Shown here piece by piece: positions 1 through 64,000 of a stretch of 64,000 nt of DNA (position 1 is its first letter; each line of letters starts with the position of its first letter). The notes beneath the pieces are model-generated. The model made no database searches. It was not told the origin of the DNA and was given only the letters and a program-made list of their open reading frames with translations. A program made the position numbers and the translations under genes. The stretch spans positions 1-64,000 of the forward strand of contig NZ_JRQN01000010.1 of the NCBI RefSeq assembly GCF_000785785.1, read 5' to 3'. Source of the DNA: Streptococcus uberis. Lineage in GTDB: Bacteria > Bacillota > Bacilli > Lactobacillales > Streptococcaceae.

Positions 1-21
1 GAGCCACTTTAGAAAAATATC

Positions 22-80
22 AAAAAGTGAAGACATGGACTTTGTCTTCACTCTGAAAAAACAGCCATGGCTGTTTTTTT
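22..80 (-). terminator. tandem terminators downstream of oppF
   Basis: Two hairpins follow oppF. The first, at 56-80, is a perfect palindrome around CAGCCATGGCTG flanked by A and T runs and could act in both directions; it overlaps the oppF stop codon. The second, at 22-56, has the stem AGTGAAGAC/GTCTTCACT followed by T residues when read on the minus strand. The second hairpin is almost identical to one at 19544-19577. Confidence 0.75.
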
Positions 81-1014
81 ACTTATTCAATTTCGTTTTA
101 TACTCAGCTGCTTCTTCTTCTGTTGAGAAGACGAAGTGACCTGGTGTGATTTCACGCATTTCACGCTCTTGCCCATCCATTTCGATGCTTGGATCATAGA
201 TTTCTGCAACACGTTGCCGTTCATAATCAGGGTCTGGTTCAGGAATAGCTGATAAGAGACTTCTTGTGTAGGGGTGAATTGGGTTATTGTAAACATCCTC
301 AGATGTTCCAATTTCTAACATTTTACCCCAGTGCATAACACCAATACGGTCTGAAATGTATTTAACCATTGACAGGTCATGGGCAATAAATAAGTATGTC
401 AAACCACGTTCTGTCTGCAATTTTTGCATCAGGTTAACAACCTGTGCTTGAATTGACACATCAAGTGCTGAAATTGGTTCATCGGCAATGATGAATTTTG
501 GCTTAACAGCAAGTGCACGCGCAATCCCGATCCGTTGACGTTGCCCCCCAGAAAACTCATGTGGGTAACGTGTCACGTGGTCTTTATTCAAACCAACACG
601 ATCAAGTAATTCTTGAACCCGTGCTTCACGTTCTTCTTTAGATTTAGTCAGACCATGGATATCAAGACCTTCGGCAACGATATCTCTAATTTTCATCCGT
701 CCATTAAGACTAGCCTGTGGATCTTGGAAAATCATCTGGGCATCTTTACGGAAATTATAAAGATCTTTACCTTTTAGTTTTGTCACATTTTCACCATTGA
801 AAATGATTTCGCCACCAGTAATATCATAAAGTTTTAAGATAGCACGACCAACAGTAGTTTTACCTGAACCTGATTCACCTACTAAACCAAAGACTTCACC
901 TTCATAGATATCAAAGCTGACATTATTAATGGCCTTGACTTCATTACTTTTACCTTTATTAAAAGTTAAAGTAACGTTTTTTAGTTCAACTAATTTTTTA
1001 CGTTCTTCAGTCAT
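79..1014 (-). CDS. oppF: oligopeptide ABC transporter ATP-binding protein OppF
   Basis: Cytoplasmic ATPase of a peptide importer; it pairs with OppD to power uptake. The 311-residue product has Walker A GESGSGKT at 46-53, the Q-loop near 97, signature SGGQ at 155-158 and Walker B FIIADE at 174-179, plus the oligopeptide-transporter C-terminal extension (NPIHPYTRSLLSAIPEPDP). I chose the ATG at 1014, preceded by AAAGGA and overlapping the oppD stop by one base, over a longer in-frame version that starts inside oppD and has no ribosome site. It is the last gene of the opp operon. Confidence 0.92.
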   Translation of the reverse strand: MTEERKKLVELKNVTLTFNKGKSNEVKAINNVSFDIYEGEVFGLVGESGSGKTTVGRAILKLYDITGGEIIFNGENVTKLKGKDLYNFRKDAQMIFQDPQASLNGRMKIRDIVAEGLDIHGLTKSKEEREARVQELLDRVGLNKDHVTRYPHEFSGGQRQRIGIARALAVKPKFIIADEPISALDVSIQAQVVNLMQKLQTERGLTYLFIAHDLSMVKYISDRIGVMHWGKMLEIGTSEDVYNNPIHPYTRSLLSAIPEPDPDYERQRVAEIYDPSIEMDGQEREMREITPGHFVFSTEEEAAEYKTKLNK

Positions 1015-2057
1015 TAAATTTGTCCTTTCTTCATATTCCATTTAGCCCAACGTTTTAAGATTGGTGCTGGCGGTGTTACTTTCGGCGCACGCTCATCTAA
1101 CAACCATGTTGCTGCATAATGAGTATCAGAAACTTTAAACATTGGAGGTTCTTCTTCCAAGTCGATATCTAAAGCAAACTCATTACGAGCAGCAAAGGCA
1201 TCTCCTTTTGGGGGATTCAATAAATCTGGAGGTGTTCCTGGAATTGATTGAAGACTGCCTTCTTCTGTATCAGTTGTTGGCATAGAGTTCAAAAGACCCC
1301 AAGTGTAGGGATGTTGTGGATTGTAGAAGACTTCGTCTACTGTACCATATTCAACAATTTTACCAGCATACATAACTGCTACACGATCAGCCATTCCAGC
1401 CACAACGCCAAGGTCATGGGTGATAAAGATAATTGATGATGAAATTTGTGATTGCAAACCTTTCATCAATTTCAAAATTTGGTTTTGAATGGTAACATCA
1501 AGGGCAGTTGTTGGTTCGTCAGCAATCAAGATTTCTGGATTAGCTGCAAGTGCAATGGCAATTACAGCACGCTGACGCATACCACCTGACCATTGATGTG
1601 GATAATCATTGATATGCTCTTCAGCATTTGGAATACCAACTTGATTCATCAATTTTAAGGCGCGATCTAAAGCTTCATTTTTTGAAATTTTCTCGTGAAT
1701 TAAAATAGCTTCCGCAATCTGCATGCCAATCTTCATTGTTGGATCAAGACTGGTCATAGGATCTTGGAAAATCATGGCAATTTCTTTACCACGGACTTTA
1801 ACCCATTCATCTTCAGTCAGCTCAATTAATTTCTTCCCTTTGAAATCAATGTCCCCAGTGATACTAGCATTTTTAGCGTTCAGCCCCATCAAGGTACGGG
1901 TTGTAACTGATTTACCTGAACCAGATTCACCAACGATAGCAAGCGTTTCACCTTTATACAGGTCAAAATTGATATCACGGATTGCTTTGACATCTCCAGC
2001 ATATGTTTTAAAATCAACGCGGAGGTCTTTGACACTTAATACTTTTTCTTGAGTCAT
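1014..2057 (-). CDS. oppD: oligopeptide ABC transporter ATP-binding protein OppD
   Basis: Second ATPase of the peptide importer, 347 residues. Walker A GESGSGKS lies at 43-50, the signature is WSGGMRQRAVIAIAL and Walker B is ILIADEPTTALD. The C-terminal oligopeptide-transporter domain contains NPQHPYTWGLLNSMP. GGAGGG precedes the ATG. The stop codon overlaps the start of oppF, so the two ATPases are translationally coupled. The split into separate D and F subunits marks a peptide (Opp/Dpp) system; substrate specificity cannot be read from the ATPase. Confidence 0.92.
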   Translation of the reverse strand: MTQEKVLSVKDLRVDFKTYAGDVKAIRDINFDLYKGETLAIVGESGSGKSVTTRTLMGLNAKNASITGDIDFKGKKLIELTEDEWVKVRGKEIAMIFQDPMTSLDPTMKIGMQIAEAILIHEKISKNEALDRALKLMNQVGIPNAEEHINDYPHQWSGGMRQRAVIAIALAANPEILIADEPTTALDVTIQNQILKLMKGLQSQISSSIIFITHDLGVVAGMADRVAVMYAGKIVEYGTVDEVFYNPQHPYTWGLLNSMPTTDTEEGSLQSIPGTPPDLLNPPKGDAFAARNEFALDIDLEEEPPMFKVSDTHYAATWLLDERAPKVTPPAPILKRWAKWNMKKGQI

Positions 2058-2071
2058 ATTAATTTTCCCTC

Positions 2072-3103
2072 CTAGTCGTTACTTGATTTTGGATCAAATG
2101 CATCGCGCAAGCCATCACCCAAAAGAATGAAAGCAAGTGAGATGAGTACCAAGGCCATGGCAGGAAGCATTACTTGATAAGGGAAGTATTGCAAGTTTTC
2201 CTGAGCATCTGTGATCAATGATCCAAGAGAAGCTGTTGGTGGCTTAACACCAAGGTTAATTGCTGATAAAACTGATTCATACATGATCGCACTCGGAACA
2301 GTCATCATAATTTGAACGATGATGATCCCAGAAATGTTTGGTAAAACGTGTTTGAAGGCTATTTTGAAATTGCTTTCGCCAAGTGCACGAGAGGCAAGTA
2401 CGAAATCACGCTCACGGTATGAGAGAGTTAAGTTCCGAACCTGACGAGCCATCGAGGTCCAACCAACAATGGCGATTGAGAATATAATTGACAAAACACC
2501 ATTGCCAAGCAAAAGACCAAGCATGGTGACAATAACTAAGTTTGGAATAGAGGAAATAATCTCAATAATCCGTTGCATAACAGTATCGACTTTACCCCCT
2601 GTGAAACCAGAAATCAGACCATATGTCACACCAATAATTAAGTCAAACATGGTTGCAACAATCGCAATTAGTAATGAAATACGAATACCAACTGTAATCC
2701 GTTTACCAATACTACGTCCTAAATTATCAGTACCCAATAGGAATTTTTCCCCTTCTGGAACACCTTGGTCAGCATAGGCATCATTTGGTGATGTATTTCC
2801 TGCATAGGTGATACTACCATTCCAAAATGGTAAAGATGAACTCAGCTTTGGTGGCAAGTTACGATAGGTACTTACTTTTTTACTATCAAAACTATTGGCA
2901 TCATTTTTAGAAACAATAGCATTTGATCCTACTGCAAAAATCAACAAGGCAATAAGAAATCCCATTGCAACAACAGCCAATTTATTATGTTTTAATCTAC
3001 GCCAAGCATCTTCAAGGAAAGATAATGCTGGCTTTTCAATTTTTTCTTGCGTGTCAGAATTACCTGCCCCTACAAGAGTAAAAGTTTTCTTTTCTTCTAG
3101 CAT
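2072..3103 (-). CDS. oppC: oligopeptide ABC transporter permease OppC
   Basis: Membrane-spanning subunit, 343 residues. It has a cytoplasmic N-terminus, a first membrane segment at about residues 40-62, an extracellular loop of about 75 residues, and the usual cluster of helices with the EAA-type cytoplasmic loop (RQVRNLTLSYRERDFVLASRALG) that docks on the ATPases. FLLGTDNLGRS before the second helix is a typical OppC/DppC motif. It follows oppB by 9 bases. The family assignment is firm; the peptide preference is unknown. Confidence 0.9.
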   Translation of the reverse strand: MLEEKKTFTLVGAGNSDTQEKIEKPALSFLEDAWRRLKHNKLAVVAMGFLIALLIFAVGSNAIVSKNDANSFDSKKVSTYRNLPPKLSSSLPFWNGSITYAGNTSPNDAYADQGVPEGEKFLLGTDNLGRSIGKRITVGIRISLLIAIVATMFDLIIGVTYGLISGFTGGKVDTVMQRIIEIISSIPNLVIVTMLGLLLGNGVLSIIFSIAIVGWTSMARQVRNLTLSYRERDFVLASRALGESNFKIAFKHVLPNISGIIIVQIMMTVPSAIMYESVLSAINLGVKPPTASLGSLITDAQENLQYFPYQVMLPAMALVLISLAFILLGDGLRDAFDPKSSND

Positions 3104-3112
3104 CTTACTCTC

Positions 3113-4027
3113 CTATCCAAGACGCACACGTGGATCTGCAATACTAATAACAATATCAGTTAGCAAAATTGCGACCATTAGCATCACGGCGTATACAATT
3201 GTTGTTCCCATAATAACTGGGTAATCTTTCGTTGGAATTGATGAAACAAACTGCTGCCCAATTCCTGGAATGGAAAAGATCTGTTCAATCAAAGCTGACC
3301 CTGTCAAAATATTAGCAGCCATTGGGCCAACTAAAGTTAAGACTGGAATCATTGAATTCCGGTAAGCATGTTTATTCGTTACCTGACGCTTAGTTAATCC
3401 TTTTGCTCGGGCTAATTGGATATAATCCGAATTCAAAGTTTCAATCATTTCACTACGGAAGAAACGCGTAACCTGTGCAAATACAGGAATCGCTAAACCA
3501 AAGGTAGGTAAAATTGTTTGTGCAAATGTTCCCCAACCAGATAATGGTAGTAAACCCCATTTAAAACCAAAATAGTCTAATAACAAAAGGCCAATGATAA
3601 AAGCTGGTACTGAAATACCGAGCGTTGAAATGACACTTAAAAAGCCATCAATTTTGTTATTTTTATTACGAGCTGAGATAGCCCCTACTAGAAGCCCACC
3701 AGAGATACCAACTACCAATGCTTGAATTCCCAAATGAATAGAAACTCCCAAGCGTTGCATAATTAGTTTTGACACAGATTGATTAATAGACTGGTAACTT
3801 GTCCCAAAATCGCCATGTAAAATGTCAAACAAGTATTTGAAGTACTGTTGCCATAGTGGTTTATCTAGACCATATTGCTTATTCATCATAGCAATCATTT
3901 CTTCAGTTAATTTCGGAGAGTTGTAAGGTGTTCCTGGCATAACTTGCATCAGGAAAAAAGATAAGGTTACAACAACCCAAAGTGTAGCAATAAGGATGGC
4001 TACACGTTTTAATAAGTATTTAGTCAT
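3113..4027 (-). CDS. oppB: oligopeptide ABC transporter permease OppB
   Basis: Membrane subunit of 304 residues with an N-terminal helix (about 8-29), the OppB-type motif QYGLDKPLWQQYFKYL near 50-66, and the ATPase-docking loop RSEMIETLNSDYIQLARAKG. The length fits the compact DppB/OppB type, not the roughly 500-residue AmiC type also found in streptococci, so this is probably a second, Dpp-like importer. A hairpin separates it from oppA. Confidence 0.88.
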   Translation of the reverse strand: MTKYLLKRVAILIATLWVVVTLSFFLMQVMPGTPYNSPKLTEEMIAMMNKQYGLDKPLWQQYFKYLFDILHGDFGTSYQSINQSVSKLIMQRLGVSIHLGIQALVVGISGGLLVGAISARNKNNKIDGFLSVISTLGISVPAFIIGLLLLDYFGFKWGLLPLSGWGTFAQTILPTFGLAIPVFAQVTRFFRSEMIETLNSDYIQLARAKGLTKRQVTNKHAYRNSMIPVLTLVGPMAANILTGSALIEQIFSIPGIGQQFVSSIPTKDYPVIMGTTIVYAVMLMVAILLTDIVISIADPRVRLG

Positions 4028-4045
4028 ATTGTTCCTCTAACAAAA

Positions 4046-4075
4046 GCAAGAACTGGTCAAAAAACCAATTCTTGC
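4046..4075 (-). terminator. intercistronic hairpin between oppA and oppB
   Basis: Read on the minus strand, GCAAGAATTGGT and ACCAGTTCTTGC pair with one mismatch around a T-rich loop and are followed by TTTTG. It lies between the binding-protein gene and the permease genes. By analogy with other ABC operons it may partially terminate or stabilise the oppA message, giving excess binding protein. Confidence 0.5.
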
Positions 4076-4103
4076 AATATTACATTACTAGTGCTTCCTA
4101 GGC

Positions 4104-5763
4104 TTATTTTTTGTAAGCGTAAGTGAAGTCAACATTTAAACCTGTTGAATTACGGATTAATCCTTTAATACTTGGATTTTGTAGTCCTTCACCACTACGG
4201 AAGTAAATTGGGTTGTAGTTTGCAGCTTCATAAAGTGCTTTTTCACCCTCTTTATAATCTTTTGCCGCAGCATCTGTATCAAGAGCATCTGTAGTTAAAG
4301 CTTTTTCATAAGCTTTATCAAATGTTTCATTGGTGAATTTACCATAGTTATAGGCTGAACCTGATTTCATCAAAGCGTAGAATGTTGAACCTTCTGGATA
4401 ATCACCAACCCCAAAGTGAAAGGGCAACTTCAAAGTTTTGGTTCTTAGTGTCTTCTAGACGTTGTTTAAAAGTAACAAATTTTTCTTCAACAGTTAGACC
4501 TGGTAATGCTTTTTCCCAAGTTTCTTTGAGGTAGTCAACAGTTGCTTTTGCTACTGGACTATCTGCATCTGAAGTTACTGTTAATTTAACTTTATCTTTT
4601 CCGAGTTCTTTCAAACCTTCTTTAAAGAGTTCGCCAGCTTTCTTTTCATCATAAGTATAACCTGGAGCAACATATTTCGTTAAATCAGAACCATCTTTAA
4701 GTTTTGCAAGACCAGTTGGTACCAAAGCAGTGGCTGGTTTAGAACCAGTATCAACAGCTGCTGAAACAATACCTTTACGGTCAGTTGCTAAGTTAAGTGC
4801 TTGACGAATTTTAGTATTTGACAAAGCTTCTACAGATCCTGTTTGGTTGTAGTTAATGTAAGCTGTTGTTGCTTCTAAAACTGGTGTAACATCTTTGTTC
4901 TTTTTGTTAGCATTGTAAATTGCTGAAGTTCCTGAGATATTAGCATAGTCAAGTTTGCCTTGTTTGTACATTTGAACGGCTGTATCAGGTTTCTTAACTG
5001 TTTGAACATTTACAACACCATTTTTGACGTTTTTAGCATCCCAGTAATTTTTATTTTTTACAAGTTTGAATGTTCCACTTGTACCATTCCAATCTTTAAC
5101 TGTGTATGGTCCTGAATAAACTTGTTTTTCTGAAGATGTCCCATAATCTTTACCAGTTTTCGTCACAAAGTCTTCTTTTTGTGGCATGAAGTTAGCAAAT
5201 GAAAGGAGGCTCTTGAATTGCGGAGCTGGCTCTGTCAAAGTAAAGATAACTTTATTGCCTTCAGCTTTAACACCAAGAGAATTTAGATCTGTATTTTTAC
5301 CTGAATTGATTTCTTCAGCATTTTTCAAATGTGATTCAGTCGCAAGATAAGCGTACTCTGAAGCTGTCGCAGGATCAACCATACGTTTCCATGTATAAAC
5401 AAAATCTTTAGCAGTTAAGTCACTACCATCAGACCATTTTAAACCATCACGTAGAGTTGCTGTGTAAGTTAATCCGTCTTCAGAAACATCAACTTTTTTA
5501 GCTAAATCTGGTTGTAATTTACCTTTAGCATCAACACGAAGCAAGTTACTTCCTGAGTTACCAATAGCAAGTGCTGAATAGGTATCTGTATTTTTTGAAA
5601 TATCAAGTGTAATAATTTCAGTTGGTGTATACCAGTTAATTTCATTTTTATTGTCATTAGACGCAGTAGATTTATTACCACATGCCATTAAAACAGCAGC
5701 AGATGCTAACGTCAATGTTCCTAATCCAACACGTTTCCAATTAGTGCTTTTTGAATTTGTCAT
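4104..5763 (-). CDS. oppA: oligopeptide-binding lipoprotein OppA, frameshifted as sequenced
   Basis: Extracellular lipid-anchored peptide-binding subunit (SBP_bac_5 family). The N-terminus has a lysine/arginine-containing signal and lipobox LMAC with Cys at 28. The mature part has typical motifs such as DGLKWSDG and SGPYTVKDW. The reading frame breaks near 4415-4425: one frame stops after LSLWGW and the rest (DYPEGSTFYALMKSGSAYNYG onward) continues in another frame. Removing one T restores LSLWGGDYPEG. Joined length is about 550 residues, normal for DppA-like proteins. AGGAGG precedes the ATG. The single-base shift may be a sequencing error. Confidence 0.85.
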
Positions 5764-5811
5764 TTCAGTGACCTCCTAGTCAAGCATTTCTTAATAAGTT
5801 TAATACATTAA

Positions 5812-5820
5812 ATTATACCA
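5812..5820 (-). promoter_or_regulatory. promoter of the opp operon (extended -10)
   Basis: Minus-strand TGGTATAAT gives a consensus extended -10 element about 50 bases before the oppA start. The -35 region is only T-rich, as extended -10 promoters allow. Confidence 0.55.
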
Positions 5821-5970
5821 CAATTCAGAAAAAAAGAAACAAATTTATCTGAAAATTTGGATATTAAATTTTTATGTATATGTAGGTATAAAACAGCTTG
5901 AAAACGTGGGTTTTAGAGGTGTTTTGTTAATAAAAAACCATTTGTTTTGAATATTTTTATGAAACATTCA

Positions 5971-5999
5971 AAAAAACTGCACGAAAATATGCAGTTTTT
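5971..5999 (-). terminator. terminator after glnA
   Basis: AAAACTGCA and TGCAGTTTT pair around an 8-base loop, with a T run on the minus strand directly after the glnA stop. Confidence 0.75.
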
Positions 6000-6005
6000 C
6001 TAATT

Positions 6006-7352
6006 TTAGTAATTATGTATATAATTATCAATTTCCCATTGTGAAACAAATGTTGCATATGAAGCCCATTCAATGCGTTTTGCTTCTAAGAAGTTGGTAT
6101 AGATATGTTCACCTAAGGCATTTTTTACTACTTCGTCAGTTTGCAATGCTTTCAATGCATTGTGTAATGTTGATGGTAAATCTAAAATCCCTGCTGCTTC
6201 TCTTTCTTCAACAGTCATTGTATAAATGTTTGCTTCAACAGGAACTGGTGCATCAATTTTATTTTCAATACCATCAAGTCCAGCTTCAAGCAATACTGCT
6301 AAAGCAATATAAGGATTAGCGGTTGGATCTACAGAACGTAACTCTAAACGTGTACCTTGTCCACGAGATGCAGGAACGCGGATCAACGGCGAACGGTTAC
6401 GACCTGCCCAAGCAACATAAACTGGTGCTTCGTAGCCAGGAACTAATCGTTTATATGAATTGACTGTTGGGTTCATAATAGCAGTGTAATTATAAGCATG
6501 CTTCATTAGACCACCTAAGAAATAATAGGCATCTTGTGATAATTGCATCCCTCTGCTATCGTTTTCATCAAAGAAAGCATTATTACCATCTTTATCAAAC
6601 AATGACATATTACAATGCATACCAGATCCATTGATACCAAATTTAGGTTTAGCCATAAATGTTGCATATAAACCATCTTTGCGAGCAATTGTTTTAACAA
6701 CTAATTTGAAAATTTGGATATTATCACACGCTCTAAGAACATCATCATATTTAAAATCAATTTCATGTTGTCCCACAGCCACTTCATGGTGACTTGCTTC
6801 TACTTCAAAGCCCATTTTAGTCAATACATTAACAATTTCTCGTCTAGTATTATCAGCTAAATCAGTCGGAGCTAAGTCAAAGTAACCACCTTGGTCATTA
6901 ACCTCTAAAGTAGGATTACCATTTTGATCCATTTTAAAAAGGAAAAACTCTGGTTCCGGTCCTAAATTAAATGATTTATAACCAACCTTTTCCATATGTT
7001 TTAAAGCTCTTTTTAAATTACCACGAGGATCTCCAGCGAAAGGTTCTCCTTCTGCAGTATAAATGTCACAAATTAAGCCTGCAACTGCACCATTTTCATC
7101 TCCCCATGGGAAAACAATCCAAGTATCTAAATCTGGGTATAAATACATATCAGATTCATTAATACGCACAAATCCTTCAATTGATGAGCCATCAAACATT
7201 GCTTTATTTGATAAGACTTTATCTAATTGTTCATCTGTTGCTGGTATTTCCACATTTTTCATGATTCCCATGATGTCTGTGAACATCAAACGTAGGAAAG
7301 TTACATTTTTTTCTTTAACTTCGCGTCTAATGTCAGCTGCCGTGATTGCCAT
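6006..7352 (-). CDS. glnA: glutamine synthetase type I
   Basis: Makes glutamine from glutamate, ammonia and ATP in the cytoplasm. The 448 residues have the usual GlnA landmarks: [13 protein letters not shown] near 50-65, EPEFFLF (metal ligands), [12 protein letters not shown], and the NRSPLIRVP active-site segment. The length fits the short GSI-alpha form of Firmicutes, which is feedback-inhibited by glutamine and lacks the adenylylation control of long forms; in Bacillus the inhibited enzyme activates GlnR. It sits 36 bases downstream of glnR and shares its promoter. Confidence 0.96.
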
Positions 7353-7388
7353 AAAATAGGTCTCCTTATTTTCAAATCCGTTCGTAGG

Positions 7389-7760
7389 TTAAATACGAAA
7401 GTTTCCCAAATATTGCGAAGGTGTCGAAAAGCCACCTTGGTTTTGAAGTTCATCATGAAGGATACGACGAACATCAGCATCAGTTAATGTAGTTTGTTTT
7501 TTCTTCGATTTTTCTAAACGATTCGCATACTCTTTTTTGATTGCTGCTATATTTAAGCCATCATCTAAAAAATCTTTAATTTCCAGCAACCTATCCATAT
7601 CATTTAAAGAAAACATTCGACGATTACCATCCGTACGTTCCGGTTTAATCAAATCTTGATCTTCGTAGTAACGAATTTGTCTAGCAGATAAGTCGGTTAA
7701 CTTCATTACAGCACCAATCGAAAAAACAGCCATTGAACGTCTGAGCTCTTTCTCTTTCAT
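7389..7760 (-). CDS. glnR: MerR-family repressor of nitrogen metabolism GlnR
   Basis: A 123-residue regulator with an N-terminal MerR helix-turn-helix (IGAVMKLTDLSARQIRYYEDQDLI, about 15-38) and a C-terminal tail that in homologues contacts feedback-inhibited glutamine synthetase. GlnR represses glnRA, and elsewhere glutamine/glutamate transport genes, when glutamine is plentiful. A GlnR box and strong promoter lie immediately upstream, so it is expected to control itself. Confidence 0.94.
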   Translation of the reverse strand: MKEKELRRSMAVFSIGAVMKLTDLSARQIRYYEDQDLIKPERTDGNRRMFSLNDMDRLLEIKDFLDDGLNIAAIKKEYANRLEKSKKKQTTLTDADVRRILHDELQNQGGFSTPSQYLGNFRI

Positions 7761-7782
7761 GAAAAACTCCTTTCACCAGTCT

Positions 7783-7811
7783 ATTATATGCCCAATACAA
7801 AAAGATGTCAA
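7783..7811 (-). promoter_or_regulatory. glnRA promoter
   Basis: On the minus strand TTGACA (7806-7811) and TATAAT (7783-7788) are separated by exactly 17 bases, a full sigma-A consensus promoter 22 bases before glnR. Confidence 0.85.
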
Positions 7812-7818
7812 CAATCAA

Positions 7819-7835
7819 TGTCAGGAAACCTAACA
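7819..7835 (-). promoter_or_regulatory. GlnR operator
   Basis: Minus-strand TGTTA-N7-TGACA matches the known GlnR/TnrA consensus TGTNAN7TNACA at every defined position. It lies directly upstream of the -35 of glnRA, the usual place for GlnR autoregulation. Confidence 0.85.
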
Positions 7836-7840
7836 TTCAT

Positions 7841-8356
7841 TCAATCTTTTTTCTTAATCAGTTTATTTTTTATGATTTCAACATCGGTATTAATTAAAAT
7901 TGCAATAAAGACACCACAAAATGTCTCAAAAATTCTAGTAAAAACATAAATAACCGTTTCACCAGATGGAATCGACAAGGTGATAATTAATAAAGCCGCT
8001 ACTGCTCCAATGATTCCAGACTGATTATTAAAAGCAACGTTAAACATTATAGTCAACATGGTAAGTACAGGTACACAAAATAAGGTCACCAAGAAATGAT
8101 GATGAAAAGTCGATTGTAGTATATAAAATATAAAAGAGAAAATACCACCAATACTGTTCCCAAGTATTCTTGAACTGCCAAACGAGATTGTCTTGTCAAA
8201 ATCTTCTCGTAAACTAAAAACAGCTGTCAAGGCTCCAATTTGTAGCCCTTGAAAACCGAAAATATGAAAAAGCAATAAGACAAAAAAAACGGCCAAACCC
8301 GTTTTAAAGGTCCGCATACCAAGTTTCAATTTTCGGGGATCAAAATAAAAGTTCAT
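7841..8356 (-). CDS. aromatic-acid-exporter-like (FUSC family) membrane protein
   Basis: A 171-residue protein with about five to six hydrophobic helices and a short charged C-terminus (INTDVEIIKNKLIKKKD). The motif FSLREDFDKTISFGSSRILGNSIGG is typical of the ArAE/FUSC family of small Gram-positive inner-membrane proteins related to YqjA. Its stop codon lies just upstream of the GlnR operator and it is co-directional with glnRA. The substrate is unknown. Confidence 0.7.
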   Translation of the reverse strand: MNFYFDPRKLKLGMRTFKTGLAVFFVLLLFHIFGFQGLQIGALTAVFSLREDFDKTISFGSSRILGNSIGGIFSFIFYILQSTFHHHFLVTLFCVPVLTMLTIMFNVAFNNQSGIIGAVAALLIITLSIPSGETVIYVFTRIFETFCGVFIAILINTDVEIIKNKLIKKKD

Positions 8357-8748
8357 AATTTCCTATTCTTTCAACTCAATATAGTCCAGTTTACCATTTT
8401 GTGAAAAAATTGTCATTCTTCAATTGACCTTGAACACAATTTGATCCAATTTTTATTTCAACCTAATTCTTCCTTTTCGCCCCTTGAATTTTATTTGCAC
8501 GCCATAAACCAAAAAGAGGAAGATGAACCTCTCTTCTCTTGTTTTTTCACAGTTTATTTTTCTAACTACCCAAATGAAGCAATAATTCCTTTAAACATAG
8601 GATTTTCAACAAAGAAAAAATAGGATTTCATCGTAATTATCTACTTTCATCAACAAAGACTAGTCATTCTGACCCTAATTCGTCCATGAAACAGGACTTA
8701 TGACTGTTTCCTTTTTAGTTAAGTTAGCTATCTCTGCCAATCATTCAC
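8357..8748. other. non-coding stretch, no supported gene
   Basis: About 390 bases without a convincing gene. A 60-codon plus-strand frame at 8441-8623 has no ribosome site and no recognisable domain. The segment ends in the degenerate pgk-tail copy described next. Confidence 0.4.
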
Positions 8749-8830
8749 CATGCAATATTTTTATCGATGTGCCACCACTAAGTCACAAATACTGTCATTA
8801 TTAAAAAAGATCGCATAAGCGACCTTTTTT
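8749..8830 (-). repeat. degenerate copy of the pgk 3' end plus terminator
   Basis: The sequence around GATGTGCCACCACTAAGTC and the following terminator-like hairpin (8803-8830, stem AAAAAAGATCGC/GCGACCTTTTTT) align with 9038-9101, differing at scattered positions. It looks like an older copy of the same unit found at 8980-9101. Confidence 0.5.
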
Positions 8831-8979
8831 AGTTATTCGCCATAAACGTCTGCCCTTCATTCTGAAGGGCTAGTCGTTCTGACAGGGGTGCGCCTAGGAA
8901 ATCTACTTTGACAGAAACTCCGTTTCCTATATTTCCAACCTCAAAATATCTCCCAGATATTTTGAGATAACTTACCGCC

Positions 8980-9050
8980 TATTTTTCTGTTAACGCAGCT
9001 AAGCCTGGTAATTCTTTTCCTTCTAATAATTCCATTGATGCGCCACCACC
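8980..9050 (-). repeat. 71-bp direct repeat of the pgk 3' end
   Basis: These 71 bases repeat the last codons of pgk (9171-9241) with one mismatch, including the end ...ALTEK and a stop codon (TAG here, TAA in pgk). The copy lies 120 bases beyond the true gene end, separated from it by the pgk terminator. It has no start and is not expected to be translated. Confidence 0.85.
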
Positions 9051-9073
9051 GCGTCACAAATACTTCCATTATC

Positions 9074-9101
9074 AAAAAAGGTCACAAAAGTGACCTTTTT
9101 C
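9074..9101 (-). terminator. terminator after pgk
   Basis: AAAAAAGGTCAC and GTGACCTTTTT pair around AAAA, with a T run on the minus strand about 70 bases after the pgk stop. Confidence 0.75.
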
Positions 9102-9169
9102 TAACATTCCAGTTTTGTTCCTTTTTCTACAAAATCAGGATTTTGCAGAGACTTTCAACAGGTGGAATC

Positions 9170-10366
9170 TTATTTTTCTGTTAACGCGGCTAAGCCTGGT
9201 AATTCTTTTCCTTCTAATAATTCCATTGATGCGCCACCACCTGTTGAGATCCATGAGAATTTATCAGCACGGCCAAGATTGATTGCTGCTGCTGCAGAAT
9301 CTCCACCACCGATGATAGATTTAACACCTGGTTGTTTTACAATAGCATCCATAACGCCAATTGTTCCTGCTTGGAAATCAGGGGTTTCAAAGACACCCAT
9401 TGGACCATTCCAAACAACAGTTTTGGCACCTTCAAGTGCTTCTTCAAATTCAACAATTGATTTAGGACCAATGTCTAAACCTAGGAAACCTTCTGAGATA
9501 GCTTCACCATCAGTATCACGTACTTCAGTATATCCAGCAAATGCATTAGCTTCTTTAGAGTCAACCGGAAGGATTAATTTACCATTTGACTTTTCAAGAA
9601 GTTCTTTAGCAACCTCAAGTTTATCTTCTTCTACTAAAGAGTTCCCAATCTCAATACCTTGAGCTTTGTAGAATGTATAAGTCATCCCACCACCGATTAG
9701 GACTTTATCAGCTTTTTCAAGTAAATTTTCAATAACACCAATTTTATCTGATACTTTTGAACCCCCTAAAATAGCAACAAAAGGACGCTCTGGTGTTTCT
9801 ACTGCTTCTTTAATATAAGCAATTTCATTTTCAAGTAAGAAACCTGCTACTGCTTTATCAACATTAGCAGAAATACCAACGTTTGAAGCATGGGCACGGT
9901 GTGCAGTACCAAATGCATCATTAACAAAGATACCATCTCCGAGTGATGCCCAATATTTACCTAGTTCAGGATCGTTTTTAGATTCCTTTTTGCCATCTAC
10001 ATCTTCAAAACGTGTATTTTCAACAAGTAAAACTTGTCTATCTTCAAGAGCTTCAATAGCTGTTTCAAGTTCAGCACCACGTGTTGAACCTGGGAAAATA
10101 ACATCTTGACCAAGTTTTTCTGCTAAGTTTTTAGCAACTGGTGCTAGTGATTTGCCATCTTTGTCTGCTTCTTCTTTTACACGTCCTAGGTGAGAGAAAA
10201 GAATTGCCCGGCCACCATTTTCAACAATATATTTAATTGTTGGTAGTGCCGCAGAAATACGGTTATCATTCGTGATAACACCGTCTTTTAAAGGTACATT
10301 AAAGTCAACACGTACAAGGACTTTCTTACCTTTTAAGTCAATGTCTTTTACAGTCATTTTAGCCAT
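9170..10366 (-). CDS. pgk: phosphoglycerate kinase
   Basis: Glycolytic enzyme transferring phosphate from 1,3-bisphosphoglycerate to ADP. The 398 residues are the full family length, with the N-terminal substrate motif [12 protein letters not shown] near 15-26, [10 protein letters not shown], the hinge NGPMGVFE and the nucleotide-binding GGGDSAAA near the C-terminus. It lies downstream of gap but has its own terminator-separated promoter. Its last 71 bases are duplicated further downstream. Confidence 0.97.
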
Positions 10367-10400
10367 TTGAATAGACTCCTTAATATTTTTTATACTGACT

Positions 10401-10406
10401 ATTATA
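10401..10406 (-). promoter_or_regulatory. pgk -10 element
   Basis: Minus-strand GATATAATAG lies 35 bases before the pgk start; no convincing -35 was found. Confidence 0.5.
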
Positions 10407-10474
10407 TCATATTTATTTTCAATAATCTAAAATATGAAAACAATAAATTAATTATTTCACAATTTTTTCACTAA

Positions 10475-10502
10475 AAAAAGGAAGAGAATTCTCTTCCTTT
10501 CA
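10475..10502 (-). terminator. terminator after gap
   Basis: A perfect palindrome, AAAGGAAGAG-AATT-CTCTTCCTTT, followed by a T run on the minus strand between gap and pgk. Confidence 0.8.
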
Positions 10503-10514
10503 TGCTAATGATAA

Positions 10515-11525
10515 TTATTTAGCAATTTTTGCGAAGTACTCAAGCGTACGAACAAGTTGAGCAGTGTAAGACATTTCATTGTCATACCATGAAACAACTT
10601 TAACTAATTGATTTCCATCAACAGTTTGTACTTTAGTTTGAGTAGCATCGAATAATGAACCGAAAGCCATACCAACGATATCTGATGATACGATTGGGTC
10701 TTCAGTGTAACCATATGATTCATTAGCTGCTGCTTTCATAGCTGCATTAACTTCTTCAACTGAAGTTTCTTTGTCAAGAACAGCTACTAATTCAGTTACT
10801 GAACCAGTTGGAACTGGGACGCGTTGAGCAGCACCATCAAGTTTACCATTTAATTCAGGGATAACAAGACCAATTGCTTTAGCAGCACCAGTTGAGTTAG
10901 GAACAATGTTGTTTGCACCAGCGCGAGCACGACGTAAGTCACCACCACGGTGTGGTCCGTCAAGGAGCATTTGATCACCAGTGAAAGCGTGGATAGTAGT
11001 CATTAAACCTTGTTTTACACCAAAGTTATCTTGTAAAGCTTTAGCCATTGGAGCAAGACAGTTTGTAGTACATGAAGCACCTGAGATAACTGTTTCAGTT
11101 CCATCAAGGATATCATGGTTTGTGTTAAATACAACTGTTTTCACGTCATCTCCACCAGGAGCAGTGATAACAACTTTTTTAGCACCGTTTGCATGTAAAT
11201 GTTTTTCAGCAGCTGATTTTTTAGCAAAGAAACCAGTTGCTTCAAGAACGATTTCAACACCGTCAGTTGCCCAGTCAATTTGTTCTGGATCTTTTTCAGC
11301 GGAAACTTTAATGAATTTACCGTTAACGTCAAATCCACCATCTTTAACTTCTACAGTACCGTCAAAACGACCTTGAGTTGTATCATATTTTAACAAGTGT
11401 GCAAGCATGTTTGGATCTGTAAGATCGTTGATACGAGTTACTTCAACACCTTCAACATTTTGAATACGACGGAAAGCAAGACGTCCGATACGACCGAAAC
11501 CGTTAATACCAACTTTAACTACCAT
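10515..11525 (-). CDS. gap: glyceraldehyde-3-phosphate dehydrogenase
   Basis: NAD-dependent glycolytic enzyme of 336 residues. It has the Rossmann motif [12 protein letters not shown] at the N-terminus, the catalytic [12 protein letters not shown] with its cysteine near 152, and [15 protein letters not shown] near the end. I used the ATG at 11525, preceded by AAGGAGG; a longer in-frame extension has no support. In pyogenic streptococci this protein is also found on the cell surface (Plr/SDH), although it has no signal peptide. Confidence 0.97.
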
Positions 11526-11638
11526 TAGTGATTTCCTCCTTATGAAAATCAAAAGAATTATTATTAAAGGGATTTCTCCCTAACTATATTGTGAAAAGAT
11601 TAACTTGAAGATATCCCCAAAAACCTTTCAACATGACT

Positions 11639-11667
11639 ATTATATAACTATTTCAGAAAAAATGCAA
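11639..11667 (-). promoter_or_regulatory. gap promoter
   Basis: TTGCAT (11662-11667) and TATAAT (11639-11644) on the minus strand with a 17-base spacer, giving an mRNA leader of about 105 bases. Confidence 0.7.
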
Positions 11668-11781
11668 ACGAAATAGCCATTTTCATTATGGTAACAAAGC
11701 GGTCTATTCCATATTCTACAAGCATCAACGAAAATCCAATTTCTGTTCTATATCATAAATTTTTATAACTACTGGAGCAAA

Positions 11782-11810
11782 AAAAGATTAGGATTTCACT
11801 CCTAATCTTT
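11782..11810 (-). terminator. terminator after fusA
   Basis: AAAGATTAGGA and TCCTAATCTTT pair around a 6-base loop, with T residues on the minus strand just after the fusA stop. Confidence 0.8.
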
Positions 11811-11821
11811 CTTTTCAGTGA

Positions 11822-13899
11822 CTATTCACCGTGATTTTTTTTGATAATTTCTTCTTGTACTGATTTAGGAACATCTTCATAGTGGTCAAACACCATCATG
11901 AATGTACCACGTCCTTGAGTTGCAGAACGAAGAATAGTTGCATAACCAAACATTTCAGCAAGTGGAACAAAGGCACGAACAACTTGTACATTTCCACGAG
12001 CTTCCATACCATCAACACGTCCACGACGAGCTGTAACGTGTCCCATAACATCTCCTAAGTTATCTTCTGGAGCTGTTATAGTAACAAGCATCATTGGTTC
12101 TAGGATAGCTGGTGCAGCAGATTTAGCTGCTTCTTTAAGCGCAAGTGATGCAGCAATCTTGAAGGCAGTTTCTGATGAATCGACATCATGGTATGATCCA
12201 TCGTAAAGTTTTGCTTTAACGTCTACAATTGGGTATCCCGCAAGAACACCGTTAGCCATAGATTCAACAAGACCTTTTTCAACAGCTGGGATAAATTCAC
12301 GAGGGACAACACCACCAACGATAGCATTTTCAAACTCGAACCCTTTACCTTCTTCGTTTGGCGTAAATTCAATCCAAACATCACCAAATTGACCTTTACC
12401 ACCAGACTGGCGTTTGAAGAATCCACGTGCTTGTGTTCCTTGACGGAATGTTTCACGGTAAGATACTTGAGGAGCACCTACGTTTGCTTCAACTTTGAAT
12501 TCACGGCGCATACGGTCAACAAGAACGTCAAGGTGAAGTTCACCCATACCAGCGATAACAGTTTCACCAGTTTCAACGTTAGTTTCAACACGGAAAGTTG
12601 GATCTTCTTCAGCAAGTTTTTGAAGGGCAACACCCATTTTATCTTGGTCTGCTTTAGATTTAGGTTCAACCATTAATTGGATAACCGGTTCTGGAACATT
12701 GATAGATTCAAGAATAACTTTAGCTTTTTCATCAGTTAATGAATCACCAGTGTAGTATTTTTCAAACCAACAGCCGCAGCAATATCACCAGCATAAACTG
12801 TTTCAATTTCTTTACGAGTGTTTGCGTGCATTTGAAGAATACGACCAATACGTTCACGTTTGTCTTTAGATGTGTTCATAACATATGAACCACTTTGAAG
12901 AACACCTGAGTATACACGGAAGAATGTTAGACGACCTACGAATGGGTCAGTCATAATCTTGAAGGCAAGAGCTGCGAATGGTTCTTCATCAGAAGCAGGA
13001 CGAGTTTCTTCTTCTTCTGTATCAGGATTGATACCTTTGATTGCAGGAATATCAAGTGGGCTTGGTAAGTAGTCAATAACTGCATCAAGCATCATTTGAA
13101 CACCTTTATTTTTAAAGGCAGATCCACACATTACTGGGAAGAACTCAACATTAATAGTAGCTTTACGGATAGCAGCCATCAATTCTTCATTAGTGATTTC
13201 TTCACCTTCAAGGTATTTCATCATTAATTCTTCATCAGTTTCTGCAACAGCTTCAACTAATTTTTCACGGTATTCTTCAGCTTGTTCAACGAATTCTGCT
13301 GGGATGTCCTCTTCAAGGATGTCTGTACCAAGGTCATTAGTATAGATTTCAGCTTTCATTTTGATCAAGTCAATAATTCCACGGAAATCATCTTCAGCAC
13401 CAATTGGTAATTGAATTGGGTGAGCATTTGCTTGAAGTCTATCATGTAAAGTGCTTACTGAGTAAAGGAAATCTGCACCGATTTTATCCATTTTGTTAGC
13501 AAAAACGATACGTGGAACACCATACTCAGTTGCTTGACGCCAAACTGTTTCTGTTTGAGGCTCAACACCTGATTGTGCATCAAGAACTGTTACTGCACCA
13601 TCAAGTACACGAAGTGAACGTTGAACTTCAATTGTAAAGTCCACGTGTCCTGGTGTATCAATGATATTTACACGGTGTCCATCCCATTGAGCAGTTGTTG
13701 CTGCTGATGTGATTGTGATACCACGTTCTTGTTCTTGTTCCATCCAGTCCATTTGAGAAGCACCTTCATGTGTTTCACCGATTTTATGAATTTTACCAGT
13801 GTAATAAAGGATACGCTCTGTAGTTGTTGTTTTACCAGCATCAACGTGAGCCATGATACCGATATTACGAGTTTTTTCAAGTGAAAATTCGCGAGCCAT
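11822..13899 (-). CDS. fusA: elongation factor G, frameshifted as sequenced
   Basis: Translocation GTPase of protein synthesis. The N-terminal part has G1 [12 protein letters not shown]3 DTPGHVDF and G4 NKMDK; the C-terminal part ([13 protein letters not shown] onward) carries domains III-V. The frame breaks near 12745-12752: the first frame ends KNTTLVIH, and inserting one A restores [15 protein letters not shown], the normal family sequence. Joined length is about 692 residues, as expected. Because EF-G is essential, a one-base deletion here is most likely a sequencing or assembly error. It lies downstream of rpsG. Confidence 0.93.
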
Positions 13900-13935
13900 T
13901 AGGTTATTTCTCCTATATTTTTATTTAATATGAAT

Positions 13936-13941
13936 ATTATA
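13936..13941 (-). promoter_or_regulatory. possible fusA -10 element
   Basis: Minus-strand GATATAATATTC lies after the rpsG terminator and about 37 bases before fusA, so fusA may be partly uncoupled from the ribosomal protein genes. The -35 is weak. Confidence 0.4.
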
Positions 13942-13952
13942 TCATTATTTAT

Positions 13953-13979
13953 AAAAAACGGATAGGCAGGACCTACCCG
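13953..13979 (-). terminator. terminator after rpsG
   Basis: CGGGTAGG and CCTATCCG pair (one G-U) around a short loop, followed by TTTTTT on the minus strand between rpsG and fusA. Confidence 0.65.
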
Positions 13980-14038
13980 TAATCACGACAATCTTAACGA
14001 CTTAGACTTAAGCAATCTTAAATCTATTAGTCATCATC

Positions 14039-14509
14039 TTACCAACGGAAGTGAGCAAATGCACGGTTAGCTTCAGCCATTTTGTGAGTATCTTCACGTT
14101 TTTTAACAGATGCACCAGTATTGTTTGCAGCATCCATAATTTCTTTAGCAAGACGATCTTTCATAGTATGTTCACCACGAGAACGTGATGCATTTACTAA
14201 CCAACGTAGTCCTAATGTAGTACGACGTTCTGGACGAACTTCAACTGGGACTTGGTAGTTTGATCCACCAACACGACGTGCACGTACTTCAAGTACAGGC
14301 ATGATGTTGTCCATTGCTGTTTCAAATACTTCAAGAGCATCCGTTCCAGTAGCTTCTTTGATAGCTTCAAAAGCATCATAGACGATAGTTGCAGCAGTAC
14401 CACGTTTACCATCAAGCATAACACGGTTGATAAGACGTGTTACGATTTTTGAGTTATATAATGGATCTGGTAATACTTCGCGTTTAGGCGCTTGATTTTT
14501 ACGACTCAT
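14039..14509 (-). CDS. rpsG: 30S ribosomal protein S7
   Basis: 156 residues, the full family length. It contains [22 protein letters not shown] near the start and [13 protein letters not shown], the standard S7 sequence. S7 nucleates the 30S head on 16S rRNA and in other bacteria represses translation of its own operon. It follows rpsL by 20 bases in the classical rpsL-rpsG(-fusA) order. Confidence 0.97.
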
Positions 14510-14529
14510 TTGTTCTTATCCCCCTTCTA

Positions 14530-14943
14530 TTATCCTTTAGGACGTTTAGCACCGTATTTAGAACGGCCTTGTTTACGATCCGCAACACCTGCAGTATCAA
14601 GTGCTCCACGAACGATATGGTAACGTACCCCCGGAAGGTCTTTTACACGTCCACCACGGATAAGTACCACACTGTGCTCTTGCAAGTTGTGGCCAATACC
14701 TGGGATGTATGCAGTAACTTCAATAAGGTTGCTCAAACGTACACGAGCAAATTTACGAAGGGCAGAGTTAGGTTTTTTAGGTGTCATAGTTCCAACACGA
14801 GTTGCAACACCACGTTTTTGTGGTGCAGACATTTTAGTGTGAACTTTTTTGTGGCTGTTGTAACCGATGTTTAAAGCTGGTGAATCTGATTTTTCAACTT
14901 TAGATTTACGTGGTTTACGTACCAACTGGTTAATTGTAGGCAT
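14530..14943 (-). CDS. rpsL: 30S ribosomal protein S12
   Basis: 137 residues. The decoding-centre protein with [13 protein letters not shown] at the N-terminus, the [17 protein letters not shown] loop and the conserved PGVRYH region. The lysines in TPKKPNSA are wild type, so no classical streptomycin-resistance substitution is visible at that site. First gene of the operon. Confidence 0.97.
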
Positions 14944-15080
14944 CTACATTCTCCTGTATTTTTTTATTTTTGGTTGATATAGCGCTGGTGACAACCTATA
15001 TCCGGGTGTACTTTTTGCAACAATTGTCAGCACGTCTCTGTACACTTTTGAGAGACCAAAAGTAAAAAGTACCGTCTACT

Positions 15081-15110
15081 ATAGTAACATAGACGATCCT
15101 TTTTTGTCAA
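15081..15110 (-). promoter_or_regulatory. rpsL promoter
   Basis: TTGACA (15105-15110) and TACTAT (15081-15086) on the minus strand with an 18-base spacer. It gives a leader of about 130 bases with self-complementary segments, which may serve ribosomal-protein feedback. Confidence 0.65.
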
Positions 15111-15131
15111 TCAAATTTTAGTTGATTTTTT

Positions 15132-17891
15132 CTATAATCTTCCTTGTCTTTTAAGTTTAACACCTGCAAGACCAACAGCAGATAACATGACAACTCCAGC
15201 CCTTACGGCACGTTGAGTACTTTCATCGTTAGCAGCACCTATACTACTTACCGTTGTTGAACCATAGTAGTCTGATTCACGACTCGTGTCACTAACACTA
15301 TCTACAACTTTTTTTAGAACACTCTGACTTGGTAATGATTCTGGAACTACTGCAACAATTGCCTGAGCAATCTTACTCGCCTCATTTGTTAACACCTTGT
15401 TAGATTCCGTCATTACTGAAGACGTCGCTGTAGCAATTTTTTCAGAAATCTCAGCTTTAATTTGTGCGACTTCCTTCTCTGATTTTTGATCCATTGCAAC
15501 TGGTTTAGACTCTTGTTCAACAACTTCCGAAGACACAGCACTGATTAGTTCTGCACCCACTACTGCTGCCAACTCTGGTGCAACCTGTCTATCCACAACC
15601 GCTTTTTTCAACGGTGCAGGTTTTGCTACAACCATCAGCGCTTGTGGCTTAACAGTTGGTGCTAGAGCTTGAGTCTGGTTTTTAACCTTCGCTTTTTCTG
15701 CGTTTGCTTTTACAACCGTATTTAATAGCGTCAATTGTTTTTCAGATAGTTTAATAGCATCTAGCAATCTTGTTCTGGTTGAGTACAATGCCGCTAACGT
15801 TTCTTTATTCGCTTTTAATTTCGCCTTCGTTACAACTAATTCTTTTTCAGCCTTAACCAAAGCATCACGAGCAACAGTCACACGATTTGGATTTTGTTTT
15901 AAGGTCAACAGTTTTTCCAAATTGGTTTTTTTATCAACCAAGCTAGTAACTTGTGCCGAAGCTTGTATCAACTTACCTTCAAGTGTTTTTAATGAAAGCT
16001 TAGCGCTGTTCAAACTTAGAAGAGTGTGATCAAGTTTCGCTTTAACATCTGCTTGTTGCTTCTTAGCTGATGCTAGTTGAATACGCAAACCCTCTTTAGA
16101 TTGCTTAGCCTGAATTGATTGTGCTTCAAACTTAGCCAAACTTTGCTTAGCAGCGGTTAATTTTGTATTTAATTGCGTAACTTTAGCTTGCGCTGTTTTT
16201 ACAACCTCTTCTGATGAAAGATGATTTAAGCGATTTTCAAGAGTTGAAATATCGCCTTTTATAGTAGAAATAGTGGTTTTCAACTTCTGAATTTGAGTAG
16301 CATTGTTAACCGTTGTTTTTCCAGCAACTACTTGTTTCGTGCTAAATAAATTCGGATTTTGGATATTTGATTTCGGAATAAGTAAGAAATGCGTATCCAA
16401 ACCACCTACTGATTCTGTTGAGAAACCTAAGTAAATTGGATTACTTGAATTTGCTTTATCTGTACGTAGAAAGTTAATTGCGTGTCCCCAAGTATTGCCA
16501 TGTAAATCATCTGTAAACAGCATATACTTAAGTGTATTGTAGATACTTCTCTTGATACCATTAACTGTGTGAAGGTCATCAAACATTCCGAAGTTTTCAT
16601 ACATATTGTCGTCTTTAGCTTTTAAACCAACACGACTTGCCGAGCTTTCAATAATCGTCCGGTCATGCGGTCCAATTCCGTAGTGGCCACCAGCTCCAAC
16701 TTGCCCATATGTAAAGTAAGGGATACTATTTTTATGAGTCGCTTTATATTGATCAGTTACCATACGAGCAAACTGTTGAGAACCTTCTGTAACGACAATT
16801 TGCGATAAGTTCAATTGCGAACGAACAGAGTTTAACATCTGTGCCGTAAACAGCGCCAATTCATTTTGAACATCAGCTGTTAAATTGTCAAGATTAACTT
16901 GACGATTGATGTCTTTAGCAATATCTTTATAACTATTTAACACCATTCCTTTTTTAGCTTTCGAACTAATCCTTTGTTCAAGGGCTTGAAAGGCAACATT
17001 ATAGGGCCAAGAACCAATATAGCCGCTAGCAGCTAATTGTTTTAACTCATTAATTGGATAGCTTGATGGTAATACAAAGGTATTATTTCCTACAATATTG
17101 GTTGAGGTTTGCGTCAGTTGAGACTGCGCAGCATTTAATTCAGCTTGCTTTGCAGTAAGCGCTGATTTGTTTGTTGTAAGACTAGTTGATAATGAACGTT
17201 TAGTCTCTTCCTTAACTAGATTTAAATTAGATTGAGCTTTTGTTAAATCAGTTGTTGTAATTTTGACTGCTTTTTCGGCAGCTGCAATTTGTGATGCAAT
17301 AACTTCCGGTTTGTTAACCATGGTTGTTACATCTGCAACTGTTTTGTCTGCAGATGCTACTTTTGCCACAAGAGCTTTAGCTGCTTCATTTTCGTTTGCT
17401 ACAAGTTGCCTTTGTTTTTCAACATCTGTACTGACTAGTTTTTCATTAGCCCGCGCCTGCACCAGATCTTGGTTAGTTTGATTTAATTTAGCTTGATTGT
17501 CCGAAACAAGTTTCGTAAATTCTTTATCATTTGCTATTGATACAACAGTAAGGGTATTTTGGGCACTAGCTACTGCTTTTTCTTGACTAGCAACACCTGA
17601 CATTAAATCAGAAACTTCCAGACTCTTTTCTTTAATATCTTGATTAACTTCAATGAGCTCTGTTTGTTGCGTTACTAATTGCGTTTGAGTCTTTTTAACT
17701 GCAGCACTCGCAGCCTCTGCACTTAAAGGCACAAGCGATGATTCCTTATTAGAATTTCCGTTTCCTTTTGGCGATAAATCATCAGCCTTAACCTGATGCG
17801 TCACACCCACACTAGCTCCAAGTAGAGCAAGCGTAGATGTTAATGCGATTGTGGCTTTGATGTGGTTTGTTTTCGCGTTATCCAATTCCAT
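15132..17891 (-). CDS. SEC10/PgrA-type secreted surface protein, long coiled coil with CAP-like domain
   Basis: A 919-residue exported protein. A signal peptide (about 1-36, ending VKA) is followed by an Ala/Gln/Lys-rich coiled coil (about 55-270), a globular region (about 280-530) with SCP/CAP-like motifs (WGHAINFL, ENFGMF, and a histidine-rich GGHYGIGPHDR), a second coiled coil (about 540-740), a Pro/Val/Ala-rich stretch and a final hydrophobic helix with a KLKRQGR tail. The family was named for plasmid surface exclusion but is chromosomal in pyogenic streptococci. No LPXTG precedes the final helix (SSIGAAND instead), so sortase anchoring is doubtful. Monocistronic in appearance, between rpsL and purR. 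Confidence 0.75.
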   Translation of the reverse strand: MELDNAKTNHIKATIALTSTLALLGASVGVTHQVKADDLSPKGNGNSNKESSLVPLSAEAASAAVKKTQTQLVTQQTELIEVNQDIKEKSLEVSDLMSGVASQEKAVASAQNTLTVVSIANDKEFTKLVSDNQAKLNQTNQDLVQARANEKLVSTDVEKQRQLVANENEAAKALVAKVASADKTVADVTTMVNKPEVIASQIAAAEKAVKITTTDLTKAQSNLNLVKEETKRSLSTSLTTNKSALTAKQAELNAAQSQLTQTSTNIVGNNTFVLPSSYPINELKQLAASGYIGSWPYNVAFQALEQRISSKAKKGMVLNSYKDIAKDINRQVNLDNLTADVQNELALFTAQMLNSVRSQLNLSQIVVTEGSQQFARMVTDQYKATHKNSIPYFTYGQVGAGGHYGIGPHDRTIIESSASRVGLKAKDDNMYENFGMFDDLHTVNGIKRSIYNTLKYMLFTDDLHGNTWGHAINFLRTDKANSSNPIYLGFSTESVGGLDTHFLLIPKSNIQNPNLFSTKQVVAGKTTVNNATQIQKLKTTISTIKGDISTLENRLNHLSSEEVVKTAQAKVTQLNTKLTAAKQSLAKFEAQSIQAKQSKEGLRIQLASAKKQQADVKAKLDHTLLSLNSAKLSLKTLEGKLIQASAQVTSLVDKKTNLEKLLTLKQNPNRVTVARDALVKAEKELVVTKAKLKANKETLAALYSTRTRLLDAIKLSEKQLTLLNTVVKANAEKAKVKNQTQALAPTVKPQALMVVAKPAPLKKAVVDRQVAPELAAVVGAELISAVSSEVVEQESKPVAMDQKSEKEVAQIKAEISEKIATATSSVMTESNKVLTNEASKIAQAIVAVVPESLPSQSVLKKVVDSVSDTSRESDYYGSTTVSSIGAANDESTQRAVRAGVVMLSAVGLAGVKLKRQGRL

Positions 17892-17915
17892 GATTCTCTC
17901 TTTTCTTCTTTGGTG

Positions 17916-18728
17916 TTAATCAAAGATATTCCCAAGCTCGACAACGACATTGTTATTTTTAACATCAATTTCTGATACTTTTAACAATGACTTGTAAGCC
18001 ATGTCTTCTCTCTCTTCTTGAGCGTTTTCTGCAAATACGGCTACGCCAACTAAGGTACTATCAAATTCCGTTAACAAACTAATCATCCCTGTAATTGTAC
18101 CACCACCCTTAAGGAAGTCATCTACAATTAAGACACGACTATTAGGTTTTAAGCTTCGCTTAGATAAGAACATTTTTTCAATACGATCACTTGATGCACT
18201 GGCATAATTAACAGATACTGTTGATCCTTCAGTAATTTTCAAATCACGGCGAACAATGACAAACGGTACATTAAGTATGTTTGCAACTGCATTCGCTAAA
18301 GGAACACCTTTAGTAGCTACCGTCATCACAGCATCGATTTTTTGTCCTTTAAAAGCATTTGCAATAATACGCCCAATATTTTGCAAGGTTTTGGGCGTAC
18401 TTAGAATATCAGATAAGTAAATATAGCCTCCAGGAAGGATTCTATTGTTTTCTGATAACTGCTGACACAAATCTTCCACAATAGCTATAGCTTCTTCTTT
18501 TGAAATAGTTGGTGTAAAAATAACCCCACCACTGGCACCAGTTAGTGTTTCTATTTCACCAATATTTGCCTCTTCAAAGGCTTTTTTTATAATGGCTATG
18601 TCTTCTGAGATAGATGATTTTGCTGCTTCATATTTCATTGCAAAAGTGTTTAAACTTGTTAATTTATAAGGGTTGTTGATCAGATAATTTGAAATGACAA
18701 CCATACGTTCACTACGTCTTAATTTCAT
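17916..18728 (-). CDS. purR: purine biosynthesis regulator PurR (PRPP-sensing)
   Basis: 270 residues: an N-terminal winged helix (about 1-75) joined to a phosphoribosyltransferase-like domain with the PRPP motif VLIVDDFLKGGGT near 200-212. In Lactococcus and streptococci this protein activates purine genes at PurBox sites when PRPP is high; in Bacillus it represses. A possible PurBox upstream suggests autoregulation. Confidence 0.93.
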   Translation of the reverse strand: MKLRRSERMVVISNYLINNPYKLTSLNTFAMKYEAAKSSISEDIAIIKKAFEEANIGEIETLTGASGGVIFTPTISKEEAIAIVEDLCQQLSENNRILPGGYIYLSDILSTPKTLQNIGRIIANAFKGQKIDAVMTVATKGVPLANAVANILNVPFVIVRRDLKITEGSTVSVNYASASSDRIEKMFLSKRSLKPNSRVLIVDDFLKGGGTITGMISLLTEFDSTLVGVAVFAENAQEEREDMAYKSLLKVSEIDVKNNNVVVELGNIFD

Positions 18729-18757
18729 ATTTGCCCCATTTTATTGTACTTTTAATA

Positions 18758-18792
18758 AGTATAACATATTAGACAGAAAAAGACGAACGTTC
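18758..18792 (-). promoter_or_regulatory. purR promoter with possible PurBox
   Basis: Minus-strand TGTTATACT is an extended -10 (18758-18766). Upstream, GAACGTTC at 18784-18791 in an AT-rich setting resembles the PurBox core CCGAAC, but matches only partly. Confidence 0.45.
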
Positions 18793-18945
18793 AGAAAAAA
18801 ATATGTTCATCTTTTAACATTTAACATGTGTTTGTAACATTTGCTGATTTTTCCTTTTGAAAAAACCTGACAAACCTTATTATATTAGGATTTAGATACT
18901 TTCGAGCAAAAAAACTTTGCCTAACTTGCCTTCCAATTTAGATAT

Positions 18946-18971
18946 AACAACTACTTCTAGAAGTAGTTGTT
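18946..18971. repeat. perfect palindrome overlapping the end of the KTSC gene
   Basis: AACAACTACTTCT and AGAAGTAGTTGTT form a 13-bp inverted repeat without a loop, overlapping the stop codon. It resembles a terminator stem but lacks a following T run on the minus strand. Confidence 0.5.
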
Positions 18972-19182
18972 ATTGTCCACCTTTTCTGATTATCACACCT
19001 GCATTATTGCTTGCAAAATCATGTATTTTCTCGTCACTAATATCTATCATAAGCTCATCAAAATAAACTTTTGGAATACCATGAAAACGATGTATATAGC
19101 CATTTAAAAATTGTATTTCAACAATCTCATTTTCCCAACCAATATTGTCAATTAGTTGTGAGGGTATTTTTTCTCTTTTCAC
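18970..19182 (-). CDS. small KTSC-domain protein
   Basis: A 70-residue protein. The central segment VEIQFLNGYIHRFHGIPKVYFDELM matches the KTSC fold (small domain of unknown function, often beside nucleic-acid enzymes). I chose the GTG at 19182, which has GGAGG seven bases upstream, over an ATG 18 bases earlier that overlaps the ribosome site. It stands alone between purR and yhaM. No function is known. Confidence 0.6.
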   Translation of the reverse strand: MKREKIPSQLIDNIGWENEIVEIQFLNGYIHRFHGIPKVYFDELMIDISDEKIHDFASNNAGVIIRKGGQ

Positions 19183-19358
19183 TCTTTTTCCTCCGTCCAT
19201 GCCGTATTAGTCACATAAGTAAGTTAACACGTGAAATGATGCTATGATAAGAAAATTTAGGCACTTTTATTATATCACATTATAGCTACCATACTCATAA
19301 TAAGTGAACCAGAAATTGCACAGTCTGTAAGACTTAGACCAGACCCGTTATATTGATT

Positions 19359-19431
19359 AAAACATACTAAGATTAGTAGTGAGGAAATCTCCGACGGGAG
19401 AGAGTACTTACTACTAATCTTAGTATGTTTT
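19359..19431. repeat. long perfect inverted repeat with nested inner hairpin
   Basis: A 21-base arm (19359-19379, beginning AAAACATACTAAG) is perfectly complementary to 19411-19431. The 31-base loop contains a second hairpin, CTCC-GACG-GGAG (19389-19400). The right arm is followed by a short T run on the plus strand. The stem is longer than a typical terminator and no gene is adjacent on the plus strand, so its role is open: terminator, small RNA or remnant of a mobile element. Confidence 0.6.
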
Positions 19432-19543
19432 TGATGCTTTTTAAATGGCATAAGAGGGCATTTTTTAGACTTGGGCTAAAAAATGAGTCATGGAATTCCT
19501 AAAGGAAGTCGCTGACGTCCCTGCCAAATAAAAAAGCAACAAA

Positions 19544-19597
19544 AAAAAGTGAAGACTATACTTTGTCTTCACTCTGAGATAGGTCATTTTTGACCTA
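19544..19597 (-). terminator. tandem terminators after yhaM
   Basis: Nearest the gene, GATAGGTCA/TGACCTATC (19576-19597). Beyond it AGTGAAGAC/GTCTTCACT followed by eight T residues on the minus strand (19541-19574). The second hairpin is the near-identical twin of that at 22-56. Confidence 0.75.
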
Positions 19598-19602
19598 TCT
19601 TT

Positions 19603-20541
19603 TTAATATTTCGGCTTATAGAAGGAACGATTATCCATTGCAAAAATTTTATTAGTCATCTCGCCTTCAGATACACGATTTAAAGCAGTGGTCATCATCA
19701 TCATATTTGCATCAATGTTATCAATCATATGAAGAATCTCCGCCTCTAGTATCCTTGGGCGTACTGGACTACCATACTCCAATTGACCATGATGACTCAA
19801 AATTAAATGGCGTAATACAATCACTTCTTCTTTAGTGTCATCAATACCAAGTTCATTGATGACCTTAGTAATTTCTTCATTAATCAATGAGATATGCCCA
19901 ATAAGATTACCTCGAATAGTATACTCAGTACGGTCTGGTCCAGTCAACTCGATGACCTTAGCCAAATCATGCAACATAATTCCAGCAAAAAGCAGACTCT
20001 TGTTCAAATTTGGATAGATATCACCAACACTATCAGCCAATCTTACCATTGTTGCCGTATGATACGCTAAACCCGACTCAAAGGCATGATGATTAGTCTT
20101 AGCAGCAGGATAAGTGTAGAATTCTTTATCATATTTACGATATAAAGAACGTACAATACGTTGCCAAGTCGCATTTTCAATTTTAAAGAGCATTTGTTCC
20201 AGATAGTCCTTTACTTCCGTAACGCTGACTGGGGCCTTTTCTTTAAAATCTTTCGGATTGTTTGGTTCGCCATCGCGCGTTTTACGTAAGGTTATCTGGT
20301 TAACTTGCGGCGTCCCATTATAAACTTCTCGTCTACCTTTCATGTAGACAATTTTACCAGCCACAAATTCCTCCACATTATAAGTTTGAGCATCCCAAAG
20401 ATTTCCCGAAATTTCACCAGAATCATCTTGAAATGTGAAAGCAATAAAATCCTTACCAGCTCTTGTTTTTCTGACTTCTGCAGATTTTATGAGGTAAAAG
20501 CCATCAAATAGCTGATCCTTTTTCATTTGATTAATCTTCAT
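19603..20541 (-). CDS. yhaM: 3'-5' exoribonuclease YhaM (Cbf1)
   Basis: 312 residues with an N-terminal OB-fold nucleic-acid-binding domain (about 10-95) and a C-terminal HD phosphohydrolase-type domain whose metal ligands appear as HHAFESGLAYHT, MLHDLAK, LSHHG and HMIDNIDA. Streptococcal Cbf1/YhaM trims a few bases from RNA 3' ends left by terminators. The start overlaps the end of rmuC by 11 bases, so translation is probably coupled. Confidence 0.9.
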   Translation of the reverse strand: MKINQMKKDQLFDGFYLIKSAEVRKTRAGKDFIAFTFQDDSGEISGNLWDAQTYNVEEFVAGKIVYMKGRREVYNGTPQVNQITLRKTRDGEPNNPKDFKEKAPVSVTEVKDYLEQMLFKIENATWQRIVRSLYRKYDKEFYTYPAAKTNHHAFESGLAYHTATMVRLADSVGDIYPNLNKSLLFAGIMLHDLAKVIELTGPDRTEYTIRGNLIGHISLINEEITKVINELGIDDTKEEVIVLRHLILSHHGQLEYGSPVRPRILEAEILHMIDNIDANMMMMTTALNRVSEGEMTNKIFAMDNRSFYKPKY

Positions 20542-21802
20542 TGTAATCCTCTTCTAAAATTGGCATATTCAATAATGCTTCTGTTTCTTTATCTTGGTAT
20601 GTTTCAACTTTGGCTAAGGCTCTAACAATAGCATTGGTTCTTGTTGAAATTAATTTATCAAGTGTTGAATTTGCAGTATTGATTTGCTTTTGTGCTTGAA
20701 CCAACATCCCACCAAATTTTTCAAATTCTACTTTTACATTGCCTAAAATCTTACTAATGTCGTCAGCATTTTTTTGTAAATTTAAAGTTTTAAAGCCAAC
20801 GGATAAGGAGTTTAATAGAGCAGATAAAGTTGACGGCCCAGCGACTACAATGTTATCTTCTCTGCGCAGTGCATCAAAAAAGGCTGCATTACGAACAACT
20901 TCTGAATAAAGTCCCTCTGTCGGTAAAAACATAATTCCAAAATTTGTTGTTTCTGGAGGATTGAGGTATTTTTTGTTGATATCTTTAGCAAATCGCTTAA
21001 TAGCTGCTAAAAGTGCCTTACGTGATAACTCAATCTGAACCTTGTCGGCAGTCTCATAAGCTTCTTCCAAACGATAGTAATCTTCCAAAGGAAACTTGGA
21101 ATCGATTGGTAGATAAATATAGTCCCCTTGAACATTGCCAGGTAATTTAACAGCATACTCCACGCGCTCTGTCGAACCCTTAACTGTCGGAAACTCACGT
21201 TCATATTGCTGAACAGTGAGGATATCTTCAATAATTTGCCCTAATTGCAGCTCCCCAAGAATTCCTCGTGTCTTAGTATTTGATAATACTTTGTTAAGCG
21301 TCCCAACATCTTTAGCAACACTGCGCATCTCGCCCAAGCCCTGGTTAACACTTTCCAACTGTTTAGATACCGTCTCAAATGAAACTTGCAGACGATTTTT
21401 GAGTGTCGCCTCCAACTTCTCCTCAACGGTATGACGCATCTCCTCCAAACGTTTTTCATTGGATTCTTGCATCTCTTTGACAGACTGACCCAGCTGATGT
21501 GAAATAGACTCTAAACGTTGGTCTGAGCGATCACGATTCTGCGTTAACTCTTGATGTAGCAATAGCTTTAAATCATTAAGTTGTTGAAAGAGGTCAGCTT
21601 GTTGCCGATTCATTAAACGCGTCACTTCAACAAGCTGACTTTTACTAAACATTTCTAGCTGATAGCTGAGCTGATCAGATAAATTATCAGCATTATTTTC
21701 TAAACTCTTACTAAGCTGATCTTGCAACTGTTGCACTTTAAAATATAGCCCAAGTGCAACGCCCAAAACTGCTAAAAGAATTAATAAGGTTAAAATATCC
21801 AC
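20531..21802 (-). CDS. rmuC: DNA recombination protein RmuC
   Basis: About 423 residues. One N-terminal membrane helix (ILTLLILLAVLGVALGLYF), a long coiled coil (about 25-190), then the RmuC nuclease-like domain with GILGELQLGQIIED and PIDSKFPLEDYYRL. The family limits rearrangements at inverted repeats; its enzymology is poorly known. I favour a GTG start at 21802, directly after the thiN stop with GGGAG upstream; an ATG at 21814 inside thiN is the alternative. Confidence 0.88.
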   Translation of the reverse strand: MDILTLLILLAVLGVALGLYFKVQQLQDQLSKSLENNADNLSDQLSYQLEMFSKSQLVEVTRLMNRQQADLFQQLNDLKLLLHQELTQNRDRSDQRLESISHQLGQSVKEMQESNEKRLEEMRHTVEEKLEATLKNRLQVSFETVSKQLESVNQGLGEMRSVAKDVGTLNKVLSNTKTRGILGELQLGQIIEDILTVQQYEREFPTVKGSTERVEYAVKLPGNVQGDYIYLPIDSKFPLEDYYRLEEAYETADKVQIELSRKALLAAIKRFAKDINKKYLNPPETTNFGIMFLPTEGLYSEVVRNAAFFDALRREDNIVVAGPSTLSALLNSLSVGFKTLNLQKNADDISKILGNVKVEFEKFGGMLVQAQKQINTANSTLDKLISTRTNAIVRALAKVETYQDKETEALLNMPILEEDYNED

Positions 21803-21803
21803 C

Positions 21804-22436
21804 CTATCTCCCATCTTTACTCTGAATAACAATTAGATAGCCACTTGAGATAGTGACTTCTATGGGATGCCCTGAAAATTCATTACTTGAATACATTTTC
21901 TTTTTAAAAAAATTAGAGCTATTTAAATCATATTTGGCACCCGAAATGGTTAGATCCTGATCTGCATCTGCCATAAAAGCAACATAGGTCATTTCAGGAT
22001 CTGCATCGATGATATGAGAACCACAAGGTTTGTATGAAACGGAGTTTTGCTGATCTCTTAGAGTAATCTGCATCATAAAGGGTGCAATCTCAGGATCACT
22101 TGGTAAGAAGATATTGGACATGAGATGGTCTAAGCGACCACCAAAGGCACCAAAAATCGTCACCTGAGCATCTGGATACTGGGCAAATACTGTTTTTAAT
22201 GCCAACTCTGTATCTGTATCATTCTTTTCAGCAGAAGATCTGATAACTTTTTTTGCCTTCTCTTTTATATTCGTAAATTCTTGGGGAGAAACTGAATCAA
22301 AATCGCCAACGGCAATTTCAATCGGCAGCGCATGCTTTAGTAAGAATAGATTGCCCCTATCAATGCCAACAAATAAGTCAAAATCTGTTTGGTAGTAGGA
22401 CAATTCTCCCCCAGCAAAAAGAGCAATTTTAGTCAT
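21804..22436 (-). CDS. thiN: thiamine diphosphokinase
   Basis: 210 residues. It pyrophosphorylates thiamine to the cofactor thiamine diphosphate using ATP. Seen motifs are the N-terminal FVGIDRG, the metal-binding VGDFDS, EKNDTDTELAL and FGAFGGRLDHLMSN, all typical of the family. It overlaps rpe by 8 bases and abuts rmuC, within a tightly packed rsgA-rpe-thiN-rmuC-yhaM operon. Confidence 0.92.
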   Translation of the reverse strand: MTKIALFAGGELSYYQTDFDLFVGIDRGNLFLLKHALPIEIAVGDFDSVSPQEFTNIKEKAKKVIRSSAEKNDTDTELALKTVFAQYPDAQVTIFGAFGGRLDHLMSNIFLPSDPEIAPFMMQITLRDQQNSVSYKPCGSHIIDADPEMTYVAFMADADQDLTISGAKYDLNSSNFFKKKMYSSNEFSGHPIEVTISSGYLIVIQSKDGR

Positions 22437-23091
22437 TTAAAGCCTTTCTTAAGGTTTGGACTTGGCTAACCAAATCATTTGCTTTGAAGAGGTATGAGCC
22501 AGCTACAAAAACGTTTGCTCCTGCTTCTTTGCAGGCCGCGATTGTTTTGTTGTCGACACCGCCGTCAACTTCAATATCAAAATGCAAACCTTTTTCCTGA
22601 CGCATTTTTGCTACAGCCGTAACTTTTCTTAAGCAATCAGAAATGAAAGCTTGTCCGCCAAAACCTGGATTGACGGTCATTATTAAGACTTGGTCAACTA
22701 AAGCAAGGACTGGTTCAAGTGCCTCAACTGGTGTTCCGGGATTAATGACAACGCCCGCTTTCATACCAGCAGCTTTGATTTTTTGGAGTGCCCCATGGAT
22801 GTGCTGTGTGCTTTCCGTATGGATTGTCATTATATCTGCCCCAGCTTGTGCATAAGCATCCACATAACGCTCAGGATTAACAACCATTAAATGACAGTCG
22901 AAAACTAATTTGCTGTGCTTGCGTAAACTAGCAACAACATCTGACCCAAAGCTAATATTGGGTACAAATTGCCCATCCATAATATCAATATGAACATATT
23001 CTGCATCTGTTTCTTCAATGCGTTTTAGCTCCTTGGCAAAATTAGCATAGTCAGCAGCTAAAATCGATGGCGCAATTTTATAGTTTGTCAT
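22429..23091 (-). CDS. rpe: ribulose-phosphate 3-epimerase
   Basis: 220 residues, a TIM barrel interconverting ribulose-5-phosphate and xylulose-5-phosphate. It has SILAADYANF at the N-terminus, VHIDIMDGQFVPNISFG, FDCHLMV, MTVNPGFGGQ and DIEVDGG, which hold the catalytic aspartates and metal-binding histidines. It starts 8 bases after rsgA, an arrangement conserved in Firmicutes. Confidence 0.95.
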   Translation of the reverse strand: MTNYKIAPSILAADYANFAKELKRIEETDAEYVHIDIMDGQFVPNISFGSDVVASLRKHSKLVFDCHLMVVNPERYVDAYAQAGADIMTIHTESTQHIHGALQKIKAAGMKAGVVINPGTPVEALEPVLALVDQVLIMTVNPGFGGQAFISDCLRKVTAVAKMRQEKGLHFDIEVDGGVDNKTIAACKEAGANVFVAGSYLFKANDLVSQVQTLRKALND

Positions 23092-23099
23092 GGGGAATC

Positions 23100-23972
23100 C
23101 TACTTTCTTTTAATTACTTTTTTAAATGTTTCACGACGATTTTCAATTTCACTTAGAAATTGCAGGTAATTGTCATACCGCTTTTGCCATATATCTCCTT
23201 CAAGAACGGCCTCTTTGACAGCACAATTTGGTTCGTGACGATGACTACATGATCTAAATTTACAGGCATGACTAAAATGACGAATTTCGGGAAAAGCCTC
23301 ACTGAGATCTTCTGCATTATCAATCTCATAATCCAAGGATGAAAATCCTGGAGTATCAGCAATTTTCCCACCATTGACATTATAGAAACTAATAGCACGC
23401 GTTGTATGACGTCCACGTCCTAAACTATCCGAAATTTCTCCCGTTTCTAAAGCTAATTCCGGTGAGATTTTATTTAACAAAGTTGACTTACCAACTCCTG
23501 TTTGTCCCATAAATACTGTTACTTTACCAGCCAAAAGGGGTAACAGATCCTCCATAGTCAATACAAAGTCATAACCAATTGCTTGATAACGTCTACTAAT
23601 TGATTCAATTGAAGAGAAATCAGCTAACAAATCCATTTTAGACATATAAATTATTGGTTTAATCCCTTTATGTTCTAAGAGCACCAAAAAGCGGTCAAGT
23701 AAGTTACTATTAAACTCTGGTTCTTTGACCGACATGATAACAACTGCTTGATCTATATTTACGATTGGTGGTCGGACTAAGCTATTTTTACGCTCGTCAA
23801 TTGACAAGATATAACCTTCGGATTGGTCGTCAGCGGTAAATTCAACCCAGTCACCAACATAGGGGGTTTGCCCCTTTTTTCTAAAATTTCCTCTAGCTCG
23901 CGTTTGATAGACGTGATTTTCTGATTCAACATAGTAAAATCCGGCCAGCGACTTAACAATTCTTCCTTGCAA
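23100..23972 (-). CDS. rsgA: small ribosomal subunit biogenesis GTPase RsgA
   Basis: 290 residues with an N-terminal OB-fold, then a circularly permuted GTPase domain in the order G4 (MSKMDLL, about 118-124), G1 (GQTGVGKST) and G3 (DTPGFSS), and a C-terminal zinc site [14 protein letters not shown]. It acts late in 30S maturation. The start is TTG with AAAGGAG seven bases upstream. It normally adjoins rsmA in streptococci; here an 8-kb block separates them. Confidence 0.94.
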
Positions 23973-24169
23973 TGAGACTCCTTTTAATCATGTGATAGCT
24001 CTATTGTAACAGATTTCAAACCTTATTTCAGCAGATTGCCTTCAAAAAATAAGTGACTTTTCTTAACCTCACTCCTATTTTTTTAAGAAAGCAATCGGAC
24101 ATAGATAGAAGCAATGTTAGCTTTCCAAAGCAAAAAGTTGTTTTCTGTGAAAATTTTGATTCATTAATT

Positions 24170-24197
24170 TTGACTTTCCGTAAAATAGGTATAAAAT
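24170..24197 (+). promoter_or_regulatory. promoter of the MFS exporter gene
   Basis: TTGACT (24170-24175) and TAAAAT (24192-24197) with a 16-base spacer, about 33 bases before the start codon. Confidence 0.5.
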
Positions 24198-24229
24198 AGA
24201 GAAATGTATTTTTGAGAAAGAGAGAAAAA

Positions 24230-25732
24230 ATGACTAAAACAGAAACTTTTGATATTCATGGTAAAACCTTTAACCGAAGTGCTATGATTATGCTTTTATT
24301 AATAGCCACCTTTGCTGGGGTATTAAACCAGACCAGTCTAGGCACAGCTATTCCAACACTGATGACTAGTTTTGACATTAGTTTGGCTAGGGCTCAAGAA
24401 GCAACCACTTGGTTTCTACTAGCAAATGGGATTATGATTCCTGTTTCTGCTTTTTTAACCACGCGCTTTTCAACCAAATGGTTATTCTTTTCAGCTTATG
24501 CTATCCTCGTGACTGGTTTACTGATGTCTGCACTTGCTCCGTCATCCAACTGGTTAATTTTTCTCATTGGGCGAATCATTCAGGCCTGTGCAGTTGGTAT
24601 CACAATGCCATTAATGCAAGTCGTTATGGTTAATGTCTTTCCGCCTGAACAACGCGGAGCAGCCATGGGCTTAAATGGACTTGTAGTCGGCCTAGCTCCA
24701 GCAATTGGTCCAACTTTCGCAGGTTGGGTCTTAAAACATGACTTTGTTCTTTGGGGACATGAGCTCAGCTGGCGTGCTATTTTTGTTTTGCCATTAGTGA
24801 TTTTGACAATCGCTTTGCTATTAACACCATTCTTAATCAAAGATGTTGTGCCAAACAAACCAATGAAACTAGATAGCCCATCCCTTATGTTATCAATCCT
24901 TGGATTTGGAATCTTCCTCTGGGGCTTCACCAATGTTGCTAGCTATGGTTGGGGTGATGGTCTTTATGTCCTGACTCCGATCGCAATTGGAACGACAATC
25001 ATTGCAATCTTTATTCGCCGCCAATTAACATTGACTGACCCATTCTTAGATATTCGTGTCTTTAAAGTGAAGCAGTTTTCCGTAACAACTGCAGCTATCG
25101 GCCTCTCAATGATGGCTATGATGGGGGTAGAGATGATGTTGCCCCTTTACTTGCAAAATGTTCACGGTCTGACTGCTCTTGACTCTGGTTTAGTCCTTTT
25201 ACCAGGTGCACTGATGATGGGGATTGTTAGTCCCATTGCAGGTAGTGTCTATGATAAAGTTGGTGCTCGCCGACTTGCCCTTATTGGTTTTATCATCTTA
25301 GGAATCGGGACTATTCCCTTTATTTACTTAACAGCCTCAACACCTGACCATTTCATTACGATGCTTTATGCTGTGAGAATGTTTGGTATCGCAATGGTAA
25401 TGATGCCATTAACAGCCTCATCAATGAGTGCCTTGCCACCACACGAAGCAGCACATGGTACCGCAGCTAATAACACTGCACGCCAAATTGCATCAGCTAT
25501 TGTTGTTGCCCTTTTATCAAGCGTGACACAAAACATCATTACCAATAATAAACCTGCAAAAGCGCTTTCAACAGAGAATCCCTTGCATTATTCTGAAAAA
25601 ATGATTGAAGCTAGCTTAAAAGGTTTCCATACTTCATTTGCTATCGGCTTTGCTTTTGCTGTTATTGGATTTATTGTTTCACTGATGCTTCGTAAGGGAA
25701 AAATTATCGAAAAAGAAGAGAAGGCATTATAG
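24230..25732 (+). CDS. EmrB/QacA-type multidrug MFS transporter (DHA2, 14 helices)
   Basis: 500 residues, strongly hydrophobic, with the pattern of a 14-helix drug:proton antiporter. It has the DHA2 motif A-like segment RFSTKWLFFSAY, the motif C-like region GLAPAIGPTFAGWVL and the second-half motif LLPGALMMGIVSPIAGSVYDKVG. The ATG at 24230 follows an AAGAGAG site; an upstream in-frame TTG is less likely. The next gene, one base away, encodes a DUF4811 protein, the usual partner of this lactic-acid-bacterial exporter subfamily. The drug profile is not predictable. Confidence 0.85.
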   Translation: MTKTETFDIHGKTFNRSAMIMLLLIATFAGVLNQTSLGTAIPTLMTSFDISLARAQEATTWFLLANGIMIPVSAFLTTRFSTKWLFFSAYAILVTGLLMSALAPSSNWLIFLIGRIIQACAVGITMPLMQVVMVNVFPPEQRGAAMGLNGLVVGLAPAIGPTFAGWVLKHDFVLWGHELSWRAIFVLPLVILTIALLLTPFLIKDVVPNKPMKLDSPSLMLSILGFGIFLWGFTNVASYGWGDGLYVLTPIAIGTTIIAIFIRRQLTLTDPFLDIRVFKVKQFSVTTAAIGLSMMAMMGVEMMLPLYLQNVHGLTALDSGLVLLPGALMMGIVSPIAGSVYDKVGARRLALIGFIILGIGTIPFIYLTASTPDHFITMLYAVRMFGIAMVMMPLTASSMSALPPHEAAHGTAANNTARQIASAIVVALLSSVTQNIITNNKPAKALSTENPLHYSEKMIEASLKGFHTSFAIGFAFAVIGFIVSLMLRKGKIIEKEEKAL

Positions 25733-25733
25733 A

Positions 25734-26450
25734 ATGATTATACTTATTATTTGTTTAGCAACGGTTCTAACCTTTATCAGCTGGATGTATATTGACAAAG
25801 CTATTCTCCGTTATAGCCTTGGCTTTCTTTCTATTCTTTTCTTAGCTGGTTCAATTGGGGTTTTAACCAACCATTTTACCAACCATACCGGCATGGTAAG
25901 CCAAATGAAAACCACAACTAAGCCAATTTATTCTGCGGGTAGTGATTCATTACCCTTTGGTATTCTTATTTATAAGGAACTAGGAACTAAAGCTGATAGC
26001 CAGGTCCTTGTCTTTCGTGATAAGCCATCTGATAAGGAAGCGACAGCGCATTATATTCCAAATAAAAAACAGATCTCTGAAGCTATCAAGAAGACCGCAA
26101 CTTATCAACTAGCCGATGTCGATCAGGCTCAGGCCCTTATTACGACAAAACGGTATGTTTGGAAATCTCCGTTTTATAAGTTTCTCTTTGGCATAGGTGG
26201 TGAAAATGGTCTATTAATCTCACAAAGCGTTTTAGTTAAGATTCCAAAAGACACCTGGCTTAGCTTGACACCTGAGGAAGCGAATCGTTTGAAAGAATTA
26301 GCACCAAAGTTACAAGCGGCCAATCAAGCTAAATTCAAAGCTGATCCTAATGCGGCAATGCAGATGAAACTATTACAAGAAAAGCACCCTAAACAATTCA
26401 TTCAACTTCAGATTAAGACCATTAAAGAGGCTTTAGCTGAGGACAAGTAA
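25734..26450 (+). CDS. DUF4811 membrane protein, partner of the MFS exporter
   Basis: 238 residues. Two N-terminal membrane helices (about 1-18 and 25-46) precede an extracytoplasmic or cytoplasmic domain rich in Lys and Gln with QAQALITTKRYVWKSPFYKFLFG. It matches DUF4811 proteins that follow DHA2 exporters in lactobacilli and streptococci. GAGAAGG lies nine bases before the ATG. The function is not known; its fixed position suggests a role in exporter assembly or regulation. Confidence 0.7.
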   Translation: MIILIICLATVLTFISWMYIDKAILRYSLGFLSILFLAGSIGVLTNHFTNHTGMVSQMKTTTKPIYSAGSDSLPFGILIYKELGTKADSQVLVFRDKPSDKEATAHYIPNKKQISEAIKKTATYQLADVDQAQALITTKRYVWKSPFYKFLFGIGGENGLLISQSVLVKIPKDTWLSLTPEEANRLKELAPKLQAANQAKFKADPNAAMQMKLLQEKHPKQFIQLQIKTIKEALAEDK

Positions 26451-26452
26451 CG

Positions 26453-26482
26453 ACAAAAGAGAATCTACGGATTCTCTTTTGT
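26453..26482 (+). terminator. terminator after the DUF4811 gene
   Basis: ACAAAAGAGAATC and GATTCTCTTTTGT pair around a tiny loop just after the stop codon, with T residues inside and after the right arm. Confidence 0.75.
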
Positions 26483-26529
26483 TATGAATTAGAGGAAGAT
26501 TTAGGGTTCTTACTTTTTTCAATCACTGC

Positions 26530-28083
26530 CTAATAGAGCAATACTTGAGTGATTAACATGCCGCCACCAAAAATGAGAAGGAATGCGACCACTGGCCACA
26601 CAAATTTTAGCCAGTGTGAATATTTCATGTCTAACATTTGAAGTGTGGCCATAACTAAACCTGTTGGGGCTAAAAAGAGCATGGCGTATTGGCCAAATTG
26701 ATAAGCCATAACAACGACAAATCTTGGAATGCCAACTGTATCTGCTAAAGGTGCTAAAATTGGCATGGATAGCACAGCTAATCCTGATGAAGAGGGCACT
26801 ACAAACCCAAGGAAGAAGAAAATAATTAACATAACGATGATGAATATTGGACCACTAACATGAGAAGCTAGTTTTGAGGCCGAAAAAAGCATGGTATCTG
26901 AAATATTCCCTTGGTTCAAGATAATATTTATCCCTCTAGCAAGACCAATAATTAATGATACGCCTACTAAGCTTGAAGCTCCTGCTACAAATTCATCAAC
27001 AACGACTTTTTCACCAACTCCATTAGGCCCTGTAGCAGTTAGTAACATGATAACAATTGTAATTGCTAAGAATGAGGAAGCCATGGTTGGGAACCACCAA
27101 CCTTGTGACATAACCCCCCAAACCATTAACGGAAATGACACAACAAATAATATAAGAATGAGTTTTTGTCTGATGGTGAAACTAGCATTTGCTGATCCCC
27201 CATCCACACTCCACTTCTCATAAAATTCTTCACGGTCGTCATAAGAATATGAGAAAGTTGGATTAGCTTTTACTTTTTTAGCATACCAATAGAGATAGCC
27301 GACGACAAAAATCGCTCCGCAAATACAGCCAAAAGTACGCCAGCCCAACCCTTCAGTGAAACTGATACCTGCCGCATTTGAGGCAATAACAGATGAGAAT
27401 GGATTAATTGTCGAGAATGATGTCCCTACTGAACTTGCTAGGAAAATAGCTCCGACACAAATAATTGAATCATAGCCCATCGCTAAAAAGACAGGGACTA
27501 AAATAGGATAAAAAGCGACCGCTTCTTCTTCAATACCACAGAGGGTACCACCTACTACCATTAAAATTGAAACAAGGAAAATTAACAGAAACTCACGACC
27601 TTTGGTTTTTTTAGTCAGTGCAATCAGACCGGATTCAAAAGCGCCACTCCGACGGACAACACCAATCATACCACCTAAAACCATAATAAATACCATGATA
27701 TCGACTGCTTCAATAGTCCCATTTACCATACTTGTCGTGATATCTCCAATACCTGCAGGACTTGATTTTAGACGTTTGTAAGTATTTGGAACTGAAATTG
27801 GTTTACTGATAGCACCAGAGGTAAATTCTTTAATGTTGATTTTAACACCAATTTTATCTAAACTGTTTTGACTAGCTTCTAATTTAGAAACTTTCCCAGA
27901 TGGCTCAGTAATATTTAATTTTTCTGTCGAGGAATCATAAACGAGTTTAGCATAGGATCCTGAAGGGATAACATGTGTTGCAATAACGGCAATAATCGTT
28001 AGAACAAACAATATCGTAAATGCCCCTGGCATTCTAAGTCCTTTTTTTACTGGGCTACTATTATTTTTTTTACTCTCTAACAT
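26530..28083 (-). CDS. YfcC/ArcD-type basic amino acid antiporter
   Basis: 517 residues with about 12 hydrophobic helices. It belongs to the YfcC (DcuC-related) family: FTILFVLTIIAVIATHVIPSG at the N-terminus, GGMIGVVRRSGAFESGL, and PSSSGLAVLSMPILAPLAD in the C-terminal half. Family members in streptococcal arginine-deiminase clusters exchange arginine or citrulline with ornithine. Being last in an operon with ornithine carbamoyltransferase and carbamate kinase, it probably carries citrulline/ornithine or a related pair; this is inference. Confidence 0.75.
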   Translation of the reverse strand: MLESKKNNSSPVKKGLRMPGAFTILFVLTIIAVIATHVIPSGSYAKLVYDSSTEKLNITEPSGKVSKLEASQNSLDKIGVKINIKEFTSGAISKPISVPNTYKRLKSSPAGIGDITTSMVNGTIEAVDIMVFIMVLGGMIGVVRRSGAFESGLIALTKKTKGREFLLIFLVSILMVVGGTLCGIEEEAVAFYPILVPVFLAMGYDSIICVGAIFLASSVGTSFSTINPFSSVIASNAAGISFTEGLGWRTFGCICGAIFVVGYLYWYAKKVKANPTFSYSYDDREEFYEKWSVDGGSANASFTIRQKLILILFVVSFPLMVWGVMSQGWWFPTMASSFLAITIVIMLLTATGPNGVGEKVVVDEFVAGASSLVGVSLIIGLARGINIILNQGNISDTMLFSASKLASHVSGPIFIIVMLIIFFFLGFVVPSSSGLAVLSMPILAPLADTVGIPRFVVVMAYQFGQYAMLFLAPTGLVMATLQMLDMKYSHWLKFVWPVVAFLLIFGGGMLITQVLLY

Positions 28084-28127
28084 AAGAGTTCTCCTTTAGT
28101 GGACTGACTATTTTTGATACAAAATAA

Positions 28128-28161
28128 GGGTGTGATATGTCATCTAAACCACCTCACACCC
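28128..28161 (-). terminator. intercistronic hairpin between arcC and the antiporter
   Basis: GGGTGTGA and TCACACCC form an 8-bp GC-rich stem with an 18-base loop between the two genes. It may attenuate or protect the mRNA; the T run is weak. Confidence 0.4.
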
Positions 28162-28167
28162 AAGATA

Positions 28168-29100
28168 TTATTTGGTTATCCTTGTTCCGAGATTGCCTGT
28201 TAGAGCATCCTCTAATCCTTCCAATGATGTAATAATAGCTTCACCTTGTGGATTTTCGTCTAGGAAACTTAAGCATGCGATAATTTTTGGAAGCATGCTT
28301 CCTTTAGCAAACTCTCCATTTTTAACGTGGTCGATGATATCATGTGTTGTGACCGATTTTAATGCTTCTTGATTTTCTTTACCAAAATGAACATAAACAT
28401 AATCAACAGCTGTCAAAATAATCAGTTGATCAGCATCCAATTTTCCAGCTAATAACGCACTGGATTTATCTTTATCAATAACAGCTGGAACCCCTTGATA
28501 AGCTCCTGCTTCATTTTTGATAACTGGAACCCCACCGCCTCCACCAGCAACAACTAAAGTTCCTGTCTCAATGAGGTTTTTAATACTTTTAAGTTCTAAA
28601 ATTGTAATTGGATCCGGCGAAGCAACGACACGTCTATAGCCTCTTCCAGCATCTTCTACAAAAGTATAGCCTTTTTCTTTTGCAATCTTTTCAGCAGTTT
28701 CCTTATCGTAGAAACTCCCAATTGGCTTAGTCAGATCTTCAAAAGCTGGATCGGTAGGATTAACCTCAATTTGAGTGACAACAGTTGCTACTTCTTTGTC
28801 CATACCTTCACTTTGCAATTCATTCAGCAAACTCTGTTGCATGTGATAGCCAATATACCCTTGACTCATGGCACCACATTCTGGAAACGGAAAATGAGCA
28901 CCAATTCCATTTTCAGCTGCATAATTCATTCCTAAATTAATGGCACCTACTTGCGGTCCATTGCCATGACTAATGACAACTTCATGCCCTTGTTTTATTA
29001 AAGAAATGAGAGATTTTGAGGTCTTTTTTACCAGCAGTAATTGCTCCTCTGGTGAATTCCCAAGGGCATTTCCTCCAAGTGCTACTACAATTTTTGACAT
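28168..29100 (-). CDS. arcC: carbamate kinase
   Basis: 310 residues. It transfers phosphate from carbamoyl phosphate to ADP, the ATP-yielding last step of arginine/citrulline breakdown. Visible are VALGGNAL at the N-terminus, [10 protein letters not shown] (39-ish onward), [12 protein letters not shown], the GGGGGVPV phosphate loop and [10 protein letters not shown]. It follows the ornithine carbamoyltransferase by 9 bases. Confidence 0.94.
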
Positions 29101-29109
29101 AAGAACCTC

Positions 29110-30108
29110 CTAATCACCGAGTGTTGCTACCATTACAGCTTTGATAGTATGCATACGATTTTCTGCTTCTTGGAAAACTACTGAATGTGGTCCTTCAAAG
29201 ACGTCATCACTAACTTCCATTTCTGTCAACCCATATTTTTCAAAAATTTCCTTACCAATCTTAGTGTCTGTATTATGGAATGATGGCAAACAATGTTCAA
29301 AGATAACATTTGGATTTTCAGTCATTTCGATCATTTCTTTGGTTACACGATAAGGTTCTAATAAAGCAATTCTTTCTTTCCAAACGTCATCTGCTTCACC
29401 CATTGATACCCAAACATCAGTATAAAGGACATCAGAAGCTTTTACACCTTCCTTAATATCATCTGTAATAAGAATATTACCACCTGAAGCTTTCGCTAAT
29501 TGTTGACACTTTTTAAGCAAGTCATCACTTGGATTCAATTCCTTAGGACAAACCAAATGATAATCCATACCAATAATTGCTGCCCCAATCATTAACGCAT
29601 TAGCAACATTATTTCGACCATCTCCGACATAAGTAAAATTGATGTCTTTGTATGGTTTCTTTAGGCACTCTTTAGCTGTCAAGAAATCTGCTAAAACTTG
29701 TGTTGGGTGGTCTGCATCAGTTAGGCCATTCCAAACAGGGACACCTGAATGCGCTGCAAGGATTTCTACTGTTTCTTGTGAGAATCCACGGTACTCAATA
29801 CCATCATACATCCCACCAAGTACTCTAGCTGTATCTTTAGCAGTTTCTTTTTTACCCATTTGACTTCCAGTTGGACCTAAGTAGGTGACATGAGCTCCCT
29901 GATCATAAGCAGCTACTTCAAATGCACAACGGGTCCGTGTTGAGTCTTTTTCAAAAATTAGCGCGATATTTTTTCCGACTAATTTTTGTTGTTCAATTCC
30001 TGCATATTTTGCACGTTTCAAATCTTCTGAAAGATTCAATAGGAATTCAACTTCTTGTGTCGTAAAATCTAATAAGGTTAAAAAACTACGGTTTCGTAAA
30101 TTTTTCAT
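29110..30108 (-). CDS. arcB: ornithine carbamoyltransferase, catabolic type
   Basis: 332 residues. The carbamoyl-phosphate site STRTR is near 56-60, HPTQ near 133, the ornithine-binding SMG motif is present in [11 protein letters not shown], and the catalytic HCLPSFHN occurs near the C-terminus. The SMG loop separates it from putrescine carbamoyltransferases. Being first in an operon with carbamate kinase points to the catabolic direction (citrulline phosphorolysis). No arginine deiminase gene is in the cluster, unlike the standard arcABDC operon. Confidence 0.9.
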
Positions 30109-30139
30109 TGCTTATTGCCTCCTTTTTATTTATACTTAC

Positions 30140-30169
30140 ATTATAGTTAACGCTTTCATAAATATTCAA
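30140..30169 (-). promoter_or_regulatory. arcB operon promoter with cre site
   Basis: TTGAAT (30164-30169) and TATAAT (30140-30145) on the minus strand, 18 bases apart. In the spacer, ATGAAAGCGTTAACT (30145-30159) fits the CcpA consensus TGWAANCGNTNWCA at all but the last defined base. Glucose repression through CcpA is therefore expected, as for other arc operons. Confidence 0.65.
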
Positions 30170-30190
30170 AAATACTCAAAAATATTCTTT
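30161..30190. repeat. three decamer direct repeats in the arcB/kinase divergent region
   Basis: AATATTCAAA, AATACTCAAA and AATATTCTTT follow each other without gaps. On the other strand this reads TTTTTG-N4-TTTTTG. It overlaps the -35 of arcB and lies just upstream of the divergent sensor kinase gene, so it is a good candidate operator for the adjacent response regulator. Confidence 0.55.
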
Positions 30191-30210
30191 AAAAAATTTG
30201 GAGAAACCTG

Positions 30211-31533
30211 ATGCTCGAAATACTTACGGAAAAACACGTTGAAAAAAGACAACGCATTATTATCGCAGCCGTCACTATTGCATTAGCAGCTCAAATTCAT
30301 GTAAGTACGATTACAGAAGGATTTATTTTAACATTATCTCTTTTTATTTTGCCCGTTTTTTTATACTTCAATGATGATGTTAATCCATTTCATATCTGTT
30401 TAGGCATCGCTGCTGTTTCACCATTATTTAGGGGATTGATTCTTGCTCTTGTTGGTGATGCCTCCTTAAATAAAATAATCAACTTTGTTTTTACAGACAT
30501 GGTGTTTTATCTATGGTACGGCACCTTGTACTACACCATCTATTGGCACCGTGAATCACGTAATAAAGGGACTTTTTTTCTAACGATTATCATCTGTGAT
30601 TACTTTTCCAATATCTTAGAAGTTAGTCTGTTATTAGGCTTTCATCACTATACCATTCTCCTATTTCAAATTCTTTTTCTAACGGCCTTGATTCGTGCAA
30701 CCATCAGTGCAGGAATATCATTTACTTATCATTACTTGTCACTACTTTTAATGAAAGATTATCATGAAAAACGCTATTACTATTTCATCTGGTCGACTTC
30801 TGCAGTAAAAAGCGAAGTTTATTTTATGAAAAAAAACATTTTAGAAATAGAAAACATCATGAAAAATGCTTATATCCTGGATAAAGAGTTAGAAAATCAT
30901 CATCTCTCACCAGAATATCAACACCTTTCCTTAGAAATCGCTCGAGATGTTCATGAAATAAAAAAAGACTATCAGAATGTTATTAAAGGCTTGGGGACCT
31001 ATTTTAGTGTCGAAAATGAAGCCAGTATGTTTTTAAAAGATATTTTTCGAATTGTTCTTTCCTATATTAGAAGCCTTATTACCTCCCATAAACAGGAAAT
31101 TATCATCACCGAAAACATCAGAACCAATATAAAAGTCTATAACTACTATTTTTTATTAACCATTGTTTCTAATATTATTTTAAATGCTGTCGAAGCTATT
31201 AATGACACAAAAAATGGTTGTATCTATGTCTATGCTTCACATGATGATGCCCATTTAAACATCGTCATTACAGATAACGGGCCTGGCATTCCAGACAAGA
31301 TGAAGCCTTATATTTTTCAATCTGGCTTTTCAACTAAATTTGATGTAAATGGTGACATTTATCGAGGAATTGGACTTTCTAATGTCAAAATCATTGTAGA
31401 AGAAGAGTTTAAAGGTCAGATAGAGTTAAAAGATAATCATCCTAAGGGGGCAATTTTTACTATCACCATCCCTAATGACGAACTATTATCTAAAGAAACG
31501 GAGAATACCATAGATGAAGTTTTATATTCTTGA
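30211..31533 (+). CDS. GlnK(YcbA)-like sensor histidine kinase
   Basis: 440 residues. About six membrane helices occupy residues 14-190, then a coiled linker, the phosphorylation site region EIARDVHEIKKDYQN, the N-box SNIILNAVEAIND, G1 DNGPGIP and G2 RGIGLSNVK. This arrangement and the YcbB-type partner resemble the Bacillus GlnK-GlnL (YcbA-YcbB) system, which responds to glutamine. It is divergent from the citrulline-catabolic operon. GGAG precedes the ATG. The actual ligand is unknown. Confidence 0.75.
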   Translation: MLEILTEKHVEKRQRIIIAAVTIALAAQIHVSTITEGFILTLSLFILPVFLYFNDDVNPFHICLGIAAVSPLFRGLILALVGDASLNKIINFVFTDMVFYLWYGTLYYTIYWHRESRNKGTFFLTIIICDYFSNILEVSLLLGFHHYTILLFQILFLTALIRATISAGISFTYHYLSLLLMKDYHEKRYYYFIWSTSAVKSEVYFMKKNILEIENIMKNAYILDKELENHHLSPEYQHLSLEIARDVHEIKKDYQNVIKGLGTYFSVENEASMFLKDIFRIVLSYIRSLITSHKQEIIITENIRTNIKVYNYYFLLTIVSNIILNAVEAINDTKNGCIYVYASHDDAHLNIVITDNGPGIPDKMKPYIFQSGFSTKFDVNGDIYRGIGLSNVKIIVEEEFKGQIELKDNHPKGAIFTITIPNDELLSKETENTIDEVLYS

Positions 31534-32362
31534 TGATGATCCATCAGTTACCATGATCCTACAAGAAATTATTGAGGAAGATTATAACAATACAGTTATT
31601 AAAGTAGAAAATTCATCCACCGTTGCTCTCAATGAACTCCCTTTTTATGAGGTAGATATTGTTTTAGTTGATTTACTGATGCCATTGCTAGATGGTGTCA
31701 CTTTGGTAAAGAAAATCCATCAACAGCGGCCAAAATTAAAATTTATTATGATTTCACAAGTTAAAGATAATTCAATGCGACAAGATGCCTACAAGGCAGG
31801 AATTGAATTCTTCATTAGTAAGCCAATTAATATTGTTGAAGTGAAATCTGTTGTCAATAAGGTCAAAGCAAGTATTGAGATGGAAGCAAAGCTTCATCTT
31901 ATTCAAGAATTACTTGGGCCAAAGTTAAGTCAAGAGACACAGGAAACACTACAGGAAAAACAACTCGAAAAAATTCGTTCTATTTTGAGTTACCTAGGCA
32001 TTACATCAGAAGCAGGATGCGCAGATATCATTACAATTTGCCAAATCCTTCTCCAAAGTCACCTTTATTTTGAGCAGCTTAATTTTTCAAAACACCTATC
32101 CCTTGATGCTCATAGTCAAAAAATTATGTTGCAACGCGTTCGTCGGGCAATAAAAAAAGGGATGGTTAACATCGCTCATCTGTGTATAGATGATTATGAC
32201 AATGAAATCACCATCCAATATGCTAATGCCTTATTTGGTTACCAAAATATTCACTCCGAAATTCAGGTCATCCAAAAATTAAATCACCAGGGAGGTAAAG
32301 TATCACTCCGAAAATTTTTTGACGAACTAATCGTTCAAAGCCACAACGCACTATTAAGTTGA
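31514..32362 (+). CDS. GlnL(YcbB)-like response regulator
   Basis: 282 residues. A receiver domain (1-120) has acidic DDD at 8-10, phospho-acceptor Asp in VLVDLLMP and Lys in FISKPIN. The C-terminal part (about 140-282) resembles the YcbB DNA-binding domain of Bacillus GlnL, with RRAIKKGMVNIAHL and FGYQNIHSEIQ. It overlaps the kinase gene by 20 bases. It probably controls the divergent arcB operon, for which decamer repeats upstream are the candidate sites. Confidence 0.75.
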   Translation: MKFYILDDDPSVTMILQEIIEEDYNNTVIKVENSSTVALNELPFYEVDIVLVDLLMPLLDGVTLVKKIHQQRPKLKFIMISQVKDNSMRQDAYKAGIEFFISKPINIVEVKSVVNKVKASIEMEAKLHLIQELLGPKLSQETQETLQEKQLEKIRSILSYLGITSEAGCADIITICQILLQSHLYFEQLNFSKHLSLDAHSQKIMLQRVRRAIKKGMVNIAHLCIDDYDNEITIQYANALFGYQNIHSEIQVIQKLNHQGGKVSLRKFFDELIVQSHNALLS

Positions 32363-32385
32363 TTGCAATTGACTCAATAGACAAA

Positions 32386-32429
32386 AACTTTGCCCGTAAA
32401 CACAAGTTTCAGAGTTCACGGGCAAAGTT
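32386..32429 (+). terminator. terminator after the response regulator gene
   Basis: AACTTTGCCCGT and ACGGGCAAAGTT form a 12-bp stem with a 20-base loop, T-rich on both sides. It lies between convergent genes and may serve rsmA as well. Confidence 0.7.
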
Positions 32430-32491
32430 ATTATTTATTCAAATCAGCAACTATTTAGTCTCTAAAATAGTTTTAAGAGTCTAGTAGTTTA

Positions 32492-33364
32492 TCAAAAGGC
32501 ATTATCTTTTAATGCATCGGCCAATCGGCCAAAATCTTCAATACTTAGGGCTTCACCACGAATGTTTGGACTAATACCGGCCATGTCTAAAGCATGACTT
32601 AACTGAGTCTTGATTTCTTCTGATTTCCCAAAATGGCTAACCAAATTATTCCAAAGTGTCTTTCGACGGTGAACAAAGCTTGCTTTTGAGACTCTAAACA
32701 AGAAGTCCTCATCTTTAACTGTGACCAACGGCTCTGTGCGACGGGTCATTTTTAAAATGGCTGAATCAACATTTGGCGCAGGCACGAAGACCGTTCTCGG
32801 GACAATAAAGGCCACCTTTGCAGTCATATAATACTGAACTGCAATTGATAAGGAACCATAAGCTTTAGTGTTAGGCGCCGCGGAAATACGATCTGCCACC
32901 TCGCGTTGCATCATCACTACAAACTCTTGGAATGGGATTTTGCTGTCAATTAAGTGCATCAAAATAGGTGTTGTGATGTAATAAGGTAGATTAGCGACTA
33001 CCTTAATTGGTAATTCTGGATTTTTAAAAGCCTTAATCTGTGTTTGTAAATCAGCTTTTAAAATATCTTGATTAACCACTTGAACATTATCAAAGTCTCT
33101 CAAAGTATCTTTTAAAATTGGAATCAAACGGTCATCAATTTCAAAAGCCATAACTTCAGCCGCATTCTCTGCTAAAAATTCGGTCAAGGCACCAATACCT
33201 GGACCAATTTCAATAACATTGACACCCTTATCAACCTCTGCTGTGTCAAGAATTTTTTGTAAAATATTGGTATCCGTCAAAAAGTTTTGACCGAAAGATT
33301 TTTTGAATGTAAACCCATGGTGCTCTAAAATAGCCCGGGTAACATTATAGTCTGCAATTCTCAT
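32492..33364 (-). CDS. rsmA: 16S rRNA dimethyladenosine transferase RsmA (KsgA)
   Basis: 290 residues. It dimethylates two adjacent adenosines near the 16S rRNA 3' end. The SAM-binding motif is [15 protein letters not shown] (about 48-62); motif [16 protein letters not shown] contains the catalytic NLPY. The N-terminal KKSFGQNFL motif is typical. It is downstream of rnmV. In relatives it directly precedes rsgA. Confidence 0.95.
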
Positions 33365-33424
33365 TTGTTATTATTTCCTACTTATTTGTTTTCTCTATTG
33401 TAGCATACTTACAGAGTTAGCTAT

Positions 33425-33988
33425 TTAAAATTTCGCCATAGCTTCTTGGACTTCTGCTAAGCTAATGCCAAAGAGTTCTAATCTGGCTAGTAATTGTTTG
33501 CCGTTACAGTAGCCAATTCGCAGTGTTTCGCCTAAGTATTCACGGCGTTTACGGCTGTCTCCACCCAAGAGTAGTCCTAGTTTAACTAGGTCTTCTTTGG
33601 TGATGTCAAAATCATTTTGATCATCGTATGTTTGGGTTACTTTGGCTAAAGCTTTTTGCAAATCTTTAAAACCAGCATGTTCAACACCTAGTGACCGTCC
33701 TTTAGACTTGGATCCTGGAACAGCTTCATCACGGTTTAAAAAGGCATGACGAACCGTCGGAACAGCCTGCATAATGATTTTACGAATGCGTTCGCCGTTA
33801 TAATCTGGGTCTGTAAAGACAATGACGCCGCGTAGCTGATTGAGGCGGTCAATCCTCTCTAGGTCAGCTTCGTTGATTGCTGAGCCTCTTGTTTCATAAG
33901 TGTCAACCTCATAGAAACGTCGGAGATTTGCTGTATCATCCTTGCCCTCGACGACGATGACTTCTTGAATCTTAATTTTTTTAGTCAA
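33425..33988 (-). CDS. rnmV: ribonuclease M5
   Basis: About 188 residues. It matures 5S rRNA in Gram-positives. The Toprim domain shows VIVVEGKDD (near residue 8) and FTDPDYNGERIRK. I chose a TTG at 33988, with GAGG upstream, which overlaps the end of tatD by 8 bases; a longer frame starting inside tatD is unlikely. The order tatD-rnmV-rsmA is conserved in Firmicutes. Confidence 0.92.
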   Translation of the reverse strand: MTKKIKIQEVIVVEGKDDTANLRRFYEVDTYETRGSAINEADLERIDRLNQLRGVIVFTDPDYNGERIRKIIMQAVPTVRHAFLNRDEAVPGSKSKGRSLGVEHAGFKDLQKALAKVTQTYDDQNDFDITKEDLVKLGLLLGGDSRKRREYLGETLRIGYCNGKQLLARLELFGISLAEVQEAMAKF

Positions 33989-34754
33989 TCTTAAAAATCC
34001 TCTTAGCATTGGCTGTTGTCGCTTTTGCAACTTCTTCTGAAGTCAGGCCACGTAGCTCCGCAATTTTATCCACAACATAACGAGTATAGGCCGTATGGTT
34101 CTCGCGACCCCGCTTTGGCACTGGCGCTAGGTATGGCGCATCCGTTTCGACCAGCATTTTATCCAGGGGAATGGCTTGCGCGACTTCTTGAAGCTCTGTG
34201 GCTTTTTTGAAAGTAACCACACCAGAAAAAGAAATCAGCATGCCCAAATCAATGAATTTCTGAGCCATTTCCAAGCTACCACTGAAAGAATGCATGATGC
34301 CTCCGCAGGGCCCGACACCAGCTTCTTTGATGACTTGATAGGTATCTTCTAGGGCATCGCGGGTGTGAACAACAAATGGTAAGTTATAATCTTTTGACAA
34401 TTGGATTTGTCGTTTGAAGACCTCAATTTGAACCTCTTTGGGGTCTTCCATCCAATGGTAATCCAAGCCAATTTCGCCCAAGGCCACAACCTTTTCATTA
34501 TTTAAGTGAGAAACAAGCATCTCCTCAACGGCCTGACTGTATGAGCCTGCCTCAGTTGGGTGCCAACCAATGGTCGCATAAACGTCTGGATATTTTGCGG
34601 CAAGAGCTAATGCACCGGCAATGGTAGCTTGGTCAAAGCCAACCACATTGTGAGCCGTCACGCCCATTTCCTTGGCCAAAGCCAGCTCTTCATCTTCCTT
34701 ACCAATGAAATTATCCACATTCAAATGGGTATGAGTATCAAATATGCTAAGCAT
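33981..34754 (-). CDS. tatD: TatD family metal-dependent DNase
   Basis: 257 residues. A TIM-barrel hydrolase with the metal-binding motif DTHTHLN at 6-12, GEIGLDYHW, FVVHTRDA, MHSFSG and ETDAPYLAPVP, carrying the conserved His/Asp/Glu ligands. Homologues are 3'-5' exonucleases in DNA repair. It is followed by rnmV with an overlap. Confidence 0.93.
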   Translation of the reverse strand: MLSIFDTHTHLNVDNFIGKEDEELALAKEMGVTAHNVVGFDQATIAGALALAAKYPDVYATIGWHPTEAGSYSQAVEEMLVSHLNNEKVVALGEIGLDYHWMEDPKEVQIEVFKRQIQLSKDYNLPFVVHTRDALEDTYQVIKEAGVGPCGGIMHSFSGSLEMAQKFIDLGMLISFSGVVTFKKATELQEVAQAIPLDKMLVETDAPYLAPVPKRGRENHTAYTRYVVDKIAELRGLTSEEVAKATTANAKRIFKID

Positions 34755-34840
34755 GTTTTTTCCTTTTATTCTTCTTTTCTTCTCGGGAATTGCTGCGCTC
34801 TAAAGCAAAGCCTTACTCTGAAAGGCTTCTCTTGACTCTT

Positions 34841-34849
34841 ATTATACCA
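34841..34849 (-). promoter_or_regulatory. tatD promoter (extended -10)
   Basis: Minus-strand TGGTATAAT about 90 bases before tatD is a full extended -10. A small hairpin (34809-34827) lies in the leader. Confidence 0.5.
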
Positions 34850-34907
34850 TAATTGAAAAAGATTCTCTGCACCAGCAATTGAATGTATGTGTCAATTAGT
34901 CGAGCAC

Positions 34908-34937
34908 TTGACACTCTAAATTATGATATCATATAAT
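34908..34937 (+). promoter_or_regulatory. promoter of the RpiR-family regulator gene
   Basis: TTGACA (34908-34913) and TATAAT (34932-34937), both perfect, with an 18-base spacer. Confidence 0.75.
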
Positions 34938-34988
34938 ACGATAACTACTTTTTATCTCTCTATCAAATCTCACAAATAGGAGTAGACG

Positions 34989-35801
34989 ATGACTAAAAAT
35001 ATACAAATCAAAGCTAAAATTGAGGATGCGTTTTCTCAGATGACCCCTTTGGAAATTAGTATTGGTAAATTTTTTATTAATAATGACCTTGATGAGGCTC
35101 ACATGTCGTCTCGCCTGGTTGTTCAACGGCTCCACGTATCGCAAGCAGCTCTGACACGCTTTGCAAAAAAATGTGGCTATTCTGGCTATCGCTCCTTTGC
35201 ATTTGATTACCTCCAAACATTGCAAACAGCCGGAAACACCTTTCAAGACATCAGTCGCGATGTGACCAAGAGGGTCTTGGTTGACTACGATACCTTGATT
35301 AATAAGACTTATAGCTTGGTTGACGAGGAAAAATTGCAGAGCTTAGCAGAAGAGATTGATCAAGCTGAGCGGATTTATTTCTATGGGAAAGGCTCTTCTG
35401 CCTTGGTGGCCCAAGAGATGAAGCTGCGCTTTATGCGACTTGGAATCATCTGTGATGCCTATTCTGACACCGATGGATTCACTTGGGCCAATAGCTTGGT
35501 CAATAAGAACTGTCTAGTGATTGGCTTTTCTTTATCAGGTCAAACATTATCTGTGATCAAAGCCTTAGAAAAAGCAGCCGCTAATGGCGCCAAAACTAAA
35601 CTCATCACAACAAGAGATTCTGAGCAATTTAATGCTGAAATCGACGTCTTTAACGTCTCTTCCACCCATCAGCTCAATTATGGTAACCGTGTTTCTCCGC
35701 AATTTCCACTATTAATCATGATGGATATTATCTATGCTTATGTCCTAGAAATTGACCGCGACAAAAAAGAAGACATCTTTGAAAAAACAATTATCAACTA
35801 A
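34989..35801 (+). CDS. nanR: RpiR/MurR family regulator, NanR-like
   Basis: 270 residues: an N-terminal helix-turn-helix (about 20-75, SRLVVQRLHVSQAALTRFAKKCG) and a C-terminal SIS sugar-phosphate-binding domain (about 120-250, with YFYGKGSSALVAQEMKLRFMRLG and GFSLSGQT). RpiR regulators of this type (NanR) control sialic acid/ManNAc genes in streptococci. It stands convergent to the PTS-nanE operon, 3 kb from the nanE promoter. The symbol is inferred from this context. Confidence 0.7.
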   Translation: MTKNIQIKAKIEDAFSQMTPLEISIGKFFINNDLDEAHMSSRLVVQRLHVSQAALTRFAKKCGYSGYRSFAFDYLQTLQTAGNTFQDISRDVTKRVLVDYDTLINKTYSLVDEEKLQSLAEEIDQAERIYFYGKGSSALVAQEMKLRFMRLGIICDAYSDTDGFTWANSLVNKNCLVIGFSLSGQTLSVIKALEKAAANGAKTKLITTRDSEQFNAEIDVFNVSSTHQLNYGNRVSPQFPLLIMMDIIYAYVLEIDRDKKEDIFEKTIIN

Positions 35802-35835
35802 AAAGACTCTCAAAACAAAGCGTTGAGAGTTTTTC
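35801..35835 (+). terminator. terminator after the RpiR-family regulator gene
   Basis: AAAGACTCTCAA and TTGAGAGTTTTT pair around a 9-base loop, ending in TTTTTC. Confidence 0.75.
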
Positions 35836-36024
35836 TTTTGTAACAATTTACTGATGGGCTTGCTTTTGTTTAAAATGATAGAAGGCACCAATAGATAACC
35901 ACATCCAATATCAGCATTCTTTTAATATCATAGCGGAATAGGATATGAGAAAACTAATTTTACTGTTTGATCCTCATTGGAGGTATCGTTAATAGTTGGT
36001 TTTTTCATAATCTTATATAAACAA

Positions 36025-37539
36025 CTAATCTTCTCTATTAAGAAGTTGGTTTATTTCTTGGCTATAGAGTATTGCCTTTCCTCCATAGATTGCTTGAATT
36101 CCATTTTTTACATCTAGAACAGCTGTTGCTCCAACGGACTGCAAGGTTCCTTTATCTACTTTACTACTATCAGCAAGTGATACACGTAATCTTGTTGCAC
36201 AAGCTGTCACGTCTTCAATATTGCTTTCACCTCCAAGTGCATCAATTATTAATAATGATTGATCACGTAAAGAATTTGACTTATCATTTACACTTAACTG
36301 ATTATCTGAGCTTGCTTCATTTGTTAATTCCATCCCTGGAACGAGAACATGGAATTTAGTGACACAAAACCTAAATACAATATAATAAATTAAGAACCAA
36401 ACAACCCCCACAGGAATTACTAATAGCCAGTTAGTATGCGAATTTCCCTGAAGAACACCAAATATCAAGAAATCAATAAGTCCACCTGAGAATGAATTAC
36501 CAATTCTAATTTGAAGTAAATCAGCAACTAAAAATGAGCAACCATCTAAGAAGGCATGGACAATATAAAGCCATGGAGCAACAAATAAGAAAGCAAACTC
36601 AATCGGTTCAGTTATACCTGTTAATAATGAAGTCAAGGCACTACTTGAATAAAAACTACCAACTTTTTTACGATTGATTTTGGGAATAGAATGATACATA
36701 GCAAGGCAGGCTGCAGGTAAGCCAAACATCATTGTTGCAAAACGACCTGCAAAAAAACGTGTTCCATAAGTGAAGAGTCCAGTATGATGGGAATCAGCTA
36801 ATTGTGCAAAAAAGATATTTTGAGCACCTGCAATGGTTTTTCCTGCAACTTCTTCACTGCCACCTAAAGAGGTGTACCAAAACATTGGATAAATGGTATG
36901 GTGAAGTCCAACTGCCCCTGTTAAACGTAAGAAGAATCCATATAAGAATGTTCCTAAACTACCCATAACAGCAATTTTTTCACCTATGACTACTAATCCA
37001 TTTTGAACTGGAGGCCAAATAATATAAAAAACTGTACCAATTGCAATTGCTGCAAAAGAGGAAATAATTGGGATAAAACGTGAGCCACCAAAGAAACCTA
37101 GGAAGGCTGGTAATTCAATTTTTCGATACTTGTTATGCAAACTTGCAACTATCAAACCAATAACTAAAGCTCCCAAGACACCAGTATCAATTTTAGCATC
37201 TTTTGCCGAAAATAAAGTTAAAAATCCACTGATAGTCGCAGTAAAAACTAAATAAGCGACACCACCAGAGAGACCCGCAGTTCCTTTATCAGCATCAGCT
37301 AGTCCTACAGCAACACCAATAGCAAAAATTAAAGCAATATTGGCAAAAACAGCATTTCCTGCAGTACTCATTATAGTAAAGATTGCTTGCAACCACGGTT
37401 GGTCTAAAACAGAAAACTGTGCAATCGCATTAGCATTTGATAGGGCACCACCAATTCCTAAGAGTAATCCCGCTACTGGCAAGATTGAAATTGGTAACAT
37501 AAAGGCTTGCCCTAATTTAGAAAATTTCTTAAAATCCAT
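36025..37539 (-). CDS. PTS EIICB transporter, probable N-acetylmannosamine/amino-sugar type
   Basis: 504 residues. An EIIC domain of the glucose/GlcNAc family (about 1-400, roughly 10 helices, with GLHHTIYPMFWYTSLGG and the GITEPIEFAFLF substrate-site motif), then an EIIB domain with phosphocysteine in ACATRLRV near 446. No EIIA is present, so it depends on EIIA from elsewhere. It starts one base after nanE. S. pneumoniae has a similar amino-sugar PTS beside nanE, which suggests ManNAc as substrate here. Confidence 0.8.
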   Translation of the reverse strand: MDFKKFSKLGQAFMLPISILPVAGLLLGIGGALSNANAIAQFSVLDQPWLQAIFTIMSTAGNAVFANIALIFAIGVAVGLADADKGTAGLSGGVAYLVFTATISGFLTLFSAKDAKIDTGVLGALVIGLIVASLHNKYRKIELPAFLGFFGGSRFIPIISSFAAIAIGTVFYIIWPPVQNGLVVIGEKIAVMGSLGTFLYGFFLRLTGAVGLHHTIYPMFWYTSLGGSEEVAGKTIAGAQNIFFAQLADSHHTGLFTYGTRFFAGRFATMMFGLPAACLAMYHSIPKINRKKVGSFYSSSALTSLLTGITEPIEFAFLFVAPWLYIVHAFLDGCSFLVADLLQIRIGNSFSGGLIDFLIFGVLQGNSHTNWLLVIPVGVVWFLIYYIVFRFCVTKFHVLVPGMELTNEASSDNQLSVNDKSNSLRDQSLLIIDALGGESNIEDVTACATRLRVSLADSSKVDKGTLQSVGATAVLDVKNGIQAIYGGKAILYSQEINQLLNRED

Positions 37540-37540
37540 C

Positions 37541-38254
37541 TCACTTATCTCCTTTTCTTACTGCTTCAATAAATCGCTGGGCGATTTCTTTTGGTCTTGT
37601 TATTGCACCACCCACAACAATGCCAAAGACACCTAAGTCGTTGACTGCCTTTGCTTGCTCAGGCGAGTGAATTTTACCTTCAGCAATGACGTCAATACCT
37701 GCTTGACACAATTGGTCAATCAGCTCTAGGTCGGGATCTTCTGCTTGTCGGCTATAACTGGTATAGCCTGAAAGAGTCGTGCCCACAAAATCAACACCAG
37801 CCTCGTAAGCTTCCTTTCCTTCTTCAAAGGTCGAAATATCAGCCATCAGTAGTTGATTGGGATATTTCTCCTTGACTTGCTGAATGAATTCACGGATAGT
37901 CAGGCCGTCATAGCGTTGACGCTTGGTACAATCCAGTGCGATGATGGCAATCTCAAGGGCTGCCAGTTGGTCAATCTCAGCCATAGTCGCTGTGATAAAG
38001 GGCTCTTGGGGTGGATACTCTTTCTTGATAATACCGATAATTGGCAAAGCCGTCACAGTCTGTATCTCTTTAATGTCACGAACGGAGTTAGCCCTAATCC
38101 CAACTGCTCCCGCTTCTTGGGCAGCCTTAGCCATGAGGGGCATAATGCCACCCCTGTCAGAATACAGAGCTTCTCCTGGCAAAGCCTGACATGAAACGAT
38201 TATGCCATCTTTAAACTGTTGCCTGAGACTGTCTTTAGTCATCTCTTTTAACAT
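37541..38254 (-). CDS. nanE: N-acetylmannosamine-6-phosphate 2-epimerase
   Basis: 237 residues, a TIM barrel converting ManNAc-6-phosphate to GlcNAc-6-phosphate. Family features are [11 protein letters not shown] near the N-terminus, [38 protein letters not shown] and VVGGAITRP. It is first in a two-gene operon with the PTS transporter, which would deliver its substrate directly. AAAGGA precedes the ATG. Confidence 0.93.
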
Positions 38255-38299
38255 GCTTTTTTCCTTTCCAATGATTACACTTGTCTGCTAACTGTTTTC

Positions 38300-38327
38300 A
38301 TTATACCAAGTATAAAAGCGTTTTCAA
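38300..38327 (-). promoter_or_regulatory. nanE-PTS promoter with cre site
   Basis: TTGAAA (38322-38327) and TGGTATAAT (TATAAT at 38300-38305), 16 bases apart on the minus strand. TGAAAACGCTTTTA (38313-38326) overlaps the -35 and fits the CcpA consensus except the penultimate base, predicting catabolite repression. Confidence 0.65.
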
Positions 38328-38405
38328 TAATCTTTAGGTATTTAGAATTGACTTTCAAAAATAGCAAGCTTTGTCTCTTTTATTAAAACTAGTTTCAGCA
38401 CACAA

Positions 38406-38436
38406 AAAAACCAAGAGCCTCGAGCACTCTTGGTTT
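38406..38436 (-). terminator. terminator after rpmH
   Basis: AAAACCAAGAG and CTCTTGGTTTT pair around a 9-base loop, with a T run on the minus strand. Confidence 0.8.
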
Positions 38437-38464
38437 TATTTGTTTGTATTCGTATTTATTGCGA

Positions 38465-38599
38465 TTAAGCTGATAATACTTTACGTCCTTTACGACGACG
38501 GCTCGCAAGCACGCGACGTCCGTTTTTAGTTGCCATACGGTGACGGAAGCCGTGTTTACGTTGACGACGGATTTTACTTGGTTGATAAGTACGTTTCAC
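38465..38599 (-). CDS. rpmH: 50S ribosomal protein L34
   Basis: A 44-residue, extremely basic protein beginning [18 protein letters not shown] and ending RKGRKVLSA, the complete L34 sequence. It starts with GTG, with AGGAGG eight bases upstream. In many bacteria rpmH directly precedes rnpA, but here the two are 11 kb apart. Confidence 0.96.
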
Positions 38600-38676
38600 A
38601 GTGAATACCTCCTCATAGATTTTCGTATTCGTTTAGCCGGCTATTTTGTGATATCAGTTACTAAACATACCTTAAT

Positions 38677-38705
38677 ATTCTATAACATATAGGGAGCCTT
38701 GTCAA
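38677..38705 (-). promoter_or_regulatory. rpmH promoter
   Basis: TTGACA (38700-38705) and TAGAAT (38677-38682) on the minus strand with a 17-base spacer. Confidence 0.7.
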
Positions 38706-39518
38706 GATAATTTTAAAATATGTATGGGGCTGAATATTTGAGAATAGTCGATACTACATAAAAACAAGAAAATGACACTTAATCTAGAAAAGACCCTAGA
38801 GATTAACTGCTCCTTCCATAACTAGTATTTTGGACATTGTGAAATGCCTCTATGAGGCCAAACTTACTCTATTTAATATTAGTCAAGAATGTTTTTATTT
38901 AACTCTTGAACATCCATCAACTCTAAACTGTTAATTTTGCGATAGGTAACAGAATACCAGTTGATTTTTTCTGTTTTACAGTTCGTAAAATCAGCCTGAT
39001 AACTTTTTAGTCATCATGAAAAAAAATCTAACATACTCATACTTTTTTATTTTTAGTACTTGCTTTATATCAGTATCCCCAGGAGTCTTCATTCTACTTT
39101 AATGCTAACACTTCATAGTTTGTATGCCAGAGATGTTAGCAATTTACTGTGAAAGACAATTAGAAATAGCTAATCATTTCTTCATATTCAGACAATGGAT
39201 ACCCACGGAAAAATATTAAGAGAATATTGAGATACCCTCTTTTCTTTTTCATTAATGTATTGTACAATACATTTAACATTGTGGTATTTATTAAAAATAA
39301 AACAAAATTATTGCAATTTATTGTGAAAAAAATAAAACTTCTAAGTAATTCTAAACCGTTGGAGTATTGCTTAAAAGGATTTACTCATTTAGTCTTACGC
39401 ATGGTTACAAATTGGTAAGACAAATTTATAACAAGAGAAATATCCGGTGTTATAGGTGGAAATATTAAATAAAATAAAGCTAGTGAAAACTGGCTTTTTA
39501 TGAGTGAAAGTGAGTACT
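38706..39518. other. about 0.8 kb without an intact gene; possible decayed gene
   Basis: No complete gene is supported. On the minus strand, 38879-39007 reads openly as a protein-like end (SYQADFTNCKTEKINWYS... to NILD) without a start, and short protein-like pieces with stops occur upstream to about 39220 (for example GYPLSEYEEMISYF). This could be a decayed gene. A 63-codon plus-strand frame (39227-39418) has no clear ribosome site. Confidence 0.3.
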
Positions 39519-40442
39519 ATGAAAAAAATTAGTATAGTTGTTCCCTGTTATAATGAAGAAGAAACAGTTAACCTATTCTTAGAAGAAATATTTAAGGTGA
39601 CAAAAGATATACCTAATTATTCCTTTGACTATATTTTTATTAACGATGGTTCAAAGGATAACACTCTGGAAGTGCTACGCGAAGTCAACAAAAGATTTGA
39701 CAATGTACACTATTTATCCTTCTCACGTAATTTTGGAAAAGAGGCCGGACTATTAGCAGGTCTCAAACATACCTCTGGTGATTATGTTGCCGTCATGGAT
39801 GCTGATTTACAAGATCCTCCTGAACTATTGCCTGTAATGGTTGGGTTAATCGAAAAAGGATATGATATTGTTGGAACAAGAAGAAAAAATAGAGAGGGGG
39901 AGCCTGTCATTCGCTCTTTCTTTGCTAAACTGTTCTATAAAATTATCAATATGGTATCAGACACCGAAATGGTAGATGGGGCAAGAGACTTCAGACTAAT
40001 GACCAGACAAGTCGTAGATAGTATTTTAGAACTGACTGAAGTAAACAGATTTTCAAAGGGCATTTTTGCTTGGGTAGGATTTGATACAACTTACATTAGC
40101 TTTGAAAACAGAGCGCGCGTGGCAGGAAAGACTTCTTGGAGCTTTTGGTCACTTGTAAGCTATTCCTTAGAAGGTTTCATCAATTTTTCAGAAGCTTTAT
40201 TAAATATCGCTATCTACAGTGGTTTATTAGCATTTATATCATCAATACTCGGAGCTATAGTTATTGTTATCCGAAAGTTAACTGTAGGAGGCAGTGTTGA
40301 TGGATGGGCTTCACTTGTAACCATTATCCTATTAATAGGTGGCATCCAATTACTTTGCATCGGTATTCTAGGGAAATATATTTCTAAGATATTTTTAGAA
40401 ACTAAAAAAAGACCTAGTTATGTTATCAAGGAAAAGGGATAA
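39519..40442 (+). CDS. family 2 glycosyltransferase, GtrB/CsbB-like polyprenyl-phosphate sugar transferase
   Basis: 307 residues. The GT-A domain (1-225) has ISIVVPCYNEEETV, the metal-binding VMDADLQDPPE and GKTSWSFWSL; two membrane helices follow (about 230-255 and 265-290). This is the DPM1-like architecture that makes undecaprenyl-phosphate-sugar on the inner membrane face. The ATG at 39519 is preceded by AAAGTGAG. It is first of a three-gene cassette with a GT-C-like enzyme and a GtrA-like flippase. Confidence 0.85.
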   Translation: MKKISIVVPCYNEEETVNLFLEEIFKVTKDIPNYSFDYIFINDGSKDNTLEVLREVNKRFDNVHYLSFSRNFGKEAGLLAGLKHTSGDYVAVMDADLQDPPELLPVMVGLIEKGYDIVGTRRKNREGEPVIRSFFAKLFYKIINMVSDTEMVDGARDFRLMTRQVVDSILELTEVNRFSKGIFAWVGFDTTYISFENRARVAGKTSWSFWSLVSYSLEGFINFSEALLNIAIYSGLLAFISSILGAIVIVIRKLTVGGSVDGWASLVTIILLIGGIQLLCIGILGKYISKIFLETKKRPSYVIKEKG

Positions 40443-40444
40443 GA

Positions 40445-42196
40445 ATGAAAAACAAACTAAATAAAGTAGTTTTTGAAAACAACTTAATACCGGTTATATT
40501 ATTAATTTTGTGGGCAATTTTTATCACAAAAATATCAGAATTTGTTATTAATGGCTCAATGTCATATGATATGCGTTTTCATTTGGCACGAATCGTAGGC
40601 TTGGCCCAATCTATTAGTAACAGGGATATCTTACCTAATATCAATAATATTTTTAGTTGGGGAACCGGATATGCTAGTAATATGTTTTATGGTAACTGGC
40701 AACTATACATTCCTGCCTTTGTATTTATAGTTACTCAAAATAGCCTATTTAGCTTTCTTGTTTTGGCTTTCACAGTAATCTTATTAGAAAGTTTAAGTAC
40801 CTACTTCTTCATAGGCAAAATTGTAAAAGACAATAGAAAAAGTTTTTGGTTAGCGATAATCATTCCTTGCTTTTTTCCTTTGTATAGCTTTGGAATGACT
40901 ATTATTGTAGGTCTCGTTCCCATTCTTCTCTATGCTTTATACAAAGTCATTTATGAGGACAAGATTAATCCGTTACTGCTAGCTATTACTGTCTCATTAC
41001 TAATCCAATCTCATATTATTTCCACATTAATTTTGGCAATTATTTCTATATTATTTATAATGCTCAATTCGGATAAGATTAAAACGAAACACATTGTGTC
41101 GTTTGCTACTTCTGCGGGCTTAGGTTTGCTATTATCTAGTGGTTTTATTATTCAATATATCGAATTGATACACTCACAAGAATTCTATTTTAGTTGGAAA
41201 AGCAGAGATTTTCCGATTCCTGCTGATCAAATGTTTATTCTAGATAAAAATTTTAATTCTGGATTTTCACCTATTACAAACTTTTTTGATTTGCCACTAA
41301 AATTACTTGCCATATATTATGCTTTGAATTTTAATAAACTAAAAAGAATCTCCAAGACTTTACTATGTATTACTTTCATAATGTATCTTGCTATGACACC
41401 ACTATTACCCTGGCAAACTGTCTTGAAAAATACTTTTTTAGGGATTATTCAATATACCGAGCGTTTATCATTTTTTTCATCTATACTACTATTAATTGTC
41501 GTTGGTTTAGAAAATGAAATAAAAGTTGTTCGAGCAATGTCAACAGCTATTGTTATTATGTATTTCTTTGGCTTTGTAAAAAACGAATTCAATAAACCAA
41601 ATAAAGTTATCACCAATTTTATGGACCATAATTTTAAGACTATGAAGCAAGCCTATAAAAATCCTTTATCTACTTTTGTGAATCCTGTAGGAGATGAATA
41701 CTACACAGTTGACATTAACCATGTAGATGTCAGAGATAGGAAATTTGCGGACGTTTCAGATGAGAAGAATGTTGTTGTTAACAGTGTAAGATATGGATAT
41801 AACAAGATTGAATTAGATTATCGAGTAATTGATAAAAACAAAAAAGGAAGTGTCGTCGTACCTAAAATTTATTACAAAGGCTATGTTGCCAATTACTCTG
41901 GCGGTGCTAAAGGGAGTCAACCTATGTTGCAACTAGCTAAAAAAACAGCTAGGGAATTAAAAAAGGATGATAAAAAAAAGATGCCAAAAGCAACCTATAA
42001 AGTATTAAATAACGGTAAAATATATTTGACGCTTGAAGGTGCCGGAAAAGTGCTAGTTGTCTATAAAAAGACCATTGCACAAAAAATAGGCTACACGCTT
42101 GAAACTTTTTCATGGATTGTAGTCATTAGCGGATTAATGACTACTGGTAGTAGGGGAATATATGGTAAAAATACAAAATTACAGAGAAATTATTAA
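40445..42196 (+). CDS. large polytopic membrane protein, GT-C-type glycosyltransferase candidate
   Basis: 583 residues: about 10-11 membrane helices in the first 400 residues, a C-terminal extracytoplasmic domain (about 405-560) and one last helix. The first loop contains SMSYDMRFHLARI, with an acidic residue positioned as in GT-C enzymes and YfhO-like proteins that take sugars from lipid carriers. It follows the GT2 gene by two bases and overlaps the GtrA-like gene by 35 bases. The role is inferred from topology and context; sugar and acceptor are unknown. Confidence 0.6.
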   Translation: MKNKLNKVVFENNLIPVILLILWAIFITKISEFVINGSMSYDMRFHLARIVGLAQSISNRDILPNINNIFSWGTGYASNMFYGNWQLYIPAFVFIVTQNSLFSFLVLAFTVILLESLSTYFFIGKIVKDNRKSFWLAIIIPCFFPLYSFGMTIIVGLVPILLYALYKVIYEDKINPLLLAITVSLLIQSHIISTLILAIISILFIMLNSDKIKTKHIVSFATSAGLGLLLSSGFIIQYIELIHSQEFYFSWKSRDFPIPADQMFILDKNFNSGFSPITNFFDLPLKLLAIYYALNFNKLKRISKTLLCITFIMYLAMTPLLPWQTVLKNTFLGIIQYTERLSFFSSILLLIVVGLENEIKVVRAMSTAIVIMYFFGFVKNEFNKPNKVITNFMDHNFKTMKQAYKNPLSTFVNPVGDEYYTVDINHVDVRDRKFADVSDEKNVVVNSVRYGYNKIELDYRVIDKNKKGSVVVPKIYYKGYVANYSGGAKGSQPMLQLAKKTARELKKDDKKKMPKATYKVLNNGKIYLTLEGAGKVLVVYKKTIAQKIGYTLETFSWIVVISGLMTTGSRGIYGKNTKLQRNY

Positions 42197-42596
42197 CTAT
42201 CTGATATTTGGAGTACTTACAACATTTGTCTATATAATTACCAGGTGGATCATCTTTACATCAACTCACCAGGTTCTGATAGCAGCATTTTTTGCAAACT
42301 TTATTGCTATATTATTTGCTTTTATCACTAATGATCGTATTGTATTTAAACAAGCTTCAAAAGGTAAATTTTCACGATTTATTAAATTCGTCACCTTGAG
42401 ACTATTTGCCTTGATACTGGATATTGTATTAGCTTACCTATTCGTTAAGCAATTTCCAGAGATAATTGGTTATTTTGTAAATAATGATATAGCAACAATT
42501 AACCTCACTGAAACTCTCTTTTCACAAGCTCTGATCATTATCCTAAATTATCTCTTAAGCAAATTTTTAATATTTAAAAACAAGATAGACACGTGA
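42162..42596 (+). CDS. GtrA-family membrane protein (lipid-linked sugar flippase candidate)
   Basis: 144 residues with four helices: NYLIFGVLTTFVYIITRW, a second with FIAILFAFITNDRIVF, a third LFALILDIVLAYLFV and a fourth ending LNYLLSKFLIFKNK. The YLIFGVLTT start and SKFLIFK end are hallmarks of GtrA, thought to flip polyprenyl-phosphate sugars. It completes a GtrB-acceptor transferase-GtrA set. Confidence 0.8.
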   Translation: MVKIQNYREIINYLIFGVLTTFVYIITRWIIFTSTHQVLIAAFFANFIAILFAFITNDRIVFKQASKGKFSRFIKFVTLRLFALILDIVLAYLFVKQFPEIIGYFVNNDIATINLTETLFSQALIIILNYLLSKFLIFKNKIDT

Positions 42597-42614
42597 CAAA
42601 AACACGTGTCTTTT
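42587..42614 (+). terminator. terminator of the glycosylation cassette
   Basis: AGACACGTG and CACGTGTCT pair around a 6-base loop, followed by TTTT; it overlaps the last codons of the GtrA-like gene. Confidence 0.75.
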
Positions 42615-43026
42615 AGTACAGGTTAAACTAATCAAATAAAGTAACGTTACAATCAGGATGTCTTGAGCTTTCCTGTAATTCTCTTCTACGTCAATGCACC
42701 TTATTTGACAAACAGGGCTTGTGCCAGTGGTTCTTTCTCTCCTTATTTTTTCTATTTTCATAATATATTACCCAAAATGTGAGGAGCAAAAGAATGTTAA
42801 GACCAGTAAGGCGCTCCCAGTCAATAGTTATGCTATAGAACACTAAAAACACTATGTAGGATGTGTTGTATTCATAAAGATTTTGGAGCATATTTTGATA
42901 CACTTGATAGTTTATTTGACTAATATTCAGAAATTCTACTAAAGTGTTTACACAAAATTATTGACAGTACAAACTGCTTCTTACATCTCTCAATAATTAT
43001 CAATATTCAGATTAAGCTATTTATGC
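42615..43026. other. about 400 bases without a supported gene
   Basis: The only frames are a hydrophobic 70-codon minus-strand frame (42691-42903) and an overlapping one, neither with a good ribosome site or recognised family. The right end holds the mntH promoter region. Confidence 0.35.
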
Positions 43027-43046
43027 TATAATTAGGTATACTTAAT
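43027..43046 (+). promoter_or_regulatory. mntH -10 with possible MntR-type operator
   Basis: TATAAT (43027-43032) is followed by ATTAGGTATACTTAAT (43031-43046), an inverted repeat with one mismatched pair. It resembles DtxR/MntR-family metal-repressor boxes (TTAGG...CCTAA type) and lies where a repressor would block transcription. Confidence 0.45.
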
Positions 43047-43078
43047 TTTTAATCTAACAATACCTTAGAGGGATAACT

Positions 43079-44479
43079 ATGAAAAAGGAATCTCATAATT
43101 CCATACTAACTGATTCACAATTAATTGCATTACCTAAAAAAGCCTCCTTCGTCTCCTTTCTATTTGCTTTCACAGGACCCGGCATGTTGGTTGCTGTTGG
43201 TTATATGGATCCAGGAAATTGGATCACTAGTGTTGTGGCAGGTGCCAACTATAAATACTTACTCCTGATTGCTGTCTTGGTCTCTTCTTTAATTGCTATG
43301 CAATTGCAACAAATGTCTGGCAAATTAGGGCTTGTGACCCAAATGGATTTAGCTCAGATGATTGCTACAAAAATGTCCAAAAAGTTTCGACTCTTCTTTT
43401 GGGTGATAACAGAGCTAGCATTGATGGCAACTGATTTAGCCGAGGTCATTGGTGCTGGAATCGCACTTCACCTGCTATTTGGTTGGTCCCTATTACTTTC
43501 CATCCTGATTACCGTTTTTGATGTCTTTTTACTACTTTTATTGATGCGTTTGGGATTTCGAAAAATTGAAGCCATTGTCGGCACCCTCATTGTAACTATT
43601 CTAGTCATTTTTTCCTATATGGTTGGATTAGCCAGACCAGATGGTGTCGCTATTTTATCTGGCTATTTACCGAGTCCTCAACTGTGGCAAGCCCCTAAAG
43701 AAGTGAGCGGTTCTGTATTAACTCTTGCCCTTGGAATCATTGGAGCAACGGTTATGCCACATAACCTCTTTCTACATTCTTCTTTGTCTCAGACACGTCA
43801 AGTTGATTATAAAGACCCTAAAGCCTTAACTACAGCCATTCGCTTCATGACTTGGGATTCCAATATTCAGTTAAGTATCGCCTTTGTCGTCAATTCCTTG
43901 CTCTTAATTGTTGGAGCAGCCATCTTTTACGGTCACGCTCAAGATATAAGCGCTTTTTCATCGATGTATCATGCCCTCAGTAATCCAAAGTTAATCGGCC
44001 AACTTGCTAGCCCTTTCTTATCAACTTTGTTTGCTGTAGCACTTTTAGCAAGCGGTCAAAATTCAACTATTACCGGCACCTTGACTAGCGAAATTGTTAT
44101 GAAAGGCTTCTTAAATATCAAACTACCTGCCTGGTTACTAAGACTTGTTACTAGACTAGTCGCATTGATTCCTGTCATCGTGGTAGCCTTTATATTTGGA
44201 ACAAAAGAAATCATTTTAGATCACATTCTGATTTATTCACAAGTTTTTCTATCCATCGCTTTACCTTTTGCCATCTTCCCCTTGGTTTACTTCACCTCTA
44301 GCAAAGATATTATGGGAAACTTTGTAAACCACAAATGGAATAGTCGCCTAGCTTATCTCGAAGCTATAGCCTTAACACTTTTAAACATCAAACTAATACT
44401 TCCCTTCTTTAAGCAATATGACATAAAAACCCTCACATTGAATTTTTCCAATGTGAGGGTTTTTTACTCTAATGATTAG
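43079..44479 (+). CDS. mntH: Nramp-family Mn2+/H+ symporter MntH
   Basis: 466 residues, about 11 helices. The metal-binding helix 1 motif DPGNW (near 45) and helix 6 motif MPHNLFLHSS (near 228) are intact, and helix 2-3 has DLAEVIGAG. These are the Nramp signatures for Mn2+/Fe2+ uptake driven by protons. GAGGG precedes the ATG. The last dozen codons run through the terminator hairpin, so the extreme C-terminus (TLTLNFSNVRVFYSND) is probably a recent extension. Confidence 0.92.
   Translation: MKKESHNSILTDSQLIALPKKASFVSFLFAFTGPGMLVAVGYMDPGNWITSVVAGANYKYLLLIAVLVSSLIAMQLQQMSGKLGLVTQMDLAQMIATKMSKKFRLFFWVITELALMATDLAEVIGAGIALHLLFGWSLLLSILITVFDVFLLLLLMRLGFRKIEAIVGTLIVTILVIFSYMVGLARPDGVAILSGYLPSPQLWQAPKEVSGSVLTLALGIIGATVMPHNLFLHSSLSQTRQVDYKDPKALTTAIRFMTWDSNIQLSIAFVVNSLLLIVGAAIFYGHAQDISAFSSMYHALSNPKLIGQLASPFLSTLFAVALLASGQNSTITGTLTSEIVMKGFLNIKLPAWLLRLVTRLVALIPVIVVAFIFGTKEIILDHILIYSQVFLSIALPFAIFPLVYFTSSKDIMGNFVNHKWNSRLAYLEAIALTLLNIKLILPFFKQYDIKTLTLNFSNVRVFYSND
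44425..44466. terminator. terminator at the 3' end of mntH, possibly bidirectional
   Basis: AAAAACCCTCACATTG and CAATGTGAGGGTTTTTT form a 16-bp stem with a 9-base loop. It lies inside the end of the mntH reading frame and is also the end of the convergent DUF3021 operon. Confidence 0.8.
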
Positions 44480-44870
44480 TTTTACTGGCTTGTCTTTCTG
44501 CCAATTTTTTGTTAATTATTGAGGTTTTACTATAATTTAAGTAGGATACAATAATCCAGACTATCAGATAGATAATGAAGAATTGAATAAAGAAACTTAA
44601 ATAGTCTTCTTTACTTAACCAACCATTATAACTATTCATTAAAAAGACTAATCCACTGATACTAATAAAGTGAATCACATTTTGATAGATAAATGGAATT
44701 TGTTCAAGATTATAAATTAATGAAGCTATCCCCATAAAGCCACTAATTAACAGGCAAGAAACGATATTGGAAATACTTTGTGTTGTCACATCGCTTAGGA
44801 GTAGACAAGCAGAGTAAATAATTCCTCCAATGCCAATCCCATAGATATAAGCATTTATGATTTTTTTCAT
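44469..44870 (-). CDS. DUF3021 membrane protein, probable LytTR membrane inhibitor
   Basis: 133 residues with four helices (about 8-28, 35-55, 65-82, 92-112) and a basic tail. It matches DUF3021 proteins encoded with LytTR regulators. In S. mutans the comparable HdrM/BrsM membrane proteins hold their LytTR partners inactive until an unknown signal. Ten bases separate it from the LytTR gene. AGGAGG precedes the start. Confidence 0.75.
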   Translation of the reverse strand: MKKIINAYIYGIGIGGIIYSACLLLSDVTTQSISNIVSCLLISGFMGIASLIYNLEQIPFIYQNVIHFISISGLVFLMNSYNGWLSKEDYLSFFIQFFIIYLIVWIIVSYLNYSKTSIINKKLAERQASKTNH

Positions 44871-44880
44871 GGTCTTCCTC

Positions 44881-45330
44881 CTAAAGTCCTAGACTTTTTT
44901 CTAATTCTTTGACATAACGGCGACTAATTATTACTTTATGTTTTTGACTTAAAACGGCTAGCATATTGCCAGAAAAAGAAGCTTCCAAACGGATCAAATG
45001 TTTAATATTAATTACACTTTGTTTAGAAACTTGGATAAAATGCGATACAGGTAACTTGTCTTTTAATTTATAAAGTCTTTCTCGTGTTCGATACTGTCCT
45101 TGACTGGTCATGATATCTAAATAATCACCATCCACTTCGACAGCAATAATATCAGCTAATTTTAGCAATTGAATACTATCTTCAGTTTTAACAGCTAGTA
45201 CATCCGTCTTCATCGCTTTAAAAACCTGCAAATAATTCACTAAGGTAGCTACTTCTTGATCATAGCTTTCTTTAGTAATGACAATTTCGATTTCTTCCTT
45301 CTCATGATCTTCCTTAAACAACCATTTCAT
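44881..45330 (-). CDS. LytTR DNA-binding regulator of an LRS-type system
   Basis: 149 residues with a C-terminal LytTR domain (about 50-148: LADIIAVEVDGDYLDIMTSQG, HFIQVSKQSVINIKHL, ISRRYVKELEKSL) and a short N-terminal segment but no receiver domain. Standing with a DUF3021 gene, it forms a LytTR regulatory system like HdrRM/BrsRM of S. mutans, which affects competence and bacteriocins. It probably controls the upstream ABC transporter and itself. Confidence 0.8.
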   Translation of the reverse strand: MKWLFKEDHEKEEIEIVITKESYDQEVATLVNYLQVFKAMKTDVLAVKTEDSIQLLKLADIIAVEVDGDYLDIMTSQGQYRTRERLYKLKDKLPVSHFIQVSKQSVINIKHLIRLEASFSGNMLAVLSQKHKVIISRRYVKELEKSLGL

Positions 45331-45362
45331 TTTATTACCCCATACACTATTTCTATACTTGT

Positions 45363-45390
45363 ATCATAACAGAAATGATCTAGCTTGTAA
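45363..45390 (-). promoter_or_regulatory. promoter of the LytTR-DUF3021 pair
   Basis: TTACAA (45385-45390) and TGTTATGAT (TATGAT at 45363-45368) on the minus strand, 16 bases apart, giving the pair transcription separate from the ABC genes. Confidence 0.45.
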
Positions 45391-45436
45391 GCAAAATCTT
45401 GCTAACCGGTCAATTACTTAGGGCAAGTGGTATTAA

Positions 45437-46288
45437 TCAAGCTAGTTTATTTTTTCTTTTAAGGAAAAGGATAAGAGCCAAAATGACTAATTGCACAGCT
45501 ATAATCCCGATGACGAGCTGATAATCCTGAGCCTTAGTTGTTAACTTATCCCACTCCAAACCAATGCCCATGAACTTGCTGAAATGAATTCTCGCTTGAC
45601 CAAAACTTTCTACTTTAGCATCCATCAAGATGTGACGGAACAATGACGCAACATATGCTCCTGGTACTAATTTGACTAATTGCTGTGCTGAATCTGGTAG
45701 GACACCTATTGGCATATAAACCCCAACCAAGAAACCAGAAGCCGTTCCAACAATGGTTGAGAGGCTACTTTCGAGGGACATTTTGTTGATAAATTGGAGT
45801 ACGGTGATCGAAAAGAGTGAGCCTTGAAGACTGGAAAGTAAGGCAACCTGTAAAAGCTCTGGAAGCAATTTGGTCGAGATGACCAAGCCGTCTTCCTGCT
45901 TGAAGTAGAAAGCCATGACCAACCCAACAAAAATTTGCATAATGAAACTGATGATGCTAGCACTGATGATGTAGCCCAGAATGATTCTAAGGGGACTGAC
46001 ATCTGTTAGAATCAAATCTTGCCAGACATGACGTTCTTTATCTGAGACAATGCGAGACAGCGCTGCCCAACTGGTGGTGATTCCTGTTACTGTTAGTACC
46101 CCACCCATAACCCATAAGTCTAAGATTTTTTCAGGCTTTGGCATACTATCTTTCCAGTTGATGACTAAATTGTTTTGTAAAAAGAGAATATAAAGAATAA
46201 AGGCAATCAAGGCCCCTAGCAAGGAGAATAAAACTCCAATTTTACTGCTAAAATATAATTTTAAGTGACGCTCAATTGTTGCTTTCAT
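45437..46288 (-). CDS. ABC-2 type transporter permease
   Basis: 283 residues with six hydrophobic segments and an ABC-2 permease pattern: a cytoplasmic start, helix at about 18-38, a conserved middle with WQDLILTDVSPLRIILGYI, and the end helix VIGIIAVQLVILALILFL followed by KRKNK. It overlaps the ATPase stop in an ATGA arrangement. With the adjacent ATPase it forms an exporter of unknown cargo, possibly a peptide or antimicrobial. Confidence 0.8.
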   Translation of the reverse strand: MKATIERHLKLYFSSKIGVLFSLLGALIAFILYILFLQNNLVINWKDSMPKPEKILDLWVMGGVLTVTGITTSWAALSRIVSDKERHVWQDLILTDVSPLRIILGYIISASIISFIMQIFVGLVMAFYFKQEDGLVISTKLLPELLQVALLSSLQGSLFSITVLQFINKMSLESSLSTIVGTASGFLVGVYMPIGVLPDSAQQLVKLVPGAYVASLFRHILMDAKVESFGQARIHFSKFMGIGLEWDKLTTKAQDYQLVIGIIAVQLVILALILFLKRKNKLA

Positions 46289-47139
46289 GCTTGGATATCC
46301 TTTCCTGTCAATGTTAAGAATGCTTCGTTTAAGGTACCTTCTTGGAAGCTGAAGTTACTAATTTCTGTTTGGTATTGACTAAGTAGGCTAATTACCTCTT
46401 GGCTAGTCAACCCCTCTATCAAGTATCGACCTGGCTCTATCTCTTTTAATTCTTGCTCAGGCTTTGCTTCAATGCTTGTCATTTCCAAAAGCAATTGTGA
46501 TTTCGCATAGTCTGCAATTAATTGACTAGGCTTGTCACTGGCTAAGATATCTCCATTATCAATGACATAAACCTGATCAGCACTTTCTGCTTCTTCCAGA
46601 TAATGTGTTGTTAAAAAGATGGTTAAGCCTTCTTCTTTTTGCAAAGTATGTAATAGGTTCCAAATCAATTGACGACTTTGAATATCTAAACCCGTAGTTG
46701 GTTCATCTAAGAAAAGAATATCCGGTTTATTGATTAATGCTCGAACAATGTCCACCCGCCTTCTCTGACCACCTGAGAGACTTTGGTACTTTTGTTTTAA
46801 AATAGGTTCAATCTTTGTAATCTCAATCAAATGATTTATCCAATCCTTATCAGCTGTTTTATACATTTTCATTCTATTTGTTAGATTGGCATTAACACTT
46901 AATTCGCCATCAAGGACACTATCTTGAAAAACCATTCCCATTTTTAAATCTTTATCTCTGATCACTTGTCCTGAATCAAAAGCTAATAATCCAGATAAGA
47001 TATTGATGGTCGTCGATTTCCCAGCACCATTGGTTCCTAGATAAGCAACCATGGACCCTTTTTCAATTTCTAAATTTAGTCCTTTTAAGACTGGTTTTTT
47101 ACCATATGACTTGATAATATTTCTTACTGTAATTAACAT
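46285..47139 (-). CDS. ABC transporter ATP-binding protein
   Basis: 284 residues. Walker A GTNGAGKST near 35-43, Q-loop VFQD, signature LSGGQRRRVDIVRAL and Walker B DILFLDEPTTGLD, with the H-loop in LTTHYLEEAESAD. The C-terminal extension is of the drug/antibiotic exporter (CcmA) type. First gene of the operon; AGGAGG precedes the ATG. A hairpin ACCACTT/AAGTGGT lies in the leader at 47192-47212. Confidence 0.87.
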   Translation of the reverse strand: MLITVRNIIKSYGKKPVLKGLNLEIEKGSMVAYLGTNGAGKSTTINILSGLLAFDSGQVIRDKDLKMGMVFQDSVLDGELSVNANLTNRMKMYKTADKDWINHLIEITKIEPILKQKYQSLSGGQRRRVDIVRALINKPDILFLDEPTTGLDIQSRQLIWNLLHTLQKEEGLTIFLTTHYLEEAESADQVYVIDNGDILASDKPSQLIADYAKSQLLLEMTSIEAKPEQELKEIEPGRYLIEGLTSQEVISLLSQYQTEISNFSFQEGTLNEAFLTLTGKDIQA

Positions 47140-47331
47140 TTTTCGTCCTCCTTATTACAAACAAATCTTACCAAGAAGAAGGTATCTTGTGACCACTTCC
47201 TCGCTAAGTGGTAAAGACTGAGAGGTAAGAGGTCAAAAGGATACGAAAATTGCTTTTGAAGATAATTTTCTGAAAATTTCATGTAGAAGTGATAAAGTAT
47301 ATCTGTAATTTCCAATTTTATTATATTTTTC

Positions 47332-47360
47332 TTGTCATTAAAGAACCATCTTGTTAAAAT
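47332..47360 (+). promoter_or_regulatory. promoter of the SRPBCC gene, leaderless
   Basis: TTGTCA (47332-47337) and TAAAAT (47355-47360), exactly 17 bases apart. The ATG begins at 47367, seven bases after the -10, so transcription should start at or next to the start codon. Confidence 0.65.
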
Positions 47361-47366
47361 AGACAA

Positions 47367-47834
47367 ATGGACAAAAAATTAATACCGATCGAATCTGGTC
47401 ATCTGTTAACATTAAGCTATGATGTCAATGGACATATTGACGACTTTTGGAACTTATTAGCCACTACTTCTGGTTTGCAGAAATGGTTCCCGGAGTTGTC
47501 TCGCCAAGAAAACTGCTTGCACTTCACAGCAGGTGACTTTACTGACAGCTTAGCTATTCTAAACGAAGAAACAAACAAAGCTTTCGCTTTTGAGTGGTTT
47601 GGAGCTACTATCCATTTTTCAATCAGTAAGAATGAGAGCACTAATAATCATCACATTGTCTTTACTGAAGAAATCCCATCTACTGTTAACAATCTGTCAA
47701 CTGATTTAGCAGGATGGTATAACCAAAATCAACGCTTACGAATTTATGCTAATACTGGTCACCTCCCCGAGGTCAAGGCCCTTCAACAAGACTCCAAAGA
47801 TTGGATCGACAGTCAATTACGAAAAAAGAGATAA
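47367..47834 (+). CDS. SRPBCC/AHSA1-like protein
   Basis: 155 residues. The sequence SYDVNGHIDDFWNLLATTSGLQKWFPEL and the later LAGWYNQNQRLRIYA fit the START/SRPBCC hydrophobic-pocket fold of AHSA1-like proteins. The ligand is unknown. No ribosome site precedes the ATG (GACAAATG) and a promoter lies immediately upstream, so its mRNA may be leaderless. Divergent from the ABC operon, convergent with jag. Confidence 0.7.
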   Translation: MDKKLIPIESGHLLTLSYDVNGHIDDFWNLLATTSGLQKWFPELSRQENCLHFTAGDFTDSLAILNEETNKAFAFEWFGATIHFSISKNESTNNHHIVFTEEIPSTVNNLSTDLAGWYNQNQRLRIYANTGHLPEVKALQQDSKDWIDSQLRKKR

Positions 47835-47858
47835 GCATACTAAAGCTTATCTCTTTTT
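47822..47858. terminator. bidirectional terminator between the SRPBCC gene and jag
   Basis: AAAAAAGAGATAAGC and GCTTATCTCTTTTT pair around an 8-base loop between convergent genes; A and T runs on both sides suit both directions. Confidence 0.75.
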
Positions 47859-48792
47859 AATTTTCCAAACTGACAACGACATAACGATTAGGATCATTTC
47901 CTTCTGAATAACTTGTTACACCTTCGATGCTTGAAATTGTTTTATGTACGATTTTACGTTCACTGTTACTCATTGGGTCCATTGTATAATCTTCTTCAGT
48001 TTCAAGCACACGAGTGGCTATCTTTTGAGTGAAGTCAATCAATGTTTCCGTCCTATGTTCAACATAGTCATGAACATTGACATTTACCGCAAAATTTTTC
48101 GAATAGCGATCATGCAAGAAATTTTGAGCTAACAGTTGTAATGATTTCAAAACTTTTCCATGATAGCCAATCACACGACCAGCTTCTTGTGTTTCGACCT
48201 GAATATTGATTTGGCGACGATTATGTCTCGTTTCAAGGCTGGCATCGATATCCATTTCATAGATAATCTTCTCAATATAAGCTGTCACTTCTTCTGCAGC
48301 TTTTTCAATGTCTTTACTTAGTGTATCTTCTGTAAATTCACTAGCAACAAACTCTTCGAAGGTTTGTTCTTTTTTCACTTGCTCATCAGCCCTAGCAGTT
48401 GGTTGGAATGAAATTGCTTCTTCATCAACCTTACTTGTCTGGTCTTGCGGTTGTGGTGCAATTGAAGTCACCTTTGCACTATCAGCTGTTTCAGCTACTT
48501 GTTGTTCTGCTTCAATATCCTCTTTTTTGACTGGTTTATGTGGGTTAATAACCGGTGCGTTTTGACGGTTAATTTCATCGGGAACCCCTTTAACAGCCTT
48601 TTTATCAGCTTTATAAACTGTTTTTTCGTTTATTCCTTCAATATCAACTTGTGCTAACTTTTTACCAAAACCTAAGAAGCCTTTTTTCTCTTTTGAAATA
48701 ACTTTAATATGTGCTTTTAGGCGTGGCAATTGAAGTTCTTGCAACCCTTTTTCAATTGCTTCTTCAACAGTTTTACCTGTGTACAATACCAT
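47857..48792 (-). CDS. jag: RNA-binding protein Jag/KhpB (EloR)
   Basis: 311 residues: an N-terminal Jag_N domain (1-52, TGKTVEEAIEKGLQELQLPR), a variable acidic linker (about 70-160), a KH domain with GRVIGYHGKVLKSLQ, and a C-terminal R3H domain (DPMSNSERKIVHKTI). The pneumococcal homologue binds RNA with KhpA and helps control cell elongation. It follows yidC by 9 bases in the conserved rnpA-yidC-jag order. Confidence 0.92.
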   Translation of the reverse strand: MVLYTGKTVEEAIEKGLQELQLPRLKAHIKVISKEKKGFLGFGKKLAQVDIEGINEKTVYKADKKAVKGVPDEINRQNAPVINPHKPVKKEDIEAEQQVAETADSAKVTSIAPQPQDQTSKVDEEAISFQPTARADEQVKKEQTFEEFVASEFTEDTLSKDIEKAAEEVTAYIEKIIYEMDIDASLETRHNRRQINIQVETQEAGRVIGYHGKVLKSLQLLAQNFLHDRYSKNFAVNVNVHDYVEHRTETLIDFTQKIATRVLETEEDYTMDPMSNSERKIVHKTISSIEGVTSYSEGNDPNRYVVVSLEN

Positions 48793-48801
48793 AACTAACT
48801 C

Positions 48802-49614
48802 CTATTTCTTTTGTCTACGTGCTTTTTTACGGGCACGTCTTTCTTTACTTTTTTGTAATTTTTCTTCTTCAGCCTGTCGCTTGCGCTCAGCAATAATTTT
48901 AAAAGGATTATTCAGTAACATAAGCTGAAAGACTTGGAAAGCATTTGATACTGTCCAATACAAGACAACCCCACTTGCCAAACTAAATCCCATAAAGAAA
49001 ATCATTAGCGGCATAGCATAGGTCATTATAGTCATGACAATATTTTTTTCTTTTGCGGCTAAATTGGTTAGCCATGTTGATAAGAAAGTAAACAAAGCTG
49101 CTAAGATAGGTAAAATAAAATAAGGATCTGCTTTTGCTAATTCTACCCATAAAAAGGAACCTTCTTTAAGAAATGATACACGTGAAAGCGCTTGGAATAA
49201 GGCAATCATGACGGGCATTTGAATTAAAAGTGGAAAAATGCTGGCATATGGGTTAACACCATTGCGTTTATAAAGTGCCTGACTCTCCTCAGCTAAAGCC
49301 ATACGACTTTCTGTATCTTTTCCAGCATACTTGGTTTGTAATGCTTTTAATTCTGGTTGTAAATCTTGCATGCGCTGACTTGACTTAATTTGGATATTAA
49401 ACAAGGGCAGCAATACGATTCTGATAATCAGTGTAAATAGGATAATTCCCACACCAATGCTTCCGTCAAAGGATAACCATTGGATCGATTTCCCAAAAAA
49501 ATAAACCAATTGATCCCATCCGTTGGATGAGTTGGCCGAAATATTTCCATTGCCACAAGCTGCTAATAAAAGAGCCAATGGTATCAGGCTTGCAATTTTA
49601 ATCTGTTTTTTCAC
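48802..49614 (-). CDS. yidC: membrane protein insertase YidC (YidC1/OxaA)
   Basis: About 270 residues. A lipoprotein signal with lipobox LLAAC, then the YidC core of five helices with the family segments [21 protein letters not shown] and [17 protein letters not shown], and a long basic C-terminal tail ([16 protein letters not shown]) that can bind ribosomes. I favour a GTG start at 49614 with GGAAGG upstream, overlapping rnpA by 17 bases. Confidence 0.92.
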
Positions 49615-49963
49615 TTCCGAAACCTTCCTCAAGCATATGTGCTAGTTTTAAGACATGTTTTATATTTTGTTTGACTTCTTGATAGTCTAGTTTTTCAACC
49701 CCTTTACGGGCAATGATAACAAAATCAGTTGGCTTCAGACTCTCCGAAAACTCCATAATGACATGTCGTATCTTCCTTTTAACAGCATTCCGTGTTACAG
49801 CATTTCCTATACGTTTACCAACTGAAATACCTAAACGAAAATGCTTTTGGCTATTATTTTCATTTAAAAAATAGATAACAAATCTACGATTTGCTGTACT
49901 TTCACCACCATCAAATATGGCTTGAAAATCTTTCTCACGCTTGACACGATAGGATTTCTTCAA
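49598..49963 (-). CDS. rnpA: ribonuclease P protein component
   Basis: 121 residues. The basic protein subunit assisting RNase P RNA in tRNA 5' maturation, with [25 protein letters not shown], the RNR signature. It starts with TTG after GGAG. rpmH, its usual upstream neighbour, lies elsewhere; upstream here is an argGH remnant. Confidence 0.95.
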
Positions 49964-50050
49964 AATTCAACTCCAACTATCTAAATTATTACTATTATAC
50001 CATAAAATTGAAAAAAGCCTCAACCCCAATGGATTTTGGCCAGTTTCTGT

Positions 50051-50794
50051 CTAATTGTCAAGTTCCAACTGATCTGCTTTAATTTGTTCTAATACTTGAC
50101 TAATAATCTGTGTCTGACCTAACATCTTGACACGAGCCATCGAGGTCTTCGTATCAAAGACTGCTAATTTTTGGTCAAAACTAATTGATACATCAAAACT
50201 TCCTCTGGTGTCGGATTCCAAGAATTTTCTAAGATGCCACATTCATTAGCACGTTCCCACAAATTTTGATCAATAAAATAAGGATTATCCAAATTAGCTG
50301 GTACAGGAATATCATTTGCTATAGCGAACTGAATTTCTTCCTCACGAGACCATTTCCATTCTCTGACTAATGCAATCACTTTTAATTGAGGATCTAATGC
50401 TGCAATAGCCACGTCAAAACGGACTTGGTCGTTACCTTTACCTGTACAACCATGTACAATAGAAGAAGCACCCATCTAGTGAGCAAGCTCAACAAGTTTT
50501 TTTAGAGATAAGAGGGCGACTAAGTGCTGAAACTAAAGGATACTTTTGTTCATAAAATGCATGAGCCTGTAAAGCAGGTAGAACAAAGTTTTCTGCAAAT
50601 TCACCCTTCACATCAAGAACATGTGCCTCAACTGCATCTATTTTCAAAGCCTTGTCATGGATAAATGGAAGATCTTTTCCTTCTCCGACATCCATACAGA
50701 CAGCAATAACATCATAAGTTTCTTTTAACCAAGCGATAGCAACAGAAGTATCCAAACCTCCAGAATAAGCTAAAATTTATTTTTCCTTTGACAT
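50051..50794 (-). pseudogene. argG-argH deletion remnant
   Basis: Pieces of argininosuccinate synthase (ArgG) and lyase (ArgH). The ATG at 50794 reads MSKEK then a stop; the same frame continues [17 protein letters not shown] to SRPLISKK, the ArgG N-terminus. A frameshift leads to [14 protein letters not shown] ... GILENSW, then near 50190 the text jumps to [21 protein letters not shown], the ArgH N-terminus, and ends after about 45 more residues. The C-terminal half of argG and most of argH are gone. It cannot make either enzyme. Confidence 0.85.
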
Positions 50795-50983
50795 AAGCAG
50801 TTCGCTTTTCTAAATATTATTAGTGTATATACTAATATACATTTATGTCAGTGTTAACTATTTTTGGTGTTTTTATTCCATTAATATCAAAAAACTCTTT
50901 TATTATTGTATTTTAAAGTTTTCTGCCTTTTATCAAAATCAATATATATCCCGATTCGCGACATATTATACTATTATGAAAAT

Positions 50984-51190
50984 CAAAAAAACTCGGATGG
51001 GAGTCCGAGTTCTTTACTGATGTAAAAATCAGTCAATATGTTATCCAAACAAAGACAACTGAATTGATCATTAGTAATAAAAGAGTCATATCAAAAATAT
51101 TATTTATTTATGGAGAGAGAGAGAAAAAACAATATTTTGATTGAATTGGGGATTAACTCTTAAAAACTAGTGATTTAAGTCTTTATTTAT
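50984..51190 (-). ncRNA. fasX: FasX regulatory RNA
   Basis: Downstream of fasA and reading the same way. TATAAT at 51197-51202 predicts a start near 51190; AACTCGGA/TCCGAGTT with a following T run (50984-51011) ends it. The predicted length, about 207 bases, agrees with FasX of S. pyogenes (about 205), as does its position between fasA and rnpA. In S. pyogenes FasX pairs with mRNAs for streptokinase and pilus or adhesin genes. No protein is supported here. Confidence 0.8.
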
Positions 51191-51196
51191 ATACTT

Positions 51197-51263
51197 ATTA
51201 TAGCGATAATATCTTGATTGGTACGTTTTTTTCCTGAAATGTTTATTTTTCATCCTAAAATGT
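51197..51263 (-). promoter_or_regulatory. fasX promoter with LytTR-type direct-repeat operator
   Basis: TATAAT lies at 51197-51202 with a poor -35. Upstream, ACATTTTAGG (51254-51263) and ACATTTCAGG (51233-51242) form a direct repeat with 21-bp period, the two-turn spacing used by LytTR regulators such as ComE and AgrA. FasA, a LytTR protein encoded next door, is the obvious ligand. Confidence 0.7.
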
Positions 51264-51278
51264 TAATTATTTAACGAT

Positions 51279-52011
51279 TTAGTGCAATTCTTGCCATTTT
51301 TCGATTAAACTTTTCATTTTGAGACGTGAAACCATACAATCATCTCCATTATCAAAATAAACCAATTGATTAAACTTGTCAATCCGAACAACATTTTTAA
51401 GATTAATTAAGTAAGAACGATGACAGAGGAATAATTCTGGAGCTACTTCTTGAATTTCAGAAAGTTTCCCATAAAACTCTAAGCGCTCGGTTTGTGTCCA
51501 CAAACAAACTTTATGAGGTGTTGTTGAGGTTGCAAAATAAAGGATATCTTTAAAGGGCATTTTTAGTTTGAGGTGTCTCAAAAATAAATAAATCTTCAGG
51601 TTCATTTTTTGACATCATTTCATTGGTATAAAAAATACATTCTTCAATCTGTTCTTTAAACTGCTCAGTATCAACAGATTTATCAATAAAATCTAAAGCA
51701 GATACTTTATACTTATACGAAATCGGAGCAAACTCTGAATGAGTTGTTACAAAAACAATAACTGCATTAGGATCTTTTTGACGAATCTCTGTCGCCAGTT
51801 CTAAACCTTTACGTGATTCGCCTTGAATTTCAATATCAAGAAAGAAAAGTTGATGATCTCCCTTTTCTCGGATAGCCTCGTATAACTTTCTAGGATTAGA
51901 AAAAACTTCCATAAATTTACAATTTATTTTATTTTCATCAAGAATGCTTTCAATTACAGATTCTATTCGAGTTTGCTGAATAAAATCATCTTCTAATATA
52001 AAAATGTTCAT
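51279..52011 (-). CDS. fasA: response regulator FasA (LytTR), frameshifted as sequenced
   Basis: A receiver domain (about 1-125: FILEDD, phospho-Asp in FFLDIEIQG) and a C-terminal LytTR DNA-binding domain (KDILYFATS, LFLCHRSYLINLKNV). The frame breaks near 51555-51560 in a run of five A: one frame ends PQTKNAL, and removing one A continues PQTKMPFKDILYF. Joined length is about 243 residues, normal for FasA/AgrA-type regulators. It starts one base after the preceding kinase gene. It should activate fasX through the repeat upstream of that gene. Confidence 0.85.
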
Positions 52012-52012
52012 T

Positions 52013-53325
52013 CTAGGGTCTCATTTCTAGGATTTGTCGTAAGCGATAATGATTGCTTCGGGTTGAAAAAGTTGCTGAGGGGTAATCATTTAATACAGAC
52101 AGGAAACGAGAGATACTTTTTTGATAGGATTCCACGTTAGTCACTGCATCACTGCTATTATATAGTTTGGTCATGTCCACTTTTTTATTCTTAGTAGCGT
52201 TTTCGATAATTAAAAACTGCTGCCCATCATCTTCAAAAAAGACAATTGAAATGAATGGCTTTATACTTCCTCTTGCTGTATCAATAGCATTATCTAATAA
52301 AATGGAAATTAATACAACTAAATCTAATAGTTTTACATGATAATGGTTAACTTTATCTGGAATTTCCAGGTAAACATCAATTCCTTGATGCTGCGCTTCA
52401 TAAATTTTTGTATTTAATAAACTCCGAACGACGCTATCTTCAATATTTTCTAAATCACCATAGCCAGTCGTTCTATCTAAAAATTGCAAAGCCGATTGTT
52501 GAACAACGGTATGATAAACTTGCTCAATATCTGTCCTACTTCCTTTATCTATACTATCTTTCAAACTAATCAAGATGTTTTCTGAGTCGTGTTTAAGCGT
52601 TCGAATATCTTGATAAAGACTCTCGATATAATTATTATAATTCTCAAGGTTATCAATGCGTTCTTGTTGGGCAAGCTTAAGTCTGTGGTGTAACTGCTGT
52701 TTAGCGAAACGATCTAACTGCATAATAAACCAAATGAGTACTGAAATATAAACCAAGGTGATATGAGTCCGGTAGGTTTGAAAAAAGTCAGGAAAAAGAC
52801 CAAGCTCTTTAGCAATAAATTTAACCAGAATTAAATAAGACAACATGGTAATATTCATCCCTAATACAAAATAGGAAAACCGCTCATTATTAATGTATCT
52901 GATGAGACTAATATCTAAATTAAAGAGGTAGGAAAATAAACCATAAACTGGTAAAATAACCGCGTAAACCATCACTTTTAGCCAAATATGATTATTAATA
53001 TCAGTTAGTGTTAGTAAAAAAAGTGGTGGCATGACACAAAGTGCCAACAATTTGTAAATAACCTCACATAATATGATGCAAATAAGCCATAAAACATATG
53101 ATGAGACCATTTCTTATCTCTCCTACTACTGTAAGAAAGACCAATAAAAAACAGCTGATTAAATAAAATACTATTTTCAAAAATGACATTTAACCCTAAA
53201 AACAATAGGTAGGTCAAACTTAATTCCCACCAAGGTTTTCTAATCCCAGAGGACCTACTAAAGAAATACCAAATATTAAAAAACAACAAACTATACAAAA
53301 TCAGCGTAGGAAATAGTGATGACAA
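52013..53325 (-). CDS. fasC: fas-locus AgrC-type sensor, acceptor-type kinase, frameshifted as sequenced
   Basis: About 437 residues when joined. N-terminal helices (to about 200) come first, then a coiled coil and IRTLKHDSENILISL, with phospho-acceptor His near 246. The N-box SILLDNAIDTA is present, but the glycine-rich ATP-lid (GxGxGL) is absent; instead LYNSSDAVTNVESYQ is found. The frame breaks near 53097-53101, where adding one A to AAGAAATGG restores KKMVSSYVLW. TTG start immediately after the stop of the preceding gene. It probably needs a partner for ATP-dependent phosphorylation. Confidence 0.75.
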
Positions 53326-54672
53326 TTAAACTTCTCCCCCTTCAGGTATCGTTAAAACATGACTAAATTGATAGTCAGCACTTTTTGTAGCTAGCGTAAC
53401 TAGTGGGTACTTTTTAAGTATGTTTTCAACACTGACTAAACCGATCCCACGCCCAGTACCTTTAGTGGAATAACCATCTTCAAAGATAGCCGAAATATCA
53501 ACCTGCTTTTCAAGCGTACTATTTTCAATAACAAAGTATTGCTTGTTTGACATCGTAAAGTAGGCAACAGCTATTTGTCTTTCTTTTGACAATTGCGCTG
53601 CTTCTATAGCATTATCAAAAAAGATTGAAATCAATAAGAGAAAATCAAGTTCCGGTATATTCGATTGATAGATATTATCTGGAACTTCCAAGGCGACACC
53701 TAGACCCTTTTGTTCAGCTTCAATTATTTTAGCAGAGAGTAAACTCTTTACAGAGGAAATAGAAACAGTCCCTAATTTAGCGATGTTATAATGCTTTTGG
53801 TCCCAATACTGATTGGCCTTGTCAACAATTTGATAATAGACTAATCTAACATGATCTAAGTCATCTTTTTCAATGGCTTGCCCCAATTTATCAAGACGTT
53901 TCAAATAGCTTACTTGGAACTCTTTACCATCTTTATATAAGCATTCTAAATGATGCCCATAGGATTCCAGATTTTGAATATACTCATCTTGTTCTTTTTT
54001 CAGATCTTCTTCCATATAGGCTTTTGATTTATGATTAAAATAAGATAATAAATAAAGAAACAATAAGGTAAAACTAAAAAAAAGAATTTTATAAGAAACT
54101 TCAACCTTCATCGGGTGCTTGTAATAGATAAATGGATCTACAAAACCTAAAACCAGAAAAATATCAACATAATAGGCCAACATAAAAATGATGAAGATAC
54201 TATAGAAGTTCTTTGCACGATCAGTCTTATCCATTTTAAAAATATGCTTATAATCATGTCCAACAAAATAGTCAACAAGCATAATCATCGGAAAAACTAA
54301 TAAATACACTATCAAGTTAACAAATGAATATCCAACGTTAATTTCATTTGTTAAGAAGATATATGGTAAAACAACTGTAATGAGAAAGCGGGAAAATAAA
54401 TCAACAAAAACACTTGGGAAAAAAGCAATGAATAACGATTGAAGGCTAAAGATTTTTCGTTTTTCTAACTTTAGTAACACTAAAAATAAAATAGGATCAA
54501 TTAATAACGGTGATAAAGCGGGAATTTGATTGATCAAAATAGCAAAAGACATTAAGAGTAAAAGCTTCCAGAAAGGGAACTTAATATCTGATAAAAATGA
54601 AAAAATATAAAATTCTGTTGAATAATAAACAATGATTGATAATATCAAACAGATTAAATGTAGTAATGGCAC
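53326..54672 (-). CDS. fasB: fas-locus AgrC-type sensor, ATPase-intact but histidine-less
   Basis: 448 residues. About seven helices (1-215), a coiled linker, then a HATPase domain with intact N-box SIFFDNAIEAA and lid STKGTGRGIGLVSVENIL. At the phosphorylation position the sequence is EFQVSYLKRL: Val254 stands where AgrC/ComD-type kinases have His. It may act as phosphate donor to the histidine-bearing product of the next gene. GTG start with AAAGGAG upstream. Confidence 0.75.
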   Translation of the reverse strand: MPLLHLICLILSIIVYYSTEFYIFSFLSDIKFPFWKLLLLMSFAILINQIPALSPLLIDPILFLVLLKLEKRKIFSLQSLFIAFFPSVFVDLFSRFLITVVLPYIFLTNEINVGYSFVNLIVYLLVFPMIMLVDYFVGHDYKHIFKMDKTDRAKNFYSIFIIFMLAYYVDIFLVLGFVDPFIYYKHPMKVEVSYKILFFSFTLLFLYLLSYFNHKSKAYMEEDLKKEQDEYIQNLESYGHHLECLYKDGKEFQVSYLKRLDKLGQAIEKDDLDHVRLVYYQIVDKANQYWDQKHYNIAKLGTVSISSVKSLLSAKIIEAEQKGLGVALEVPDNIYQSNIPELDFLLLISIFFDNAIEAAQLSKERQIAVAYFTMSNKQYFVIENSTLEKQVDISAIFEDGYSTKGTGRGIGLVSVENILKKYPLVTLATKSADYQFSHVLTIPEGGEV

Positions 54673-54756
54673 TAAATTCTCCTTTCTAGATTATCTATTT
54701 TATCACAATTCAATGGTGTTTGAAAAACACTCAATGGACAAACTAGTGTACAATAC

Positions 54757-54791
54757 AAAACTGCAGCCAATCTTTTTTAATAACTGCAGTT
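54757..54791 (-). terminator. weak terminator between the two fas kinase pairs
   Basis: AACTGCAG and CTGCAGTT pair around a 17-base loop, followed by TT on the minus strand. It separates the upstream kinase pair from fasB-fasC-fasA. Confidence 0.5.
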
Positions 54792-54823
54792 AATAATATG
54801 ACTTAATTCGTTTTAAGTTAACC

Positions 54824-56146
54824 TTATTTCAGGGTTGCTATTAATTCTTGGGTAAATTGATGATTCTTACTTTTTGTTGATAACTCAATCGACGAATATT
54901 GGTCAAGGATTTTCTTTACATTAGACAAGCCTAACCCTCTATTTCTACCTTTGGTCGAGAAGCCTTCTTTAAACACATTACTAATAGCGACTTGATTTTC
55001 CTTACTTGAATTTCGCACAATTAAATAGAGCTTCTCATCGTTATAGAAGAGGACTAAATCAATCGTTTTTTCTGCAGAGTCACAGGCGGCCTCAATTGCA
55101 TTATCAACAAAAACAGAGAGAATGACAATAAAATCAATAATATTCATTGGGATCTTATCAATTTGGTCTGGAATTTCAACGTTTGACGTCAATCCTAATT
55201 CATTGGCTTTAAATAATTTCGCAGCCAAAAGACTCTTTATCGTTGCAATTTTAATATTTACTAAACGATCAAGAGCATAGCGTTCCGATTGTTTTGGCTG
55301 TTTATTATTAATGAAAAGTGTTTGATAATCGTTCTTTAATTGTTCAATATCTTCTGAAGCAATACTCGGACCCATCTTCTCCAAAGACTCTCTGGTTTCT
55401 ACTTTAAACCGTCGAATTTCTTCATATAAAGAATTGACATACTGATTATAATTATTGAGATTAGTTAAATGATTTTGACGTTCTTCATAGATTTTATCGT
55501 CAACAAAACGTCTTGAATACTTAATAATTTGATGTAAACTCCACAGAAAAATCAAAATATAGCCTGCAATCATTAAATAACGAATCCTCGCTACCAAAGG
55601 GGCTATACTGGGGATATGATATTGTAAGAAAATAGTGAGTGATACAGCTACATAAAAGATAATCATCCCAATATTAAAAACTCGTAAATCATTTCGAGTT
55701 GTCGGTTGATTAGCTTGTTTTACCGCAATATAATCAATTTGCAAGAGGAAATGAACTAGGCGAGAAAAGGGGTAAACCAAGAGGTATGACAGTACAATAA
55801 AATAAGGATTATTGCTAGTTATAGCCGTTGAAGCATGAAAAATTGTTGGTATCGCAACATATCCCATAAACCGTGAAATTAACCTAACAATAGTAATTGC
55901 ATAAAAGGTGTAAAGAATATGTTGGGCTCTACTATAGGATTTATTAGTTAAATAAGAAAAAAGAAGTAAAAAAATTGGGTCAGACATGACATAAATACCA
56001 TCTAAGATGTATGTCCCAATCACTGCACTAACAAAATAGAGAAGGATGTAGGATGCTTTTAACTGACACTTGGTCAATTTATAATAGATTAATAAATAGG
56101 TTGCGTATATGACACAATACATTACAATTGTTGTACTTATAGACAA
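54824..56146 (-). CDS. additional AgrC-type sensor, ATPase-intact but histidine-less
   Basis: 440 residues. About six to seven helices (1-210) precede the linker. The region equal to the phosphorylation site reads IRRFKVETRESLEKM, with Val249 in place of His. The HATPase domain is intact: SVFVDNAIEAA and STKGRNRGLGLSNVKKIL. It pairs with the following histidine-bearing gene (19 bases away). TTG start preceded by GAGG. Not part of the two-kinase S. pyogenes fas locus as known to me. Confidence 0.75.
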   Translation of the reverse strand: MSISTTIVMYCVIYATYLLIYYKLTKCQLKASYILLYFVSAVIGTYILDGIYVMSDPIFLLLFSYLTNKSYSRAQHILYTFYAITIVRLISRFMGYVAIPTIFHASTAITSNNPYFIVLSYLLVYPFSRLVHFLLQIDYIAVKQANQPTTRNDLRVFNIGMIIFYVAVSLTIFLQYHIPSIAPLVARIRYLMIAGYILIFLWSLHQIIKYSRRFVDDKIYEERQNHLTNLNNYNQYVNSLYEEIRRFKVETRESLEKMGPSIASEDIEQLKNDYQTLFINNKQPKQSERYALDRLVNIKIATIKSLLAAKLFKANELGLTSNVEIPDQIDKIPMNIIDFIVILSVFVDNAIEAACDSAEKTIDLVLFYNDEKLYLIVRNSSKENQVAISNVFKEGFSTKGRNRGLGLSNVKKILDQYSSIELSTKSKNHQFTQELIATLK

Positions 56147-56165
56147 TTGTCTTACCTCGATTCTT

Positions 56166-57476
56166 CTAAGGGGATCTGATAATGACGACTTCTTGAATAA
56201 ACACAGATCCTTCAGCTCTCACATCGTAACTAAAATTGGGGTATTTTTCCACTAGATTAATAAATGTTCTGTGTGCTTTCTCAATCTCTGTTAAGATATA
56301 TTTTCGTTCTTTTGTTTTCAACTTTTCAGCATTTGTTAATACCTTTAACGACACCCAGTTGGGCTTTGACATATCATAGTAAATGTCAATAAAACCATTT
56401 GAAAGATCTTTAGCCATCAAAATAGCTAAATCACCAATTGCTGAAATAATGACAATGTCATCTTTATCTTCTAAAATACGATTCGCCATGTTCCCTTTAA
56501 CTTCAATCACAGGCACTGTACCATTTTGACGAGCCTCATAAATTTTCAATGCTAGGAGGATTTTCATGTCAAAATTATCAATTTTATCTAATTGATCTAG
56601 TCTCAAAAGCGCCTCATAGTCAACTAAATCATCCATTTTCCCCACTATTTGATGATAAACAGGTTTAATAACAGAAAAATCACCACTCTCAATAGCACCT
56701 GATAAACTAATCAAAATATTGTCATAATCATGTCTAAAGGACCTAATATTTTGATAGAGCGTTTCTAAGTATTGGTTGTATTGTTCTAAAAGTTGAATGT
56801 GCTTTTCTTCCTCAAGTTGAATAAGTGTTTTAGTATTTTTTTGAAAATAATGATTTAAAAAAGATAACAGGCAAACAAAGATCATGAAGAAAATCAGAAC
56901 CACTGATTTTTTATAGTCATTCATAGAAGCATCAATTAAAAGAGCAGAGTAGGATAGCGTATAATAGAGGAAAAAAATCAATTCAATCCCTACAATAAAG
57001 CGATTGAAAAGTCTTGTATCAAACCGTAAAAAGATAAAACTATCAATAGAAAAGATTCTAGCCAGATATCTCATTATCGGCACTACTGCTAAATAACTCA
57101 CTATAATGTAGTTATAGTTCTGTTGCACATGACCTACTGAACTATTTACAACGAAAGGAATAATGAAGTATAAACTGATTTTTGCAAATAAATCTGTGAC
57201 CACAACAGGAAACTGTGAAAAGAAAATATGTTGGATAATGTTATCTTTAGGATACTTTATATAATGATAAACAAACATCATTAAGGGCTCTACAAGCAAA
57301 TAATAACTGCCAATAAATCCTATTATAGTCATTTCAAACAAGACAAAAAGACTAATTTGCCCCCATGGAATCTTTCGATTTTTCCGATCTACTGAATACT
57401 CCATGTCAAAAAAGACAAACCATGCCACGCCAAATCTGACAACAAAAACTAATATTAATGATAATGAATTTGGCAT
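56166..57476 (-). CDS. additional AgrC-type sensor, histidine present but ATPase degenerate
   Basis: 436 residues. Helices to about 205, a coiled coil, then IRSFRHDYDNILISL with an ideal phospho-acceptor His249. The ATPase part has SAIGDLAILMAKD where the N-box should be (no Asn) and no glycine-rich lid. It is therefore an acceptor-type partner, mirror image of the next gene. First gene of the kinase cluster; AAGGGA precedes the ATG. Confidence 0.75.
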   Translation of the reverse strand: MPNSLSLILVFVVRFGVAWFVFFDMEYSVDRKNRKIPWGQISLFVLFEMTIIGFIGSYYLLVEPLMMFVYHYIKYPKDNIIQHIFFSQFPVVVTDLFAKISLYFIIPFVVNSSVGHVQQNYNYIIVSYLAVVPIMRYLARIFSIDSFIFLRFDTRLFNRFIVGIELIFFLYYTLSYSALLIDASMNDYKKSVVLIFFMIFVCLLSFLNHYFQKNTKTLIQLEEEKHIQLLEQYNQYLETLYQNIRSFRHDYDNILISLSGAIESGDFSVIKPVYHQIVGKMDDLVDYEALLRLDQLDKIDNFDMKILLALKIYEARQNGTVPVIEVKGNMANRILEDKDDIVIISAIGDLAILMAKDLSNGFIDIYYDMSKPNWVSLKVLTNAEKLKTKERKYILTEIEKAHRTFINLVEKYPNFSYDVRAEGSVFIQEVVIIRSP

Positions 57477-57576
57477 CTCATTTTCCCTTCTCTCTCATCT
57501 CCCCTAAATCATACTATACCTCTTTAGTTTAAGCAAATAGTTGTTTTAATTTTTTTGAATTTTTATAACATAATTA

Positions 57577-57605
57577 AAACCCACTTGTTCCAGACAAATG
57601 GGTTT
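57577..57605 (-). terminator. terminator after gltX
   Basis: AAACCCATTTGT and ACAAGTGGGTTT pair with one mismatch around a 5-base loop, followed by TT on the minus strand. Confidence 0.7.
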
Positions 57606-57612
57606 GTTCTGA

Positions 57613-59057
57613 TTAGAGCATTTTGTCAATATGTTCGATTGATTTATCACGCCCCAAAAGATAGATTGTGTTTGGTAATTCTGGCCCATGCATTTCACCA
57701 GAAACGGCAATCCGAATCGGCATGAAGAGATTTTTCCCTTTAATGCCTGTTTCTTTTTGGACAGCTTTGATTTGTGGGAAAATGTTTTCTGGTTGAAACT
57801 CTTCATCTGTCATCGCTGCTAATTTTTCTTTAAACGCTTTTAAGACAGTTGGTACTGTTTCGCCAGCCATGACTTCTTGTTCTGCTTCAGTCAACTCTGG
57901 AAAATCAGCAAAGAATAAGTCAGTCAAAGGCACAATTTCGTCCGCAGATTTTAATTGTGGCTGATACAATTCAACTAATTTTTCTGCTTTTTCGTTTAAT
58001 CGCCCTGCTTCTTCCAAGAAAGGTTTGCAGAGAGCAAAAACAGTTTGGAAATCTGAATGTTTGAGGTACTCATTGCTCATCCAATCCATTTTCTTCTGAT
58101 CGAAGGCAGCAGGAGACTTACTAAGACGATTTTCATCAAATAGATCAATTAATTCTTGGCGACTGAAGATTTCATCTTCACCACCAGGATTCCAGCCCAG
58201 CAAAGCTATGAAGTTGAAAACTGATTCTGGAAGGTAACCTTTTTTGCGATAGTCTTCAATAAATTGAAGTGTGTTAGTATCACGTTTAGACAGTTTTTTC
58301 CCTGTTTCAGAATTGATGATCAGAGTCATATGACCAAATTCTGGCGCGTCCCATCCCAGTGCTTCATAAATCATCAATTGTTTTGGTGTGTTTGCGATAT
58401 GATCATCCCCTCGGATGACATGTGAAATCTGCATATCATGATCATCAACAACTACCGCGAAGTTATATGTTGGGTAGCCATCTTTTTTCTGAATAACCCA
58501 ATCGCCACCAATATTGCCACCTTCAAAGCTAATCTCACCTTTAACCATATCAGTCCATTGGTAGATACCAGACTCATTAACAGAAAGACGCACTGTTGGA
58601 ATAATACCCGCAGCTTCTCGTTCTGCAATGTAAGCAGCTTTTTCATCAGCTGACATACCAATAAATTCATTGATATAACGAGGTGTTTCGCCGGCTGCTT
58701 CTTGACGTTCACGTTCAATTGCTAATTCTTCTTCCGTGACATAGGATTTGTAGGCCTTACCTTCAGCTAATAATTGATCAATGTATTTTTGATAAAGTTC
58801 TAGACGTTCAGATTGACGGTAATTTTCATGAGTTTCTGGACTTTCATCCCAATCCATTCCTAACCATTTTAAGTTCTCAAGTTGAGAACGTTCACCGTCT
58901 TCAACGTGACGTTTACGGTCAGTATCTTCAATACGGATGATAAAGTCTCCACCATGATGGCGAGCATAGAGGTAGTTAAATAGGGCTGTACGGGCATTCC
59001 CGATATGTAGAAGCCTGTTGGACTTGGTGCATAACGCACACGAATTGGTTTAGACAT
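57613..59057 (-). CDS. gltX: glutamyl-tRNA synthetase, frameshifted as sequenced
   Basis: Charges tRNA-Glu (and in Gram-positives tRNA-Gln before amidation). The start [15 protein letters not shown] is normal, then the frame breaks near 59005-59015; adding one base restores the [15 protein letters not shown] segment with the HIGH-like motif, and the rest is intact (KLSKRDTN is the KMSKS-like motif). Joined length is about 481 residues, as expected. The enzyme is essential, so the one-base loss is probably a sequencing error. Confidence 0.93.
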
Positions 59058-59169
59058 TCTTCTTCTCCTATTACATATATCACTCAGAAACCTGTGGCAC
59101 GAAAAATAAGCAACAAATAATGATTTGAGCTTGCCAGGACCTTTTCAGACTTCTTCTAAAATCTTTCTT

Positions 59170-59178
59170 ATTATAGCA
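59170..59178 (-). promoter_or_regulatory. gltX promoter (extended -10)
   Basis: Minus-strand TGCTATAAT is an extended -10 about 115 bases before gltX. The leader shows no T-box-like conserved sequence. Confidence 0.5.
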
Positions 59179-59201
59179 TATTTTGGACGCATAGGCGAAA
59201 A

Positions 59202-59224
59202 AAATCAGCCCAAAAAGGCTGATT
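59202..59224 (-). terminator. terminator after the AIM24 gene
   Basis: AATCAGCC and GGCTGATT pair around a 6-base loop, followed by seven T residues on the minus strand. Confidence 0.8.
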
Positions 59225-59238
59225 CTATGTTATTTTGA

Positions 59239-59949
59239 CTAATTTGAGCCGGTTGGCAAATAACGTTTAAGAGCTCCAGCAAATTGCTCAAGGTTAAGGC
59301 TTTGGATATAAATTTCGCCATGACCTCTAAAGGTATTAACAACACCTTCACCAGTACCTATAGATTGCATGAATCCATTTTCCAAATGAATATCATAATC
59401 AAGTTCTCTGCTCCATGCTACAACATGGGCATTATCAATAGTCATTGTGCCGCCATCAAGTGTGATTTTCTTAATAGATCCAAACGAGTTAGCAAGTAAG
59501 GTACCATGACCTTCAGTTGTCATTACAAAAAGTCCGCCTTGACCACCAAAGAGTGCTTTACCAATATTTTGACGTTCCATTTTGTACTGAGCTGAACCAT
59601 CTAGGGCTAGAAAGGCACCATCATTTAGACGATATTGATTTTCCCCTAGTTCTAAAGCAATAACCTGTCCTGGTGTATTAGGTGCTAAGGCTAATTTACC
59701 AACTCCATTTGACATGGCTTGTGTAATGAACATTGATTCACCAGAAACCATGGAACGGCCGATGGCTCCAACTAATTTTCCTAAACCAGATCCCTGACCA
59801 TTCAACTTGGTATTTAAGGTCACATTTTCAGTATGATACACCATACTCCCTTGTTGAAGGTAAATAGACTCTTCATTTTCCAATTCAATTTCAACCAATG
59901 GAAATTGCATGTCTTGATCAATTGTAAACCTCATCCTATTGTCCATCAT
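59239..59949 (-). CDS. AIM24 family protein
   Basis: 236 residues of beta-rich sequence with AIM24 features: IYLQQGSMVYHTENVTLNTK, SMFITQAMSNGVGKLALAP, GQGGLFVMTTEGHGTLLANS and VVNTFRGHGEIYIQSL. Bacterial members are soluble and of unknown function; the eukaryotic name giver is mitochondrial. AAGGAG precedes the ATG; a second ATG follows directly. Located between gltX and carbonic anhydrase as in S. pyogenes relatives. Confidence 0.8.
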   Translation of the reverse strand: MMDNRMRFTIDQDMQFPLVEIELENEESIYLQQGSMVYHTENVTLNTKLNGQGSGLGKLVGAIGRSMVSGESMFITQAMSNGVGKLALAPNTPGQVIALELGENQYRLNDGAFLALDGSAQYKMERQNIGKALFGGQGGLFVMTTEGHGTLLANSFGSIKKITLDGGTMTIDNAHVVAWSRELDYDIHLENGFMQSIGTGEGVVNTFRGHGEIYIQSLNLEQFAGALKRYLPTGSN

Positions 59950-60075
59950 CTTGCTCTCCTTTTGTATTATCTCGTTGATACAAACATTATATCGCTTTCT
60001 TTATTATTTGTCTAATATTTTCAGAATTCTACATCATAAAAACGAGCTAAAAATCAGCTCTGCAAAAATTATTAA

Positions 60076-60573
60076 TTATTTCATTACTGGTGTCATTCGA
60101 CCACTGTCAACATCATAGACCGCGCCATTGATCACAATATCTTCAGGGATTAAAGGTGATTTTCTGAGAAGAGCCATGTCTTCGCGGACGCTATCTTCCA
60201 CATCCTGAAAAGGAAGAAAATCGCGACCTGTCACATCTACGCCTAACTCTTGATGAATGTGGGCAGCAAAACTCTCATTGGTAAAGGTTTGGGCTCCACA
60301 GTCGGTATGGTGTAGGACAACAATCTCACGCGTTCCCATCTGTTGCTGTGAAATGGTAAGGGAGCGAATCATATCGTCAGTCACGCGACCACCGGCATTC
60401 CGTAATATATGGGCGTCTCCAAGTGCTAGGCCAAGAGCATGAGCTACGTGAAGGCGGGAATCCATACAAGTTACAATAGCTACCTTTGTTTTTGGTTTGT
60501 TGGGTAAATGAATCGTCCCGTGCTCCTCTACGTAAGCCTTATTTGCAAGCATAAATTGTTCAAAGTATGACAT
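60076..60573 (-). CDS. beta-class carbonic anhydrase
   Basis: About 165 residues. It interconverts CO2 and bicarbonate. Zinc ligands are visible in VTCMDSR (Cys, Asp) and LHHTDCGAQ (His, Cys), and ILRNAGGRV is the family's structural motif. The second of two adjacent ATGs fits the AGGAGG better. Its position between radA and gltX is conserved in streptococci. Confidence 0.92.
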   Translation of the reverse strand: MSYFEQFMLANKAYVEEHGTIHLPNKPKTKVAIVTCMDSRLHVAHALGLALGDAHILRNAGGRVTDDMIRSLTISQQQMGTREIVVLHHTDCGAQTFTNESFAAHIHQELGVDVTGRDFLPFQDVEDSVREDMALLRKSPLIPEDIVINGAVYDVDSGRMTPVMK

Positions 60574-60713
60574 CATTCCTCCTAATTATCCTCAAAACAA
60601 GTTTGATGATTAAACTATCTTAAGCTTATCATGAATTGAAATAAAAGTCAGAATTTCTAACTAGAACTTTTAAAAAGTTCGGAAAATGAAAATCTCCCTT
60701 ATCGGATGGTCTC

Positions 60714-62078
60714 TTATTTCGGAAATACGGCAGCCAAGACTTGTCCAACCGTCGCAACCCCAACAACCTCAATCCCATCAGGAATCTTAATGCCCTGCAA
60801 AGAATTTTTCGGCGCATAGATTTTGGTGAAACCTAGTTTAGCAGCTTCATTAATCCGTTGTTCGATTCGCGTCACGCGACGAATTTCGCCTGTCAAACCA
60901 ATTTCACCCAAAAATGCTTCTTGAGGATTGGTTGGCTTTTCCTCATAGCTGGACGCAATAGCCACCGCGACAGCCAAATCAATAGCTGGTTCATCCAGCT
61001 TGACACCTCCAGCAGACTTAAGATAGGCGTCCTGATTTTGCAAGAGTAGTCCACAGCGTTTTTCCAAAACAGCCATAATTAAACTGACCCTGTTAAAATC
61101 CAAACCGGTCGTCGTCCGTCTGGCATTACCAAAAACAGTTGGTGTCACCAATGATTGAACTTCTGCAAGAATTGGTCGACTGCCTTCCATGGTGACGACG
61201 ATAGCAGAGCCGGTAGCCCCATCTAAGCGTTCTTCTAAGAAAACTTGACTTGGATTCAAAACTTCAACTAAACCAGCAGATTGCATCTCGAAAATACCAA
61301 TTTCATTGGTTGAGCCAAATCGGTTTTTAACCGCACGCAAAATCCTGAAGGTATGATGCCTTTCCCCTTCAAAATAGAGAACAGTATCCACCATATGTTC
61401 CAGCATCCGCGGACCAGCTAGTGTGCCTTCTTTAGTGACATGCCCCACTATAAAGGTCGCAATATTATTGGTCTTAGCTAACTGCATCAGTTCTGCTGTT
61501 ACTTCTCTGACCTGACTTACTGAGCCCTGAATCCCTGATATTTCTGGACTCATCATTGTCTGAATGGAGTCAATAATCAAGAAATCTGGCTGAAGCCGTT
61601 CCACTTCAAGTCGGACGTTCTCCATATTAGTCTCAGCATAAAGATAGAACTCATTGTCGATATCTCCAAGACGTTCGCTGCGTAATTTAATCTGCTCCGC
61701 TGATTCTTCCCCAGAAACATACAGAACGGTTCCTTTATTTGCCAACTGTGTCGAAACCTGCAACAAAAGAGTTGATTTCCCAATCCCAGGGTCCCCACCA
61801 ATTAAAATCATGCTTCCTGGAACAACACCGCCCCCAAGCACCCGATTAAACTCATCCATATCAGTTTGCGTGCGAGCATAGTGAATGTTATCAACATCTT
61901 TTAGCTTAACAGGTCGTGATTTCTCACCCGACAAACTAACACGCGCATTCTTAACTTCCTTAACTTCAACTTCCTCTACAAAAGACGACCAAGAAGAACA
62001 GTTAGGACAACGACCTAGATATTTAGGTGACTGATAGCCACATTCCTGACAAACAAATGTTGTCTTTTTCTTTGCCAT
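60714..62078 (-). CDS. radA: DNA repair protein RadA
   Basis: 454 residues. An N-terminal zinc finger [18 protein letters not shown] (10-27), a RecA-like core with Walker [11 protein letters not shown] (about 94-103), the RadA motif [11 protein letters not shown], and a C-terminal Lon-protease-like domain (about 290-454). RadA helps branch migration and D-loop extension in repair and transformation. It is downstream of dut, 42 bases apart. Confidence 0.95.
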
Positions 62079-62120
62079 AATTTGGCCTCTCTTTTTTTAA
62101 ATTGCTGTGCAGACGCAAAA

Positions 62121-62563
62121 CTAGCGTCCTGTTGAACCAAAGCCACCAGTACGAACACCATCAGCTTGATCACCGTCAACAAGTAAAAACGGTACAAAAA
62201 CAGCTTGGACGATCCGTTCTAAAGGTTCCAAAGTGACTATTTGGTCGCTGATGTTCTTCATTTGAGCAAAGATGTGCCCCTCATTGTCAGGATTTCCATA
62301 GTAATCACCATCAATAACACCCACAGAATTAATAAGAACTAACCCTTTTTTACGAGGATTTGATGAGCGGTCAAATAAAAAAAGGACTTCTCCTGGTTGC
62401 ATATAGCTTTAACCCCAGTTGGCACCAACTTAATTTCACCCGGTGCAACAGTGATAGACTCCGCCACTTTCAAGTCATAACCAGCTGCATGTACTGTCTC
62501 ACGTTTTGGTAATAAATTCTCATCTGAAAATTTGCTAACTAATTCAAAACCACGATTTTTCAT
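62121..62563 (-). CDS. dut: dUTPase, frameshifted as sequenced
   Basis: Hydrolyses dUTP to dUMP, keeping uracil out of DNA. The start MKNRGFELVSKFSDENLLPKR and AAGYDLKVAE are in one frame; after TGVKA the frame breaks (near 62400-62405) and PGEVLFLFDRSSNPRKKG, VGVIDGDYYG and the C-terminal GGFGSTGR continue in another. Adding one T gives TGVKAYMQPGEV, the normal family text, for about 147 residues. The P-loop-like end is intact. Probably a sequencing error. It sits immediately beside an integrase, so its upstream region is supplied by the element. Confidence 0.87.
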
Positions 62564-62659
62564 TATGTTTTATCTCTTTCTTTCTATAAATACTTTTATA
62601 TCAACGTTTCTAAGACCTCTATATTATGAGGTTTATTTTTTTGTGTACCTTTTTTCGTA

Positions 62660-63805
62660 CTAAATACTATTTATTGCTTTTTCAAAGTATGAAACTGCTT
62701 CTTTCTCTTTATCTTTTGATAAATGAGAATAGACATCTAAAGTCATGGCAATATTTGAATGACCTAGTCTATATTGTAACTCTTTATAAGAAATCCCTGC
62801 ATTCAATAACAAGCTAGCGTGTGTATGCCTAAAAGCGTGAAATGTAAAGCGAGGGATTCCTAGTTTTTCGCACCTACTATTTAAGTTATTTTGTAAGGTC
62901 AAGCGTGATAAGTATTCTCTTGTAGGAGTTGCAAAAACAACTTTTGGAACGCCACCGCCTGCCTCATGGAATAACTGTCTTTGTCGTACCTGGTATAACT
63001 TCAAGAGATTTACCGTCTCTTTATCAATACTTATTTGGCGCGTGCCTGCCTTTGTTTTAGTGGTGCTTACTATTCTTAACTCTTGGCTAAAACTCTTGTT
63101 AATGTTTAATGTGGCGTTCTCTAGGTCAATATCAGACCATTCAAGAGCGATAGACTCACCAATACGTAAACCAGTAGCAAGTAACAACTTATAAAAGACA
63201 TATTCCACATGGTAACGGTAACGCCTTAATGATTGCTTTTCCATGAAGTTAAGTAATGTTTTTAGGTCGTCTGTATCAATAAATTTAACACTATCACGCC
63301 CCGCCTTTTGTTTCTTCGGTAGGATAATATCACGCGCAGGGTTAAACGGTATTAAGTTTAATGATACCCCATACTGTAATATCCGAGAATTAATTGAGTT
63401 AACCGTCCTGAAATTAACTAGCTTATTAGTTAGGTCATTTACAAAAGATTGGATATCTGTATTAGATATTTTATCAAGTTTCATTTTACCAAAGTAAGGT
63501 AATAGGTGGCAATTAATCAATCGATTAGTTACTCTATATGTTTGAGGTTTAATAGTAAGTTTGTAATTTTCAAGCCATAAATCAACAAGCTGGCTATAAG
63601 TTTTAACTTGAACTTTCTTTGAAACAGTCTCACCATTGGCCAGAAACTCATACTTAGCTAGCTTTATATTATTTTTTAACTCTTTTTTGGTTCGTCCTGA
63701 TACACTAGTTCTCGCTTTCTTACCAGTGACAGAATCAACACCTAGATAAACTTGTGAGCGGTACATTATTGTACCGTCTTTCTTTTTGTATTCTGTTATC
63801 TTCAT
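62660..63805 (-). CDS. int: tyrosine recombinase/integrase
   Basis: About 381 residues. An N-terminal AP2-like arm-binding region (KITEYKKKDGTIMYRSQVYLG), a core-binding SAM-like domain (about 65-150), and the catalytic domain with Arg in GLRIGESIALEWSD, the HAFRHTHASLL box and the nucleophile Tyr in LDVYSHLSKDKEKE. I chose the ATG at 63805, with GAGG upstream, over a frame opening at 63907. Phage and ICE integrases of Gram-positives look like this; it marks the end of an element integrated beside dut. Confidence 0.9.
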   Translation of the reverse strand: MKITEYKKKDGTIMYRSQVYLGVDSVTGKKARTSVSGRTKKELKNNIKLAKYEFLANGETVSKKVQVKTYSQLVDLWLENYKLTIKPQTYRVTNRLINCHLLPYFGKMKLDKISNTDIQSFVNDLTNKLVNFRTVNSINSRILQYGVSLNLIPFNPARDIILPKKQKAGRDSVKFIDTDDLKTLLNFMEKQSLRRYRYHVEYVFYKLLLATGLRIGESIALEWSDIDLENATLNINKSFSQELRIVSTTKTKAGTRQISIDKETVNLLKLYQVRQRQLFHEAGGGVPKVVFATPTREYLSRLTLQNNLNSRCEKLGIPRFTFHAFRHTHASLLLNAGISYKELQYRLGHSNIAMTLDVYSHLSKDKEKEAVSYFEKAINSI

Positions 63806-63907
63806 ATTCTTACCTCGATCTAACCACCCACAAGCAAGTAAAGGAATTAGATAGGTAAAGTCAGTAATTGGCGTTACTGAAAATAGAAAAATGTTAAGTT
63901 TATTCAA

Positions 63908-64000
63908 TTAACTATGATTTTCAGTTAATTTCTTTATCTGTTTTTCAAAATCAGAGTTAATTTTCTGTGTCTTATTAAATTCCACATATTCACGACTAGC
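63908..64000 (-). CDS. partial gene of the integrated element (C-terminal 30 residues)
   Basis: An open frame runs in from the window edge and ends at 63908-63910, reading ...ASREYVEFNKTQKINSDF and ending KKLTENHS. It is highly charged and not recognised. It lies about 100 bases upstream of int in the same direction, so it is likely an element gene. Confidence 0.5.
   Translation of the reverse strand, partial: ASREYVEFNKTQKINSDFEKQIKKLTENHS

Follow-up and report, generated by a model that had tools for sequence, protein, structure and literature searches.

How can four AgrC-like sensors, not one of which is a complete kinase, serve a single response regulator? The question is raised by the 64,000-nucleotide stretch of Streptococcus uberis DNA analysed here (hereafter the window), in which the genes run in the order H-only sensor (w1), CA-only sensor (w2), CA-only sensor (FasB), H-only sensor (FasC), followed by FasA and the FasX RNA (Table 1). 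We suggest that this is an expanded Fas system consisting of two split sensor kinases, each pair making up one kinase that passes its phosphate to FasA, a reading that we regard as likely.

Table 1. Features of the fas region, numbered from the first base of the window
Feature	Position	Strand	Description
w1, upstream H-only sensor	56166..57476	-	membrane part, DHp with acceptor His, remnant kinase domain
w2, upstream CA-only sensor	54824..56146	-	Val at acceptor column; N-box and lid kept
FasB orthologue, CA-only	53326..54672	-	Val at acceptor column; N-box and lid kept
FasC orthologue, H-only	52013..53325	-	acceptor His, N-box kept, lid lost; frame-broken in draft
fasA, response regulator	51279..52011	-	receiver and LytTR domains; frame-broken in draft
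FasX small RNA	50987..51190	-	Rfam RF02384, 142.7 bits against a gathering score of 100
Candidate FasA site upstream of fasX	51233..51263	-	10-base direct repeat, 21-base period
Gap between the two sensor pairs	54673..54823	.	151 bases

The fasB-fasC-fasA order with FasX downstream is present in the window, the orthologues being assigned by identity to the single-contig genome G077 (79% for FasB, 67–74% for FasC and 92–95% for FasA) and FasX by Rfam. As there are four sensor genes rather than the exactly two of the FasBCAX system, we call it an expanded Fas locus. Spacing inside the pairs is 19 and 0 bases, and the w2 protein has four matches in the genome at E <= 0.001, namely the four window sensors. 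PF14501 (GHKL) is found above its gathering score of 22 in three of the four (53.0, 58.7 and 32.5 bits), and against the AgrC equivalog NF046015 the window proteins reach 48.4 to 124.6 bits (cut-off 500). Fold, membrane sensor layout and motifs resemble those of staphylococcal AgrC (HK10), which, unlike the proteins here, is complete, the solved kinase 6e52 having both His and lid. AgrC subunits act in trans within dimers.

The losses in the window are complementary. Among the outer sensors, w1 carries RHDYDN (acceptor His codon 56730-56732), reads DLAIL at the N-box with Leu for Asn, and lacks the lid; no GHKL domain is listed for it by Pfam at E <= 1, and its predicted fold is AgrC-like (VIA Z of 18.4 against 4bxi, rmsd 2.7, 142 residues). 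FasC carries KHDSEN (His codon 52589-52591) and the N-box DNAID, again with no lid. The inner two have Val at the acceptor column, within FKVETRE in w2 (codon 55400-55402) and FQVSYLK in FasB (codon 53911-53913), together with DNAIEAA and a lid with GLGL and GIGL, respectively. Aligned to 6e52, the H-only profile keeps HDY and ends before the lid, while the CA-only profile places a His-less stretch under the FRHDY of AgrC and keeps the lid. This is the arrangement of four AgrC-like sensors that an earlier note had described, in coordinates, order and residues; motif reading and alignment both confirm that the acceptor His is kept in both outer sensors while the ATP lid is gone, that one of them also lacks the N-box Asn, and that the inner two keep DNAIEAA and the GxGxGL lid with Val in place of His. 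A divergent working lid in the outer two, which the same note had named as an argument against itself, is seen in neither. By motif, then, acceptor His and kinase domain sit on different proteins, and catalysis is predicted.

The upstream pair is also found in other species. The residue states are constant in 7 w1, 7 w2, 11 FasB and 12 FasC proteins (window included; the classification took in proteins of at least 250 aa, nine fragments under 250 aa having been dropped beforehand), and all 11 FasB proteins combine an intact N-box and lid with absence of the acceptor His. Copy number, which the earlier note had suggested comparing across streptococci, comes to one, two or four half-kinase pairs ahead of a single fasA. 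The duplication of the pairing that it had proposed is likewise seen, as two H-only/CA-only pairs here and as duplication pair by pair in relatives: in S. bovimastitidis three such pairs and fasB/fasC place eight half-kinases ahead of one fasA, in the order H, CA, H, CA, H, CA, CA, H. In an every-fourth sample of the genus, comprising 37 genomes, 48 of 49 lone sensors were complete kinases against 0 of 16 tandem ones, the latter coming from four genomes. In the whole set of 154, an H-only and a CA-only gene are neighbours 31 times and two H-only genes never, counts that are biased because many extra loci were fetched for being tandem. Pairs with no FasA-like gene within ~4.5 kb occur in G035, G097 and G072.

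For fasB/fasC the mechanism has already been published in group A Streptococcus as that of a heterodimer (PMC12675982). In that paper, a two-hybrid signal was obtained for FasB-FasC and none for FasB-FasB or FasC-FasC; FasC H246 is needed while the FasC kinase domain is dispensable; C-terminally truncated FasB is inactive; and FasA D60 is needed. H246 aligns to the KHDSEN column of the window (via G043, with the published FasB/FasC lengths and His positions). The obligate heteromer that the earlier note had seen in both pairs is supported for fasB/fasC by those published experiments. For w1/w2 the support is comparative, namely the residue states in related pairs, the near-contiguous genes, the pairwise duplication and the correlated divergence. 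Conservation in the upstream pairs also falls mainly on the part that each protein would use, DHp in w1 and CA in w2. Within a pair, ATP would be bound by the CA-only member (FasB; w2), which would phosphorylate its H-only partner (FasC; w1) in trans on the DHp His; that partner would hand the phosphate to FasA, and FasA would turn on FasX. The H-only subunit probably holds the FasA phosphatase function as well. Judged by its sequence, the upstream pair would follow the same chemistry and deliver to FasA, since the locus is shared and the FasA receiver has a single match in the genome at E <= 1e-15. The working unit would be the pair and not the single protein, and pairs would therefore be inherited and multiplied together.

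In trees the half-kinases form one group. As to how often the His was lost, a tree on the membrane part plus DHp gives a single CA-only clade with an SH-aLRT of 97 (85 rows, comprising 67 of the 69 half-kinases, G057 and G082:846115 being left out, and 18 of 72 complete kinases), which would fit one origin. The membrane part alone requires 6 changes, with one CA-only clade not rejected (p-AU 0.273; 84 rows in tree and topology test, 17 of them complete, without G065:C9). Both are quick trees with long-branch warnings. Partner distances over 29 pairs correlate with an r of 0.949 (0 of 5000 permutations as high), a correlation that follows species history as well; inside fasB/fasC r is 0.922 (0/5000) and inside the upstream pairs 0.759 (4/5000), the Mantel tests having taken in the C-terminal piece of the window FasC.

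It is possible, if doubtful, that pairing is mixed, with either CA-only sensor serving either H-only sensor and up to four receptor types adding or combining their signals on FasA. All halves share one ancestry and one locus, and the sequence by itself gives no reason to exclude cross-pairing. Against this, the correlation of partner distances inside upstream pairs points, indirectly, to fixed partners, as does, no less indirectly, the spacing of the genes, which are close inside pairs (-16 to +19 bases) and wider apart between w2 and fasB (76 to 164 bases; five loci measured).

We think it improbable that the upstream pair is instead a regulatory antagonist that binds FasB, FasC or FasA and lowers activity with no kinase role. 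Kinase-like antagonists such as RetS exist (discussed in PMC12675982), and w1 has lost most of its kinase-domain conservation (42% in DHp and 21% in CA within upstream pairs, compared with 35% and 52% for w2). However, the w2 N-box and lid, and the w1 acceptor His, following Asp and Asn at +4, are kept in every classified copy, for which a pure antagonist would have no need. A point against the split-kinase reading itself is the FasC kinase domain, which is 56% conserved, against 57% in FasB (eight FasC proteins, the broken window copy left out); it is as conserved as that of FasB even though it has no lid and can be dispensed with in group A Streptococcus, so it is more than a dead remnant.

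Less probable still is autophosphorylation of FasB and w2 on a displaced His, with the H-only proteins as accessories. FasB H284 was left open in the published account (PMC12675982), and all 11 FasB orthologues have a His 40 residues beyond the acceptor column; position H284, however, is His in only 3 of 11 FasB proteins, and that same paper reports that H241A still complements and that FasC H246 is required. A His at -13 or -14, which 20 of the 35 CA-only proteins have, is rejected as a CA-only substitute because it also occurs in 33 of 72 complete and 10 of 34 H-only kinases. In the window w2, the 22 residues on either side of the column are free of His. Across the CA-only class, defined by absence of His from the acceptor column, no displaced position is common to all 35. 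The displaced His that the earlier note had held against its reading of the inner two is therefore absent as a shared feature, but three of the 35 (G149:76906, G019:C30:1503 and G147:324896) have a His at +1 to +4 and may use a shifted acceptor.

The earlier note had taken FasC as one intact gene; it lies instead in two open frames (53011-53325 and 52013-53110), as does fasA (51550-52011 and 51279-51605). Sequencing error is the likelier cause, as argG is also spread over at least two frames in the same draft (96 contigs, 95.0% complete, 3.8% contaminated); the alignment with GltX from the nearest relative starts only at residue 16, the first residues lying, on our reading, in another frame. 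That the half-kinases themselves are artefacts of a draft in which fasC, fasA and argG are broken has a negligible chance and is ruled out by orthologues with the same losses, which fall within open frames and are seen again in further assemblies, including the single-contig genomes G077 and G070.

At the output end, FasX scores at or above gathering in 7 of 12 loci and below it in L154, L155, L072, L076 and L151. In group A Streptococcus, the fasX promoter is reported to have a ComE-like site upstream of it (PMC12675982). The repeat pattern of the candidate site in the window was read off that same site, so its chance estimate is no test of the candidate. Over the region, promoter-like and terminator-like matches are no commoner than in shuffles. 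In agreement with the earlier note, no pheromone gene was recognised among ORFs of at least 50 aa around the locus, nor among short minus-strand frames in three gaps.

The group A Streptococcus system shares the gene order, a FasC with acceptor His and a FasB with intact kinase domain, but its locus, as described in PMC12675982, consists of fasB, fasC, fasA and fasX, while the present locus has a further H-only/CA-only pair upstream. CheA3/CheA4 of Rhodobacter sphaeroides (PMC3591291, in part) likewise divide His and ATP-binding part between two proteins, neither of which autophosphorylates by itself (shown there, predicted here); those are chemotaxis kinases missing whole domains, whereas the proteins here have the AgrC-like layout in full, with its membrane sensor parts. 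In Synechocystis, Hik36/Hik43 likewise split one kinase between two proteins and act on a single regulator (Rre6), but are CheA-type, with genes far apart and no multiplied pairs in the accessible text (PMC7656254). GacS/RetS of Pseudomonas aeruginosa (as described in PMC12675982) is a heterodimer of two sensor kinases too, yet both homodimerise and RetS inhibits GacS, whereas the activity proposed here would require both halves. Among the matches listed, no open-access title or abstract opening described a fas locus with more than two sensors; the upstream pair in other species and the multiplied pairs in S. bovimastitidis are new here.

Heterodimeric action of two sensor kinases is rarely reported (PMC12675982). 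The streptococci offer a natural series of such pairs whose halves have plainly lost different functions, so that trans-phosphorylation, the choice of partner and the location of the phosphatase activity can be tested directly. The series also has a bearing on a question that remained unanswered in 2025, in that FasB H284 is poorly conserved and unlikely to be the phosphate site. Our results suggest that the group A Streptococcus FasB/FasC pair stands at the lower end of a family in which one regulator collects the input of several receptors. More tentatively, and with rather less than even confidence, the obligate half-kinase receptor pairs may represent a streptococcal clade that multiplies whole pairs, with one FasA-type regulator integrating one, two or four split receptors, and mixing of H-only and CA-only halves could add combinatorial or AND-type sensing.

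The fas locus of Streptococcus uberis, flanked by gltX upstream and argG downstream, carries two pairs of AgrC-type sensor genes: an upstream pair, here w1 and w2, and fasB/fasC. The w2 protein had four matches in the genome at E <= 0.001, namely the four fas sensors, and the FasA receiver a single match at E <= 1e-15.

Features of the fas locus in the window, in order of transcription
Feature	Position	Strand	Order
w1	56166-57476	minus	1st
w2	54824-56146	minus	2nd
fasB	53326-54672	minus	3rd
fasC	52013-53325	minus	4th
fasA	51279-52011	minus	5th
FasX RNA	50987-51190	minus	last

The outer sensors keep the acceptor His (RHDYDN in w1, KHDSEN in FasC) and have no ATP lid (H-only); the N-box is intact in FasC, and its Asn is Leu in w1. 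The inner sensors, w2 and FasB, keep DNAIEAA and GxGxGL, with Val in the acceptor column (CA-only). The earlier note had read these residue states from the sequence, and profiles compared with the solved AgrC kinase agree. The models predicted for w1 and w2 (mean pLDDT 73.7 from 7 sequences and 78.1 from 12) match AgrC structures best, and the remnant C-terminal domain of w1 still looks like the ATPase domain of AgrC (4bxi; VIA Z 18.4, rmsd 2.7, 142 residues). Subunits of AgrC dimers act in trans. The best reading, and a quite probable one, is that two split receptors act on one FasA; pairing of the halves may be fixed or mixed, and the odds we assign to each allow for both. CheA3/CheA4 (PMC3591291) and Hik36/Hik43 (PMC7656254) are precedents for split kinases.

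FasC, FasA and ArgG are each split over two frames when proteins of the relative G077 are searched against the window, and GltX aligns from residue 16 onward; FasB, w1 and w2 have open frames. Across 50051-50755 argG occupies at least two frames, and on our reading of the window's ORFs the gltX start (58857-59057) is in a different frame from the remainder, suggesting draft errors. Because gltX is essential, sequencing error seems likelier than decay as the cause of the frame breaks.

The mechanism that the earlier note proposed for FasB/FasC, an obligate heteromer with one subunit phosphorylating the other, is already published, albeit for group A Streptococcus (Baral et al. 2025, PMC12675982). 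In that paper FasC is proposed as a pseudokinase and phosphorylation of FasB H284 is left as a possibility. FasB and FasC of G043 agree with the published proteins in length and in where their His residues lie, with FasC H246 in the acceptor column and FasB Ser254 at the same column. H284 is unlikely to be an acceptor, since His occurs there in only 3/11 FasB proteins; H241 is His in 9/11, and a His 40 residues after the acceptor column in all 11.

An Asn at +4 from the His is found in 34/34 H-only, 52/72 complete and 4/35 CA-only proteins. By analogy to the phosphatase residue of other kinases, phosphatase activity would reside on FasC and w1, whereas PMC12675982 proposes it for FasB.

Among upstream pairs, the better-conserved half is the one each protein needs: 42% for the His-bearing DHp domain against 21% for the kinase (CA) domain in w1, and 35% against 52% in w2. 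CA conservation is similar in FasC (56%) and FasB (57%), and the FasC domain may therefore retain a regulatory or FasA-binding role. The upstream pair is more diverged from G077 (w1 49%, w2 46% identity) than FasB (79%) and FasC (67% and 74% in its two pieces), as might be expected if the ligands were changing.

Nine of the 147 genomes of the genus carry FasA-like receivers of at least 71% identity. Three of the nine have four fas sensors (the window's genome, G077, G070) and five have two (G090, G017, G043, G050, G032), while G124 has a broken fasB. Nine named loci, gathered by FasC alignment and overlapping with this set, include two sensors each in S. phocae, S. halichoeri, S. castoreus and S. 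pseudoporcinus, four in S. didelphis, six genes in S. penaeicida, the upstream ones mostly broken, a broken fasB in S. ictaluri, and a more distantly related pair in S. hyovaginalis. S. bovimastitidis has eight sensors (H, CA, H, CA, H, CA, CA, H) before fasA and FasX. Upstream pairs run H-CA, as against CA-H in fasB/fasC. The several open frames of fasB in G124 (L067) and S. ictaluri (L091), and of the upstream half-kinases in S. penaeicida (L154), reflect system decay or draft errors. H-only/CA-only pairs at L079 (G097), L080 (G035) and L152 (G072) have no FasA-like regulator within ~4.5 kb.

Sampling every fourth listed genome (37 genomes, 31 with a match, 68 matches), we classified 65 proteins of at least 250 aa from 30 genomes. 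Lone kinases were complete in 48/49 cases, the exception being a shortened G057 protein; the 16 tandem kinases came from G017, G077, G097 and G113, and of these 5 were H-only, 5 CA-only and 6 other, a class for proteins that are not complete and not clean halves either. Lone and tandem kinases differ in completeness by Fisher's exact test (p = 2.6e-14), a statistic that ignores relatedness. All 154 classified proteins, a set in which tandem loci are over-represented, comprise 72 complete, 35 CA-only, 34 H-only and 13 other; the 50 adjacent couples among them are 31 H-only/CA-only, 6 CA/CA, 2 complete/complete, 1 CA-only/complete and 10 including an 'other', with no H/H couple. Five half-kinases are solitary: those of G057 and G082 are shortened, those of G124 and G148 have broken partners alongside, and that of G019:C21 sits close to the end of a contig. 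At L077 (G122, 3696-7829), three adjoining complete HK10 kinases form an unsplit tandem array. L072 (G113, 1105-6749) and L073 (G082, 1209-6881) have four tandem sensors followed by a FasA-like gene. One sensor is CA-only, another is H-only and stops at 296 aa before any kinase domain, and in the other two neither the His nor the kinase motifs are clean.

In the trees the half-kinases and the complete proteins G019:C20 and G068:C1 make up a single group, separate from the other sampled complete kinases; its support is 100 when DHp is included and 99 when only the membrane part is used. Including DHp supports a single CA-only origin, which the membrane part by itself neither supports nor rejects. 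At L075 (G068:C1, 1630-11065) and L074 (G019:C20, 922-4385) the neighbours of CA-only sensors include a complete kinase as well as a FasA-like regulator, possibly a stage at which a single partner had lost a function; our guess is that the G019:C20 couple, one CA-only and one complete, could be an intermediate, with His lost first.

The FasB/FasC part is already known. We found no account of multi-pair fas loci or of a genus-wide group of half-kinase pairs among the papers listed in searches of the open-access literature.
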